From assembly GCF_000149955.1 (NCBI RefSeq), contig NC_031000.1:2287014-2351013 (forward strand): a stretch of 64,000 nucleotides of DNA, written 5' to 3'. How positions within the stretch are numbered: position 1 is the first letter of the stretch; each line of letters starts with the position of its first letter. The position numbers and the translations under genes were made by a program. Shown here in pieces: positions 1-64,000 of the stretch. This stretch comes from Fusarium oxysporum f. sp. lycopersici 4287 (taxonomy: Eukaryota; Ascomycota; Sordariomycetes; Hypocreales; Nectriaceae). The notes beneath the pieces are model-generated. The model did not search any database. It saw only the letters and a program-made list of their open reading frames with translations, and was not told where the DNA came from.

Positions 1-436
1 TACAATGCTATGGCACACAGCTCTAGTACATATCGCAAACGCTATCCTCGGCGATAAAAAGAGCCCTACTTGGCGCTTCTATCTCCTTTTCTGCATCCAG
101 TGCTACGGACATCTACGACAGGCATATCGTTTTGCAGAGGCCATCGGTCGGAGCATCCTGTCCATGGCACTGCAGCAAGGCAATTTGTCAGCAAGCGAAG
201 CGCGACGATTGATGGAGCAGTTTGAAGAGAACCAGTTAACCAATCCATCAGAGGGCATTCGGGCCACGTTCATGGCTGACTTGAATCTTGCCATGACGGA
301 TCCTACGGAGGCAAGCGTGGAGAGCCTGGCTGAGAGGTTTGAGAACATAGCGTTGTTCCGAGAGTATACGAATGTGGAGGCCTTAAGCGAGAATGAACTG
401 ATGGAATTGGATGACAATGCTTGGGATACGCTGTGA
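1..436 (+). CDS. C-terminal part of a Zn2Cys6 fungal transcription factor (NirA/NIT4-like), cut by window edge
   Basis: The reading frame is open from the first bases and stops with TGA at 434-436, so this is the 3' end of a gene that begins outside the window. The 140 or so residues match, as far as I remember the family, the conserved tail of NirA/NIT4-type nitrogen-assimilation activators: an aromatic stretch (FYLLFCIQCYGHL) of the fungal-specific middle-homology domain, a helix with AIGRSILSMAL, then the block RATFMADLNLAMTDP and a terminal ALFREYTNVEAL. Such proteins bind DNA in the nucleus through an N-terminal Zn2Cys6 cluster, which cannot be seen here. No frameshift or stop is seen. 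Whether the gene is complete upstream is unknown; a different Zn2Cys6 subfamily is possible. Confidence 0.7.
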   Translation, partial: TMLWHTALVHIANAILGDKKSPTWRFYLLFCIQCYGHLRQAYRFAEAIGRSILSMALQQGNLSASEARRLMEQFEENQLTNPSEGIRATFMADLNLAMTDPTEASVESLAERFENIALFREYTNVEALSENELMELDDNAWDTL

Positions 437-511
437 AAACTCCTTGCGGTTGAGGCAAGTGGTGTGTTGCCGATAATCGGGCTGGATCTCCTGGCAATGA
501 TTACCATGCAG

Positions 512-545
512 TACCCACCTGCCGGTCATACCCACCTACCGGTCA
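512..545. repeat. Tandem 17-bp repeat, probable left terminal repeat of a pogo-type element
   Basis: Two adjacent 17-bp units, TACCCACCTGCCGGTCA and TACCCACCTACCGGTCA, differ at one base. A doubled short motif at the end of an element is also seen in the other pogo-type elements of this window, and the decayed pogo transposase begins 264 bp downstream, so I read this as its left terminus. The right terminus is not present. The rest of 437-808 shows no gene. Confidence 0.5.
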
Positions 546-808
546 GCGAAAAAGAGAATTCCCCATACAAAATGTCAAACTTCACTTGCACAGTGCTTGG
601 CCAAAATTGAAGTTATTTACATGGAACAGATTGTGTCTTACTGAGAGTTTCATGCTGTTTCATATTGGCAAAGTCATTTGTATTTTACACAAGCAGTTTG
701 GTCGCATGACACTAGTGTAAAATTTCTCAAATGTCTCCTTCATCATCCAGCCTCCCCAAAATTTCATCAAACTTTTATCTATAGCAGCTTCCTTTAATCG
801 CCTTGAAA

Positions 809-2539
809 ATGCCTCAACAGTCTTATACAGAGAATGATATCATTGAAGCTATACTGGATGTTACAGATAATCACCTCTCGCAGCACCAGGCCGCCCAGAA
901 GCATGGAATGCCCCAAACCACTCTGTCTGACTGATTAAGAGGCCTACCGTCAAAGCCCGAGGTCACCCAACCTGCCTAGCTGTTATACAAATCCCAAGAG
1001 GCTAGATTAGTTACATGGATACTTCGACAAGAGGCCTTGGGCTATGCTCCTTCCCACAGTCAAGTTCGCGCCACGGTAGCTGCCCTGTTGAGACAGCAGG
1101 GCCGGGAAAGGCCTATCGGTGTACACTGGCTAGCCAGATTTATTAAACGCCATCCAGAGATCGATACGAAGGTAGGAAAACGCCAGGAAGTTTCAAGGTT
1201 CAATTCTTTTACCCCAATGGCCGTCAATTGGTACTTTGATATCCGGGAGAGCGAATATGGCTGGATCAAGCCTGAGAACACGGTTAATGTTGACGAGGGC
1301 GGTATCATGGCTGGATTTGGTGAGTACTGACCACTTCTGATACAAGACTTACCAATAAATTGCAGATCTAGGTTTGGATTCCTTGGTAATTGGTAGTAGC
1401 GATCTCAGGAGGAAGGCCTTCTTCAAAGGCTCGCAGTCCCGCACTTGGACTAGCTTTATCGAAGCCGTCACTGCAGATGGCCGTCTTCTAAAGCCGGGAA
1501 TTATCTTCAAGGGCAAAGAACTTCAGAAGCAGTGTTTATTGATGAGTTTAACAAGATCGCCGACTGGTATTATATCACGTCCGATAACGGCTGGACAGAC
1601 AACCATATTGCGGTCGAGTGGCTCAAAGAGGTTTATCTGCCCCAAACCCAGCCAGCAGATGAGTCTGATGCAAGGCTCATCATATTAGATGGCCATGGGA
1701 GCCATGTATCTGTGGGTGTCTACCTGTTCTCGATCAGAAATACCGCTGACTGAAAATCCAGGATGAGTGGATGGCCACGTGTTTTTTGAATAACGTGTAT
1801 TGCTGTTACCTGCCTGCACATTGCTCTCATGGCCTACAGCCACTGGATAATGGTGTTTTCAACGTATCCAAGGCTGCATATCGAAAAGAGCTCCAAAAAC
1901 TGGCAAGCCTGACGGATTCTGCGCCCGTGGACAAGGTCAACTTCATCAAGGCCTATGCCAAAGCCAGGGAAGTGGGTATGACGAAAAACATCCTTTCAGG
2001 GTGGAGAGTAACTGAGAACTGACCGATTTCACGACGGAAAGCGCTCATACATGCCGAAATCCAACCAGACAAGAAGGAAACGACGCCCGGGTCAGACGGC
2101 CACAGAGACGGGCAAGTCGACTCTGATAATACGCCAAAGACCAGCCGTCACATCAGAGACCTGGGGGAAGAACAGGAGCCCCTCTACCAGAAGGCGGTAT
2201 TCTGTGATATCAAAAGGGTTTGAAGTCCAAGAGTCCAAGATCGCCTCTTTGAGCACCAGAATAGCCAGCCTGGAGGAGGAAGTTGGCCGGTTGAGCAGAG
2301 GCAAGAAGAGAAAGGCGATACCAAACCCCAATAAGAGATTTATCACACTGGCAGAGGCTCTAGCAGATGGTGACACTATTTCAGAGCCAAATGAAGCAAT
2401 TGAAGGGGTGGATGTTGTTGAGGATGTGATCGAGGTGGGAGGGATAGAAGAGGATGAGAGGTCAAATTCAGGGAAGGAAGAATTAGGTGTCGTACGCACC
2501 CGCACAGGGCGTGAGGTTAAAAGACCCAGGAAATATTAA
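809..2539 (+). pseudogene. Decayed pogo/Tc1-mariner superfamily (Tan/Fot-like) DDE transposase
   Basis: Reading from the ATG at 809 gives a psq-type helix-turn-helix (LSQHQAAQKHGMPQTTLS), a second DNA-binding helix set (ALGYAPSHSQVRATVAALL, HWLARFIKRHPEI) and the DDE blocks VDEGGIMAG, LIILDGHGSH and HCSHGLQPLDNGVF. A likely intron runs 1320-1365 (GTGAGT..GCAG). The frame is broken by TGA at 932-934, TAG at 977-979, a one-base slip near 1530, further breaks near 1740 and a TGA just after 'GWRVTEN' near 2020, where relatives read Trp. The coiled-coil tail, rich in Glu and ending in RPRKY, runs to 2539. The stops fit C-to-T change at CGA, CAG and TGG codons, as RIP produces. Not functional. No right terminal repeat is seen: MULE sequence follows at once. 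Confidence 0.85.
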
Positions 2540-4594
2540 ATATATTCAATTCCAAACCGGTCCAGACGGTCAAGTCAAAGCTGTTCTGTTTGCGCACCCC
2601 GATTCAGTGGCATATCTACAGGCATATCCGGATGTCTTAATCTTAGACTGTACCTATAAAACCAACAAATACGGCATGCCCCTTTTGGACTTGATCGGTG
2701 TCGACTCTTGTCAACGTTCGTTCTGTGTCGCGTTTGCTTTCCTGAGTGGTGAGTGTGAAGAAGACTATTTTTGGGCGTTAGATCGATTCCAGTCGCTGTG
2801 CGAAAACCGCAGGATAAGGCATCCCTCAGTCATCTTGACTGATCGCTGCGTAGCATGTATGAATGCTGTCGATACTTGCTTCCCATCATCAAGGCCGCTG
2901 CTATGTCTCTGGCATGCTAACAAGGCAGTTCTTCGCTACTGCCAGCCGAGATTTACGCGCCAGACTCAAGGGGAAAACCCGGGAATCGAGGCTTGGAATG
3001 AGTTTTACAGCCACTGGCATTCGATCATCAAGTCACCAAATGAACAAACTTTCCACGAACGTGTGTCCGAGTTTGAGAAGAAATACATCGCGGATTGTAT
3101 CGAAGAAGTCGAATATATCAAGACAAACTGGCTTGATCAATACAAAGAGAAGCTGGTGAAGGCGTGGGTCAATCAACATCCCCACTTTGACAACGTCGTT
3201 ACTTCAAGGGTGGAAGGCATACACTGGCTGCTTAAGAGCCACCTCAAAGTATCTACATTGGACTTGTTCGAAGCTTGGCGATCGATCAAGCATGCACTAC
3301 TCAATCAACTGGCGGAGTTGAAGTCGAACCAAGCCAAGCAGAAGATCAGGACACCTATCGAACTCTCCAGTATTCTCTATGGTGCAGTACGTGGTTGGGT
3401 GTCTCATGAAGCTTTGCGAAAGGTTGAGCAGCAACGAAAGCTTCTATTTCATCAAGGCTCTACTCCTTTGTCGGCCTGTACTGGTTCTTTCTCACGATCA
3501 CAAGGGCTGCCCTGCGCTCACAAGCTGGAGGGCTTATTAGCTCAAGGGCAGACTCTACAACTCGAAGATTTTCATCCGCATTGGCACTTGACTAGGGAAG
3601 ATAATCAAAGGCCCCTCTTAGAACCCCGCCAGCGAGTCGATCCAGTGACTACGAATTCGTCTTTGCCGTTATCTAGTGTGAGAAGAGAACTTAGCGGTTT
3701 TGAAGTCATTGAGAAGGCGAGGCCGATACGAAACCCTCCTTTATGCAGCAAATATCATATACTAGGTCACGCAAGGAACTCAAAGGAGTGTCCACTACGA
3801 TACTCGGAACTAAGAGCATTGCCCGTTATATCTTCAGACCAGCCGCAGGTGTGTTCGAAAACCTTTGGGTGGATACCCTTTACGACCCCTGAGGAACCAA
3901 GGCCACCAGTGATGAAAACGCTCGGCGAAATACAGTGGCAACCAATCACAACTAACCAATCACAACTTTGGAAACTTTCGAATTTGAGAATGAATCAACT
4001 TGTCAAGATCTGCCATCCCAGTTGACCATCGAAACAGAGCGGGTGGACCGACACATAACGACTCCAGAACCTCGACACCCATCACCTACGCCATCGACGT
4101 GTAGACCGCAGGTGTCACCACAGTTAAATTCGAGAGATCTAGCTTCGAACCCAACTACACATCTGAGGCATGACGATCCGCGAGCCATCCATCAGAGATA
4201 CGTCAAGTCTAGAGAGGATTGGTATAAGGCTTAACCCCCAGGAGCCTGGCTTGGTAATCGCCAGTATCGAAAAGCAATGGGCTTACCTTTGGGATACCCA
4301 AAAGCAAGCTACAGCTGGTGTATTGATTATAAGCAGATGGGGAGGTGCTGCAAAACCTCGACGGGTCCGAGAGAATGGACTAAAGAAGAGATGATGGCTT
4401 ACTTAGACTGGGATAAAGCAGAAGCTGATCGAATTGAAGCACAAGTAGTTGAGGAGACCGAGAACGGACGAATGTTTACAAGCAGAAGAGGTATGGGCGA
4501 GCTGTGGAAGATAGCTCAGCGGGATATCGATGAGCAAGAAGCCTTGTATGCTGCCACGGAACAGGAGGAGAGTTGTATTGTAGTTCAGTCCTAA
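2540..4594 (+). pseudogene. Decayed Mutator-like (MULE, Hop-type) transposase, 5' end missing
   Basis: The open frame from about 2540 to 4025 carries the MULE transposase core (AYPDVLILDCTYKTNKYGMPLLDLIGVD; then VILTDRCVACMNAVD and CLWHANKAVL) and a SWIM-like zinc segment (ACTGSFSRSQGLPCAHKLEGL). After a frameshift near 4000 a second frame (from 3968) continues with a Pro/Ser linker and DPRAIHQRYVKSREDWYKA, meets an in-frame TAA at 4232-4234, and goes on in the same frame to 4594. The N-terminal FAR1/WRKY-like DNA-binding part expected in such proteins is absent: the preceding bases belong to the pogo relic. No terminal inverted repeats were identified. Confidence 0.85.
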
Positions 4595-4761
4595 CTTTAG
4601 TAGAGTTTATAATGAGCTTATAGCTCGGATAAATCAAGACTATACAAGTTAAAGTCAGCGATTTGCTTTGAGTAAAATTAGTGGTTGATGGGCTTCAAGT
4701 AAAACCACTCGAAATAGTTCCAATCCGATAGCGGAGTGAGCTATACCAGATATGGTAACTC

Positions 4762-4849
4762 GGACGGGACCCGTACAGTTTTAGAAGGACGGGTACCCGT
4801 CCGCCTATTAGCTGCCGTTAAATTTCAATGCTGATTACTCAACGGCAGC
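4762..4849. promoter_or_regulatory. Palindrome cluster upstream of the MFS transporter
   Basis: GGACGGGTACCCGTCC at 4787-4802 is a perfect 16-bp palindrome. A related imperfect one, ACGGGACCCGT, lies at 4764-4774, and a 9-bp inverted repeat (GCTGCCGTT / AACGGCAGC) spans 4811-4849. They are 145-230 bp upstream of the transporter ATG, so they could be sites for a dimeric regulator; Zn2Cys6 proteins often bind paired CGG/CCG, but this is inference. The rest of 4595-4993 shows no gene. Confidence 0.4.
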
Positions 4850-4993
4850 TTGTCTTAATTATCCGCCACTTCGACCCCTCTTCTCACTGTACAACATCAC
4901 ACGACACAATTAACTTGTGACCCGAACTACGATTCAGACATTGCTGCTAGAGGTGCGGAATACTCAATCTTTATTCTAGAAGGACTTCGAGCC

Positions 4994-6380
4994 ATGTCGA
5001 CCGATCAGATTGAGATGCGCAACACTAGGAGACTCAGTCTGCCGCTCGAGCAAACCACTGTTGACAATTTCGAAGAATCTCTGTCCGTCAATGCGGTTCC
5101 GAATGCAGCTGTCGTACACGAGACTACAGTACCTGATGGAGGCTACGGCTGGATAGCCGTGTTTGGCTGTGCCGTAATTACTTGGTGGTTTGTTGGCACG
5201 ACATATAGTTGGGGTGTTATTCAAACGGCTCTCGTCGAGGAAGGTGTCTCCGGCGCGTCGACTCTGAGCTTTGTCGGCAGCTTGACGGTAGCTTGTATTG
5301 CCATTCTGGCAGTTGCGAACGCCCGGATCGTATCGGGTATTGGAGCCCAAAAGCTTGCCTTTCTTGGAGTAACACTACTGGGTGGTGGAGAGATCCTAGC
5401 AGCCTTCGCCGTTGACAATGTTGGGGCGCTGTTCGCCACAGTGGGGGTAGTCATGGGTGTTGGGACGAGGTATTGTCGCCCTCGAAAGTGACCACAGACT
5501 GTGCTAACCTGTCTCTAGCATGTGTTTCATGACTGTATCAATTATCCCAGCCCAGTACTTTCAGCGAAAACGAGGCTTGGCCAATGGCATTGTGTTCGCA
5601 GCTGGTGGTCTAGGTGGAGCAGCCATTTCCCTCGCCATGGAGCGTTTACTCGACGTGTTGGGACCGGCATGGGCCCTCCGAATTGTGGGTATATTGACTT
5701 TAGGAAGCGGTCTCCCAGCAGCGTGGCTAATCCGCGAGAGGGCGCCAGCAAAACGCACTACTTTTGTTGACTGGCGATTGTTTACCAGTCTAAAATTCGA
5801 CCTGCTGTTTTTATCAGGAGTCATCGCCACGTTTCCACTATTTGTTCCGCCGTTCTTCCTCCCGCTCTACTGCCAATCCATCCAACTGAAACCTTCCGTG
5901 GGAGCAGCTATGGTGGCTATCTTCAACTTCTCCGGTGCACTCGGCAGGATCGGGTTTGGGTTGCTTTGCGACTTGTTTGGTCCGCTCAACATTCTGTTTG
6001 TCACATTGCTACTGACTGGGATCAGTATGCTGGTTTTGTGGCCTTTCAGCAACACTCTGGTACCACTCGCTATCTTCGCCATATGGAATGGTGTCGCAAG
6101 TGGAGGTTTTTTTGCTGTCATGCCTACGGTTGTAGGTAGCGTCTTTGGAAGCCACAAAATGCCTATCGCTATGGGTATGATTGTTACAGGCTGGGCAGGG
6201 GGTTATCTCATGGGCGGTCCTATTGCTGGATATATGTTAGGTAGATATGGTGGTATTGAGGGTGGCATAATGGCCTTTAGGCCAGCAATGTACTACGCCG
6301 GGTCTATGTCGCTCGGTGCAGCCAGTTTGGTGGCGTGGATGCGATTTAGGATCGACGCTACGATATTGCGCAAATTATAA
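4994..6380 (+). CDS. Major facilitator superfamily transporter, monocarboxylate-porter type
   Basis: CDS is join(4994..5469, 5519..6380), 445 aa. The 49-nt intron (5470-5518) starts GTATTG, has a GCTAAC branch site and ends TAG, joining GVGT to SMCFMTVSI. The polar N-terminus (about 45 residues) is followed by PDGGYGWIAVFGC, the first-helix signature of fungal MCT-like (SLC16-related) porters, then about 12 hydrophobic helices, with the loop QYFQRKRGLANGIVFAAGG and the mid-protein motif GALGRIGFGLLCDLFG. Such proteins sit in the plasma or an internal membrane and move monocarboxylates or related small molecules; the substrate is not deducible. No breaks. An intact pogo element starts 6 bp after the stop, so it probably lies within the transcript's 3' end. 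Confidence 0.88.
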
Positions 6381-6386
6381 TCTTTA

Positions 6387-8246
6387 ACGTAGACGATAAG
6401 CGGGTGTTACAGATAAGCGAGTGTTACAAAAGTCTTCATCTTAAAAATAAAAATCGCAATAAAAACACAATAAAGTATCTAATCGTTTAATTCTAATTGC
6501 TATTCTCTTCTGCAGAGGCCTCAATACCCTCTTGACAGGTCCTTGCATTATGCCCGGCCTTGCCGCATCTCCCACAGCGCCGAACCCCAAGTCGCATCGA
6601 CCTTCCCTGACCACCACTTTTCGACAATTCGGCCACTACCTGCATATCTATATCTATCTGATCAGTTAAATCCCGACCTTCCTCTACTGTCATCTTCCCT
6701 CTATTCCGTAGGCGGGTTCTTTTTTCTCTGCGCCGTCGGCTAAGTATCTCATTCGCCTGTCGAAGATCTTGAATCTCAGCCCTCATTAAAGCCATCTCAT
6801 GTATAACTGCCTTCGTTCCTTTTGAAAGAGACTTTAGTGCTTCTAAAATTGACTCTGGAGAGCTGCTTTGATGCCTTCTAACTCGTCTTTCAAGGTATTC
6901 AGACTGCAATTCAGCCTCAATAATTGTCTTCGGGGTCTTTGAAGTCCAAGGTTGTGCCTGGCCTGCTTCCTCCTCAGCAGGTGTTGGAGTCCGTAGCTGC
7001 ACATCAAGCTTTGAGACTACACTTTCTGGATCAAAAGGGACAAGGCCAGCTCCCTTAAAACCTCCCTTAATATTCTTCTCGGTCATAGTAGCCTGAAAAG
7101 CGGCATAAAAGGCCGGGAAGAACTCAGTCTTGGAAATATGTGTTATAGAGCTTCTGATTAGATGCTCAATTTCTCGACCATATGCCTTTTTCAGCGGCCC
7201 AAAGCACCCGACGTCAAGAGGCTGAAGTAGATGAGATGAATGAGGCGGCATACAAAGCGTAATAATATTATGCTCCTCACAATATATCTCAAAGTTGGTC
7301 GAGTGGTGACTTTCGTGACCATCAAGGATCAGAAGACGATAGGAACCAACTGATCGATTGGCTGTACATCGGTCAAAGTGCTTTAGCCACTCGAGACCCG
7401 TCTCATTATCTGTCCAGCCATTTTGGGTCGTGGTGATAGCCCAATCGCCCGGGAGGTTGCTTTCTCGGTACCAATTGGCAAGGTGATATTGGCCTGCAAC
7501 CACGATAAATGGATCAATTGCCCAGCCTTCCGCATTAATCGCCTGGATAACTGTAACCCATTCCCGATTTCCAGGCTGCACAGATTTAGGCTTTCCACGC
7601 CTCTCTGCGCCTGTAATAACTATACCGCTTCCAATCATGCCCATCATAAAGCCGGTCTCATCAAAGTTATAGATATCATCTGATCGGATACCATACTTTG
7701 CGATTGTATTCTGTACGAGCCTGAACCAATTGCAAATAGTAGTCGGATCTTCACATCTAGCCCTTTGATAGTCATATCTCCGCTGAAAACGCGTCTTGAG
7801 GTCTGGTTGCCGCTTGACGAAATTGATAGCCCAGCGCTTGCCAACTGGTGATGCATCGCGATCAGCAAGCAGTCCATTGGCCATTTCTTCAACACTACGA
7901 TGCCGGGGAGGAAATCCTCGAGGATCGAGGTCGAGAATATACTGAACTATGATCTGTTCCTCTAGATCAGATAGTTTCCGCGACTTCGGGATAGTATTAT
8001 GTATAGAGAGTATGCCTTTGCGTCGGCGCCATAGCTTCATAGGGCCAACTTCATATATCTCTGCAGCTCGTCGGAGCTTTAATTTAGGGTTAGTTTGGAG
8101 CGCCTGAAGAGCAAGAAGAACTCTAGCCTCTTCATTTAATTGTGGCATATTGGGTGGTTGAGAATTAATTGATCAGATAGAAAGTGAGGTGTATGAGGGA
8201 TTTTTGTAACACTCGCTTATCTGTAACACCCGCTTATCGTCGACGT
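6387..8246 (-). mobile_element. Complete pogo (Fot-like) DNA transposon, 1860 bp
   Basis: Both ends are visible: the left end starts ACGTAGACGATAAGCG and the right end is its inverse with one mismatch (..CGACGT). Each end carries a second copy of the GATAAGCG motif about 18 bp in. The element is flanked by TA on both sides (6385-6386 and 8247-8248), the target duplication expected for pogo/Tc1 elements. It holds one intact transposase gene on the minus strand. Confidence 0.92.
6493..8148 (-). CDS. Intact pogo-family DDE transposase
   Basis: 551 aa, ATG at 8148. An N-terminal psq-like helix-turn-helix (LLALQALQTNPKLKLRRAAEIYEV) is followed by a CENP-B/Tc5-type HTH region (residues about 65-120, ending WAINFVKRQPDLKTR). 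The catalytic triad is visible as YNFDETGFMMG (D163), LLILDGHESHH (D276) and LLQPLDVGCFGPLKKAYG (D312). A basic coiled-coil segment lies around residues 440-480, and a CCHC zinc knuckle (CGRCGKAGHNARTC, 525-538) closes the protein. The enzyme would cut and paste its own element at TA sites. There are no stops or frameshifts, unlike the other copies in the window, so this may be the youngest copy and possibly still active. Confidence 0.93.
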   Translation of the reverse strand: MPQLNEEARVLLALQALQTNPKLKLRRAAEIYEVGPMKLWRRRKGILSIHNTIPKSRKLSDLEEQIIVQYILDLDPRGFPPRHRSVEEMANGLLADRDASPVGKRWAINFVKRQPDLKTRFQRRYDYQRARCEDPTTICNWFRLVQNTIAKYGIRSDDIYNFDETGFMMGMIGSGIVITGAERRGKPKSVQPGNREWVTVIQAINAEGWAIDPFIVVAGQYHLANWYRESNLPGDWAITTTQNGWTDNETGLEWLKHFDRCTANRSVGSYRLLILDGHESHHSTNFEIYCEEHNIITLCMPPHSSHLLQPLDVGCFGPLKKAYGREIEHLIRSSITHISKTEFFPAFYAAFQATMTEKNIKGGFKGAGLVPFDPESVVSKLDVQLRTPTPAEEEAGQAQPWTSKTPKTIIEAELQSEYLERRVRRHQSSSPESILEALKSLSKGTKAVIHEMALMRAEIQDLRQANEILSRRRREKRTRLRNRGKMTVEEGRDLTDQIDIDMQVVAELSKSGGQGRSMRLGVRRCGRCGKAGHNARTCQEGIEASAEENSN

Positions 8247-8257
8247 TATACTAGTTA

Positions 8258-9044
8258 ACGTGTTTGATAAGCGAGTGTCCCAAAAATCCCTCACCTTACA
8301 TTATCACTATTTAATCAGATAATTCTCAACTACCCAACATGTCACAGTCTTTATATGAGGCTAGGATCCTTCTTGCCCTCCAGGCTCTCCAAAATGACCC
8401 AAAATTAAGTAGCCGGAAGGCCGCAACTATATATCAAGTCAATTACCATACCTTAAATCGCCGCCGGCAGGGAATTCAATCAAAACATGATATTACCACT
8501 AAATCACGGAATCTATCTGATCTTAAGGAGCAGATAATAGTTCAATTCGTCCTTGACCTAGATTCGCGAGGATTTCCCCCGCGCCGCGAATTTATAGAAA
8601 AAATAGCTAATTCTCTACTTACCGACCGCAATACATCACCCATTGGCATACGCTAGGTTCATAACTTTATCTAACAGCAACCAGAGCTTAAGACACATCG
8701 ATTTCAGAGATATAACTATCAGAGAGCTAAATACAAAGATCCAACTATTAAGCATAACTGGTTTTGCCTCATAGAGAATACAGTTGCAAAATATGGTATC
8801 CAATTAGATGATATGTGGAATTTTGATAAGACCGGCTTTATAATGGGTATGATTAAGCCCGGAATAGTTGTTACAAGCTTAGAAAGGAAACGGATACTAA
8901 AGAAAGTCTAGCCTGGAAATTGCGAATAGATTACTGTGATCAAGGCGATTAATGCAGAAGGTTAATCGATCCCGCCGTTTATTATTAGTTCAGGCTAATA
9001 TCACCTTGCTAATTGGTATCAAGAATGCGACCTGCCCGGCGATT
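8258..9044 (+). mobile_element. Truncated, decayed pogo element (relative of the intact copy)
   Basis: The left end ACGTGTTTGATAAGCG follows a TA at 8256-8257, only 11 bp from the end of the intact pogo copy. The transposase frame starts at 8339 (MSQSLYEARILLALQALQNDPKL) and stays open to 8656. It then continues with several stops (for example within KKV*PGNCE*ITV and SSG*YHLANWY) through the first DDE block, here WNFDKTGFIMGM with Glu changed to Lys. It ends abruptly at 9044, where the hAT terminal repeat begins. The right half of the element is missing. The stop pattern fits RIP. Confidence 0.85.
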
Positions 9045-12000
9045 CAGCGCTGACCTCAATTCAAGTATCAAGTCAAGTATTTCAAGTAAGTCAAGTAAGT
9101 CGATGACCCAGTTTATTTCAAGTAAGCAAGTTCATAATGCTTCAAACTTGATTTACTTGAAATACTAGATTTTATGGATGTTCCTATGTGACAGCCCTGT
9201 GAATGTTGAGGCTGTTCGGAGTCCCAGGCATAGGGTAATCAATTGAGTGTGGTGCCCCAGTTGATTACACCAATGGAACCCAGGAACGCGGCAGGGGTGG
9301 CGCGACTACGTGTTTTGTGTTCGCTCGCGTGGTGGAAACACCTGGTTCAGAATTAACGTCGCTCCCTGATGAGAAGCATCTGTATTTCGCGATTCGCCGG
9401 TAACCCGCTATGGCAGCACAACAACAGTCATTAGAATCAATTCTGGGAATTAGTGGCCAGCGCAAATCACTCAAGCAGCAGCTTGACGCTGCGTCCATCA
9501 AGACTGAAGCTGGAAGAACGACCCTCGCCGACCTCCCAACTGTCCAGATCGGCTGCAAGAAATATATACCAGAAGAATACATTGCCAATAAGAATCGCAA
9601 AGGTCGAAGGAGCTGGATCCAAGCCCATGGCTTCTTTCTTACAGAAGTCAGTCCTGATTTACGGACATTGCAGACCTACTGGGTATGCTCGAAATGTGAT
9701 GAACGAGGCAAGAGCTCATTATTCGTCGCCACAAATACAACATCGCCAATTGAGCACCTCCGAAGGTAAATGATATCTATACGAGCCTGATCTTTAATGC
9801 TTCTTCATTTTCTTACGGGATGTAGGTCTCATATGATCACCGAGGCGGATGACAATGCGGATGAAGATTCGTATTCGTCTCGCGGTGACATTCACGTACC
9901 CTCAAAGCGGCGTTGCTTGGAGTCTCCTACTGCAAGATCGAATGTCAATAAAGCGAAGGAGTTGACGGTCGGCTGGATCGTTACTGCCAATCTTCCATTC
10001 ACGGCGCCATCGAATCCGTACTTGCGCCGAATGCTCGATTTACACGATGCATTATTAGCAAAAGAGGTACCGTGGAGTCGGCAGTCAGTGCGTGATACTA
10101 TGCGGAAATTATTCGAGGTAAAGAAGGGAGTAATATCAAGTCAATTGCAGAAGGCAGTCACAAGGATTAGCTTTAGCTTTGACCTATGGACTTCTCCAAA
10201 CCGGTATGCTTTCCTTGGCCTGCACGCCCACTATCTCGACGCCTCCTATCAAGTCCAATCGCGACTCCTTGCTCTACGCCGTGTATGGGGATCTCATTCC
10301 GGAGACAACCAAGCAGCGACAATATATGATATCTTGGGCGAGTATGGGATACGAGATAGGACTGGCGCGGGTGTCTGCGATAACGCCTCATCCAATGATA
10401 CATGCTTGGCGAGCCTCTATCGTCAACTTTATCCTGCAATGGCGGAAGAAGATATTAGAAATCATCGAACAAGATGCTTTGGGCACATTCTTAACCTTGC
10501 AGCTCGAGCCTTTCTCTGGGGAGAAGATCCTGACTCGTTTGAGCGAGAAGCCTTCACCGAGGCGGCTTTCCAAGTTGAAGAGCGTGAGCTTCGGCTCTGG
10601 CGGAAACGGGGAGCGGTGGGCAAGCTGCATAACATCGTCCGGTTCGTCAGGGCTTCCCCGCAAGGGAGAGAGCTGATGAAATCTCTGGCTTGTGACCAGA
10701 ACGACGAAGACGGCTATCAACTCTTTGAAGAGGAGCGAGCTGCCATCGACCTCGAGCTGATGCAAAATAATGAAACTAGATGGAATTCAACCTTTCTGAT
10801 GATCCAGCGTGCCATTCGAAAGCGAGAGCATATTGACCATTTCATTGCATATCTCGAAACGAAGACGTCAGAGCCCCGACAGCGGGTGCCTGTCCAAGAT
10901 CAGCTTTCACCACAGGACTGGCTTCTGTTGGCGGAGATACAGAGTCTACTCAAACCGCTCCATGAGATCACCATGAGGTGCCAGGGTTGGGCCAAAGAAG
11001 GACGCCACGGCGCCTTGTGGGAAGTAATGATTGGAATGGAGTACTTGCTCAATTTCTTCGAGGAACAAAACCTGATATTCTCGTCACCTGATAGTTGCAT
11101 CAGTGAGCTGAGAAATTTCAGGGTCTCGGCAACCAAAAGTACGACTCCCTAATTCGTCTTCGTTCTCTTCAAGCTTCTTTGACTAACGGTTTCTCAGGAT
11201 CTAGCGCTCAACGAATTGAGCAGGGCCGCGGACGAGAGAAACACTTGCCACAGCACGCTCGAGAGGAATACACTGATGTAGTTTTGCAAGATGAGAATCT
11301 TGATGATGATCACCGACGATGCGTCCAGATCTCTATTAAGAACTCGAATTCTTCCCCAAAGCCTCTTGTGGCAAAGTCGAGATCGTGTGAAGCAGAAATG
11401 GAACATTGAATAAGTCATGATCCTTATATAATTAGCTTCAAGTTCAAAAGCGTTTCTTGGCTTGAGGCGAACTGGACCAGCGACGAGCAACTAGTGTGGC
11501 TACGAGACGCTAAAAACAGTGTCCGGGAATTCTTTGAACAGCACTATCCACGTGAGGAGCAGCCCGAGACATCGAGGACGGTGACAGGAAAAGCGGTGCG
11601 ACAAGACGAGCCCAGTCAATTTGACCAGTGGATGCAGAGCTGCGATCGGTGCATGATGGAGGAAGAAGACGAACTTGGCGTTTACATGAGGCAAGGGCCA
11701 GTGCGGCGAGAGAACTTGAACCCCGTCCTGTGGTGGAAGGATCATCAAGAAGAATACCCACGCCTGAGCAAGTTTGCCCTCGACATCCTGGCAATTCCTG
11801 CCATGTCTGTTGACCCTGAGCGGACGTTCAGTGTCACCAAGTTAACGGTAAGCTCGCAAAGGCACAGCATAAGCCCCGAGATAATAGAGGAGATGCAGTG
11901 TCTACGAAACCGGCTACGCCATCAAGCGATCACTATGGGTGAGGTGGTTAGCTTTGGTGGGGACTTGGTGGGTTGGGAGGGAGGGGAGGCTTAATAGCTT

Positions 12001-12136
12001 TATTGGAGCCTCAGGTCAGCACCTTCATTTCAAGTATATCAATTCAATTCAAGTTAAGTAAGTTCATGGACGATTTTATTTCAAGTAATCAAGTTGGACC
12101 CCCAAACTTGACTTACTTGAATTGAAGTCAGCGCTG
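9045..12136 (+). mobile_element. hAT-superfamily DNA transposon, 3092 bp, with disrupted transposase
   Basis: The left end starts CAGCGCTGACCTCAATTCAA and the right end is its inverse with a single C/T difference (CAGCGCTGACTTCAATTCAA on the minus strand). Both subterminal regions are full of short TCAAGTAAG-like repeats (about 9060-9170 and 12026-12125), typical of hAT ends. The 8-bp flanks (CGGCGATT left, ATCCGTGC right) do not match, so the target duplication expected for hAT is missing. Confidence 0.85.
9410..11994 (+). pseudogene. hAT transposase with BED finger and C-terminal dimerisation domain, frameshifted
   Basis: Exon 1 starts at the ATG at 9410. An intron at 9766-9825 joins it to the long second exon, completing a BED-type zinc finger (CSKCDERG...SPIEHLRRSH). 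The second exon, open to 11152, carries the hAT core: FSFDLWTSPNRYAFLGLHAHYLD, VCDNASSNDTC, RCFGHILNLAARAFL and NNETRWNSTFLMIQRAI. Between about 11145 and 11490 the frame is lost. It resumes with ISFKFKSVSWLEANWTSDEQLVWLRDAK and the dimerisation block (LNPVLWWKDHQEEYPRLSKFALDILAIPAMSVDPERTFS) to the stop at 11994. A further intron is possible near 11150-11195, but that stretch also contains stops in all frames, so I treat the gene as broken. Confidence 0.8.
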
Positions 12137-14382
12137 ATCCGTGCGCACTGGCCGCCGTCAAAGTTACAAAGCACCATTAGTCCCTTCAAGTGATCATCGT
12201 GGGCTTCCAAATATGCGCGAGCGGCTTTGGCATCCCAGGTACTCTGGTTTTGACCCTGTTCTTGGAGCAGACCGTCGACCGGGGATATGCATGCTCTCAG
12301 TAGTAACTCGGGGTAGGCATCTGTTAGCTGATTGACGGGATCGGATACGAAGGAGTAGCCCGGTGTTGTCGTTGATAGATTATCTCGAATCAGCGACAAA
12401 TCGAGGTGAGTAGGCTCCCAATCATACATCAAACGGGAACACGATGCTGTGACTGAGCGCAGCACTTTACAAGCCAGGCCACGAAAGTCCACCATCGAAA
12501 GTCGTTGGTTGCCATTCCAGGACAGTACCTCGCCGTCATCGCTCCAATGGAATCGGAAATTGGACCCTTGAGACCGTCGAAGAGCGTTGCCGTAAGACAA
12601 GAGACTCAAGAATTCGCCCATGGGCGATAACGTGCCATCACACATGTACTCGCGCCGGGCCGCATTGAGCCTTCGCAGCAGCCCGTGACGCGGTGGGCGT
12701 GCAATACCACCGTAGATACGGGAGAAATGAGGCAGCACGGCTTCGAGAAAGACCAACCGAGAACAGTATATAAGTCTCGCTAGGACAGGGGTGAACCGGT
12801 GAGGAGGGAGGTATTCGTTGCCGTTAGGGGTTGACAGCCCGCGTACAGCACTGAAGTACACTAGCATCGTCGAGCTCGCGAGCCCACCTTCAAAGTCCTC
12901 GGCGATAGCAAAGTAACAAAAGCGCAGTAAGACGTCGGCCGCGGGGTCTTGGGAGAGTTGCTCCTGGTTGTCCAAAGACCAAGCGGAAGTCGACTCGGCG
13001 TCAGAGAGATCATCTGCTTCTATAGCCACACTACTCTGGCTGTCATATTCCGATGTATCGTGTCCATCACTCTCCTCACATTCACTTTCGTCCTCGCCTT
13101 CATCCTCTTCATCACCATAATCATCATCATCATTCTCCTCTTCTTCACCCCCATCATCTCCACTCTCATGATCATTCATACTCTACCCTCCATCCTGGTT
13201 ATCTGTACGGTCCATATCAGCAGGCTCCTCAGACTGCCAGACACCATCCACCCAGAGCTCACGAAGAGCTCTAAACTGATGTCTGTTCAACCCTCGCCCT
13301 GTAATTGCCCGCATAGTTGTCGGTAATAGTCGGGACAGTCGAAGCCAGAAGCAGATAAAGCGCTTTAGTTCCTTCCGGTAGACCTTCTCAGAAGACGGCT
13401 TTGCCACCAGCTCGAAGGGCGCTTTGTAGGGGCGGTCTGGGAACCTGGAACGAAGCCATCTTCTCAGGCATACATCGGTCCTCCGAACGGTCTCGCCGCA
13501 TTGGTCGAGGAGGCGATCAAGCGCTACCATCATCGATGCCAATTTTCGTTCGTCTCGCGCTAGGCTATAGATTACTTCTTCTCCCTGGATACCCAGGGGC
13601 ATAGGCTGGTTGGTCCTACAATTAGGTAACTCCGTAAGCGCAACAAGGATATTACGACGTGTATCTTGGAACATCGTTTCCCAGCCAGTACGCCGCATCC
13701 AATTCGTCTGTAAGGCGATAGATACCGGTGCTGCGCTGTCATATCGTCTCGTACGGCCTCCTTCTACACCCCCTAATCTTGCACACTCATCAGCAAAGAG
13801 CTTTTGGGCCAGCAGCTTAACGGCGTCTGGACAAGCTTGTAAGAGAGTACTACAAGGTAGAGAGCCACGGCTAGGGTTATTGTCGGTGATAATCCATGAC
13901 CTTCGGATATCGTTCGCCGACCAGCTCTGAAATGACAAGCCTTGCTGGATGTGATCACTCAGCCAGTGTCGCGTCTGTTGTCGAGCTGCGAGCTTGATGT
14001 CTTTGCTGTGCTTTGATTTGACATGGGCTAGTAAGACTTTTTCGCTGATAGAGCGAAGACCACAATGTTTACAGGCCGAACCCTTATATACCGTAAGGTA
14101 TGGGTGTGGCGGCGAGCCGTTTGATCGCAGTGGAAGTGTCTCTGGGTTTGGAAGATTGAGAGAATAGATTAGTGGCTTCAAACCACGGCGGGCAGACTTA
14201 GTTATATGATGCTTGTCGCCTGGGTGACGCGGCGCGCGTGCAGGGTTAATGGCGAAGCCGCATTCGACGCAAATTATTGCTGGCTCTGGCGAATTGTAGT
14301 ACAAGCCGAGACTCTCGAGCTTTTGGAGCTGACTCGGCCGCAATGTGACAATAGCATCAGTGTACGTCGCGAGACCTGTCAT
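12137..14382 (-). pseudogene. OrsD (DUF3505)-type zinc-finger/helicase-associated gene, 3' part cut off by hAT insertion
   Basis: The frame begins at ATG 14382. The N-terminus has two OrsD-type Cys/His fingers (IICVECGFAINPARAPRHPGDKHH and SACKHCGLRSISEKVLLAHVKSKH), then KVYRKELKRFICFWLRLSRLL. After one in-frame TAG (13183-13185) the same frame continues with a very acidic run (about 55 residues of Asp/Glu/Ser). It then gives the segment that precedes the RecQ-like helicase in large fungal OrsD-helicase proteins (SPMGEFLSLLSYGNAL, MVDFRGLACKVL, LSLIRDNLS, GYSFVSDPVNQL), ending GLMVLCNFDGGQCARIS exactly at the hAT end. The helicase half is missing. One nonsense codon and truncation make it non-functional; the TAG could derive from CAG by RIP. 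Confidence 0.65.
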
Positions 14383-14564
14383 ATTGATAAAGTTGAGAAG
14401 GCAGCAAGAGTATCAGATATCCTCTAGGAAGCCACATTTAGCCAAGAATAAAGAGAGAGCTTGATTGCTGCTTCCTTCCTCCTAATCGACGCAACCGAAA
14501 TTACTACATGCTGTAAAGTTTAAGAGCGCGGTCGTCTACATGGTTGGCACGGGCGTTCGTGGAA

Positions 14565-14693
14565 GAAACGCGGCGCATTTCGCGTTCTCGGTTTACAGGC
14601 CTAAATGGAAATGCGGCGCATTTCCAGAGGGGAAATTCGGGGTAAGAAAATGGAGATTCTGATTGGTGCAGAAGTGGAAATGCGGCGCATTTC
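14565..14693. promoter_or_regulatory. Triple-palindrome module A upstream of the OrsD-like gene
   Basis: Three 17-bp near-palindromes lie 180-310 bp upstream of the ATG at 14382: GAAACGCGGCGCATTTC (14565-14581) and GAAATGCGGCGCATTTC twice (14608-14624, 14677-14693). Each has 7-bp arms around a 3-bp centre. An ATTGG (inverse CCAAT) box sits at 14662-14666. A smaller hairpin of the same style, CACTTTC/GAAAGTG, lies near 14742-14760. The rest of 14383-15012 has no gene. A related module is at 21769-21908. Confidence 0.6.
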
Positions 14694-15012
14694 TGCTCTA
14701 CATGCTTGATTAGGGGTGTGAGCCAATGAAAGACCGCGAATTTCCACTTTCACCGAAAGTGAGCCGGATAAAAGGGGTGTAGCAGGCGGCATCCTGTTGC
14801 CTAGACGATCGGCAGACTGAACATGAGTACAAGAGACCGACTCTTGCCGCTCCTTTAGAAAGAAAATCAAGTGCTCATTTGATCTTGGCTGTCCATCCGT
14901 ACATGCGAGAGGTAGCATCTTAGCATTTTGCATCGTGATAGTGGCCCACTTAGCTTTGCGCCGCCTTCATGATGTTCAGTAGCTTGATCGTTTTTTTTGG
15001 AGGCGCCCTAAC

Positions 15013-18000
15013 TCAGCTCGTGCTCTCATAAGCTGATCCCTCGCTATCATCCACATTAGAGGCGCAGAGCTCGAGCCTTCGGAATGTCACAGGAAAAAGA
15101 CGCCGATGGGTGTCGCATAATGATTCAAAAAATCGGATGGGAGGAGAGATGCCAGCTTGTTCCAAGGTACAGAATCCCAGTTGTTCATCAATTAAAGCAA
15201 GGACCGCAGTCTCATACTCAATTTCTTCCGCATCTGGGTGTTTGATAAGTTTAGTAACAATCTCAAGATCGGTCTCACTGTTGCTCAATACCCGGTCTTT
15301 CTTAGGAATGCCTGTTATGCCAGCTTCACGATAGTATTGCGCAATCCTTGGCGCAAAGTCAGGCGACCGTGATGGAATTCGGTGACATTTTAGAGTCCTC
15401 ACTCTTTCACGCAACAATCCCGATGCTGTTTCCATGGTCAAAATGAAGCGTATTTTTGCTGACGGATTTTGAAGTCTTGAATAGAGCTCCTGAGCATCCG
15501 GGCCTCTCAAGATTGTCTGGGCGAGGCCGCTGGTAGGCCCGGATAAGAGGTACAACAGTAGAAACTGCAGGTTTACCTCATATAGAACGCAAATGTTGCC
15601 GAAACCCATGATAGGTTTCTCTAGATTCGACACTGAGGAAGGTATTCCCATCTCATCTTGCTGGAAGCCCCCAACCAGTAGAACTGTCGCATTCAAGTCC
15701 TGGCAAACCTTTGCCATACTTGTTCCCACTTTTATAATCTCACAAAGGCGCTCGTTGTGCGATTCCCAGCCATTCTTAGTAGAATCATCGTCACTGCCGC
15801 TTTGAACAGGACAATATGCTCTACAAGAGAGAAATGCCAGAAGGAGATTGGTGAGAGCTGTTCCTTTTCTCGCGAAGGGGGTCTCATAACAATGGATACT
15901 ATGGTTAACGCCATAATCGTGTGGGTCAGCACCTAATGAAAGCAATGCGTTGACAAGTCTCGTTGATGGCACCCTATCTCCAATGGGTTGATCGGGGATC
16001 CACCCATTGCGCAAGATATCGGTAGCCAAGCGAGTTGAAGCTTCCCTTGTGAGGCTCGATATAACGAATTCATCGAATTGAGAATACCCTATCAAGTTAC
16101 TCAAGAATGGAACTTGAGGATCCCACGGATACTCATTGGATCGGATCAGCTGCTTGTCGTAAAGGGGCTTCATGATATCAAGCATGTTAATAGCGACTTC
16201 TAGTCCCCTACTTCCTTCGAGTTCTGATAATTTGATGATCTTGTCGAAGATGCTGTCGGCTTTTGTTATAATCCCCCAATGGGTGTTACAGGTAACAAGA
16301 AGACAGAGTAAACCGTTAAAAAGGCGGGTATGCATGACTGTTTCGGACAGGGACCCCCATCCTAGGATACTTCGGCCAGCTTCCGTGTCTCTCAAGAAGT
16401 CGTGGGCCGTGCGATGGATAAATGATATGCGGCTCAATGCCGGATCGACGGTGTTGCGTACATCTTCGGATGTGAAATCATCCGTGGTAAAGGGCTGGAC
16501 TGATTGTGGCTCAATCTGTAAGAGCCCTGCGCAACGTGTGAGTATAGAGCGTTTTGTCTCATCGCATAACTGTCGAATTCGCGCAAGGCCCATCCTGTCT
16601 GAGCTTCTGAGAATAGTTTGTTGTGTTTCGATGTTTTCAGCACATGCGACTTGAAATAATGTGGGCAAATCCGTTAAGCTGCCGTCACAACGATAATTGT
16701 TCCAGTAGTACATCGTGAAAACCGTCGTCTGCTGGAGAGCGTAGCGGAAATATCTTGCAGCTGTTTCTCGATACACGGAGTTATTCTCGTTTAGCCTTCG
16801 CCACATATCGATATATAGCCTCTCAAGATCTGCAGGAAGTTGATCCAGACGAGCAAAGAGAAGATCATCTGAATCATCATTCTCGATCCCTTCAATGAGA
16901 CTTCGAGTTGCGATTTGGAGCCACAAAAACACCCCTTGGGCTTTGTCAACGAGCCGTTCTGTTAGCTTTTCGTAAGTGCTGAATGAAATGCATTGACCTG
17001 AAAGCAAAGGTTTGAGCTTTTCGCGTACAAAGATGCGCATGTCAGGTCTCGTTAGGTCTTCAAGTAGGATTCCAGGTGGGTTCATGACCTCAAGCCACCT
17101 CATGATCTGGACCTCTGGTCGGGTAGCAATACATAACTTGACATTGGGAAGATTCAAGATACCCTCAATCGACTGAATTAGCTTGCGATAGCCGTCTTCA
17201 TTTCGAATTTCATCGAGGCCATCGATGAAAATGCACAGATGTCTAACATTCTTGTTGGAGACATATTGCAAAACAGCATCCAAATCTTTGATAGACCAGT
17301 CACTATACTCGGTGTGTGAGGAAAGATGTGTGAAGCGGCATAGTGTATGCTGGATCAAATCCCGTTTGTTTCGCAGCTTTTGGTACAGCAATGAGCATAA
17401 GAGACCTTTGATGCTGTTCTGTTCATGGGATCCAATTTTCCAGATAAAATGATGCACGATCATGACATCTGAACTCCAACGTTGGAGCAGCTCTTTGGTT
17501 CTTTCATGATCCAGAATAAATTTGATAAGGGTGCTTTTTCCAGATCCTGGCTTGCCTTGAATGTAAAATAGTTTACCGTCTGATTGCAACCATTCAGTGA
17601 AAGAAGCCCAAGACCCATGAACCTCGTCCCTGTCACTCATCCAGGTGGGGTATCTCGCTGTGTCAGATGATCCAGACATTTCAGACTCGTTGTCGGTAGT
17701 TTCCATAGGTTCATAAGACGAGAATATCCGCTTGAATGTCGCCTCCCTCGAGTCCAGAACATCGTTATATCGCTGATTCATGTTGGAGGTCTTGAGGCTT
17801 CGCAAAAAGATATCGCATGCTTTCCTTGATTCTGCAGCAGTACTGAATGCGAGGGCTTGGGTTGTCGTGTGTAGGTTGACGGATTGCTCAATTTTAGCCG
17901 CTTCATGGGCCAATGTATCCCGCATCTGAGTACTGCCCTCTTTGATGAGATCTTCAAGTCTAGTGTGACCACGTGCGAGTTGTCTCACGAGGCGTTGAGT

Positions 18001-18547
18001 ATCGGCTGCAAGGTGGTGAAACCCTTCTTCTTGCTGTAATGTGATTGCATAGCTCCGCGAACTATAATAATCATTGATTAACTCGAGGACAGCTATCACT
18101 GACGGAGACTCACCATAAATGCGACATTATCTCGGTTTCCATTTCCTGCGTATACCTCGACAGCGAGAGTTCCAGAAGCTCAATCTTCTTCCGATGCCTG
18201 GCTCCTCTCAGCGTAGCATGAATAGCATGCAGTAGATTACGTTTGTCGCATAAACCAGTCACGAATCGAGCCTCCTTTTTCAGCTCTTGCGCAGATTCCT
18301 TGCAAGCTTTGGCAATGGCTTGAAGCTCGTTGTTGTTGACCTGTGGGTGCAGCTTTGCCATCACTTCGCAACGAATCTGGACTCGATCAACGGCATCCGA
18401 CATTTGCTGGGCGTGGCGTTCGAGATTTTCTTCAGACGTCAGCTTTCCATCGTAGATACCTTTACAGGTGACTATTAAGTCTCGTGCGAACGAAATTACT
18501 TGCAGAACAGCGCTTGCCGCGCCGAGCGCTTCAAAACCTGTCGACAT
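15013..18547 (-). CDS. STAND/NLR-like protein: helical N-terminal domain plus NACHT NTPase
   Basis: CDS is complement(join(15013..18061, 18114..18547)), 1160 aa; the 52-nt intron (18062-18113) starts GTGAGT, has a GTTAAT branch region and ends TATAG. The N-terminus (STGFEALGAASAVLQVISFARDLIVTCKGIYDG) resembles the Helo-like domain of fungal STAND proteins. After a long helical stretch comes the NACHT core: Walker A GKPGSGKST (about 314-322), Walker B LCIFIDGLDE (about 420-429), then CIATRPEV and the DKAQGVFLWLQIATRSL winged-helix region. The C-terminal 600 residues show no obvious WD, TPR or ankyrin array; one ankyrin-like LVNALLSLGADPHDYG is seen. Fungal proteins of this type act in heterokaryon incompatibility and self/non-self response; that role is inferred from the family. 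No breaks. Confidence 0.85.
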
Positions 18548-19270
18548 GGCTTTGACGATCTTGTGTGTTGAGAATTTTCACATCATATGAGGACGGTGAT
18601 GAGGAAACACATACCTGCCAGCTGATCAGTTCCTGCTAGATGATCTGATGGCTTTATGCAGGCTGACTAACCCAAGTTATCCATCGACGTATCGAAAGAT
18701 CATTACCCTTTACCTTATGTGGGGCGAGGGCCCCAGGTGAGCCAATCTAGCTTGCTAGGTTGGGCGCAAAAGTATGAGACAGCCCTATGTATTATTCGCA
18801 GGCGATATGAGTCAAATTCTCCACCAAAATGGGGTTGCGGGGCCAACGTACATTATTGCGGCCTCGTCGCTTTGGTCGAAGGTGAGTCCCTGAATGGTGC
18901 TTAGGGTTAGCTAGCGCCGATCTGGGGTAAGGGTTATGCAGCACAGAGCAGCTCACGAGTTGGAATTTAAACAGAACAACATCTACTACTTTATTTTATC
19001 TAGTCACGAGGAATAATCTGATGAGACCAAATCAAGCAGTAATACAATGGGGGGTTATATCAAATTGAACGAGTAATACTAGATGCTGCTCTGGCGGCTT
19101 TGTAAGGCATCTATTCGACCTGGCGCCGTCATTAAATCCCACTTTTGGTATCAACGTCAGCTGAAAGGCAAACTGTTGAAGAGTATTAGAGACTACTATT
19201 GCGCGATGGAGCTAGCTGGCCCAAAACTCTCTGCATTGCCAGCCGGTTTGGACAATTTCTGAAGCTCTTG
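18548..19270. other. Intergenic stretch without a recognisable gene
   Basis: Promoter side of the STAND gene, then unique-looking sequence. Only short ORFs without recognisable motifs are present. Confidence 0.5.
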
Positions 19271-20033
19271 GGGAAAAGAGAAAACAGCCTTGGTGTATTG
19301 CCGTTTTCGGTTTTGATGTAAACCCTGTCGAAGGCTTGAAAACGGCTTGCTTGGCCGGCTGCAGCCACAACAGCCCTTTTGGTGGGGTAAGAAAAGCAGA
19401 CTTGGACACATGCTCGTCTGTATGCACACAGGGACTTAGTGGCGGGCAGCTGACCACGTAGCTGATGCACAGGACCATCGGGTGTACAATGACACTTGTC
19501 ACAAAATAACAAATGCAGGCGAGCAATTCGATACGATGGGAACGAATGGGCAATCATTAGCTGTAGTGCGTTCCTCGGTTGTGAGGTGACAGGTCTATCC
19601 GCCCACCATCTCAGCATTAAGTCGTTGTTGGGCACACCGGCCTGCTCCGCGGAGATCGCCGAGTCCTGACCAGGTGATCTGTATTACTGATTCGACCTTG
19701 AAGAAGAAAACCTCCTGCTGCATTAGAGGTATTGGCTGTAACCGAGATTCCTCTCTCGTCCTAGAAAATAAATACCGATGAGTTGCTGTGGGTGGTGGCA
19801 GAGAAGGTAGGTAAAACCGGCAAGATGCGGCATTTTTATAACTCATATTGGGCAAATGTCTTTAAATCGTTTCTCCCTAAGATGCAAACCTGCGACAACG
19901 CAAAAGCAGTAATGAACTTTGCCAGCCGTATTGCATATTTGCCTTTGTCGAGCTGAGGTGGCTAGGTGCAAAGTTGCAGGGTCAGCTCATCAACTGCCGT
20001 CCGTTCGAAGGAGGCCCGAGCGTTGATTATGGA
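19271..20033. repeat. Left arm of a long imperfect inverted repeat
   Basis: The reverse complement of this stretch aligns by eye with 20178-20944 over its whole length, with many C/T and G/A differences and a few indels. Shared blocks include TTGCCAGCCG, GAGCTGAGGTGGCTAG, GTTCGAAGGAGGCC, AATGCAGCAGG, ACAGCTAATGATTGCC and AAAACCGAAAACGGC. The arm contains minus-strand ORFs (up to 149 aa, 19186-19635) without a known domain. It may be a degenerate repeat family present as two inverted copies. Confidence 0.75.
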
Positions 20034-20177
20034 CCAATTAACCCTCTGTGACATTCAAGTCCGGCAGGGAACTGATGGTTCTTCATTATGGATGGCTATG
20101 GTGGGGCTCTGATCTACCGGTACATGGTAATCTCCCATGCCAAGATCCATAAAGCTGCAAGGACGGAAAAAAGGGCA

Positions 20178-20944
20178 TTTAGTCAGACCAACGCTCAGGC
20201 CTCCTTCGAACATTCGACAGTCGGGAACAAGTCCTGCAACCTTACAGCTAGCCACCTCAGCTCGACGGTGGTAATGTGCAATTCGGCTGGCAAAGTATAT
20301 GATTGCTTTTAGTGTGGCCGCCGGTTTAAGTATCAGGCAGCAACGGGCCGAGGAGATTTCGGCTACGTTGGCTGAGAAAATGGCGCACCCCCGCCACCAG
20401 AGACGAAGCAACTCGTCGGTATCCATAATGAGGTGAGATAGGAAGCTCTATTACAGCCAATACGTATAATGCAGCAGGCTGCTTTTTTCTTTAAGGGCGG
20501 ATCCATAATACAGGTTCCTTCGTCAGGTCTTAGCTATCTTCGCAGAGCGGGCCGATCTGCCTAACAACAACTTGATGCTAATATGGTTTGCGGGGTAAAG
20601 CGTGTCACCTCACAATTGAGGAAACATACGACAGCTAATGATTGCCTATTCGGTTCCCCTCACTGCCATGCCGCAATTGTCCTCTCGCACCACTAAGTGA
20701 CTCGTCTAGCCGCTTTTGAGTCGCTCGCCTGCACTTGTCAGTCTGTCACAAGTGCCACTGAACGCCCGATGGGCCTATGCTTCCATCGCTGTGTGGTCAG
20801 CTGCCTGCTATTAAGCCCTGTGTGGTTAGTCTGTGCTGAGGGGCTTTTATGGCTGCGGCCGGTCAAGCAAGCCATTTTAGGGATTTTAATAGGGTTTATA
20901 TTAAAACCGAAAACGGCTATAGACTAAGGCTGTTTTCTCTTTCC
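20178..20944. repeat. Right arm of the long imperfect inverted repeat
   Basis: Inverse counterpart of 19271-20033; the central spacer is about 144 bp (20034-20177). This arm looks more decayed: it is richer in A/T at mismatched positions and has only shorter ORFs. The ends fade out near TGTTTTCTCTTT on both sides, and no target duplication is visible. Confidence 0.75.
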
Positions 20945-21768
20945 TCGGGGAAGGAATAAGCTCTGTTATCTATCCCTTCAGTGGCACTTAGTCCTGCATG
21001 TCTTATTACCCCGCCCTGTTCAGCACTCAATAAAGAACGGAGTTGATAGTTTCCAAGAATCAGACAGCACAATCCAGGGATGGCTGTGGAGGTTCGTGTA
21101 GACGCGGGTTGCTTTGTTATCTGTGGGGGTTGTAAATATGCAGCTGCTTCTCTTTTCATCCATGCCTGGCGCGGCCATGCAACCAATAATTAGATTTCAA
21201 CGACTCATAATGCGACGTCTCTGAGCCACTAGCTTGATTCGGAAGGTGTAACGCTGGACCCTGCTCTGCGACTGATTTAATATGAAGCCTTCTAGTTTAA
21301 TTATGAGTTGTAGAAGGAAAAAATATTCAATTAAAAAAAACGAATGCGCTCCTATATTATTAAGTATCTAAGGATCTGATGAAGCTACAAAAGACAAGAG
21401 ATATTGGTTGTGTCGCTGAAAACTTAAGCTGCAATTGCCTACTGGATTTGCGTATGTGACGCGTGCTCAGACCGTCTCTCAAAATGGGACAAATAACTCG
21501 CCACAGTATGGATTACATGGGAATAAACCGGAGATAGACAGGCACTTGAGAAGTGAACAGGGGTACACGACAATTAGGAATAGAAGAGTAGGGAAGAGGT
21601 CCATTACGACTAAGCATAGAAAAGTATATAAGATAGGATAAAGTGGAGGAGATTGAGTAGATGTTGTACGAAGACGATAGATATGTCAGGTTCAGCAAAC
21701 GATGGTAAAATGCTGTTGTTTGGGTCTGGAGTGATCAAGTTGTTGAACTTGACAAGGGTTAGCCGACG
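20945..21768. other. Intergenic stretch without a recognisable gene
   Basis: No motif-bearing ORF seen. The only structure I can support nearby is the palindrome module that begins at 21769. Confidence 0.45.
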
Positions 21769-21908
21769 GAAACGCGTCGCGTTTCGTGTTTTAGGTTTTT
21801 AATTTCCATTAGTGCGGCATAAGAAACGCACTGCGTTTCCATCGAAAGAAATATGGGTCGGAGATTTTGGACGATGATTGGTCAAAAACAGGAAACGCAG
21901 TGCGTTTC
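21769..21908. promoter_or_regulatory. Triple-palindrome module B, no gene attached
   Basis: Three 17-bp palindromes with 7-bp arms and 3-bp centres: GAAACGCGTCGCGTTTC (21769-21785), GAAACGCACTGCGTTTC (21823-21839) and GAAACGCAGTGCGTTTC (21892-21908). The second and third are each other's reverse complement. ATTGG lies at 21877-21881, 15 bp before the third palindrome, exactly as in module A, and the second-to-third spacing is 69 bp in both. Text following the third palindrome (ATGCTTGAGTAGGTG here, ATGCTTGATTAGGGGTG in A) is also similar, so the two modules are homologous. No OrsD-like ORF is seen on either side. Confidence 0.6.
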
Positions 21909-22414
21909 TGATAATAATGCTTGAGTAGGTGAAGCGGGATCAGGCCCGGGCATCCAGAATAAGCTTTTGCAAATGCTTAGGATGCAGACGAGGCACACGG
22001 AATTAACCAGATACGGCATCAAACATGAATGGTGGTCGCAGCAGCCCAGAAAGCCGTGGAGGTTATTGATCATCTGCAGACATCTATTTGGGTCTATGAC
22101 GCGGAGTATAGGCTACTCTTGCACTGATCACCGCTTCCCCACCACTCACAGCTAACCCTGGTCCGTCCCCGCTCCATTGTCACCATGCCATTCCTGACCT
22201 CGGCTCTTTCCCACCGTTACCCGCTTTGACCCTTATTCCTGAATCCAGGGCTTGCGAGGTTTAAGAGCCACAATGCAGCTTGTTTTGCTAGGGGGTGGCG
22301 CAGTGGAGCGAATCCTTCTGTCTCTTTGTTGCTTCTCTTGGTAATTGGTAGGTTTCAATATCATTCATATTGGATGTCGTGCTTCAGAATACCACAGGTC
22401 GCATCCTAGGTGTA
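21909..22414. other. Intergenic stretch without a recognisable gene
   Basis: Sequence continuing from module B to the pogo-type relic; no ORF with a recognisable motif. Confidence 0.4.
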
Positions 22415-23646
22415 ACGTCGGATGGGGGGAAACCGGCCACCCCCGGAAACCGGCCACCTTACACTAACAGATAATAAAAATAAAGGATTTAATAGCTTCC
22501 TCTATATAGCTTTAAATAAGAATTATAGTGTCACGGGCTGGGCTCGGTAGGGCAGGTGAACGGGGAACGCTTCAGGCAGAATACGGTCTATTGCTACGGA
22601 TAGGCACTGCAGGCAGGTCAGGCTCTATTAACAAGACGTAGCTCGAGGAGCTACGTTCAGGAACTATCTGGTCGGTAAACAAAGTCTCTGCGATAACGTA
22701 TCGCCACGTGATCCGGATCTACCTTGTTAGTGGTCTAGGGTAGGCCAGTCTGGTCGAGCTGTGACATATAGATAATTTTTATATACTACTAATATAATAC
22801 TATATAAAAGTAATTTTATTTTTTATATATAATATATAGTTATTATATAATATAAGTTTAAATAGAGTTTAAAAGTTAAGAGATAAGAAATGTTTTAAAT
22901 TAAATATTAAATCTAATAAAAATAATATAAGCTTAAAAAGATAAGATCTGAGCTTTTTATTACTTATATTAAGTATAGAAAAATACTATAAAATTATATA
23001 ATTTCTTTAAATAATAATAATAAACTTTTAAAATAAATCTTAAGAAAATTTATATAAAAATATAAATTATTTTAAAATTTAATTATAAATTAAATAAAAT
23101 AGCTATTTAAATACTTTAACTTATATAAACTGGCTTATAAGCTAAAGTAATATAATATATTTTAATATTTATTTTATTAAGCTATTTTAATACTTATAAT
23201 AATAAGTAAGTTTATTATTAATAATAAAACTTAAATTATTAAATATATATTAAATATTAAGTAATATATATTATATATTCTCTTAATAAAAAGCTTTAAA
23301 CTCTTAGTAATTTTAATTTTAAAACTAGAATTTTATAACTATTTTAATAGACTTTATATAAAGGTTTTAAATTAGTTAAGGTTTTCTTAGTAAATACTAG
23401 TAATTCCTTAACATTTTTTACCTTATATATTAAAATAGCTATATTTTCCTATATAAGCTTAATATAATTATATAGTATTTTTTTTATATTATATAAGCTA
23501 TTTAACTATATAAATAAAACTAGAAAAAAATTATATTAGTAATCTATAATATCTTATTAATATTTAAAAATGTTATATTTTCTTAGCTTATAGTAGAGGA
23601 AAAGTGGCCGGTTTCTGGGGGTGGCCGGTTTCCGGGTGACCGACGT
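22415..23646. mobile_element. AT-rich, RIP-decayed pogo-type element, 1232 bp including a nested solo LTR
   Basis: The ends are inverse: ACGTCGG... at the left and ...CCGACGT at the right, flanked by TA (22413-22414 and 23647-23648). Inside each end a GGAAACCGGCCACC-type motif is present twice, the same doubled-motif architecture as the other pogo-type elements. The interior (about 22767-23600) is almost entirely A and T, with no usable ORF, as expected after heavy RIP. The transposase, if there ever was one, cannot be recognised. A solo LTR lies at 22529-22766. Confidence 0.82.
22529..22766. mobile_element. Solo LTR (238 bp) nested in the AT-rich element
   Basis: The segment starts TGTCAC and ends GTGACA (inverse termini, TG..CA) and is flanked by a perfect 5-bp direct repeat TATAG (22524-22528 and 22767-22771). 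Its composition is ordinary (GC-rich relative to the surroundings), so it landed after, or escaped, the RIP that stripped the host element. Only one LTR is present, consistent with LTR-LTR recombination that removed the internal part. Confidence 0.8.
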
Positions 23647-23648
23647 TA

Positions 23649-25205
23649 GGATACAAGGTTGCTGCTGGTGCTGAAGCCCCCTGCCCTCCGCTAGCCCCAA
23701 TTTACTGATGCCTGAACCTCAGACCCCAACGTTTCAAGCGATATCGTGCAGCGTCGGGTTGAAGGCAGAGGTTTGATAGACAGCTACCCTACTGTTCGAC
23801 GTAACTCTGATCTGCCATGATCAAATGGTAAGTAATATCCATAGATAACCTCATCCACGGCCGTTGGTCTTACAGTCAATGAGGCCATGGAGCATCTACA
23901 ACCCCTTTCCGTACGTACTCTGGCGCCGATGCTGCCGCCCGGGTAAGCCCAACAGCATCTCACTATCAAGATCCCTCATACGAGCTAAGATGGCGTCATG
24001 GCTAAACACAGCGATGGGTGACTGCCAAAACTGCCGTGCTACTGAATGAGACCTAACACCGTATTGTGATGGTGGTAGAAGCCCTAATCTGGACTAGAGT
24101 TTAGGACGGAGGGGAGGGGAGACTGGTGAAACCTAACGCCCGTACATTCTCTTTGGTCCCGTCCCCACCCAATTTTTTCCCAGCGACCATTCGGTCTTGT
24201 TTCGAGGGCCTGGAGTCTGGAGGCTAAAAACGAAGACCAAACGTCAAATCCTTCACAACCATCCCAGGTCTACAGTATTTGATAAATACTGCTTCTCCAA
24301 TGTCTCGAGAAATATGACATATCAATTATAGCAAATCCGGGTAGTCATGGTTAAAGATGCGTCGCTCACCGACTCTATTTGACTGTCGTCACAGAGCTCA
24401 ATCATTAAGCCATCCCCACTTTTGCGCACAAACATTATGGCAGCTGGATAGCCATGTTCGCTGGGACTGGCACGAATTTCGTAAGCGCTGGCTTCCTAAA
24501 ATGTAGCCCCGGGCCCCTCAGCCGCATCCCTAATGGCTCAGAAATACTCAACCAATAAGGTTGATTCGCCTGTGAGAAGGTTATTTTTTTTGCGGAATGA
24601 CCGTTGCGGCCCGTGCCTCAGTCTAAGCGCGCCCGCCACTCATAGGTATTTCAGAGTGAAAAATCACAGAAATAGTACAGTAAAGCAAAGACGTTTAGAC
24701 TATGCCACTAAGGATCTTGGATATGCCCTCGATAAGCCAGGAATAACCAAATCGCGACATTATAGACCTAGTTGAAGGTATCGGGCTCGCATAGTAGGCA
24801 TAATGCGGTATCGGCTGCGCAGTAATGGATGAATTTAGCATGTAAGCCTCTTGAGCCACTTACCTGTTGCTAACCAAGTATGAGCCAGGATGCATTGGAC
24901 TTTCCACATGCACGATTTGGTCACCAAGGTGTCACTCATACCGCTTTCCAACGAATAGCAGCTGGCTTTGCTTTTGAGGTAGGATTTGGATTAGGAGACG
25001 AAGACACAGAACCACAAGATGCGCGCTGAATCCAACCAGCAAGAGGACTCAATACAAATATGCAATGTCTGCCTCAGTCCTTTGCGGCTGTTCAGATAAC
25101 CTTTGCTCTATCACGGTAGCTGATCATCCTCACTGAGATTCGTCACCTTCTTGATCAGACCGGACAAAAGAGACATCTTGATCCTTTCCAATCTTTGAAG
25201 CCAAT
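23649..25205. other. Intergenic stretch without a recognisable gene
   Basis: Several short ORFs (for example 24533-24775) lack recognisable motifs. The last 200 bp probably hold the promoter of the gene starting at 25206. Confidence 0.45.
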
Positions 25206-26879
25206 ATGAAGGTCTCTAGTGGGGTGCATGCTTGCCTCCTTGGCGTTCTTACCCAGCATGTTGCGCAATCATGGGCGCTACTAGGAGAGGCGAAAGCAAT
25301 GGTTGAAGACTCTATGGAGTGGATGGACAAGTTCTACGACCCGAAGATCTCACAGCTATATGACCTCGAATCTAAGGCGGCAATGAACCACGAGACACTA
25401 GCCTCTACATGGTATGCGGTCGGACTTCTTGCACGGAACGGCGACGGTGACGCCTCAAGGGCTGAGGATGTCATAAGATACGTCATCAAGGACCAGCATG
25501 ACAACCCCAAAGACTTGTGGTATGGCGACTATACGCGAGAGCCGGAGGAGCCAACTGTTGGAACACCATGGTACCCTGCCCGCATGTACGGATCGTGGGA
25601 CCCGAACTGGCGAGGCTTCGTCGGTCTCAGCTTCATCACGATATACGAAGAGTTCGGTGACCTGTTGTCTGACGATTTGAAGGGGCTTATACTGGAAAGT
25701 CTACGTAACTGCAGCATTGGCGGCTCATACCGCGAGGGTGGTGTGAACGGAGATAACCTCTATCCATCTTACAGTAACACTGCAATCATGCGTGCAATCG
25801 AGACAAGCTGGACCGGTCGCCAAATAGGCGATGACAATATGACACAGGCTGGAGAGGATTATGCGAAGAAGATTATTGACCTCTTTGACTTGCATGATAC
25901 GCTTTCTGAATTCAACTCAGCGACTTACACCGGCATTTCACTCTTTGGTCTTACACTATGGTGTAAGTATGGCCATGGGGATAGTATTCTCTCCCAAAGA
26001 GGTCCAGATCTCCTGCGCGGTGTCTGGAATTACACATCGCAACTGTGGAATCCGGGGATGCGGAACCTCGCTGGTCCATGGGACCGTTCATACACGTTCG
26101 ACATGACCAAGTCTCTCGGCATCCTATCCCACTTTCTCGCACCCATTATCGGTAGAAAAGAGGCGGGTGTATGGCAGTACCCGGAAGTCATGAGCCATGC
26201 CCGTGACTGGGCTTGGGCGCCACTCATTGCCGTCCACTCGGAATTCCACAACTCATTGCTTTCGGAGGATCTTAAGGAGTCACTGAAGATATTTGATGGA
26301 GAGAGGACATACAAAGGGAAGGCCTACTATCCGCCCTACGACCTTGATACCCGTAATATCACGACGTGGCTCAGCGAGTCGCTGATGATCGGAGCTCAGT
26401 CGTATCGGACGCAGAGCGCAAACGGACCGTCGAATAACAAGGCCCAGTTCCATCCCGCTGTTGCACATTGGGCTTATGGAGATGATAGCATCGGATGGCT
26501 CAGCGTAAGTTAATACGGCTTCAGAATTCACTCCTGTCTTTACTGACGCAACACCCAGCTCCGTCCTACTGAGGCCCACGTCCTGATGCAAGTCTCGCCA
26601 AAGAAGCTGAAAGTGACTTATCCTGAGGGGACCAGCAGTTCTGTATTCACTTTTGTGGCCTCTCCCTCACTTGCGAAGAGGGATGTCCAGTCGTGGGCTG
26701 ACATTCAAGGCATCTCGATATCTGTCTCTGGAAATGCAAATCCCGTGCCGAAGGTCACATTCGCTGGCCGATATGGTGGTTTAGGAAGTCCAATTTACGA
26801 CTACAATTATTGGAGTTTGGTTCATACGATGCCTCCTGGATTTGAGGGCGCCCCTGAGATTATCATTGAGTTCGAATGA
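25206..26879 (+). CDS. Protein of unknown function, two exons, possibly secreted
   Basis: CDS is join(25206..26504, 26559..26879), 539 aa. The 54-nt intron starts GTAAGT, has a CTGAC branch site, ends CCCAG and is phase 0, joining GWLS to LRPTEAHV. The first 26 residues (MKVSSGVHACLLGVLTQHVAQSWALL) could be a weak signal peptide. The body is rich in helices and aromatic residues (MNHETLASTWYAVGLLARNG, DPNWRGFVGLSFITIYEEFG, NLYPSYSNTAIMRAIETSWTG, TYTGISLFGLTLWCKYGHG). This recalls alpha/alpha-toroid (six-hairpin) enzymes, followed by a short beta-rich tail. I do not recognise the family and assign no reaction. The frame is intact and codon use looks normal, so it is probably a functional gene. 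Confidence 0.75.
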
Positions 26880-27000
26880 GACGTACCCTCAGAGGGATGA
26901 AGACCAACCGGTTCATTACACTGTTCGTAGGCACAAATATCCGTATCATAGATCTGTTATTGTGCTCTTCTTGTATAGACCTGACCCCTGAATTGATATC
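26880..27000. other. 3' flank before the assembly gap
   Basis: Short unique sequence; nothing recognised. Confidence 0.4.
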
Positions 27001-27100
27001 NNNNNNNNNNNNNNNNNNNNNNNNNNNNNNNNNNNNNNNNNNNNNNNNNNNNNNNNNNNNNNNNNNNNNNNNNNNNNNNNNNNNNNNNNNNNNNNNNNNN
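27001..27100. other. Assembly gap of 100 N
   Basis: A run of exactly 100 N, the usual placeholder for a gap of unknown size. ORFs reading across it are not real. Confidence 0.99.
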
Positions 27101-28391
27101 CCAATCTGACTTTCTTTGCTTTTGGTCTCGCTTGATGGTTTCCCTTGCTTAGCAAGCCCTCCAAAGGGTTCCAAGCCGTAGGATCAGATAATTCCGGGGC
27201 CGGGAGGATCTGGAAATGCGTGACAAGGTAGAGAATGACAGTGCACAGCGCGCGCGAAGCAACATGACTGGCCACGCACATTCGACCACCCATTACCAAT
27301 GCGAATTGTGTCAGCGAAGTGAACTGTATCACCAGATAGCCACAGCTTTGGAATTTCAAACGTTTTGCCTGGCCTGTCTCTCTGTTGTCGTCGTCCGGAC
27401 GAGGCGGGAACCACTGTGTAACGGTCGCACCTGTCAGACATTACGTGTATTCGGTCCATTGATCCAGATTGATATATTTTCTGTCTATTACTATTTTGGT
27501 CGACTTGGAACCATTTGTTGCCTGACCTGGAAGAGAAAAATCGTTGACAGCTGATTCCAGCAATCCATGGTAGTTCAGCGGGAGGCGTTGGGGATTCCGT
27601 CGATGACCTTCCTTTGCATCTTGGATTAATCCACTGGTGCTTTTGGCACAATGAGCTTGAATCTTTGGAACCTGAGGCAGAAACGTGCCGCATATTCGAC
27701 ACTTGAGTCCATCCCGCTTTGGTGCACCAAGACAAATAATGGGTTGGATCGTCGGCGGTGGATATTGTATTTGATCGAGCTAAGACTGGTTTTGTAATAT
27801 ATGGGGGAGTATTTGAATTGTTTTTGCTAGTTTGCGTCGGCTCTCCGCGTTTATGTCATGATGCCGTGTTCGCAAGTGCGTAGCAACTTCACCAGCAACG
27901 CACCCGAACTGACACACTTGACATATAAGGATTTTATATTGAGGAAGCAGAATGAACTGTTAGATTACATCAGACGAGCCTGATTCTATGTTAGAACTCA
28001 TGGTCGTGGTACAGTAGTGATCGAAAAGTTGAAGTGCCACGGTCAAAATTCTAACTTCTCAAGAATTGCAGTCCCCCCCTTCTAAACGCTAGTTCCTCGC
28101 GCATGACGCGCCTAATCAGACAGGAAGCTTGGGGTTGAAAGGATTCAAGGCGTGGTGCTGCTGCAATTTGGCGCTATCGGAAAGTGGTAGGAAAATCCGC
28201 GACTCGCTTGTATTTACGGCCCGCTTATAAAGCAAGTTACTCCTGCACGTTTCCTGACCCGACCCCTGTCCGTCTGGTCGTGCTCCGATATTCCTCCACA
28301 GCAAGGCTTCCTGGCGCATTCCAAGCCGTCGTGTTCCCACAATCTTCCCAGCAGTTGACAGCGCAGCTCCTTTCTGGGAAGTTGAGGTCTC
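27101..28391. other. Intergenic stretch without a recognisable gene
   Basis: Overlapping ORFs on both strands at 27184-27735 have no recognisable domain. The 27429-27477 segment recurs at 29662-29711. Confidence 0.45.
27429..27477. repeat. Copy 1 of a ~50-bp direct repeat
   Basis: About 50 bp starting ACCTGTCAGACATTACG recur in the same orientation at 29662-29711 with about six transitions. The function is unknown; it may be a remnant of a dispersed element. Confidence 0.7.
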
Positions 28392-29354
28392 TTAGGCTAG
28401 TTTCCGTCGTGTAGCTTTAGCCATCTCACGAGCAATCGGAATGACGCTCTGCACTACCATATCCTACATTTGCAATTAGATATCGATTCAATATCAGAGA
28501 TAGCTCAAGTCTTACAAAAACGGACTGTGGTAACAGCCACGACAGTAGACGGAGGATTGAAGCGTCTTTGCCGGCCCAGACCACTCCGCCTGTGCCTTTT
28601 TCGACCTCACCGACTACTTTAGTCGCATACTGCTTCGCACTTATTCCATTCTCTTGCATGCGGCCATCAACAAGGCCATGAATGAAGTCCCTAATCTCAA
28701 AGTACTGGGAATAATCAGGTACATGGGCCGCATGATGTTCAGAAAAAAAAGTTGGTTTTGACCGCGGAGATAAGCAGGGTAATAGTACGAATTCCGGGAG
28801 GTTGAAGTTCGTGACGCCATGTCTCACTGGCCGAGAAAAGAGCAGCCTTGGAGCTGTTGTAAATGCCTAGGCTATTAGAAAATGGCTATAAAGAGAATCT
28901 GGCAATCACTCATGAGCGGCATAGGGGCGATTGCGTTAACAGAGGAATTGTTCACAATGCATCCTTTGGTCTTGATCAGAAGAGGGGCAAAGGCTTGAAG
29001 CATAGTCAATGGAGCCCAGAAGTTTAGTTCGAACAGCTTCTTGCTCTCCTCAATCGAAACATCCAAAGCCGGTAAAGTGTAGCCCCCGCCACTATTGTTG
29101 ACGAGAACATCGAGCCCACCACCGGTTTGGCTCTTGACGCTTTCAACAGCAGCGGCGATCGACTCCGTGGATAACACGTCTAGCTTCAGAACCGTGACAT
29201 TTGCCGCACTGGAGAGACTCGGCGGCAATTTTGATGGGTTACGTGCAGTTGCGAAGACGTGGTAACCTTTGGCGTGAAACGCATCGGCCAATGCTCCGCC
29301 AATACCACCAGCAGAGCAGCCGGTGATTAGGACAGACTTTCGTAGAGAATTCAT
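28392..29354 (-). CDS. Short-chain dehydrogenase/reductase (AYR1-like), with one-base frameshift
   Basis: Three exons on the minus strand: 29354..28910, 28866..28516 and 28463..28392, about 288 aa if the frame is continuous. Introns are 28867-28909 (43 nt, TTCTAAT branch) and 28464-28515 (52 nt, GTAAGA..TGTAG). The Rossmann motif TGCSAGGIG, NNSG, NSSV and catalytic YNSSK are all visible; GYHVFATARNPSKL resembles NADPH-dependent 1-acyldihydroxyacetone-phosphate reductase (AYR1)-like proteins of lipid metabolism. The A8 run at 28743-28750 puts exon 2 out of frame after VKTNFF; with seven bases it would read on as SEHHAAHVPDY to a natural end MAKATRRKLA. This is either a pseudogene or a homopolymer assembly error. 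Confidence 0.78.
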
Positions 29355-29925
29355 TGAAAAGGATTAAGTTATTAAGTCTCTGCAAGATAAATAGGTCAGG
29401 ACTGTCAAGTCTCAGATACCATGATATGAAACGAATTCCTGAGCACTTTTATAGAAAGTTTATGGCGAACGCTGACAGGGGGCCCAACATCCGAAATCTG
29501 CGCCGAATCCGTGATAGTGACGCAAATACCGGCCGCTATACTCGAAACGGCAAACAAAAAGTTGTCTTGGCACCCTGATTAACCCCACATTATGGGATTT
29601 GTCTGGGATTTGTCATCCGTTGTCGTTGTGTCAGGGTATATATGCTCCGCCTTAAACCTTTACCTGTCAGGCATTACGTATATTCGGTCCACTGATTCAG
29701 ATTGGTGTATTCAGGTTGTGCTGTTTTAAATCTACCCCTGAACTCTCTACTATTTACGTGCGAAATCTTAAAAGATCCCTGTTTGCACGTGAGACCCCAG
29801 CGTATGCCTTCTGTTCAACATTACCACGTTAGGCAAACAAAAGGGACGTGCCAAGACTTTCAATATGACAGGATCTGAATCCATCCGTCGATGCAGTCAC
29901 GAGGAAGCTCATCAGAAGCCATGTC
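29355..29925. other. Intergenic stretch with ~50-bp repeat copy
   Basis: Between the divergent SDR gene and the regulator relic. It holds the second copy of the ~50-bp repeat; otherwise no gene is seen. Confidence 0.45.
29662..29711. repeat. Copy 2 of a ~50-bp direct repeat
   Basis: Same orientation as 27429-27477, with a few transitions. It lies upstream of the SDR start on the other strand. Confidence 0.7.
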
Positions 29926-31171
29926 ATGCGAGGGAAGAAGAAAAAAGTTCGCCCAGACAAGGGTCAGCCAACGATCGGCAGGAGGGAAAGGACAATGGCT
30001 GTTTACACTCAGACAGCACGAATTAAGCTGGAAGAAGTGGGCAGCTTGTATACTTCACTAATACCTAGCCGTGTCGGCTCGGATTTGTCTTTTGCCGAGT
30101 TTGCTGCTGATATAGAGCTGCTGATGCTTTTAAACATAGCTAAAGGTTCGTAACTCAGGTTTCCAAGAATCCTCCGCCTTACTGACATGAACTAAGTTAC
30201 ACCATTCGCAAGAAAGGTTATCTTCCCTCTAAAGGTGGCGATTGGCCTTCAGGAAGAGAACAATGAGGGACATTACCCCATTGCACGAGACGCTGTTGGT
30301 CTTCACATAACGGCGTTCGCAGTGGAAAGCTTCATCGACAGGGTTCTTCGCCATCTGGAGAGTATCATCAATTTAGCGGCGTTGCTTCATTTCCAGAAAG
30401 GCCTGGCACTTCTGAAGTAAAGGCTTCTAGGGGAAGATGAAGAACTAAAAGTTTCCGACTCTACAATCAGTGTGGTCTTGAAGCTTGCTGAAGCTGCACA
30501 TTTCGATGGGGATTATCAGACATCAAAGCAGCATATGCAAGGCCTTCATAAAATGGTGGACCTGAGAGGAGGTATATATGTGTTCAGGGGCAAAGCCCTT
30601 GAAGTAGGGATGTTGAGGTAAACTATACCAACAACTTATAGCCATCGGCTAAATACTGATCCTTCATAGGTGCGATCTTAGCATCGCGACGCACAATGGG
30701 TCGAGCTATGTGTTCTTCAGTCAGCCTTCACAGCCGGTTCCGGATTATCCCCATAATCTACTGCGAGCTTGGGACGACAAGATGTGTTCCCAAGGGTACA
30801 TTGAGATTTCTGAAAGCTTGGACAGCAGTTTGGCGACACTTTGGCGAGTTATGAGAAGATTTTGTGTGCTAGTGAATATTGGGACGCAGACTCAGCAGTT
30901 AATACGCCCGCAGACTATCCATGAAACGATGACTGCGGTAATGTATCGCCTGCTGCGCATGGACTTCACTGCCGGCTCGATCAATGAAGCTATACGACAT
31001 GGGCTATTGGCCTTTTCTTACCATGTGTTCCTGCAGTGGCAAGATATCAAACTCCCTTACCATTGCTTTCCTACTATCTACAAAAACTGCGTACTCGGCC
31101 TCGAGCTTGTCGATGGGATATCTTCTCAGCTGATGATTTGGCTCTTAATGACTGGAGCTCTTCAGGGTTGA
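29926..31171 (+). pseudogene. Decayed fungal regulator with DUF3468 (Fungal_trans_2) domain
   Basis: Pieces of one protein lie in order: IPSRVGSDLSFAEFAADIELL (29926-30150), ESIINLAALLHFQKGLALLK (to 30420), RLLGEDEELKVSDSTISVVLKLAEAAHFDGDYQTSKQHMQGLHKMVDLRGGIYVF, then a likely intron (about 30618-30669, GTAAAC..CATAG), then CDLSIATHN...LMIWLLMTGAL to 31171. The middle matches the domain that follows the Zn2Cys6 cluster in many fungal regulators. An in-frame TAA at 30418-30420, no recognisable zinc cluster upstream and an abrupt end just where a GTGGATT-rich repeat block starts show that it is broken at both ends. Confidence 0.65.
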
Positions 31172-31173
31172 AA

Positions 31174-31316
31174 GCCACTCCACCCAATCCACGTAGTGGA
31201 TCCACTCGTGGATTCCACTGTCCACTCCACTAGCAAAACCCCAGTGGATTGACTAATCCACCGAATCCACTCGGCGATGTCGTGGATGGATTGGGTGGAT
31301 TTGGGTGGATTAGAAG
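31174..31316. repeat. Block of TCCAC/GTGGA inverted and direct repeats
   Basis: The left half is full of TCCAC motifs (CCACTCCACCCAATCCAC, the palindrome GTGGATCCAC); the right half has direct GTGGATT repeats (GATTGGGTGGATTTGGGTGG). The two halves are roughly inverse to each other, as in subterminal repeats of hAT-type elements or a small MITE. It directly replaces the end of the regulator relic. No clear target duplication is found. Confidence 0.5.
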
Positions 31317-31499
31317 TGGGGGTAGTTAAGGGGCCAAAAGGGCCCAGCCGAGAGCTAATGTCGCAGGGTAGGCATTAGTAATCTAGCTATACGCTTTAAG
31401 TAACTCTGCGGGATGGAATACCCCGCATAAGAGATAACTTAAGACATCAATCAACACATTTTGCTGCTGCTCATGATATTCACTCTAATCCTTTAAGCA

Positions 31500-31745
31500 C
31501 GCTCAGTGCGACAGCTAACCCCAAGCTTAACCCCAAGGTCAACCCCAAGGTCAACTTAACCCCAGATCATCAGGTTTAAAAATGAAACAACCAGGATTAA
31601 CATCACAGCTAGCAACGACAAAAAGCAAACAGGTTAGAATTAGAGTTCACACTACTAACAACAGTTTACTCATTTATTTATTTATTTATCTATTTATCTA
31701 TCTAGCTATTAATTTATTTATCTATGTCCCTCAATCTATCAGTCA
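31500..31745. repeat. Short tandem repeats upstream of the OrsD-type ORF
   Basis: At about 31513-31565 the unit AACCCCAAGGTC/AAGCTT repeats about four times. At about 31670-31740 runs of TTTA, TCTA and then TCAA tetranucleotides form a microsatellite ending just before the ATG at 31758. The remainder of 31317-31757 has no gene. Confidence 0.6.
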
Positions 31746-31757
31746 ATCGATCAATCA

Positions 31758-32243
31758 ATGCCGCTAGTCCCCAATCCCAATAGCAATTATAATCACCATA
31801 ATGATAATACCGAGGCAGGAGGAGGCCGGGTCATCCAACTATGCAAAGAGCTCGATGTTCTCATCTGCCTCCTCTGCCCAGTGGCTATCAAGCCCGGTAT
31901 AGATCAGGTCGAGCATCACTACCGCAACCGCCACAAGACAGCCGGGAGGCAACTGCGGGAGGTCATCGCATTCGCCGCCTCTTTCTCCCCGTCAGGCTCG
32001 CAGCCACTGGCGCTTCGAGACCCGACCGACAAGGACATAGAGCTGCCGGCCGGTGGGGGACCACCGATCCCAGGGCTGGAGACATACGCAGGTTTCAGCT
32101 GCAAGAGCTGCCGGTACCTAACCCGGGATCGATCTAACCGGGATAGGCATCAGATACTCTCCAAGCATCACGAGGAAGGTGATGATGATGAGGATAATGA
32201 GGGCAAGAGGGATGCGCGGTGGCGTATTATACTGAGGTGTTAG
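31758..32243 (+). CDS. OrsD (DUF3505)-type zinc-finger protein, short/partial
   Basis: 161 aa from the ATG at 31758. Two Cys/His fingers are visible: ICLLCPVAIKPGIDQVEHHYRNRH (CxxC..H..H) and FSCKSCRYLTRDRSNRDRHQILSKHH, separated by the LPAGGGPPIPGLETYAGF linker typical of the OrsD domain. The end is acidic (EEGDDDEDNEGK). The domain was named after the orsellinic-acid cluster protein OrsD, and in many fungi it forms the N-terminus of very large helicase-like proteins. Here the frame stops after the fingers and nothing downstream continues it, so this is probably a 5' fragment, or a short finger-only protein. Confidence 0.6.
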   Translation: MPLVPNPNSNYNHHNDNTEAGGGRVIQLCKELDVLICLLCPVAIKPGIDQVEHHYRNRHKTAGRQLREVIAFAASFSPSGSQPLALRDPTDKDIELPAGGGPPIPGLETYAGFSCKSCRYLTRDRSNRDRHQILSKHHEEGDDDEDNEGKRDARWRIILRC

Positions 32244-32688
32244 GGTTGGGTTTGGCTATTACTACAGGTGAGATTGTGTTAGATACGCACGAATACGATG
32301 GGGTGAGTGTATCCAAGTGTGGACCAGAATGTTGTGATGTTATTGATCGTCGACTTGATTCTTTGATCAGTCTGTCAAAGAGGGGTGAAACCCCTCTTTT
32401 GGATACGAGAATAATATTGCAATAAGGGAAGTGGAGCCCATTCCTGTTGGATTAGTGATAGCGCCTCGATAAAAGAAACATGTATTTTGTGGGTCCCGGA
32501 TATATCAATACCGGGTAGCGGGGAAAACACCTAAAAGGACAGAACAGAGAAGAAGAACAGAGACAGAAGCTCCTGGGGACTAGATTGATCCTCAAGTGTG
32601 AAAATTAACCCTATTTTAATTGGATATTGACCCTACTCGCGTATCTAACATTTTCCCAGCCGCCAATCTAACAGATTGAGTCCCCACT
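32244..32688. other. Intergenic stretch between convergent ORFs
   Basis: No gene recognised; leads into the palindrome array at 32689. Confidence 0.4.
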
Positions 32689-32782
32689 ATCGCATATGTG
32701 ATCCAAGCCCCACTGTTACATATTATGTGATTCGTCTAAACTCACAGGTGATATAGACCCCAGTCCCTATCACATATGTGAT
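32689..32782. repeat. Array of four 14-bp palindromic repeats (CACATATGTG core)
   Basis: ATCGCATATGTGAT (32689-32702), TTACATATTATGTGAT (about 32717-32732), TCACAGGTGA (about 32742-32751) and the perfect palindrome ATCACATATGTGAT (32769-32782), separated by CCCC-containing spacers such as AGTCCC and AAGCCCCAC. They lie beyond the stop codon of the 662-aa gene. A fifth copy is on its other side at 35064. Confidence 0.65.
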
Positions 32783-32835
32783 CGAGTCCTACTCCTGTCA
32801 AATATCAGAATCCCCTCTTGACTTCTTGGTTCCTG

Positions 32836-34824
32836 TCAATCAGAATTCTCACCCTCTTCTTCCCCACTTCCATCATCATCATCATCGTCAACGTTACTAT
32901 CTTTGCCGTCTTCATCATCATCATGTCCGTGGAGAGTAGACTGTCGGCGAATCAATGTCGTCCCAGCATTAGCATCTCCTCCTGTAACACTACCCAATTC
33001 CTCTATAAAACCTCGTGGAGGTATACAAACACCGAGAAGTTCTGGAATGGATGTTTTTCGCAAGCTGTGTAGATCACCGTCTGTAGCCATCTGAACCCCA
33101 AGGACTCTTAAGTCCCTGGAAAGATCTTGCATATTATTGCCAGGAAGAAGGGGCTTCAGGACGGGCTGGACGACATGCTTGTACGATGCCTCACAAATCT
33201 CCAAGAGGTTGGGGAGCTCGTCTGCAACAGCAAGCGCCATGGCACGGAACTTATCCTCTTTTTTAATGCCATCGGTTGGATGAATCTTGTTATAGCACGT
33301 AAAGAGGCTCCTGGAGACAAAGACATAAATACCAGCGCCAAAGACGTCTGCCATCACTGTTAGTGGTCGCCAGGCATAGATCTTCTTGGCCAAGGTGCCT
33401 TCAGGAAGACCGAGCTTCCTGCTGAGATACTTGGCTATCCTCGTTGAAAGTGCTAACCCCGCGTTAGCGTCTATTCCGTTCTTGGCGAGAAAGTCTTCTA
33501 TGTCTCTATTTGACCCTGTCGCGGCTGCGCTCGACCAACGATCCCATTCACGAACAAGCGACACTTTCATATCGATCAGTCGAATGTCGTCGTTCGTCAC
33601 CATGTCGGGGCTGTCGTGCTGAACGGCCTGAGCCCAACGTAGGGTGAAGCTGGATAGTGTCGCCGGGCCACCCTCGCGGATCTCGTCTGCCACCCTGCCC
33701 GCGTTCCGGTCGAGTTCGGCGAGATAGCGTCGCGGGTGGCGGCCATAAAGGTGTGTCAGTGCATCAGCGAGCCGTTTCTGACCTCGGCCGCCGAATACCT
33801 CATGTAGGACGGCGGTACCTATGACGCAGATCTCTTGCGAGGACAGTCTGCCGCCAAAGTCCCTTTCTTGCAGCCTTCGGGCAACGGCTAGGGTATCGAA
33901 AGCCTCATCTCCCTCCTCGGGGTGGTTCTTGAGTCTGCTTTTGGCTCGCAGAGCCTCCACCAGAGTGGCTGGCTTATCATCCCCGCCGAGTGCCTGCTTC
34001 GGTGCTCGCGCACCGGCGCCCAGCCGTATCACAACGGGTTCGTCATCGGTCTGAGGGACCTGTGTGAGAATTAGACTGGCAGATGGCCGTGAAGGGATGT
34101 CGCCGTCTTCGTTGTCTCGATAATTGCTCAGCACATCCGGCAAAACTTGGGTGGATGCCTGCGCGCCTGGTACGGGAGGAAAGAGTGGCTTCTTCACACG
34201 ACTCACATGATGGCTTTCCGTCCCCGAATCGCCTTCCTCGCCACTGGCCTGGACACAGTGCTTGGCAAGCTGGTAAACTAGATGCTCCGGTATACCCTTC
34301 TTGACGAGGGACGCGTGCCACTGGCCGACAAACTTCTTGAGCTTCTTCTCGTATCTGGAGAGGGTCTTGGGCAGATCAACGAGATCCTGATCATCCGGCG
34401 CCTCGGACGACGGCAATGTATGTTGCGTTAATAAGCCAGCAGTGACTGCACTTGATATGGTGCGAGAGGTGGAATCCGGAAGGAAGCTGGATGGCAGACT
34501 GCTGTGCGCATCGGCGTCAGGATCCTGCCCAGAGCTGAGTGTCTTCCGCGAGAGAGGCTGACTTGACCTAGCCCCTGACGCGTCAGGGACATCGGCAACG
34601 AATAAGCCCGTGTCCGAGGACACTGGCGAACCCTTGTCACGTCTGGGAGCCGTGGTACCGCTGCTGTCCACAGCGTGGCGCGCGGACGATCCGAGCCTCC
34701 CGGATCGAGGTCTGGACGTGCTAGAAGAGTTACCGGCATAGTTGGGCAAGCGAACACGTTTAGTAGACTCTGCTGTGACAGCAGAGGCCGGAACCATTGT
34801 CCTTTTTCTGCCTGTTGGTGACAT
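32836..34824 (-). CDS. Orphan 662-aa protein of unknown function
   Basis: Start chosen at ATG 34824 (MSPTGRKRTMVPASAV); the frame is open to about 34944 but without an earlier ATG. Residues 1-150 are low-complexity, Ser/Arg/Pro-rich with basic clusters (TESTKRVRLP, RPRSGRLG), suggesting a nuclear protein. The middle contains a helical segment (DLPKTLSRYEKKLKKFVGQWHASLVKKGIPEHLVYQLAKHC), and residues about 330-590 look globular (SSQEICVIGTAVLHEVFGGRGQKRLADALTHLYGRHPRRYL; LSTRIAKYLSRKLGLPEGTLAKKIYAWRPLTVMADVFGAGIYVF). The C-terminus is strongly acidic (DDDEDGKDSNVDDDDDDGSGEEEGENSD). I recognise no family. Similar palindromes lie beyond both ends, and it was divergently arranged with the 130-aa gene at 41374 before the LINE landed between them. 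Confidence 0.65.
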   Translation of the reverse strand: MSPTGRKRTMVPASAVTAESTKRVRLPNYAGNSSSTSRPRSGRLGSSARHAVDSSGTTAPRRDKGSPVSSDTGLFVADVPDASGARSSQPLSRKTLSSGQDPDADAHSSLPSSFLPDSTSRTISSAVTAGLLTQHTLPSSEAPDDQDLVDLPKTLSRYEKKLKKFVGQWHASLVKKGIPEHLVYQLAKHCVQASGEEGDSGTESHHVSRVKKPLFPPVPGAQASTQVLPDVLSNYRDNEDGDIPSRPSASLILTQVPQTDDEPVVIRLGAGARAPKQALGGDDKPATLVEALRAKSRLKNHPEEGDEAFDTLAVARRLQERDFGGRLSSQEICVIGTAVLHEVFGGRGQKRLADALTHLYGRHPRRYLAELDRNAGRVADEIREGGPATLSSFTLRWAQAVQHDSPDMVTNDDIRLIDMKVSLVREWDRWSSAAATGSNRDIEDFLAKNGIDANAGLALSTRIAKYLSRKLGLPEGTLAKKIYAWRPLTVMADVFGAGIYVFVSRSLFTCYNKIHPTDGIKKEDKFRAMALAVADELPNLLEICEASYKHVVQPVLKPLLPGNNMQDLSRDLRVLGVQMATDGDLHSLRKTSIPELLGVCIPPRGFIEELGSVTGGDANAGTTLIRRQSTLHGHDDDEDGKDSNVDDDDDDGSGEEEGENSD

Positions 34825-35246
34825 ATTGCTGGCCTGCCTCTTGATAATTATGACTTCTTTCCATGGCCTCCTCCTTCCTCCTGTTGTAGACGAGGGAGGA
34901 AAGGGGTTTAAAATGAAGCGATGAATGTATTCGTAATCTTCCAAGGCTGCCGGGGTATGTCACGGTACGGACTCTGCTCAAACGATCTCGATTGGTCTCC
35001 TTGTCTAGAATGTCCCTGTTGCGACAGGGATGTGGATCTATTATATGCCGGAACCAACTCTCTATCACACATGTGATAGTATGCTGGATCTAATAAGCAT
35101 AGAAGGAAATTACTCAAGTTACATCTAATTTAATAATAGACTTTGGTGCTATAGATGTGTGGAAATTTAAGGGGATGTCTGAGGCCTCTGTCATTTGTAA
35201 GTTTGTTCTATTGTTAGCTACCCTAGACTTAGCCCGCAGCATCTTC
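34825..35246. promoter_or_regulatory. Promoter region of the 662-aa gene, once shared with the gene at 41374
   Basis: It contains a hairpin CCCTGT..ACAGGG (about 35012-35027) and the palindrome CTATCACACATGTGATAG (35062-35079). Before the LINE insertion this stretch would have joined directly to 41309, giving a single intergenic region of about 490 bp between two divergent genes. Confidence 0.5.
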
Positions 35247-35260
35247 ACAACAAAGCCCAA
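35247..35260. repeat. Target-site duplication, 5' side of LINE
   Basis: ACAACAAAGCCCAA, identical to 41295-41308 on the other side of the element. Fourteen bases is a typical length for target-primed reverse transcription. Confidence 0.85.
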
Positions 35261-35394
35261 CAAAACACCTTCCTTTGTCATCACACTTTCTTGGCATACA
35301 AGTGTTAAGAAAGTGGCCCTGTCTACACCTAAATCCTTAACAAGTGCACAACAAACGACTCAACCTGCGCTTTGCGCAGTCGCAAGCCGCGGCG

Positions 35395-37041
35395 ATGGCC
35401 TCGTTTTCGACGAGCCCGCCCGCTGCCCCAGACCCCTTCGATTTAGGGATCCACACTCCCGCTAATCTGAATCGAGGAGCCCGTGCAGCTCTCTTGCAGA
35501 ATAGCCCTGCGACCGTGAATGGCACCATTGGTGTTTTACCCGTTCCCAGGCAGATGGCCCAGACTCCATCCTCACCACTTATCGCCGCCACCGCTGCTGC
35601 AGCTACGGAAGACGCTGCGCGTGCCAACTCACCATCGATCTCTGAACAACAACCAATCTCTATTATCGAGTCGGCCAATGATCTCGCGCGAGAACACGCG
35701 GAAGAGTACAACGCCAAGCTGATGGTCTTTCAAACCTTCTGCGCCAAGTTTGAAGAAGCGGCTCAGCAATTCGCTACCGGACCGCAACGCCGTTTCGCTA
35801 GACAACTTGCTGACAGCTTCCTCGGCATCTGGAAACGAGAGCTCTCCGGCTCCGGACCTACGACCCCCAAGCCCAGCTACAGCAGCGTCGCCGCCATCTC
35901 GCTTCCCGCTGCCCACATTCGCCCAGCCCACCGCCACCATCAGCAACACCGTCAGCAACAACAGCAGCACCGACAATCCGACCCACCTCATCGCCAAGGG
36001 CAACAGCCGACCATCGCCCCACTCCGACAAGATCTCCGTGTCTTCATCCGTCTAGAAGCCGGAGCCCCGGCCAGGGCCCACAGTGGCTATGCCATCCGGA
36101 CCTTAATCCGGGAGAAACTCGGCGCCGTCTCAGACAAGATCCGACAGGTGTTCCAGGTCCGGTCTGGATGGGCCGTCTTGGCTGCCGACTCGGCAACACG
36201 CGACTTTCTTGTAGAAAAGCAGGCTGAATGGGCCGCGGAACTGAAACCTATAGCAGTAGAAACGAACAAAGAATGGTTCACCTATGTGGTCTCAGACTTT
36301 CCCAAAAGACTGACCGACTTTCACGGTAATGAGGTGGATAGCGACAGCATCGTCAGCGACGAGATAGAAATGCAGACGGGGCTCAAGCCTGTTGACATAC
36401 GCCCGGCGCGACAATTCTCGGACAACCCTTTGACCAAGGCCCTACTTGTATCCTTTCTGAAGCCCACAAAGAGATTTTGGTCGCTGTTTGGCAGCAGCAT
36501 GGCCAGACTTGTCGACAAAACTGACCGGCTAAGACAGTGTGAGACGTGCTGGGGCTTTCACTTTGACCGCAACTGTCATAGACGGCCAGTCTGCCAACGC
36601 TGCGGCAAGATCGGCCACTCTACTGATGACTGCGCCGCGCCAGAACAGTGCATTAACTGCTTGGGCCCTCACCTGGCTAACTTTCACAGGTGCCCAGCTC
36701 GACCGAAGAAAGTGCGCGGCGTGCTGCGCCGACTTACCAAAGAACAGCGAGGACATGTCCGGACCGTAGGCGCGGAGGCATACCGACAACGACAGCGAGA
36801 AGCACAACCGGAATTGCACCAAGCCCATAACAGCACGTATGAACGACAAGGCGAGGATGCCGCATCACAAGAGCAGCCGAGCGTTCGTGCCCCAAGCCCA
36901 GCTATATCAGAAGCACCATCGTGCATCATGGTGGCCACAACGCCCCAGGTCGGTTACGAAGCAGAGGAGGAGCCTGAGCATCCCAGGCCGGGCTCACCGC
37001 GAAAGCGCCGAATAGTTCTCATCACTCGTCCTCATGACTAG
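35395..37041 (+). CDS. LINE ORF1: gag-like protein with CCHC zinc knuckles
   Basis: 548 aa from the first in-frame ATG at 35395. The N-terminal half is Ala/Ser/Pro-rich with a Gln/His stretch (HRHHQQHRQQQQQHRQ). The middle holds the LINE gag core (LRVFIRLEAGAPARAHSGYAIRTLIREKL..., ending LLVSFLKPTKRFWSLFGSS). Three Cys/His knuckles follow: CETCWGFHFDRNC, CQRCGKIGHSTDDC and CINCLGPHLANFHRC. The protein would bind the element's RNA and form the ribonucleoprotein with the ORF2 product. The stop TAG at 37039-37041 overlaps the ORF2 start (ATGACTAG), an arrangement suited to coupled termination-reinitiation. Confidence 0.9.
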   Translation: MASFSTSPPAAPDPFDLGIHTPANLNRGARAALLQNSPATVNGTIGVLPVPRQMAQTPSSPLIAATAAAATEDAARANSPSISEQQPISIIESANDLAREHAEEYNAKLMVFQTFCAKFEEAAQQFATGPQRRFARQLADSFLGIWKRELSGSGPTTPKPSYSSVAAISLPAAHIRPAHRHHQQHRQQQQQHRQSDPPHRQGQQPTIAPLRQDLRVFIRLEAGAPARAHSGYAIRTLIREKLGAVSDKIRQVFQVRSGWAVLAADSATRDFLVEKQAEWAAELKPIAVETNKEWFTYVVSDFPKRLTDFHGNEVDSDSIVSDEIEMQTGLKPVDIRPARQFSDNPLTKALLVSFLKPTKRFWSLFGSSMARLVDKTDRLRQCETCWGFHFDRNCHRRPVCQRCGKIGHSTDDCAAPEQCINCLGPHLANFHRCPARPKKVRGVLRRLTKEQRGHVRTVGAEAYRQRQREAQPELHQAHNSTYERQGEDAASQEQPSVRAPSPAISEAPSCIMVATTPQVGYEAEEEPEHPRPGSPRKRRIVLITRPHD

Positions 37042-40000
37042 GAATAGACACTCGCAGACACGAAGGAACGACAAGAAGCCGCTCAGGATCTTTCAGGCCA
37101 ACGTCGGCAAGATCCCCCCGGCCCACGACTGCGCCCTGGCGCTGGCCGACTCGGAACGATATGACATTGTACTCCTGCAGGAGCCGTGGACGACTCATAC
37201 AGAGACCCGCTTTCTGACCAAAACTCACCCGGCATACGACACATTCACACCAGTCGACATGTGGAACAGCAACGACACTCGGCCTAGAGTGATGACATAT
37301 GTCAGGCGAGACCCAAGATTTCTCGCCGACCAGATCCGGCCCTTTCAAACTCGCGATATTCTCTGGCTCACGATCAATGGCATGACGATCGTCAACTTCT
37401 ATCGCCAGAACGACGAGAGGGATTCCCTAAACACGCTGCTTCGCTGGCCTGTTCCGGAGCGCTGCCTCGTTGCTGGCGATTTCAATGCCAGGCATCGTAG
37501 TTGGCAGACGGGCCAAGCGACGAACCGCGGCCATGAGGTAGCAGGATGGGCGTCAGAGAATGACCTCAACCTTCTCAACACTCTAGATATCCCGACAAAT
37601 CCACACGGCAACACGATTGATCTGGCCTTCACCAATATGCCACTGGCCGAAGCTACCGTCGAGGACCATCTCGCCACTAGCTCCGACCACTTCACGCTCA
37701 GCTTGACCTTCCTTGACATCAGATCGACTCCGGTACAACCGGCCAAGATCCGAGTTGAGACGGAAGACGAGCTTAAACGATTCGTCGAGATTGTAGAACT
37801 GGGAGCCACGGAAATCCCCCTCACAGATTCGACCCCTGCGGAGCTGGACGAGCTCGCGTCTTCACTTGTAAGTCTACTAACATCAGCAGCGAAAGCAGCT
37901 GGCCGGCCCGCGCGGAAAGGCGGACGCCCAGCCCCCTGGTGGACGGAGGAGTGCGCCTGCGCTGCGGCTGCTTTCCGGGCCATCAGAAGAAGCTACCCCT
38001 GCGGCTTCAACCAGGACGTTCAGATCGCCAAAAGAGACTTTCATCGTGTGGTCCGTCGGGCTAAGAGGCAGTATTGGCGGAACCTCATCGACAACTTCTC
38101 CAGCAGTAGCGCTGTTTTCAAAGCTGTCCGATGGTTGAAATCCCCTGGAGCCTTTCAGCCCCCGCCCTTGCAGGTTGACAACGTCGTGTACGAAAGCCAG
38201 ATGGACAAAGCCAACGCACTCCGACAGGCTACGCTGGAACGAAGAACTGCGGAGGACGACATCGCAAACGCTTGGACACCAGTATCTCCTTCTAGGTTGA
38301 TTCCTTTCTCGCCCAGGGTCTCGCTAGATGAGGCGCAGTGTGCGACCATCCAGACAGGCAATACATCGCCAGGGTCAGATAACATCACCGTCAATCTTCT
38401 CCAAGCCGTATGGCACATCATCGGAACACATGTCCGCCGCTTGTTCGAAGGATGCCTTTCCGCAGGCCATCATCCGAAACCATTCAAGGAGGCGGAGGTG
38501 GTCATGATCGCGAAACCGGGGCGAAGAGACCTCACTGAGCCACGGGCATGGCGGCCTATCTCGCTGCTCTCCTGCCTTGGCAAGGGACTAGAGCGACTGA
38601 TTGCACGCCGCCTAGCCTGGGCAGCCGTTTACTACAGCGTCCTTCACCCGCAACAAGCTGGAGCGCTTCCCAAGAGGTCTGCGACAGACCTGGTGACAGC
38701 TCTGATCCATGATATCGAAGAAGCATTTGCACGCAAGAAGGTGGCGACTCTAGTCACAATGGATGTCCAAGGTGCTTTTGACACTGTCATGCGCAACAGG
38801 CTCGTCCTGCGCCTTCGTGAGCAAGGCTGGCCTGACTATTTGGCTCGTTGGGCCGGCTCCTTCATGAGCGGCCGGTCTGCGCGTGTCAGGTACCAGGATA
38901 CCGTCACGCCCTCTTCTCCCCTTCAGTGCGGGCTCCCTCAGGGATCGCCGGTATCGCCGATACTCTTCCTACTCTATACTGAGCCAATCTATCGACTAGG
39001 CAATCCCTGGGGTCGCTTCGGCTATGCAGATGACACTGCCATCCTGTCTATAGGCGACACAGTAGATGAGACTACTGCCATGGCATCCAGCTCCATCGCA
39101 GAGATGGTGCGTTGGGGCGCGGCAAACGGCGTCTCCTTCGACCCAAAGAAGACCGAAGTAATGCACTTCTCCCGCAGTAAGCTCAGCACCGCGCCGGCAG
39201 TACGTCACGGCGATGTCGAGAAACACCCCGAGCTAGCTCTGCGCTGGCTTGGCATTTGGCTCGACAGCAGACTATCATTCCGCGTCCACGTCGAGAAGTG
39301 GGCGGCGAAGGCAAAGGCCGTCGCCTACCACTTGCGAGGACTCACCAACACAATACATGGCCCTCTTCCGAGTGCCGTGCGAGGTGCCGTCAGAGCTTGT
39401 GTTGAGCCGGTGCTACTCCACGGATCTGAAGCGTGGTACCCGGGCACCAACAGGCCGCGGTGGAGCCAGCCCAACAAAGACACACCGTCTAGTAACCAGC
39501 ATCTCATACAGAGAATGAACAAAGCCTTGAATCAATCCATGAGAGCTATAGTGCCCGTCTGGGAAAACGACACCCATCACCATCTTGCACAGAGAAAGTG
39601 GGATACCACCAGTCGATCAACTGCTCGAAGCCAGACGACTCAGGTTCTCCGCACGACTCAAATCACTCCACGACACCCATCCTCTTGTGAGAAGAGCGGC
39701 GCCACCGCGTCAGCCTACTTACCATGATCTCATCAAGCGCAAATACCAAGCACAAGCAGAAAGCAGCTTTAGAACACGTCTCCGACGCACAGACGAGCTT
39801 CTCGGGCAGTGCGCGCGTCCCAAGCTCATCCAGAAACGCTTCCAACAAGAACAGATACCACCACTACAGACTGCATCGAAAGAGAAGACAGCTGAGGCTT
39901 TCCTCCGCTGGGTCAAGTCACTCGACCCGCTCACCTTGGTCGTCTACTCGGACGGCTCTCTGTCCGAGAAAGGGGTTGCAAGCTACGGCTTCACCATTCA

Positions 40001-40778
40001 CCAGGACGACTTGCCCATCTTTGATGGATCGGATCGCCTTGGACCTGCTGAGGTCTTCGACGCTGAAGCTACCGGGGCGTTGGAGGGCCTCAAGGCTGCC
40101 CTAAACCTGCGAGAATCAGCAACACAAAACATTTTCATCTGCCTAGATAACCTGGCGGCCGCCACGTGCCTGCAAGGCACACCATCCGACTCCTCTCAAC
40201 ACATCTTTCTCGAGTTCCAGGCTCTGGTGACATCGCATGGAGCCGTCCAGGTCCGTTGGGTACCAGGACACACTGACATCCCTGGCAACGAACAGGCCGA
40301 CAAACTGGCAAAAGCAGCATCATCACTCCCTGAGCCCGAAGGTGCTCGCTCAACGTTGGCTTACCTACGAAGGATCGCAAGACAAAAACCGAAGGACACA
40401 TTCAAGGCATGGTGGTCCGCTTCCGCTCCTGAGCAGTACAAGAGACTCAATCTCAAGGCGACTATAGGCTGCCCGCCGGAGCTATCACTCCCGCGTGTAG
40501 CCTTGCACCATCTGCTGGCAGCGAGATCCCTCCATGGAGACTTCGCTGCATACCACGAGAGGTTCGACCACGACGATGCACGCCTAGTCTGCTCATGCGG
40601 CCGACGCAAAGCACCGGATCACATCTTCTACTGCAGAAAGGTGCCACCGCGCCATCGGATGAGGCTCGCACCCTCACCGAATGCAGCGGTCAACCTTACA
40701 ATGGGAAGAGACTTCACCAAATTTGTCGACTTGTCCAAGAACAGCGCGTTCTTTGGAAAGATTTGTCCTCGCTATTAG
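37034..40778 (+). CDS. LINE ORF2: APE endonuclease, reverse transcriptase, RNase H (one frameshift)
   Basis: ATG at 37034 overlaps the ORF1 stop. The first frame runs to 39727 and the second is used to 40778, so the true product needs a shift near 39558-39565, where TGGGAAAACG seems to hold one extra base. Domains in order: AP-type endonuclease (FQANVGKIPPAHD, LLQEPW, VAGDFNARHRSW, SSDHFTL); reverse transcriptase (AWRPISLLSCLGKGLERL, VTMDVQGAFDTV, GLPQGSPVSPILFLLY, FGYADDTAIL with the YADD box); then RNase H (VVYSDGSLSEKGVASYGF, EATGALEGL, CLDNLAAATC, WVPGHTDIPGNEQADKLAKAA). It nicks target DNA and copies the LINE RNA there. Apart from the one slip the protein looks complete. Confidence 0.9.
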
Positions 40779-41294
40779 GCGACCGCGACCCGAGAGGCAC
40801 TCGCAACTCTCCTTCCCTCTTTATCCTTTCACATTTCCTTTGTCACCTTTCTCTCTCATACATATTCATGGCCGGGTGAAGGGCGTTGCTGCGCCCTTCA
40901 TCTGGCCGAGAACATTTGAGGCAGTCCCGAGCTGCCGCGTGCACAAGCTGATCTCAGCTTCTCTGACATCAGGACTGATGAACGGCTGCAATTTTGCAGC
41001 CACGCCTGGTCATCCCGCTGACGGGTAACAGGCTCGGTACGATGCGCCATTTGTGCCGATGATATGCTGGATAGTGTGTAATCTGTCGACGCGTTCGTAG
41101 AAATTGGATTTCAAGGGGGGTGTCTAATTTCGCGTCGCGAATGATAATCCCCCGTAACCAATGGCTTTCTGTACTTAGCGTTTAGATAGATCCGATTTTC
41201 CCTAGCCCAGCACGTCCTGTGCCCCATTAGGGGACTTTCGGGGCCTACGGCCCCCCGGACGAAAAATATACATAACATAACATAACATAACATA

Positions 41295-41308
41295 ACAACA
41301 AAGCCCAA
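41295..41308. repeat. Target-site duplication, 3' side of LINE
   Basis: ACAACAAAGCCCAA, identical to 35247-35260, directly after the (CATAA)n tail. Confidence 0.85.
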
Positions 41309-41373
41309 GCAATATTCCAGACTAGGTCAACGACCATTATTACGCATCAAGCATTCACATCACCATCTCCGTC

Positions 41374-41766
41374 ATGGCTCCAGAGCGCGAGAAAGCCAAA
41401 GGCACGTCAAGAATGCGGTCTAAGCCCAAGGATCGCAAGGGAAGAGGTGTTTCTTCCTCCCGCTCGACTGCGTCCGGCGTCCATGCAACCCGACCTCAGG
41501 ACACCATCCTGCGATACCTGCAGTCGAGTTCGCCTTTACCCGTAGCGTCGCCAAGAGTGGCAAGCTCTGGCACGCTATGTTCGAATTTCTCCTCTGCCAC
41601 CAGCAACAGCAGGTTTGCCAGCAGACTGAGCAATGGCAGCAACACAGGCCCCGTCGCAACAAGCACTGCCTTCCCCGAGCCATTATCATCATCATCATCA
41701 TCCTCTCTGAGGTCGAATGTGTCACCGTCGATCGATGAGTCCTACTGTACGCAGTCGTGGTGGTAA
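41374..41766 (+). CDS. Small Ser/Arg-rich protein of unknown function
   Basis: 130 aa from ATG 41374. The N-terminus is very basic (MAPEREKAKGTSRMRSKPKDRKGRG), then Ser-rich (including SSSSSSSL encoded by a TCA repeat), ending DESYCTQSWW. The segment QDTILRYL (about 43-50) resembles a PCNA-interacting (PIP) box, but with Leu instead of the final aromatic, so this is weak. The start lies 65 bp after the LINE's target duplication, so the original promoter upstream was split off by the insertion. It may be a first exon rather than a whole gene. Confidence 0.45.
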   Translation: MAPEREKAKGTSRMRSKPKDRKGRGVSSSRSTASGVHATRPQDTILRYLQSSSPLPVASPRVASSGTLCSNFSSATSNSRFASRLSNGSNTGPVATSTAFPEPLSSSSSSSLRSNVSPSIDESYCTQSWW

Positions 41767-42354
41767 CATGACAGGATACAACGCAACTGGCCCGTGCACG
41801 TTGCTAGGTCATGTATATTAGTTATTTCACATAACATAAGTTATGGATCTTATGGCGATAGCATGATTTGATATCATCCTGGTGCTCTCTCCAACCCACC
41901 CAATTAAAATAATGTTATGGCTCTCTTTATTAACAAGACCGCGAGGCTCATTTCTACACAATTCCCGACCGTAATTGCCGCTCTGAATATTCTCCCTCTC
42001 TGGCGCCAAATAAGGTTTTTAACTTGTGTTTGGGATTTTGGGTCGGAAGATAACCGAAGTAATTCGGAGAAAAGGAAAACTAACTTCTCAGCTCATCTCG
42101 TACAACAACAAATTGAGATATGCATATTCAGAAGAGATTGAGGGCCCTCTATCAACAAGCCCCTCTTTCAACCAACATGCGCCGCTACTTCACCTAATCT
42201 CATATTCCGCGCACTAAACAAAACACTTCACCGTCAGTGCAGACTACAATGTTTTTGGTACCATGATTTAGCCACGTTATTCCATTACCCCCGTTACATT
42301 CCAGAAGGCCCAGGGAGTTGTCTCAGGCCTTATTGCCGTCCTGACACGGACTAA
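41767..42354. other. Intergenic stretch without a recognisable gene
   Basis: AT-leaning sequence between two 3' ends; nothing recognised. Confidence 0.45.
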
Positions 42355-43185
42355 TTATACCTGTACCCAGCTGCTGGATGATGACTGATTAGATATCAAG
42401 CTGTCCACAGATTTGAGTGCTTCACTTGCAACGTATCGTTGAATGAGAGCACATTCGCAATCGCCATGCATTAAGAGTTGGGATTTTAGTTGGAAAACCT
42501 TCTCTTTTAGGTCGTTGCAGCAAGAAGACAGTTGTTGGTGCCGGTCTTGCAGTTCTTCCACCTGGGCGGTCAAGGCATCTTGTTCATCCTGCTTGCGAGC
42601 ACGACACTTGGCAGCAGCCTGCCGGTATCGCTCCAAGGCCTTCATGTAGCGGTCGTTCTTAGCCCGGCTTGGCTCGGCTCTCCTCCCTTGCGCATCCTTG
42701 GTTTCACAAAGCAGCCGCCTGCTTCTCGTCTTTTTACCTGGCTTAATCCACTTGGAAGACTCCAATGTTAAGTTAGACAGGCTCGAGTCTAGAAAAATGG
42801 CGTCGGTTGGGTTTCTCTGGCTGTTATGATGGTTTTCTGAACCGTCAGGTGTCGTGTCCCAGGTTGAGGGAGCTTGTGCTGTTGAACGATTGTTTCCATT
42901 ATATTGCTGGATAGTGGAGAATATGGACAATGCAGAGGATGGATTTGAAGCGTCCTATAGGCTCGCCTCTGCCAACCCACTACCAATGATATCATCTTTG
43001 ATGTGGTACTCCGAGGATGGAGTCGAGAGATATAACGGTTCGGAATTGGACGAGTTCATCGTAGAAGAAGCAGTTGATGAAACAATCCAATGCCATGGAA
43101 TCAGATATTCCGGCATATCTCCCCGAGCGAAATGAAAATAAGACTGGTCTTGAGCGGACCCATCCCAGTCAACAAGGGAAGCCAT
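42355..43185 (-). pseudogene. bZIP transcription factor with in-frame stop and altered basic region
   Basis: From ATG 43185 (MASLVDWDGSAQDQSYF) the frame meets TAG at 42955-42957 (codon 77) and then continues in the same frame to 42355. The second part has a basic region RYMKALERYRQAAAKCRARKQDEQDAL followed by a leucine-zipper-like coil (LTAQVEELQDRHQQL...LKEKVFQLKSQLL). It ends in CECALIQRYVASEALKSVDSL, very like the intact bZIP at 56951. The Asn that starts the NxxAAxxCR signature of bZIP proteins is Tyr here. No plausible intron removes the stop (the only GT..AG choice is 29 nt and breaks frame). Probably a decayed paralog of the bZIP at 56951-58012. Confidence 0.72.
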
Positions 43186-43960
43186 GTCAAAGTCGGAATA
43201 TCGAGACTTTTCTGAAGTTGTAAAAATAAAGCCTGCCGCGATCTTTTTCACAGACACTTAAGACTCCAGATCAAGTCTGAAATCTTAGATGACTAAACCT
43301 GTGTCAAAGGCAGTTTCAGAGCGGCGTGGTTTAATTGGCGAGAACGAAGGGTACACAAAGGTGCAAGTTGACTCAGCCACCAGGAAACGAGAGTAACTTG
43401 AAGCAGCTGAGTGCTCACTCCGGGGATAAAACCATCGACCGCTGCATGAAGCCATAGATCCTTTACTCTTTTTATTCTAGGACTGGCAGAGGCCAGGGTC
43501 CCGGCTTCGATTTCAGGGGTCGCCTTAATCCCAACGCAACCTTGAGTGAAGGTCTGACCATGCTTTTTATGGTACGTGCGGCGACATGCGATAACTCTCA
43601 GCTCTCATATCTTATGAGCTGTTATCTCTATATGCCCAAAGATAATCGCCAAGATACAAGGTGGAGCATCACACATATGGTACCTCTAAATCGTGAAATT
43701 CAGTCGTGATCTGCATCACATCAGATCACCGCAATCCTGAGTTCTTGATGAACTAAAGGACTCATGACAGTGATATGACATCGCATGGTTACCTTAAAAA
43801 TCTGCAGACTACTGTATGCAGGCTGCGATCTATAGGCTTTGATGAAGCCATAAAAACGAGTCATCAGGTAATGATCCGATGCCGGCCGTTAGCCGCCCCC
43901 ACACGTGGAAATTATTGCTTCACTTAAATCCTTTGTGGCTAAGCTAAGAATAAGGGATAA
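43186..43960. other. Intergenic stretch without a recognisable gene
   Basis: Upstream side of the bZIP relic; nothing further recognised. Confidence 0.45.
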
Positions 43961-44603
43961 CTAATCAGCTTTTCTTCTAAAGTTCACAGCGAAGTTAATC
44001 TCTGAATTGTTGTCCCAGTACTCCTGACCATTCACAGCATATCGCACGCAAAAGAACAGAGGATTCAGGACGAACTCATCCAGATCAGACATGGCAATCC
44101 CGAAAACGAATTTGTCATACTCTTGCCCCTCCCTAGTCTTCGCCGCACGGTAATAACACGCCGGCGTCTCTGAGATGGTCTTCCAATAATCCCGCGTAAA
44201 ACGGCAAACAATGGATTTATCAAAGGCCAAGTTGGCTACTACAACGAAAGCCAAAGAGAGCCAGGTGGCCACCTGAAAAGTAGAGCCTTTCTACTCTCAC
44301 AGGCATCGGCTTTCGGGTGCTGTCATTTTCGGGAAAGTTGAGTGCGACAGCCTCCCATCGAGGCTGTTTGATAATTTGACTGCTGGCTAGATGTTTATGC
44401 ACGGTTGAGATTTCGTATGCAGATGATCCAGTCTTCCAAATATTGGCAGGCTTGTCGGACTTGAAAAAGTAACAGACTTGCTCCAGTTGCGAGTGGAAAT
44501 TAACAGTCTTAGGTGAAGTTGGCTTTCCCTCGCCACCGCACATGCGTAGAGCTGGACGAGACTGCGACTGACTCTTTAATTTTCTTCGGGGTTTTTCTTT
44601 CAT
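43961..44603 (-). pseudogene. GAC1-like protein phosphatase 1 targeting subunit with CBM21 domain, frameshifted fragment
   Basis: Frame one (44603 to about 44245) has TSPKTVNFHSQLEQVCYFFKSDKPANIW, in which KTVNF fits the RVxF docking motif for PP1, followed by WEAVALNFPENDSTRKPMPVRVERLYFSGG. After a one-base shift near 44245 the second frame gives a CBM21 glycogen-binding domain (VVVANLAFDKSIVCRFTRDYWKTISET, DKFVFGIAMSDL, LFFCVRYAVNGQEYWDNNSEINFAVNF). GAC1/PIG-type subunits bring PP1 to glycogen in yeast and other fungi. The usual protein is several hundred residues longer on both sides, so this is a truncated copy; an unannotated short intron at the shift is possible but not evident. Confidence 0.72.
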
Positions 44604-45649
44604 TCATGTGTGACAGCTTCGCTATGGCTGGGACGCTCATAGTGTGAGTCTTGCCTCCATAGGTTGAAATGTGGCTCAGTGAAGAATATTAACTCCAACA
44701 GAAGGACAATGGTGAAATGCATGAGCTTACGGACAAACTGTTGAGCTGCCCTGCCTGGGAGGAATTTGACTAAGGGTCATATGCTGAGGATTATATAAAA
44801 GTCCGGAGACTGCTTTTTTGCTGGTCCTGTAATATATGGCAAACTCCGAAATCCACGAGCAGTTCCTTGGAGGTTGGTAACTCGGCAGACCTTCTGATCG
44901 GGGAGCCGGGCTTCGGTGACATAATGAAGCATGGATAGTGGTCTCATATCGATCTAACAATTTTATTTACTAACTTTGGACGTCTCGCGCTTTCGGGCTA
45001 TGTACACTGATTAAATGTTAATGTAACCACACAGATCTCCCTCACAATCATGACCGTCAGCGCTAGGATCATCAGATCATGCTGGCCAGCCAATCACTAC
45101 CTTACGTCCTGATCACAGTACTCACACGCAAGATTCCAGTCCGTGCTAGCATTTTGCCGACCCACCACAATCCCTGGACCCTGGAGCATTCACTAAACCC
45201 CGCCATTGTATGCACCCAGTGCATCTCAGCCGCAAGTCTTTGCGATTGCAACATGCTCTGATCGGCGAGTTGGAAGACAGAGAATATGGTTCTAGACTCT
45301 GAGGGTAGGTGAGACTTAGAGGCTGCAATCTCCTGATTTCATATAAACAGAGCATCATGATATGACCGGGTCATCAATAGTCAAACATGAGTCTCGTGAT
45401 TAAGGTTTTGTGTGGATATGGCCTCACTTCATAATGGCACCAGCAGCCACTGGATCATGGGACTCCAGGCTCGATTCTAGCCGGCCGTATTCCTCAAATT
45501 ATCTGGCAAATGAGCATAAATTTCATTCATCTCGACTGGGGATTTGTTCAACTCGACCTTTTTCAGTCAACATACCAGATTTCACTACAGTTTAGGTCTG
45601 AAATTATTCTCCTACGCTGAGCATTGAATAGCCCCTCCTGAACCCTCTA
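44604..45649. other. Intergenic stretch without a recognisable gene
   Basis: Short ORFs only, none with a recognisable domain. Confidence 0.45.
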
Positions 45650-46087
45650 ACGTGGTTGATAAGCGAGTGAGTCAGACAAGCAAGTGAGTCAGCTTAACCT
45701 ATACCTTAAAAGCTACTTTTAAAAAGCCTATATAAAATTCAAGCTAACCCTAAAATAGCTAGAATTAAGATATTATATATTTAACTATTTAAAACAGCTT
45801 CTTTCTAAATTAAAGAATTGTATTTAATTTATTATATAAGTAAAATGAAAAAAGCCTTATTTACACTACTTACACTGTGTAAATAAGCTTTTCTATATAA
45901 AATAAAATAGCTAAAAATTTAAAAAAAATATTTCTATAAATAAATAGCTACATATTATGTAAAAACAGTTTTTTTAGATTCTTAGCTATTTTATTTAAGG
46001 TAGCTAGGCACTATAGGGTAGGCTATTTTTAGCTATACAGTGCGCTGACTCACTCGCTTGTCTGACTCACTCGCTTATCAACCACGT
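45650..46087. mobile_element. Pogo-type MITE, 438 bp
   Basis: The left end starts ACGTGGTTGATAAGCGAGTG and the right end is its exact inverse, flanked by TA (45648-45649, 46088-46089). The end motif is doubled (GATAAGCGAGTGAGTC then GACAAGCAAGTGAGTC). The interior is AT-rich and non-coding. A non-autonomous relative of the pogo elements at 6387 and 50831, to judge from the ACGTnnnnGATAAGCG end. Confidence 0.9.
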
Positions 46088-46089
46088 TA

Positions 46090-47810
46090 CTGTTACAAAC
46101 TCTATCAGAACTTAACGGTACCGTGTGGTCAAGGGATTGCCGGTCGCCGGCTGCATTGCGGATCGGTTTGAGTGTCTAGCCCATCCTCCTGCAAAAGCTG
46201 CGAACCATCCCATACGCATTTAAGATTTGTCCTGGCGATTGATCTGACCAATAACCGATGTCCGCACTGAACTATATAACAATCTTAACCCAATAAAGGG
46301 CCTGGAGAGGCCTCCATATGTCGTTGTCCAGGAAGCGGGGGCCGGCGAACCGCATCTCGGGAGTGTCACAATCTCTACAGCCCACCGCCGACACGTTAAT
46401 GTTCATCGATGAAGAATGTGGGCGGCCATGTGTGCCAAAATGGCTACCTGTTCAGAGGGACACTAAGAAAAAATGACGGGCATTTTCTCCAAAACACGAC
46501 TCTTATTATAAAACAAACCAATATCCTCGTTGCTTCCAGGATAACCAAGAAAATAATGCTTTGTATATCTCACGCATCGAAACACAACCCATACAGACCT
46601 CACGAATGTAAGAATTCTAGGTCGTTACAGCGAGGATCTTCGTGTCTGGGCGTCATGAAGGAAACCTGGTAGGAGTGACGGCATTACCTACATATACATA
46701 AGCGGCGATCAAAATGTCCCTTTACCAGTGACTAAAACATACTAGCCAGGCACCAACTATTATGAGAAGGGCTGAAAAAAAAAAAAAGTAGAATAAGAAG
46801 ACTTTCGAGGATTATATTGTCACCTTATTGCTGTAAGGATCAGAAGTCGGACTAAAGTGGGGCTGAGGGGCATTTGATCGAGATTACAGAGAACGAGAAA
46901 GAAGTCGACGTTGACAGACGGTGCTTGATGCCCGTACCCACGTGAGTACAGTATAAATCATCCCCCTATATCTTCATCTAGCGTGGACTTACTGATGGTT
47001 TCTCTTATTAAAATCTCAAAGCAATCTTGAGAGAAACGATTAAAATGAACAAGTGATTATTAACACTGTAGAAGCGGTACATAGGTGCTTATTAACACAA
47101 ATCAATGTCAGATCAACAATTAGGGGAGTTGATGGTATTGCTGGAGTCTAGACCATTCTTCTCATCTTTTTCAAAGTTTATTGTACCGTATCAAATCTAC
47201 GTAGTATTCGACCCCCTTCTCAAAGGGGCACCAGATGACCCTCCAAGACTGTGCACCACCACCCTACCTGAGTCCGATTTATCAGAATGGTGGGAAGGAT
47301 AGCTCAGCCAACTTGTAGGGCCCATGGCTGAAGGAAAGGGTGAATTAAACGGCGGGGCCCGACGGCCGCAGGGGTGATGGATTTCGCATAAGAAATATGA
47401 CAAGCAACCCATCAACATCGTCCGTCGAACAGCAATACTACAATGCTCAAGTTCCTTTTTAATTTTATCGTCCGGCTTACGCATATCGCTTGCGTAAACT
47501 ATTTACAACCAGTTCCTTCATGGCCACCTACGGTTATGCGACTGATCTTGGTGGGCTTTACTGGAATAAGGAAGACAGCCCAGTCGAGGTGCGTAGAGGA
47601 GGCTACCAACCCGGTTCCACCTCTAGATGACGTTCAATTTGCTTCCATTCTGGCCCGTCTGTTATTGAGACCGAAACATTATTTTGATCTCATAACATCT
47701 AACATTCCTCGTATCGGTCATCGCTAACAACCCGCAGCCGTCTTTTGACTCTTCCCTCAACCAATTCAATCAAGGTAGGAAGCCTCCCAACGTTATAATG
47801 TCTTATTTGA
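46090..47810. other. Intergenic stretch without a recognisable gene
   Basis: Includes a short A-run near 46775; small ORFs (46409-46672, 47105-47302) have no recognisable motif. Confidence 0.45.
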
Positions 47811-48512
47811 CGCTCATACAGCTTAGAAACCCTTTTAGTCGACACTCTATGTGGAACCAAGGCATACGATCTTTCAACAGCTTACACTGATCCAGCATTT
47901 GCATCATGTCAAGTCTTGACGACTTCGTCCTCTGTTGAACCGTGCACATCAGACTTTGCCTTCTCTTATGTCGGCTCATCTGTAGGTATTGACGAAATCG
48001 TCGTTCAGTCGGGTTATACGGCAGCATCCGAGAGTATGGAAGGAAATTCCACCGGTGCCACGTCTGACACAGATGAGAAGACAATCTCGGCCCACTTACC
48101 CCAGGAAAATAGCATCAGGGACAAATCCGACGACAACCGCCAAAACAGCGAGGGGTCCCCAAACCCGCGCGCAGAGGTCAAATTACGTTCAGCATCCCGC
48201 AAGCCAAAGAGAACTCGAAAGAAGCCAGCTATTGACCCAAACACCCAGCAAGCTCGAGAGTGCCACAACAACATCGAGAAACAGTATCGGACACGTTTGA
48301 AGCTGCGCTTCGAAAAGTTACTCACGGTACTGCAAGCCTTACGGCGGGAAGACGAGAGCCCAGGGGAAACAAAGTCTTTGGAAATGAACTATTGCTTCAG
48401 CAGAGGCGATGTTTTAGATGCTGCGAGGCAGCGCATTTTGGGCCTAGAGGAAGAAAACAAACGGCTTTCATGCAAAATCGAAGAGCTCGGCCAGGATTTG
48501 ATGGTTGGTTAG
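47811..48512 (+). CDS. bHLH transcription factor, SREBP-like basic region
   Basis: The frame is open from 47811 (after a TGA) to the stop at 48512. The first ATG in it is at 48036, but the residues before it (CGTKAYDLSTAYTDPAFASCQVLTTSSSVEPC) look like protein, so an upstream exon is likely and unresolved. A basic linker (RKPKRTRKKPAIDPN) leads into QARECHNNIEKQYRTRLKLRFEKLLTVLQ. His, Glu and Arg at the E-box-reading positions and Tyr after EKQ recall SREBP-type bHLH proteins. The loop is long, and helix 2 (RGDVLDAARQRILGLEEENKRLSCKIEEL) runs into a short zipper. It ends soon after, and no membrane segments follow, so it is not a full SREBP. Confidence 0.7.
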   Translation, partial: RSYSLETLLVDTLCGTKAYDLSTAYTDPAFASCQVLTTSSSVEPCTSDFAFSYVGSSVGIDEIVVQSGYTAASESMEGNSTGATSDTDEKTISAHLPQENSIRDKSDDNRQNSEGSPNPRAEVKLRSASRKPKRTRKKPAIDPNTQQARECHNNIEKQYRTRLKLRFEKLLTVLQALRREDESPGETKSLEMNYCFSRGDVLDAARQRILGLEEENKRLSCKIEELGQDLMVG

Positions 48513-49380
48513 GAAAAGTCAAGTCCTGATAAAAGCCGCCCTGACCGGAGATTGCGTGGTCGGTGATTTATAGCTCATGTGTGCACTAGACTCGATAATT
48601 AATTTGATAAGGGTTGAAGGATAACACTTACTGGGGTTTGTATAGGAGGGTTAATTGACGCAGCTTTGTAAGCCAGCTGAAACGAAAGAATGCCCTTTGT
48701 AGTTTGTGTCCCGTAGATAAACAGCAAGTAGACGTAGGGAAGGCAGGACCGGTTGCTTGTGACATGAATTTAGGGTCAGTTGATATAACATCAGGGTTAA
48801 GCTAAAGCACGAGCTTCCGTGTAGGACAGGAGGTGCACACACCTAAGGAAAGTGCTGATCTATAATGGCAAGGGCACAAGAATGAGCAAGTTGATCACCG
48901 GAGCCCAATAAGACCAGTGAGCAACTATGGCATGGCATTTACTATACTTACAGTTGTATCATGCTTAAATAAAAAGTTCGACTTGCATCACCACCAGACC
49001 CCGACACTTGACTGCCTTTGTGCTAGCGTGCCGTCTGTATGGTAGTCAAGTCTAAGTTGTCAGGGTCCAGATCTAGAACCTATGAATCGGAAGATTAAAT
49101 GCGAAACCAATTAAGGCAAGGAAGGATTTACCATGGAACAAGCCGTAGTGAGAAAAGACTAGCCTAGGTATGATCAAGAAGTTGCATTTGTGGGCATAAA
49201 CCTTTTATCTAACGAACCAACCCTGCAACTTCACCACTTCGTGATCATGGCACGTTCTCTTTTGGGTCCGGATTAACACTTGGCTCACTATTTACGGTAC
49301 GAGAGGAACCAGGATATTCACACCGTCTATGCATGGATGCTGCCGTCGCAATATGGACAATGAGTATGTATAATACAAGC
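48513..49380. other. Intergenic stretch without a recognisable gene
   Basis: Between two 3' ends; nothing recognised. Confidence 0.45.
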
Positions 49381-50084
49381 CTACACATGCCCTAATGTAG
49401 AAGCATCATCTGCCCGTTGATCTGATACATGCGCTTGGCTTGGCCCCTGCAGCACAGGCTTGGATGATGTAAAATTAACTGCGCATATGGGGCATGTATC
49501 ATGTTTCGCAAGGTACCACGTAGCAATACAATTTGAGTGGAAAGTATGCTCACACGCCAGGTGACGAACCATATCAGTATCCTGAATACCCTCTATGCAT
49601 ATCACACTAAACAGGGAGGTGAGTGATCAGTCAAGTACTTCTTACAATAAATAAGGAAAGAGGACGTACCACGTCATGTCCGAACTCAGCATCGCCCAAG
49701 AGACGTGCGCTCCGTCTGTAAGCTCCCGTCTTATGTCTTTGCTTGTCTTTTGGGGAGCAATAGCATCTAGATGAGGCAAATCTCTATCTTCAATGCTGGT
49801 GGATTCTGTTGATGCAGATCTCTGGGAGCTGCTAGACCCTTCTGCGCCTGCAATCCTGCCATATCTCACCAACCCATATAATCTATATTGCTATTAGGCG
49901 ACTGAATAAGTAAGAGTTTCGAATAGTTTAGAAATATATACCTCGGAATACACATGAGAAATAAAACCACCACAAGTAAAAGTGGCATTGCCATGACTGG
50001 GAGCCATCCCAGTAGTGTATGTTTTGAATCTCGGTTATCAGAGTTCGGAGTGGTAACGGGAAAGGTATTGCTTATCGCAGGCAT
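49381..50084 (-). CDS. Single-pass transmembrane RING-H2 protein (putative E3 ubiquitin ligase)
   Basis: Three exons: 50084..49942, 49882..49670 and 49606..49381, 193 aa; introns of 59 and 63 nt both have GTA..TAG ends and keep the frame. The N-terminus is polar, followed by one membrane helix (WLPVMAMPLLLVVVLFLMCI, about residues 27-46). A Ser-rich linker leads to a complete C3H2C3 RING (CVICIEGIQDTDMVRHLACEHTFHSNCIATWYLAKHDTCPIC). The last 30 residues are polar. Such small membrane-anchored RING proteins usually tag membrane or endosomal cargo; the target here is unknown. The second intron splits the first RING Cys pair, which supports the splice model. Confidence 0.8.
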
Positions 50085-50830
50085 GGCTTCTACGTGTAGG
50101 GCGAATCAAAAGAGTCTGTGCCTTCCAAGTAAAGGCACAAAGGCAGCCGACAGAGTTTATGTGCTTGGAATAATTTCCAACATGGCAGGTCCTGTATAGC
50201 CTGGCCTTACATTTTTAGTTTGGGTTAAGAGCGTCATGTCCCTCTTGGCTGGATCCGCCCTATGATCTGATGGACATGGTCGCCACGTCATCCTCAAAAA
50301 TTAGTCAAAAAGACTATCTCTTTGAGCGGCACAAGACTGCAACAGGTCAATCGACCCACTTCACCCCACGTATCTTTGTAACTGGTCTACTTCTATCATA
50401 GTTTACCCTATTTATTTAGCTACTTTAATTGGCTAATGACTTTCCTTTGTTACTCTCATTGGCTATTGGTCTTCTATATACAAGCTGATTTGCTTACTCT
50501 GATTGGCCTGATACCCTTGTCGTGACCGCATGCCAGTATTGTGCCGCTCAAAGAGATAGTGTTGAATGCCCGGCCCCGAGTAGATCCCGTGCCCAAGCCT
50601 ACTCCAATGGCTGGTATGTGAAAGAAACCTGCCTTTTTCGTTTGGATGGATACAAGCTAACCAGGCTTTCGCCATTTGGTCAGCCAGTGATATCAAGAAG
50701 ATGCGCCCAAAGATGCATAATCACTGTCTTTGACAAGATCAAGGGCTCATTAGGCTGACAGTAGTAACGTACTGGTTTGAAGGACAATGCGTCAATAGAA
50801 TCTACAAAGAAAAAGAAAAAGAACTATATA
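50085..50830. other. Intergenic stretch without a recognisable gene
   Basis: Promoter side of the RING gene up to the pogo insertion; nothing further recognised. Confidence 0.45.
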
Positions 50831-52693
50831 ACGTACGTGATAAGCGAATGTCGCAGATAAGCGAATGTCGCACTGAGCTGCATGCTCATAACTTCCTACC
50901 CCGTAAAATCACACAGGGCCCTCGAAATCAGCTCTAATCCATTGGCAGCCTATTCTTAAGACAATGCTACTTCTATTTGACATCTTCGTGCGTTATGTCC
51001 TGTCCTGCCGCACACGCCACATCGCCGTTCCTTCGTTTCCGGCCCACGCTTCCGACCACCATTTCGACGACCTTCTCCTTCCAACTGCATATTTACCTCT
51101 TGCTGACTGTGCAAATCTTGCCCTTCACCTAGAGTTAGACTCCCTCCGTCTCGCAAACGTTTCTTTTTCCTCCGTCGACGTCGGCTAAGTATCTCATTCT
51201 CCTGCCGAAGGATCTGGTTTTCGGACCTCAGCAAAGCGATCTGATGCATGATTCCTTGCGTCCCCTTTGCAAACTGGTCCACAGCATGCATAATCGAAGT
51301 CGGTGAGCTTCCTTGGTGCCGAGAGATTCGGTTCTTGATGAATTCGGATTGCGAGCTCGCCTCTGTCGGATTGTGTGGCGTCTGAGAGACCCAAGGTGCC
51401 GGTAGCTCGTCGACCCCTTGAACCGGTGTCGGCGTACGCAGCTTCACATCCAGTCGAGAAATTACACTTTCAGGGTCTAGAGGCACAAGGCCTGCTCCTC
51501 GAAAACCCCCCCGGATGTTTTTTTCCGTCATCGACTCTTGGAATGCAGCTAAAAATGCCGGAAAGAAATCCTCCTTGGAGATGTGCGTTGTACCCGCCTG
51601 CATTTTCTTCTCAATTTGCCGCCCGTATGCTTGCTTGAGCGGGCCAAAAACACCCGACATCCAGAGGCTGAAGGATATGAGATGAATGAGAAGGCATACA
51701 GAGAGTAATAATCTTATTTTCTTTGCAGTAGAGCTCGAAGTCGACTGAGAGGTGACTTTTGTGGCCATCCAGGATTAGGAGGCGATATTCACCAGTCATG
51801 CGAGGTTTGGTGTGTTTATCGAAATGCCGAACCCATTCCAGACCTCTCTCGTTCGTCGTCCAGCCATTTTCGGTCGTGGAAAGAACCCAGTCGTGCGGTA
51901 GAGGGCTATCTTCGTACCATGTCGAGAGGTGATATTGACCCGCAACAATGATGAACGGTGGCGCGCACCAACCCTCAGAACTGACGCCCTGGATCACCGT
52001 AACCCATTCCCGGCTTCCAGGCTGAGCCAATTTAGCGTTGGAACGTCGTTCCACACTTGTAACGACCAAGCCTGTTGAAATAACGCCCATCATAAAGCCA
52101 GTCTCGTCAAAGTTGTAGATATCCGACGCCACGATGCCGTATTTGATGATTGTGTTCTCCACGAGCGTGAACCAAGCTTGGATGACCTCCGGATCTTCGC
52201 ATTGGGCTCTTTTGTAATCATATCTGCGAAAATGACGCGTCTTTAGCTCTGGTTGTCGTCTGACGAAGTTGGAAGCCCAGCGCTTGCCGACGGGGGACGC
52301 GTCGCGGTCAGCGAGTAGTTTATTGGCCATATCTTCCACATCGCGAAGGCGGGGAGGAAATGCTCGCGCATCCAGGTCCAGAACGTACTGGACAATAGTA
52401 GATTCCTCCAGATTCGTAAGCTTTCTCGAATTGGCCGTAATATCGCGCCTCGGCTGCATGCCGCGCTGGCGACGCTGAAGTTTCCTGGGATCCACGGAGT
52501 AGATTTTAGCAGCGGCTCGGGCACTTAGGTTTGGGTCACGCTGCATAGCCTCAAGGGCCAAGATGATGTAATTTTCATCGTTTTTCTGGGACATCCTATT
52601 TTATGAAGAAAAATGATGTTGACATGAGATTGTCGCGCGGGCATCTCGGCGTGCGACATTCGCTTATCTGCGACATTCGCTTATCACGTACGT
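50831..52693 (-). mobile_element. Pogo (Fot-like) DNA transposon, 1863 bp, nearly intact
   Basis: The ends start ACGTACGTGATAAGCGAATG and are exact inverses over at least 40 bp, including a second GATAAGCGAATGTCGC copy. TA flanks lie at 50829-50830 and 52694-52695. The single transposase gene is on the minus strand with one frameshift. Confidence 0.92.
50956..52594 (-). pseudogene. Pogo-family DDE transposase with one-base insertion
   Basis: Starts at ATG 52594 (MSQKNDENYIILALEAMQRDP). The psq and CENP-B-like HTH regions, YNFDETGFMMG, LLILDGHKSHLS and ILQPLDVGCF are intact. At 51648-51652 a run of five A (T on the coding strand) shifts the frame; with four it would read CFGPLKQAYGRQIEKK and continue in the second frame to 50956, through a coiled coil and the CCHC knuckle CGVCGRTGHNARRC. 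Same family as the intact copy at 6493-8148 but clearly diverged. No RIP stops. It may be a recent inactivation or a homopolymer assembly error. Confidence 0.88.
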
Positions 52694-52695
52694 TA

Positions 52696-53106
52696 AGTAA
52701 AGTTATTCCAGTTGAAGGAATTGAGTTGCTGTAGGGTGGGGTGTCCACAGACTTTTAGAGCATAATTTTACCTCTGCATGCGCGCTTTGTCTATGGTTAA
52801 GCACGTTCATTCTTTACAAAGCGGTCCCTGTCCTAGATTTCAATACTCTTTGAGCCCATGTGTTAACACGCTTCAACTTGTCGGTTCGCTAGGACAGAGC
52901 GAGGGTGACACGGCCGGTGACAGCGCCAAACGGGGACCGCTAGACTCAAGCGGGCAGCTCAGTGCTCCCACAGAGATATACAGTACGATGCCCTGGTGGT
53001 TTGGAACTGGCACCGCAGCAGGTACGCTCGAAATGGCGAGCTGGACAGGCAAGGGAGGAAAGGCAGTTGTCATTTCAAGTCGTAAAATACCCATTGTTTC
53101 AAAGCT
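52696..53106. other. Intergenic stretch without a recognisable gene
   Basis: An ORF at 52778-53137 has no recognisable domain. Confidence 0.4.
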
Positions 53107-54628
53107 TCATCTCCAGTCACTATTCCAAATAACATAGGCCATGTCCCTGGCTGTATTAACAATATCAATAATGCGACAAAACACCCCTTTGTTTGGAGAT
53201 GTGACCGCCTCCTCATAGGGCATAAATATGCCAGACGGTGTGCGACGCATGCCAGCTGGCTCGGCGGTCAAGCTGTCTGTAAAAGTAAAGTGGTGCGGAT
53301 CATGTTCTTCAAAACTCCCAGAGCTGTACCATGCTGAGTCTGTATCGGCGTCCATTAAATCCTGAGAGAACCTACCCAGCGCTTTAGGTAGACGTGCTGT
53401 CTCTTGTGGTGAGAATGGCGAAACGGGATGGCTGTGTAAGGCGCTAGAGGTATGGTGTGTGGCCGTTCCTGGGACTTCTAGTATATGTTCTCGATCTTTT
53501 AGTGTCGTTGATGGAAGCATAGCGATCGTTATTCCATCAGAGAGTAATAAGTTGCCCTCCTTCGCCGGCTTTCGTGGCCTGTCCAGCTTCATAATGATTC
53601 CGTCTTCGGAATGGGTGTCGGTACTGATATCGCCGTCGTCGTCGTCGCCCTTAACCTCGACGGCGATACATTGCTCGACTTTATAATTGAAGTGGATGTG
53701 TTTTCGCTCAACACCTGGCGATGAAATCCTAGTGGATGCTGACGATGGTAGCATACTAGAGGTATCACGGCTCATTGGCGTCGAAGGGAAGGGGAACACG
53801 GCGTGATCCGTCGTCGCTGCACGATCAAAGGAAAGATCTTTTAATCGCCAACTGCCTTTCTGCCTCGCTTGGGCCACTGGTGTTGCCTGCTGGAGTAAGG
53901 GTGACATTGACAATGGCCTCTGTAGCACGATATCTGATACGCTACTTTTCTTAAGGATAGGCTTCCGGTTAATGTTTACTAGTGAGTTGGGCCGGAACAA
54001 CGAGGTACCGGAAGGCCCAGTCTGTGTGCAGTAGATCTTGCTAGCACCTGGCTGAAGGGGCCCATATAGCCAACTCACATCATTATCTTTCAGCCTGCAC
54101 GAAGTTAGCTTGATATTCGTGCCTAATTCCACCATGTCCCTACCAATTGAGCATTTTGGGAGATACAGTCTTCAATTTGTTTTTACATTTTGTCCATGTT
54201 CTCCAGCATGCATTCTCCAAACGGGCGCTATTAGGGAGCTCTCCTCGGCGGCTGGTAATATATTTCCATGATGACCAGATGTCTTCCTCCTTCCAGTCAT
54301 GAGCAAGGTAGTCGACATTCATCCACGGCTGGGCGCTGATAGCAGTGTCATCGTCAGCGCGCTCGTGGAACTCTCCTAATACTGGAGAACCCCCCATTGA
54401 CATATCAGCCGGGTTATCATTGTCGACAGGCAAGGCGTTGTACGAGTCGCCCGCCTTGAGATTCAGACGGTGTTCCAGGCCATCGTCCCGTGCCACCAAG
54501 AACCTGTCTTTCAGCAATTGGAGCAGCCAAGCGTGCTCTGCTGACGGTTCGACCAGGTAGGTTTCTTCATCGTAATCAAATAGGGTGGAAATATCCCTAG
54601 CGGATGCTGGGGAGCAGGACAAATCCAT
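53107..54628 (-). CDS. REG1/HEX2-like regulatory subunit of protein phosphatase 1 (glucose repression)
   Basis: CDS is complement(join(53107..54094, 54144..54628)), 490 aa. The 49-nt intron starts GTAGGG, has a GCTAAC branch site and ends GCAG, joining KMLNW to LKDNDVSWLYGPL. Exon 1 holds the DUF1752-type block DIWSSWKYITSRRGELPNSARLENACWRTW. Exon 2 holds the PP1-docking motif in VERKHIHFNYKVEQCIAVEVKGDDDD (KHIHF about 293-297), the signature of REG1/HEX2 proteins, and TPSGIFMPYEEAV near the end. In yeast REG1 directs PP1 (GLC7) against Snf1 and thereby maintains glucose repression; this role is inferred from the family. Intact frame. A second copy elsewhere in the genome would be expected if this region is accessory. 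Confidence 0.82.
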
Positions 54629-56950
54629 TGATTCGCCGTGGATAGGAGGGGAGGAGGTCTAGATATATCCAGGCTACTCAATTTCAGGTGTAATTGAAAG
54701 GTCCGGTTTCATGAGTTGGAATTCGCCCTGGCCTCGAGGGTGGCTATGGTGTGTGCGGCCGTTGGCGAGAAAGGGAAGGTTGAGATCCCAACAGCCTGAG
54801 CGTGGCGTTGTGTCAATAATGGCCAATGGCAATCGACATTGAAAAAAGAGAGGAGTAGCTACGTCGTAAAAGCGATAGAGTGACATCATAAATGGCACTT
54901 TCTGAAAGGTATCCTTTTATAGTGAAAAGCCCCTCTTCAACTTGGCAATCAGTCATATTCACATGCCAACGACTGCCGGATATCATGGATACTGCTGGCA
55001 AACACATCCTGCGGTACCGTTGCAGACCGGTCGGAGAGTTTCGAGCCGCCTCGCCATGGCCTCTAAACCGTACTCGGTATAGCACATCAGAGACGCATCG
55101 CTTGCCTAATCGACAGCTGTAGCTTGACTTAAAATGCCTTCTCTTCACTTAGTGAGAGCAGTATACAGTGTCCAGGCGCAGGATTTGGCGGGGAAGCGGA
55201 GAATGACGATGACGCCAAAAGAATTTATTACGCCAGTAAAAGTGGAAAATCTTGGCGACGCTCGAATGTTTAGGTTCCGCCGTCACACTTCCGTGGGTTG
55301 TACTGCTGCTCAGATGTTGTCGCTGTCACTGGTGGACGCGTGGTGTTCGTGGCGTGCTCCGTCGACTCAAAACAACGCGGGTTGAAGCCCATTGAGTTCT
55401 TTTGTGGCTGCTGGTCCCAAACATCTCATTCTCACTATTTATTAACTGCAATACGACGGTTCGCCTGGGCTGGGATTCAACATATAGAAAACGCACTTAT
55501 GATGTCGGTGACACAGGGTTCATACGCAGTGACCACCAATCAAAACAGATTTCATCAAGAAACGCACAACTAGCTTAGGTAGACTTTGAATTATCCACGG
55601 CGCGATCTTCTGCGCCATGTCACCTCTGACTGAAGCCGACAAATTGACGATCCACAGTGTCTGCGGAGCCTCAAGAGCTACCGGCAAGAGCACCCACCGA
55701 TCATCAACTACCACATAGCAGACGTCCGACGCTCTCCATGGCTCTAACACAGAGTTTACGTGGCGTTAGGAGATCGAGTGAAAATATGATGCAGATGGCT
55801 GTGAGGACCTGGCGCTAGTTCTTGTGACGAGCATATGTGTCAGATATTAAGGTGAATTGTGTATATTTCTTGATCCTTTCGCAATCGAAGGACCATTGAG
55901 ACCTTATATCTTTGACTGGTTCCTTCTAGGACTTGAGTCCTAGAAAGTCCTAGGTGAAAGTCCTACGATCTAAGTTTAGGGCGTCAAACTTTAATCCTGA
56001 ACCTTAATCCTGAAGTTGAGGGTGAACCCTCCAACATTCAACAATATGGTACCCCTCTAATTCCCCGCATTACACGTCGGATGAGGACTCCGGATAAGAT
56101 GCTCCCGGCCGTATCCTCATCTGGCCCCCTACTCGGCGCCCTTCCGGTGAGCTGGTGTGTCCGGTTATCGTCGATGCAGAGCCCTCATCTCCAAAAGTCC
56201 AAGCACAATCACATGCCGCATACCGTAAACCGCCCACCAATCTCCCACTTTCGCAACCTCGTTGGTGCCCGTCCAGGCCGCTGCATATCATAGCTCTAAG
56301 AGCTTCAAGCGAGCCGAGCATTTCTACATGCATGACTCTATGTGTTTTATTGGCCCAGTGAAATTGCCTGCCCCCTCGAGGCTCAACGACATGGATGGTG
56401 ACTAATTGCCGGAATCCGAAACGCTCGGCAGATTGGCCAATCATGGCCGCATAGGTTATCTCCTCAAACAAAGCGAACTTTTGATCTCCGGGGGTTTCGA
56501 AGATGGGCGTTTGAACATCCCGCTCCCACGGGAAAAGTCTGTTTTTTGCTCATGGCCTGGTTGTCCTAAGCTTAGTCTCCGCTGATGCTATGTTACTCGC
56601 TAGGTACAGATATGCTTGTGCGCACTGCGCCCGGCACCGCGATCCGGTCTGTTAGTTGCTTGTGAACACTGCTATATTTAATACTCGCATCCTCCTCGGT
56701 CCTCCCGTGCCGTACTCATGTCGTTTGGCCCGCCTACTTGGGCAACTCTACTTGAATTCGCTCTTTTGCCATATCCAGGATGTCAACCTCGGCCTTTGAA
56801 GACCTCTCATCGCAGCTTATTAACGGTGCCGGTATTTACAATCCACGGACCTAGATCACTTTATATGATCTTCTTATAGTCCTGTTCTTCACTGCTGGGA
56901 GAGCTTGCCTTTTGTTCTCACCCAGAAGTTATCGCCACCACACCGTACTG
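54629..56950. other. Intergenic stretch with a small palindrome cluster
   Basis: No recognisable gene. At 55927-55944 CTAGGACTTGAGTCCTAG is a near-perfect inverted repeat, followed within 25 bp by two more AGTCCTA motifs. ORFs at 55520-55750 and 56070-56471 have no recognised motifs. Confidence 0.45.
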
Positions 56951-58012
56951 ATGATCCCACCATCCTGCATGATGAGTACCGCTTCCTCAATGTCTCGAAA
57001 CCATATAACATATCGGCCAACGCCAAGCCAAATAGGCGCTAGCTCATTCTTTAAGGGGGCAATTGATGCCTCGCCGGTCCTGATGGAAGTGGGTGTCGGG
57101 TCCACCTACAACACATTGCCGACTCAGCCCGCGCAATTCAAGAACCTTGGAGGTAGCGAAATACTGCAAAATATACTACCACCCGTTATGGGAGACAAGA
57201 AGTTAAACCGGCGGGCCCACAACCGAAGACAATCACAAGAAAATGAGGCACTTTTCGAGTCCAGTGTCTTTGGGCAGGCTGTAGAGTCACCCAAGCCAAG
57301 GAAAAGGGGCCGAAAACCTAAGAAGCAGCCAAAAGAGCAGAAGGTAGTGGATCAACAGGAGGAGTTTGATGATGATAATCTTCCCAAGGATCCTCGCCGG
57401 CGCCGAGTGCTCGAACGTAATCGCATTGCGGCGAATAAGTGTCGTCTCCGCAAGCGTGATGAAGCCTTAGCACTCGCTTCTCAAGAAGAAGCTATGGAGG
57501 ACCAGAATCGGTATCTCATGACGTGTCTCGACTCTCTAACCGCCGAAACTTACCACCTAAAGACCCAATTACTGCGGCATACAGAATGCAATTGCGTTCT
57601 CATCCAGAAATACATCACGAATGAGGCGCAGAAGTGTGTGAATAGGCTAGTCGCTTGCTCTACTGCCTTTGATACCTATGGTAATTCTCTGAGCCCCTGC
57701 CATGGAAGCCCAAGTGGTGCTAGCGGCGCCAAAGAGTTGGATACGCAGAGTCTAAATGGAGGTAGTTTCCTGTTAACCCCGAGAATCTCTTCTCAGCCGG
57801 AATCTGGCACCTCGGAGGTTACAGGCGTCATGTTTGATATGATGGGTTTAGGACCATTTCAAACGACTACTATGCCGCCTGATTCGATGGGCTTTACTCA
57901 GTCAGTTCTACCGTTATCCTTCACTGAATATGGACGAGGGTTATCCGTCTACGAGGGACCGCGAGAACACCAAGCGGATGAGGTTGCTTGGGCCTCATAC
58001 TGGCAGTTCTGA
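56951..58012 (+). CDS. bZIP transcription factor (ATF/CREB-like), intact
   Basis: 353 aa from the first in-frame ATG at 56951; the frame is open slightly upstream without ATG. The N-terminal half is Ser/Pro-rich, followed by an AT-hook-like KPRKRGRKPKKQPKEQK. The bZIP basic region DPRRRRVLERNRIAANKCRLRKRDEALAL has the canonical NRxAAxKCR. The coil continues as EDQNRYLMTCLDSLTAETYHLKTQLLRHTECNCVLIQKYITNEAQKCVNRL. The C-terminal 120 residues are Ser/Gly-rich and probably regulatory. The coil and the CNCVLIQKYI block are shared with the broken bZIP at 42355-43185, so the two are paralogs. The target genes are unknown. Confidence 0.85.
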   Translation: MIPPSCMMSTASSMSRNHITYRPTPSQIGASSFFKGAIDASPVLMEVGVGSTYNTLPTQPAQFKNLGGSEILQNILPPVMGDKKLNRRAHNRRQSQENEALFESSVFGQAVESPKPRKRGRKPKKQPKEQKVVDQQEEFDDDNLPKDPRRRRVLERNRIAANKCRLRKRDEALALASQEEAMEDQNRYLMTCLDSLTAETYHLKTQLLRHTECNCVLIQKYITNEAQKCVNRLVACSTAFDTYGNSLSPCHGSPSGASGAKELDTQSLNGGSFLLTPRISSQPESGTSEVTGVMFDMMGLGPFQTTTMPPDSMGFTQSVLPLSFTEYGRGLSVYEGPREHQADEVAWASYWQF

Positions 58013-59426
58013 CGTTAATAGCTACCTCTGTCTGTTAATATTAGAAATAAGGGATAAGAAACCACGTGAAGAGTTATTTATGATTTCTGGTTAAGTTAGA
58101 GTTGATCTATAACGTCTCGTACCGCTATGAATATGGAGTTAAGGCGATGCTTTCCAGTAACCGCACGTCACGGAGTTGCAAACAGGAATGTAGAACAGGA
58201 GTTTATGGGACCCAAACCGTAAAAAGATCCTGGAGAGGATAGATTACCGACGATGGTCTGGAAACAGCTCTGGCCAGTGGACAAAGAGCGAGTCCACCTT
58301 TCTTCGGACCTGACTAGTACACAGGGAGGTGCCCGATTAGTGGAATAGTGCAGAGGGAATCCATTTAAAAATGCCTGAAAGGGTGGTCGCACGATCAAGG
58401 CATGGAGACTAATCTTACCGCTGTCGACGCTGTGCAAGATACTCAAGGCAGTCACTGCAGACAGATATTTTATATTGCGGGGACATTTAGGCTCCTCCGC
58501 ACGAATCACTTGAGAGCATGCAAGCGAGAATCAGCCGAAGAGGCTTAGCTATGCAAGATAGGACGTCAAACACTTGGAGAACTTGGCGTGTCACTGAAGG
58601 GTTAAAAACTGGCTGGACCATTCGGTGTAAGAAGTTGTGGGGCTCTGAGCATCAGGACCAAATCGTCCGGACTGTAAATAGCATAATTACCCACACTGTA
58701 CTTTGAGTCCAGAACCCTCCCCCGCCCCCCAAGCGGCGAAATAATTTTAATTCTATGCATTGCATCTTGTTTAAACTCGGTACTAAGTCATCCAGGATGT
58801 TGAGGTAATCCTCCCCCCCACCTGTGACCAGTAACCTCATGCTGGACTCATCCGCGCCTAAGGGTGTGTCGACATACTGACAGAACGAGATATAATATCA
58901 GAACATACTTCGCTAGGCTGGTTCCAGCGTAGGTCACTCGACTATGCTAGCAGATCTTACCTATTTGTCTGTTAGGTGCCTGTTCAACCATTTGCCGGCA
59001 TTTGGCCACCGTTCAGCGATAGCAAAGGTCATTATTGCGTCCAACCTGGGGGATTGTATTTGCAAGGAATCATCTGAGTAGCGCTCTGCTACTATTGATG
59101 GGTCAACTACTGCGCTTAGAAGAGATTCTGTATATTGAAGCTAATCAATCAGTGGGAACAAATTGATCAGGATATATGATGAACATTGGGACGTAGGTGG
59201 CGAGGATCCAAAAAGAGCAGGTACATATGTAGAACATGGTCTATGAGTTGGAGAGAGGGTGGGGAGTTGACTGAAGAGGCGATTGTTGCGCGTTAACTCT
59301 TGCATCAGTGGCTAGATAGAGCAACTTTGCTCCACAACGCTTAGAGCTCTGTATTACAAATATGTGCCAGCCCTGCCGTCGCTCTCTTACTCCCCAACAA
59401 CGCCAAACTTTCCGGCACTCTCCAAT
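58013..59426. other. Intergenic stretch without a recognisable gene
   Basis: Only short ORFs; none with a recognisable domain. Confidence 0.45.
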
Positions 59427-59699
59427 ATGTCGTCAGACCAAGAATGGCTGTATGATCCCTGCCTCAGTTGCGGCACCCAGACAGAAGGAGAAACTTACTG
59501 CTCTGATTCCTGTCGGCTATCAGAATGCGAGAAGGCACCGGCACCGATGCACTGTTCAAGCTGGCCTTCTATGCGGACCGTATCGTCCTTCTCGACATCG
59601 TCAGCCCAAGAGGCCAAGTCATCGACCAAAGTAGAGAAGGAATTAAGAGTTTACAATAAGTTATTGGATCAGCCGAAGATGCGAAGGAGATTACATTAA
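59427..59699 (+). CDS. Ecl1-like small zinc-binding protein
   Basis: 90 aa from ATG 59427 (MSSDQEWLYDPCLSCGTQ); an upstream in-frame GTG is less likely. The N-terminal CxxC..CxxxC pattern (DPCLSCGTQTEGETYCSDSCRLSECEKA) matches the short zinc motif of Ecl1-family proteins, known in fission yeast as extenders of chronological lifespan and linked to nutrient/zinc stress. The remainder is Ser-rich, ending KMRRRLH. The assignment rests on one motif only. Confidence 0.5.
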   Translation: MSSDQEWLYDPCLSCGTQTEGETYCSDSCRLSECEKAPAPMHCSSWPSMRTVSSFSTSSAQEAKSSTKVEKELRVYNKLLDQPKMRRRLH

Positions 59700-59745
59700 A
59701 AGCCGAAATACCTCAACTTCATTCGCCTCCCGCCTCAAGGGCTAA

Positions 59746-60465
59746 CAGCAGGAGATACATCTCACAATAGTACCACCTTCAGCGCTTTCCGCGTGCCAAC
59801 TCTGGGATAGAGATATTCGGATTCGAGAAGCAAGGCGTATCGACGCGAGGAACAGCCAGCTTTCCTACGCTAGAGCGTGGCTTCGTCGAATTGGTTCTGC
59901 TCTTCACTTGAAGGACTTTAGCGGGAAAAAAGGCTTCTTGAGGGACTTGATCGGCCTGGAATACGAAGTGAATCCGAACGTTCTGGGCGAGGCGGACGAT
60001 GGTCAACTTGGGTTCATACATATCGCATTCGATCAGATGGTCAATCGCGCCAAAGGCGTCATCACATCCGATATTATTCTTTGGAATGCTTTATTTGAAG
60101 TTAATCGCAAAGAGCTTGACAAGGACAGGGCCAAGCCATTTCATTTCCGATTTAAACTAGAGATTCAAAGACGGTATACGCTTGTGGTTAAACAGCTACT
60201 TGCTTACATTGTCCGGTGTATGTCTTTCGAAGGCGAGGCGGACCGGCGACCATTCAAGCTTGACAGGAGGCAACAAGGCGCTTACGATATCATGATGGAA
60301 CACGGAGATGACTTGACCGACGCTTGGAAAGAATACGGAGGGGACCCAGCAGCACACAAGGTTTCTAGGCTTCTTGATCTGCTGGAGAGTGACATTCTGG
60401 AACTCTACATCTCGATTGTTGATCATTTTACTAAAATAACGAGTATGATAGTGTTCTAACAACAA
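59746..60465 (+). pseudogene. Internal fragment of an OrsD/helicase-family gene
   Basis: Open from 59746 without a credible ATG: DRDIRIREARRIDARNSQLSYARAWLRRIGSALHLKDFSGKKGFLRDLIGLEYEVNPNVLGEADDGQLG, then RRYTLVVKQLLAYIVRCMSFEGEADRRPFKLDRRQQGAYDIMMEHGDDLTDAWKEYGGD and LLESDILELYISIVDHFTKIT. From memory this is the stretch between the OrsD fingers and the helicase of the large fungal proteins; LRRIG..LHLKDF and RRYTLVVKQLLAYIVRCM correspond in position to MRRTGWETMFQD and KELKRFICFWLRLSRLL of the gene at 12137-14382. A missing base near 60441 ends the frame (relatives would read TEYDSVL). Both ends are absent. Confidence 0.55.
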
Positions 60466-60859
60466 GTCCCAGATGAAGCGCGTCGTAGTTCATGGAAATC
60501 TTTATATGGATAAAATGTGGAACATGCTAGGTAGGTGGTAGAATGTATTGAGTTGTTTCAAGCCTAAATCTACCCAAATTAGGCTCGGTAAATAAACCAA
60601 AGCGTAGTTATAGGTTCTTCCACGTTTGGTACATAGAAAAGGGGTAATGCGATAGTTGTGGCGTTTTGAAAAATCGGTAATTAGAGAGATGTCTTTCGAT
60701 ATTCGGGCCAAAACCGGATTGATATCCGCATCTATCAACATGAAGGTCAGGTAATCCTGCATTTGTAAAAACCAATTTCCCTAAGCCAATGGTCCAAGCC
60801 TATTATACACCATGATGAGCAGACCATGATCATAATACGATAATATATACTCTCTGTGA

Positions 60860-61150
60860 CAAGGGAAAATAGTTTATTTTTCGGTCCCAGACGTCGGTTT
60901 ATTTCAAGACGAGGTGATTAGTAGACAGTTTAAATCTACAACAACGACAGACGAGTTGTGGAAAAAAATCGAAGAAAGGTTTACTACGGGAAACCTTTCA
61001 AGAGCTCACTAGGGATAATTGTCTTAAGTTAACCCAAGGAATACTAAAGAAAGAGAGGAATACAACTCAAATGCTCAAAGCAGAGATCAAAAGTCTGCAA
61101 TATTGGGTTCTTGGCAATAAATACAATATGAGTCACGGTTATGTTTGGTA
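60860..61150 (+). other. Possible decayed coding segment, family unknown
   Basis: Reading as protein gives KIVYFSVPDVGLFQDEVISRQFKSTTTTDELWKKIEERFTT and, after a one-base shift near 60990, ETFQELTRDNCLKLTQGILKKERNTTQMLKAEIKSLQYWVLGNKYN. The amphipathic, Lys/Glu-rich make-up looks coding, but no start codon or known domain is present. Confidence 0.25.
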
Positions 61151-62304
61151 ATATAATAGAAACCCCTTGACAATACAATAATATTGCGAAGGGGTCCATA
61201 TTGGCAATATGATATTGTTTATTATTATTAGCAACACTGGCTCTGGTCCAGTGTTTCGGCCACTCTGACTACTTCCGTTGTTTGTATCTTTTCCCATACA
61301 ACGCTCGTAGGAATTAAATATTAGGAGTCGAAGAGCTCGCATGGACTGCTCTCTCGTAACTAATTTGGTGGGCACTACGACTGCTATGCCGGTTATGAAA
61401 TTGATGTGTGCTCGACGATTGCCGCACTGCTTCCCGCCGGCTTTGTTCATACCAGGTGCTTAATGATCTGCCTTCGTAAGTCAGATCGCTATCTTCAATC
61501 TTGACGATTATGACATAGCGGTACGATTTCTGGTTCGTGGGTGGCATTCTGGACGTGTTATCGTATCGACTTGTGTTGTGCTCTTTGTAATGAGGCGCGC
61601 TAGCCAGGGAAATTATGTTAAGAAGATTACATAAGGGCATCTACCGGAATACAGAAATATGTTTTGAGACTGACATAGATGTGTAAATCAAATTTATATA
61701 CTTATTATGCGAAGCATGTGATGCTATGAGTGCAAGTCTGCTTTCATGATACACGTTTCCATGCGAATACGCTCATGCTCCTATCAACCTAGAGACGAGC
61801 AATACGAAGTAAAATATGTGGTCGCGAGACAATCCCACTTTGCTTGTAAGATTCGTCACGCCACGCAAATTGTGGGTAAAAGAGACAGAGAAAAGAAAAT
61901 CTTTTATAGGCCTAAGCATCACTACCCTAACTTTAGGCTCGGTTCCAGAAAGTTTAGATTTATCAGATATTCCTCCGTGTTCTGAAAAAAAAAAAAAAAA
62001 AAAAAAAAAGAAAAGAAAAAAAAAATCCGCGTCTTTGCATCGTAGAGGGGCTTCTGTCATGCATCAACAACAGCTGGTAATTTAAAACAGATCAGGTCAT
62101 ATGGACTGCCTGCAATCAGGTTATTGCGTAGATTGGCCGGCTTTCCCTAATTACTGGTAACTCATGTTACTATTTTGGTTTATGTACAGCCTCTGCCTGT
62201 ACTATCCAACATCCGGGCTCTGTATGTTGGTTAATAGAGCTTGGTCACCTTTGCTCATCGCACATAATGCACCCTTGTCTTTGCGATTGTCGAGAACGGT
62301 CGAT
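61151..62304. other. Stretch with a poly-A run; no recognised gene
   Basis: A run of 25 A at 61985-62009, followed by two further A-runs, could be the tail of a retroposed sequence or simple slippage. Minus-strand ORFs at 61139-61640 (with YRYVIIVKIEDSDLTYEGRSLSTWYEQ) are not recognised. Confidence 0.4.
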
Positions 62305-62458
62305 NNNNNNNNNNNNNNNNNNNNNNNNNNNNNNNNNNNNNNNNNNNNNNNNNNNNNNNNNNNNNNNNNNNNNNNNNNNNNNNNNNNNNNNNNNNNNNNN
62401 NNNNNNNNNNNNNNNNNNNNNNNNNNNNNNNNNNNNNNNNNNNNNNNNNNNNNNNNNN
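62305..62458. other. Assembly gap of 154 N
   Basis: A run of N of non-round length, so an estimated gap. ORFs across it are artefacts. Confidence 0.99.
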
Positions 62459-64000
62459 AGAGTGAAGTTACTCCAGGTGAAAGATGGTTGCTTGTGCTAG
62501 ATATTTGGCAGGTGGCGGCCTTTGGTAATATCGACATTTCTCGTGTGTACATAGCTTGAAACTTCCGCGACACCCGAAAAAAAACCCACATTCTACCTTC
62601 AACCCTTTCTTCCCCACCACTTTCTCCCACGGCATATGCCGATGCGTTTCAGCAGCTGTTACATTGTAAGGTGGCATGGTGAACGGCCATGCACCACGCT
62701 CTCCCCATCTATTCCCTACTCGTCATCAATATATTGCAAATGAAGCACAAAAGAAATTTGAATAGCTTGACTTCCCCCAGCTCTCATATCGTTGGAACAT
62801 GACATAAGCACGATAAGTGCATGTCAGAATAATAAATGACAGCTATGGTGATACATCAGTGGACATTGCAGAGTCCTTCCGGAACATTTCGCTCCAAGGT
62901 ATTACTGAGATACCCGCAGAGGGTCGTATTGGAGACGAAATAATCTAGGAACTGCTACAATCTTTTATGTGGCGTTTGCCTAAGGAAATCGAGCCTATGG
63001 AATTTCATTCAAGTTGGAGGTCAAAAGTGCAGAGGAATGATTGTGATCATGGCGCAACCTGCATGTAGACTAGTAGGCTTCTTATTCTTAGTATCTAACC
63101 TGTTTAATCAAGCGAGTCTGTCATTTTAAGACTACTCTATTATGTCCCGTTTCGATATTTAGACTCATTTTCCCGCCAAATGGGACATTGGGGTGTCTTA
63201 ACTTTGGGCTCCAAGTGAGAAATGTGTCAAGGATATAACATGATAGTTGGGTGCGCTAATTGTCACTGTTCGACTCAGATTCGGCTGTTTAGTTTGCCTC
63301 AGTCAGAAGCATTCTGTAGAATAGGGAATGGTTATTGCATCTATCTTGAATCAAAAATGTGCCTTTCCCTTCCGCATGAACAGCAAGACAGGGTGGCCTT
63401 ACAGGTGACGAGCAAGTGTGACCACTCTGACTTTTTCTTTTTGCGCAGGCTTTTTAAGATGATTTTGGAAACACCGCCAATCATATCTTCCACTTGCCAC
63501 CCTTACTAGCAGTCGATGGTGTGCAGAGAAGGATCATGGTGGGTCAGGAGCCCTGAATTCCAGAGGGTTAAGAGGGTGTTGTAACAAACGAGCCACGAGA
63601 CTTCCCTGCTGTGCTTGCAGCCCACAGGCGGGTTGCTTTTAAGAGCCCAGAGGCTGATCAGCCAGGCTGAGCTAAGGGTACCGCTATAGATGCTGGAGCG
63701 GAACTGGGGAAATTTGACTAGCGATGCAGTCAGCGTACAGGACTTGGGGATAAATAAAGCGTAGACTGGTACAACAACCGCACGCCCTGGCAGTTGGTCA
63801 GTGTCGATTATAGACTTTGAGGGCATCTTGGCACAGACAAACGAATCAGAATTGCGACCGATACTTAGTTATGGTAAAGATATGGACGGCAATGCGGATA
63901 TTGTCCTTTTACCCCCCTGCGATCCGCATCAAACCCTCTTAATCCTCACGTTGATTGAAAAGACCTTCCGCAGGACGAATCCTTAAAATGACAGTACCGT
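62459..64000. other. Terminal stretch without a recognisable gene
   Basis: Short ORFs (63222-63509, 63506-63826, 63801-63986) have no recognisable domains. No RNA gene could be identified by eye. Confidence 0.4.

What the first reader, a model, noticed from the sequence alone, without database searches (positions are those of the whole stretch)
14565..21908. Two homologous triple-palindrome modules with exact internal spacing and matched arm changes
Module A (14565-14693) and module B (21769-21908) each hold three 17-bp palindromes of the form GAAAyGC-nnn-GCrTTTC. The second-to-third distance is 69 bp in both, and an ATTGG box lies 15 bp before the third in both. Where arms differ between modules (ACGC/GCGT in B, ATGC/GCAT in two of three A copies) both arms changed together, so symmetry was kept. 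In A the module sits upstream of an OrsD/helicase-like gene on the minus strand. This suggests a conserved promoter or silencing/recruitment module read by a dimeric protein. Alternative: symmetric C-to-T deamination at CpG in both strands could mimic covariation, though the three centres differ as well.
Basis: partly seen in the sequence, partly recalled or inferred. Interest (0 to 1): 0.78.

Follow-up and report, generated by a model that had tools for sequence, protein, structure and literature searches.

The report
Palindrome-marked ends of fungal transposons
The two three-palindrome modules are the promoter-bearing ends of two related families of mobile DNA in a fungal genome, and in relatives both arms of each palindrome change together at fixed spacing, as if each family's own protein reads its own version.

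Summary
Each module is the right-hand terminus of a mobile element whose gene, read inward, encodes an OrsD (C2H2) / tyrosine-recombinase protein; no helicase domain was found in it. The exact motif has 207 sites genome-wide. Sixty fetched loci fall into 37 distinct right flanks and end at CTTGAkTAGG in 55 of 60. The third palindrome starts exactly 38 bp before that end in 34 of 37 sites. Diverged relatives (45-48% protein identity) have the same layout with other arms (GTAACGGG, GGAACGGG), 43/68 bp apart and again 38 bp from the end. Six of eight arm positions carry two-sided changes that keep the symmetry; their kinds exclude CpG deamination as the general cause. Best reading: a terminal promoter plus binding array, recognised family by family by a dimer of the element's own protein. 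Terminus: shown. Recombinase identity: well supported. Binding by the encoded protein: inferred. Both copies in this window are broken: A has a truncated gene, B has none.

The parts
14565..14581 (.). Module A palindrome 1 (GAAACGCG-G-CGCATTTC; arms mismatch at one position), starts 150 bp before the end
14608..14624 (.). Module A palindrome 2 (GAAATGCG-G-CGCATTTC), starts 107 bp before the end
14662..14666 (-). ATTGG on +, that is a CCAAT box on the strand of the OrsD gene
   Evidence: sequence; role as CCAAT box recalled, not tested
14677..14693 (.). Module A palindrome 3 (GAAATGCG-G-CGCATTTC), starts 38 bp before the end
14702..14714 (+). Right terminus of element A (ATGCTTGATTAGG); unrelated flanks follow in other copies
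12137..14382 (-). Broken OrsD / tyrosine-recombinase gene of element A: frames 13183-14382 and 12076-13179 divided by one in-frame stop; homology ends at about 12137, before the catalytic K, second R, H and Y
21769..21785 (.). Module B palindrome 1 (GAAACGCG-T-CGCGTTTC), starts 161 bp before the end
21823..21839 (.). Module B palindrome 2 (GAAACGCA-C-TGCGTTTC), starts 107 bp before the end
21877..21881 (-). ATTGG on + (CCAAT on -) of module B
   Evidence: sequence
21892..21908 (.). Module B palindrome 3 (GAAACGCA-G-TGCGTTTC), starts 38 bp before the end
21917..21929 (+). Right terminus of element B (ATGCTTGAGTAGG)
21586..21929 (-). All that is left of element B here: terminus and promoter; no coding trace in the 1.69 kb on its gene side

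Best explanation
Modules A and B are the right-hand termini of two related mobile-element families. The element's gene is read inward from this end, starts about 330 bp in, and encodes an OrsD / tyrosine recombinase / OrsD protein. The last 150-160 bp are at once the promoter (CCAAT box) and an array of three 17-bp dyads anchored to the end (starts at about -150 or -161, -107 and -38). The dyads are most likely read by a dimer of the element's own protein, perhaps through its C2H2 fingers, to assemble the recombination complex and to control its own transcription. Shown: terminus, anchoring, symmetric divergence of the arms between families. Well supported: recombinase fold and catalytic residues. 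Inferred: who binds, the double role, and how insertion proceeds.
Against: No binding or transposition data. Palindrome bases are clearly more conserved than spacers only in B (2 of 140 rotations as high); in A not (14 of 129). 'Further pair types' is no higher than shuffled (330/500). No A/B motif was found on the far side of the gene in L063 and L066-L069, nor a C/D motif in L070, L080, L081, so the sites mark one end only, which suits a promoter role as well. Relatives at about 36% (L088-L090) lack the triple. Foldseek itself gives no PDB match at E 0.001 or better, and the model's mean pLDDT is 68. 19 of 37 sites keep only the end without the gene, unexplained.
Confidence: 0.66

Rival explanations
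1. Same transposon ends, but the palindromes are transcriptional operators only (autoregulation by the element's protein) and play no part in recombination.
For: They lie in the promoter, on one end only as far as seen, with a CCAAT box in fixed place.
Against: The third site is held at exactly 38 bp from the physical end in four families, more than a promoter needs.
Confidence: 0.2
2. The palindromes are sites of a host transcription factor that the element exploits; B palindrome 1 types contain ACGCGT, which resembles a cell-cycle (MBF) box (recalled).
For: Dyads near a CCAAT box; ACGCGT is present in GAAACGCGTCGCGTTTC and GAAACGCGACGCGTTTC.
Against: Co-resident families have quite different arms, and A, C, D and E sites lack ACGCGT.
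Confidence: 0.08
3. The dyads act as hairpins in single-stranded DNA or RNA rather than as duplex sites.
For: Three test sites fold as 8-bp hairpins, z -3.1 to -5.2; two-sided changes also fit pairing.
Against: The innermost pair, next to a single central base, also changes on both sides (G-C to A-T). The folding program pairs it across three bases, so this point is weak. Any palindrome folds this way.
Confidence: 0.05
4. Paired arm changes are C-to-T deamination or RIP on both strands, mimicking covariation.
For: The A/B difference (ATGC/GCAT against ACGC/GCGT) is of this type.
Against: Between families the paired changes include A-T to T-A, A-T to G-C and C-G to G-C, which deamination cannot make.
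Confidence: 0.01

Closest known systems
Crypton transposons (CryptonF; Kojima and Jurka 2011, PMC3212892, passages seen)
   Same: Tyrosine-recombinase gene as the only recognised enzyme; no terminal inverted repeats seen; possibly a short direct repeat (TTCTTGA) at both ends.
   Different: OrsD/C2H2 domains at both protein ends and no GCR1_C match in Pfam; an anchored triple-palindrome end, which the passages seen do not mention. The passages name MarCry-1_FO, a Mariner/Crypton composite, for Fusarium oxysporum.
Starship giant transposons (recalled; search listing only)
   Same: A tyrosine recombinase gene next to a sharp end, read inward.
   Different: No DUF3435 match in Pfam; the best full-length copies suggest about 4 kb.
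Telomere-linked helicases and DUF3505-helicase subtelomeric repeats (PMC12857005, passages; PMC5576322, passages)
   Same: OrsD (formerly DUF3505) domain with a multicopy, mobile-looking distribution; one distant relative, P0027, joins the OrsD/recombinase part to DEAD and Helicase_C domains.
   Different: No helicase domain in the A/B protein; copies lie inside chromosomes, with a telomere-like repeat at only one of the 37 right flanks (L054 group).

Membership tests
Tyrosine-recombinase mobile element (broad) | Tyrosine-recombinase fold with conserved catalytic R, K, R, H, Y | tested here: met
   Fold rows 1-36 all named recombinase, integrase, topoisomerase or protelomerase; residues conserved, but the H of HxxR is Q or R. 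Inactive in the window copy.
Tyrosine-recombinase mobile element (broad) | Repeated insertion with a sharp end at unrelated flanks | tested here: met
   37 distinct flanks, sharp end
Crypton | No terminal inverted repeats, short terminal direct repeats | tested here: inconclusive
   Left end TTCTTGATA seen in two C copies and one A-like group, right end TTCTTGAGTAGG; no insertion with both ends and its empty site was found
CryptonF | GCR1_C DNA-binding domain | tested here: not met
   No match up to E 0.1 in L063's protein and five relatives
Crypton | Recombinase groups with Cryptons in a tree | not tested
   No Crypton sequences were fetched
Starship | DUF3435 captain | tested here: not met
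   No match up to E 0.1
Helitron | Rep and helicase domains, CTRR end, insertion between A and T | tested here: not met
   No such domains; ends GTAGG or TTAGG in 33 of 37 sites (by eye), next base G 24, A 10, T 2, C 1 of 37
Telomere-linked helicase | RecQ-type helicase domains | tested here: not met
   Absent in A/B proteins; present in relative P0027

The most novel reading that the evidence does not exclude
A family-specific DNA lock that drifts by symmetry: several tyrosine-recombinase transposon families in one nucleus keep one terminal geometry (three dyads, helical phase kept, third dyad 38 bp from the end) while the arms change symmetrically with the protein, so that each recombinase recognises only its own ends and its own promoter.
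Probability: 0.42. Interest if true: 0.66.

Novelty: new variant of a known kind. Interest (0 to 1): 0.52.

Why it matters
It gives a defined end, a gene and a testable recognition code for an OrsD/tyrosine-recombinase element that has spread over what look like the accessory chromosomes of Fusarium oxysporum. Symmetric change of binding sites at fixed spacing offers a natural test of how a recombinase and its sites evolve together. The helicase-fused relative also raises the question whether fungal telomere-linked helicases are related to such recombinase elements.

Tried and rejected
Helitron, Starship and terminal-inverted-repeat readings were considered and dropped (membership table). An inverted A end 6.4 kb from a direct one in L061 first suggested inverted repeats; I saw no inverted copy of the end at the far ends of L063, L069 or the two C copies, so I read it as a second copy. 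Candidate empty sites for six junctions were compared by eye: none contains CTTGAGTAGG, three share GG or AGG with the element end; too few to fix the crossover. The missing rest of the B gene interrupted in L065 was sought and not found. Of nine upstream stretches fetched (L071-L079), L076 and L079 show three sites, L077 two, L075 one; L071-L074 (near-identical copies of one another) and L078 (partly N) show none. Of three fetched (L088-L090) none shows the triple. A plan to list all modules by one pattern failed, so the 207 sites were never listed in full, and the two module searches scored only 40 candidates each (of 50 and 59), so copy counts are lower bounds. One search used a wrong gap length and found nothing; one search repeats it corrected. 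Literature: (OrsD, DUF3505, Crypton, tyrosine recombinase, telomere-linked helicase, Starship in several combinations) listed no paper on OrsD/recombinase elements; only listings and, for five papers, matching passages were seen. Repbase was not available.

Full report
What is there. The exact pattern has 207 sites in the 61.2-Mb genome and none for the reversed control. The genome is very probably Fusarium oxysporum f. sp. lycopersici 4287: a protein of that strain is listed on a contig of 5,634,991 bases, the length of contig C3 here; this rests on a length. The listed copies lie mostly on C3, C6, C14, C15 and the far ends of C1 and C2, which would be accessory regions of that strain (recalled).

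A terminus. Searches with the modules returned 44 and 40 matches, lower bounds. The 60 loci cut out fall into 37 distinct right flanks. The end reads CTTGA[GT]TAGG in 55 of 60; the other five (L012, L018, L019, L025, L027) differ by a base. All-against-all comparison shows homology stopping 0-12 bases past this end, mostly 0-3, except between copies that share a larger duplication, while on the gene side it breaks anywhere from under 100 to beyond the 1.6 kb held. Five places carry A and B together almost identically (two on C3, one each on C6, C15 and C71), so the window's pair belongs to a segmental duplication. The first base beyond the end is G in 24, A in 10, T in 2, C in 1 of 37.

Geometry. 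Measured from the end, A sites start at -150 (-151 in L009 and L013), -107 and -38, and B sites at -160 or -161, -106 or -107, and -38. The exact-pattern third site starts at -38 in 19 of 22 A and 15 of 15 B sites; all three exact-pattern sites are present in 8 of 22 A and 12 of 15 B sites. First spacings of A and B differ by 10-11 bp, about one helical turn. Palindrome positions are more conserved than spacers in B (0.987 against 0.910; 2 of 140 rotations as high); in A the difference is small (0.967 against 0.938; 14 of 129) (15 copies each).

Relatives. Upstream of homologous genes at 45-48% identity stand palindromes with other arms. L076 has GAAACGGG-C-CCCGTTCC (one mismatch), GTAACGGG-G-CCCGTTAC and GTAACGGG-C-CCCGTTAC, 43 and 68 bp apart. 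L079 has three GGAACGGG types, 43 and 68 bp apart, the first with one mismatch. L075 keeps one perfect site. In all three the last site starts 38 bp before CTAGAGTAGG, CTTGAGTAGA or CTAGAGTAGA, with GATTGG before it. The pair at 68 bp occurs at 11 places, control 0; three of these have another arm type, AGAACGGG. A 35% relative, L077, has two GTATCAGG sites 42 bp apart, the first imperfect. On 13 representative sites 95.2% of arm cells pair (77.8 shuffled), 6 of 8 positions have two-sided changes (2.9 shuffled), and slid registers give 25-52%; the number of further pair types is no higher than shuffled. I chose these 13 from five families and left out the AGAACGGG type; the sequences are related, so shuffle counts are not probabilities.

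Function. Constant distance to the physical end, position in the promoter, a CCAAT box, and family-specific symmetric arms point to sites for a dimer of the element's own protein, used in recombination and probably in self-regulation. In what was fetched, only one end carries them. The other end may begin with TTCTTGATA, about 75 bp past the stop codon in family C, which would give a direct repeat TTCTTGA with the right end; this rests on two C copies and one A-like group and is not proved. Why 19 of 37 sites keep the end without a coding trace is open; later decay and one-sided insertion are both possible.

Verdict. The finding is real and stronger than first stated in its symmetry, but it is a transposon end. 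It belongs to tyrosine-recombinase mobile elements, works like a Crypton end, and fails the CryptonF domain test.

Noticed in passing
Right ends of the 37 sites, e.g. window 14704-14710 and 21919-21925: The bases on either side of CTTGA are T and G (21 sites) or G and T (11 sites) in 32 of 37, in A and B alike; it looks like two exchangeable 7-bp cores.
   Followed up: partly
L065:2342-6187 (C68): Another repeat with a similar end (AAGAATAGAAGAGTAGG) interrupts a B gene; inward it has frames that look by eye like nucleoside phosphorylase, NACHT and ankyrin parts; the uninterrupted site in L063 reads AGTCCAGG/GTGTCGATT.
   Followed up: partly
L088, L089, L090: Upstream of about 36% relatives there is no triple palindrome but repeated AGTCTACCCC-like units and, in L088 and L089, a palindrome ATTCTACGTAGAAT shortly before an apparent end CTAGG.
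   Followed up: no
L017, L024, L025: Gene-less A ends lie ahead of same-sense frames that look by eye like HET, F-box and Mutator-like transposase genes; possible promoter donation.
   Followed up: no
L061:1427-7812 (C71, duplicated on C15): Two A ends face opposite ways 6.4 kb apart, with an OTT_1508-like deaminase frame between.
   Followed up: partly
P0027: A relative joins OrsD, recombinase and RecQ-type helicase domains; by eye a second recombinase-like stretch with H and Y nine apart precedes the helicase.
   Followed up: no
window 27690-27956: Remnant of another OrsD C-terminal part on the minus strand, 33% identity.
   Followed up: no
window 15013-18547: A NACHT/NPHP3-type NTPase frame follows the A terminus.
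   Followed up: no
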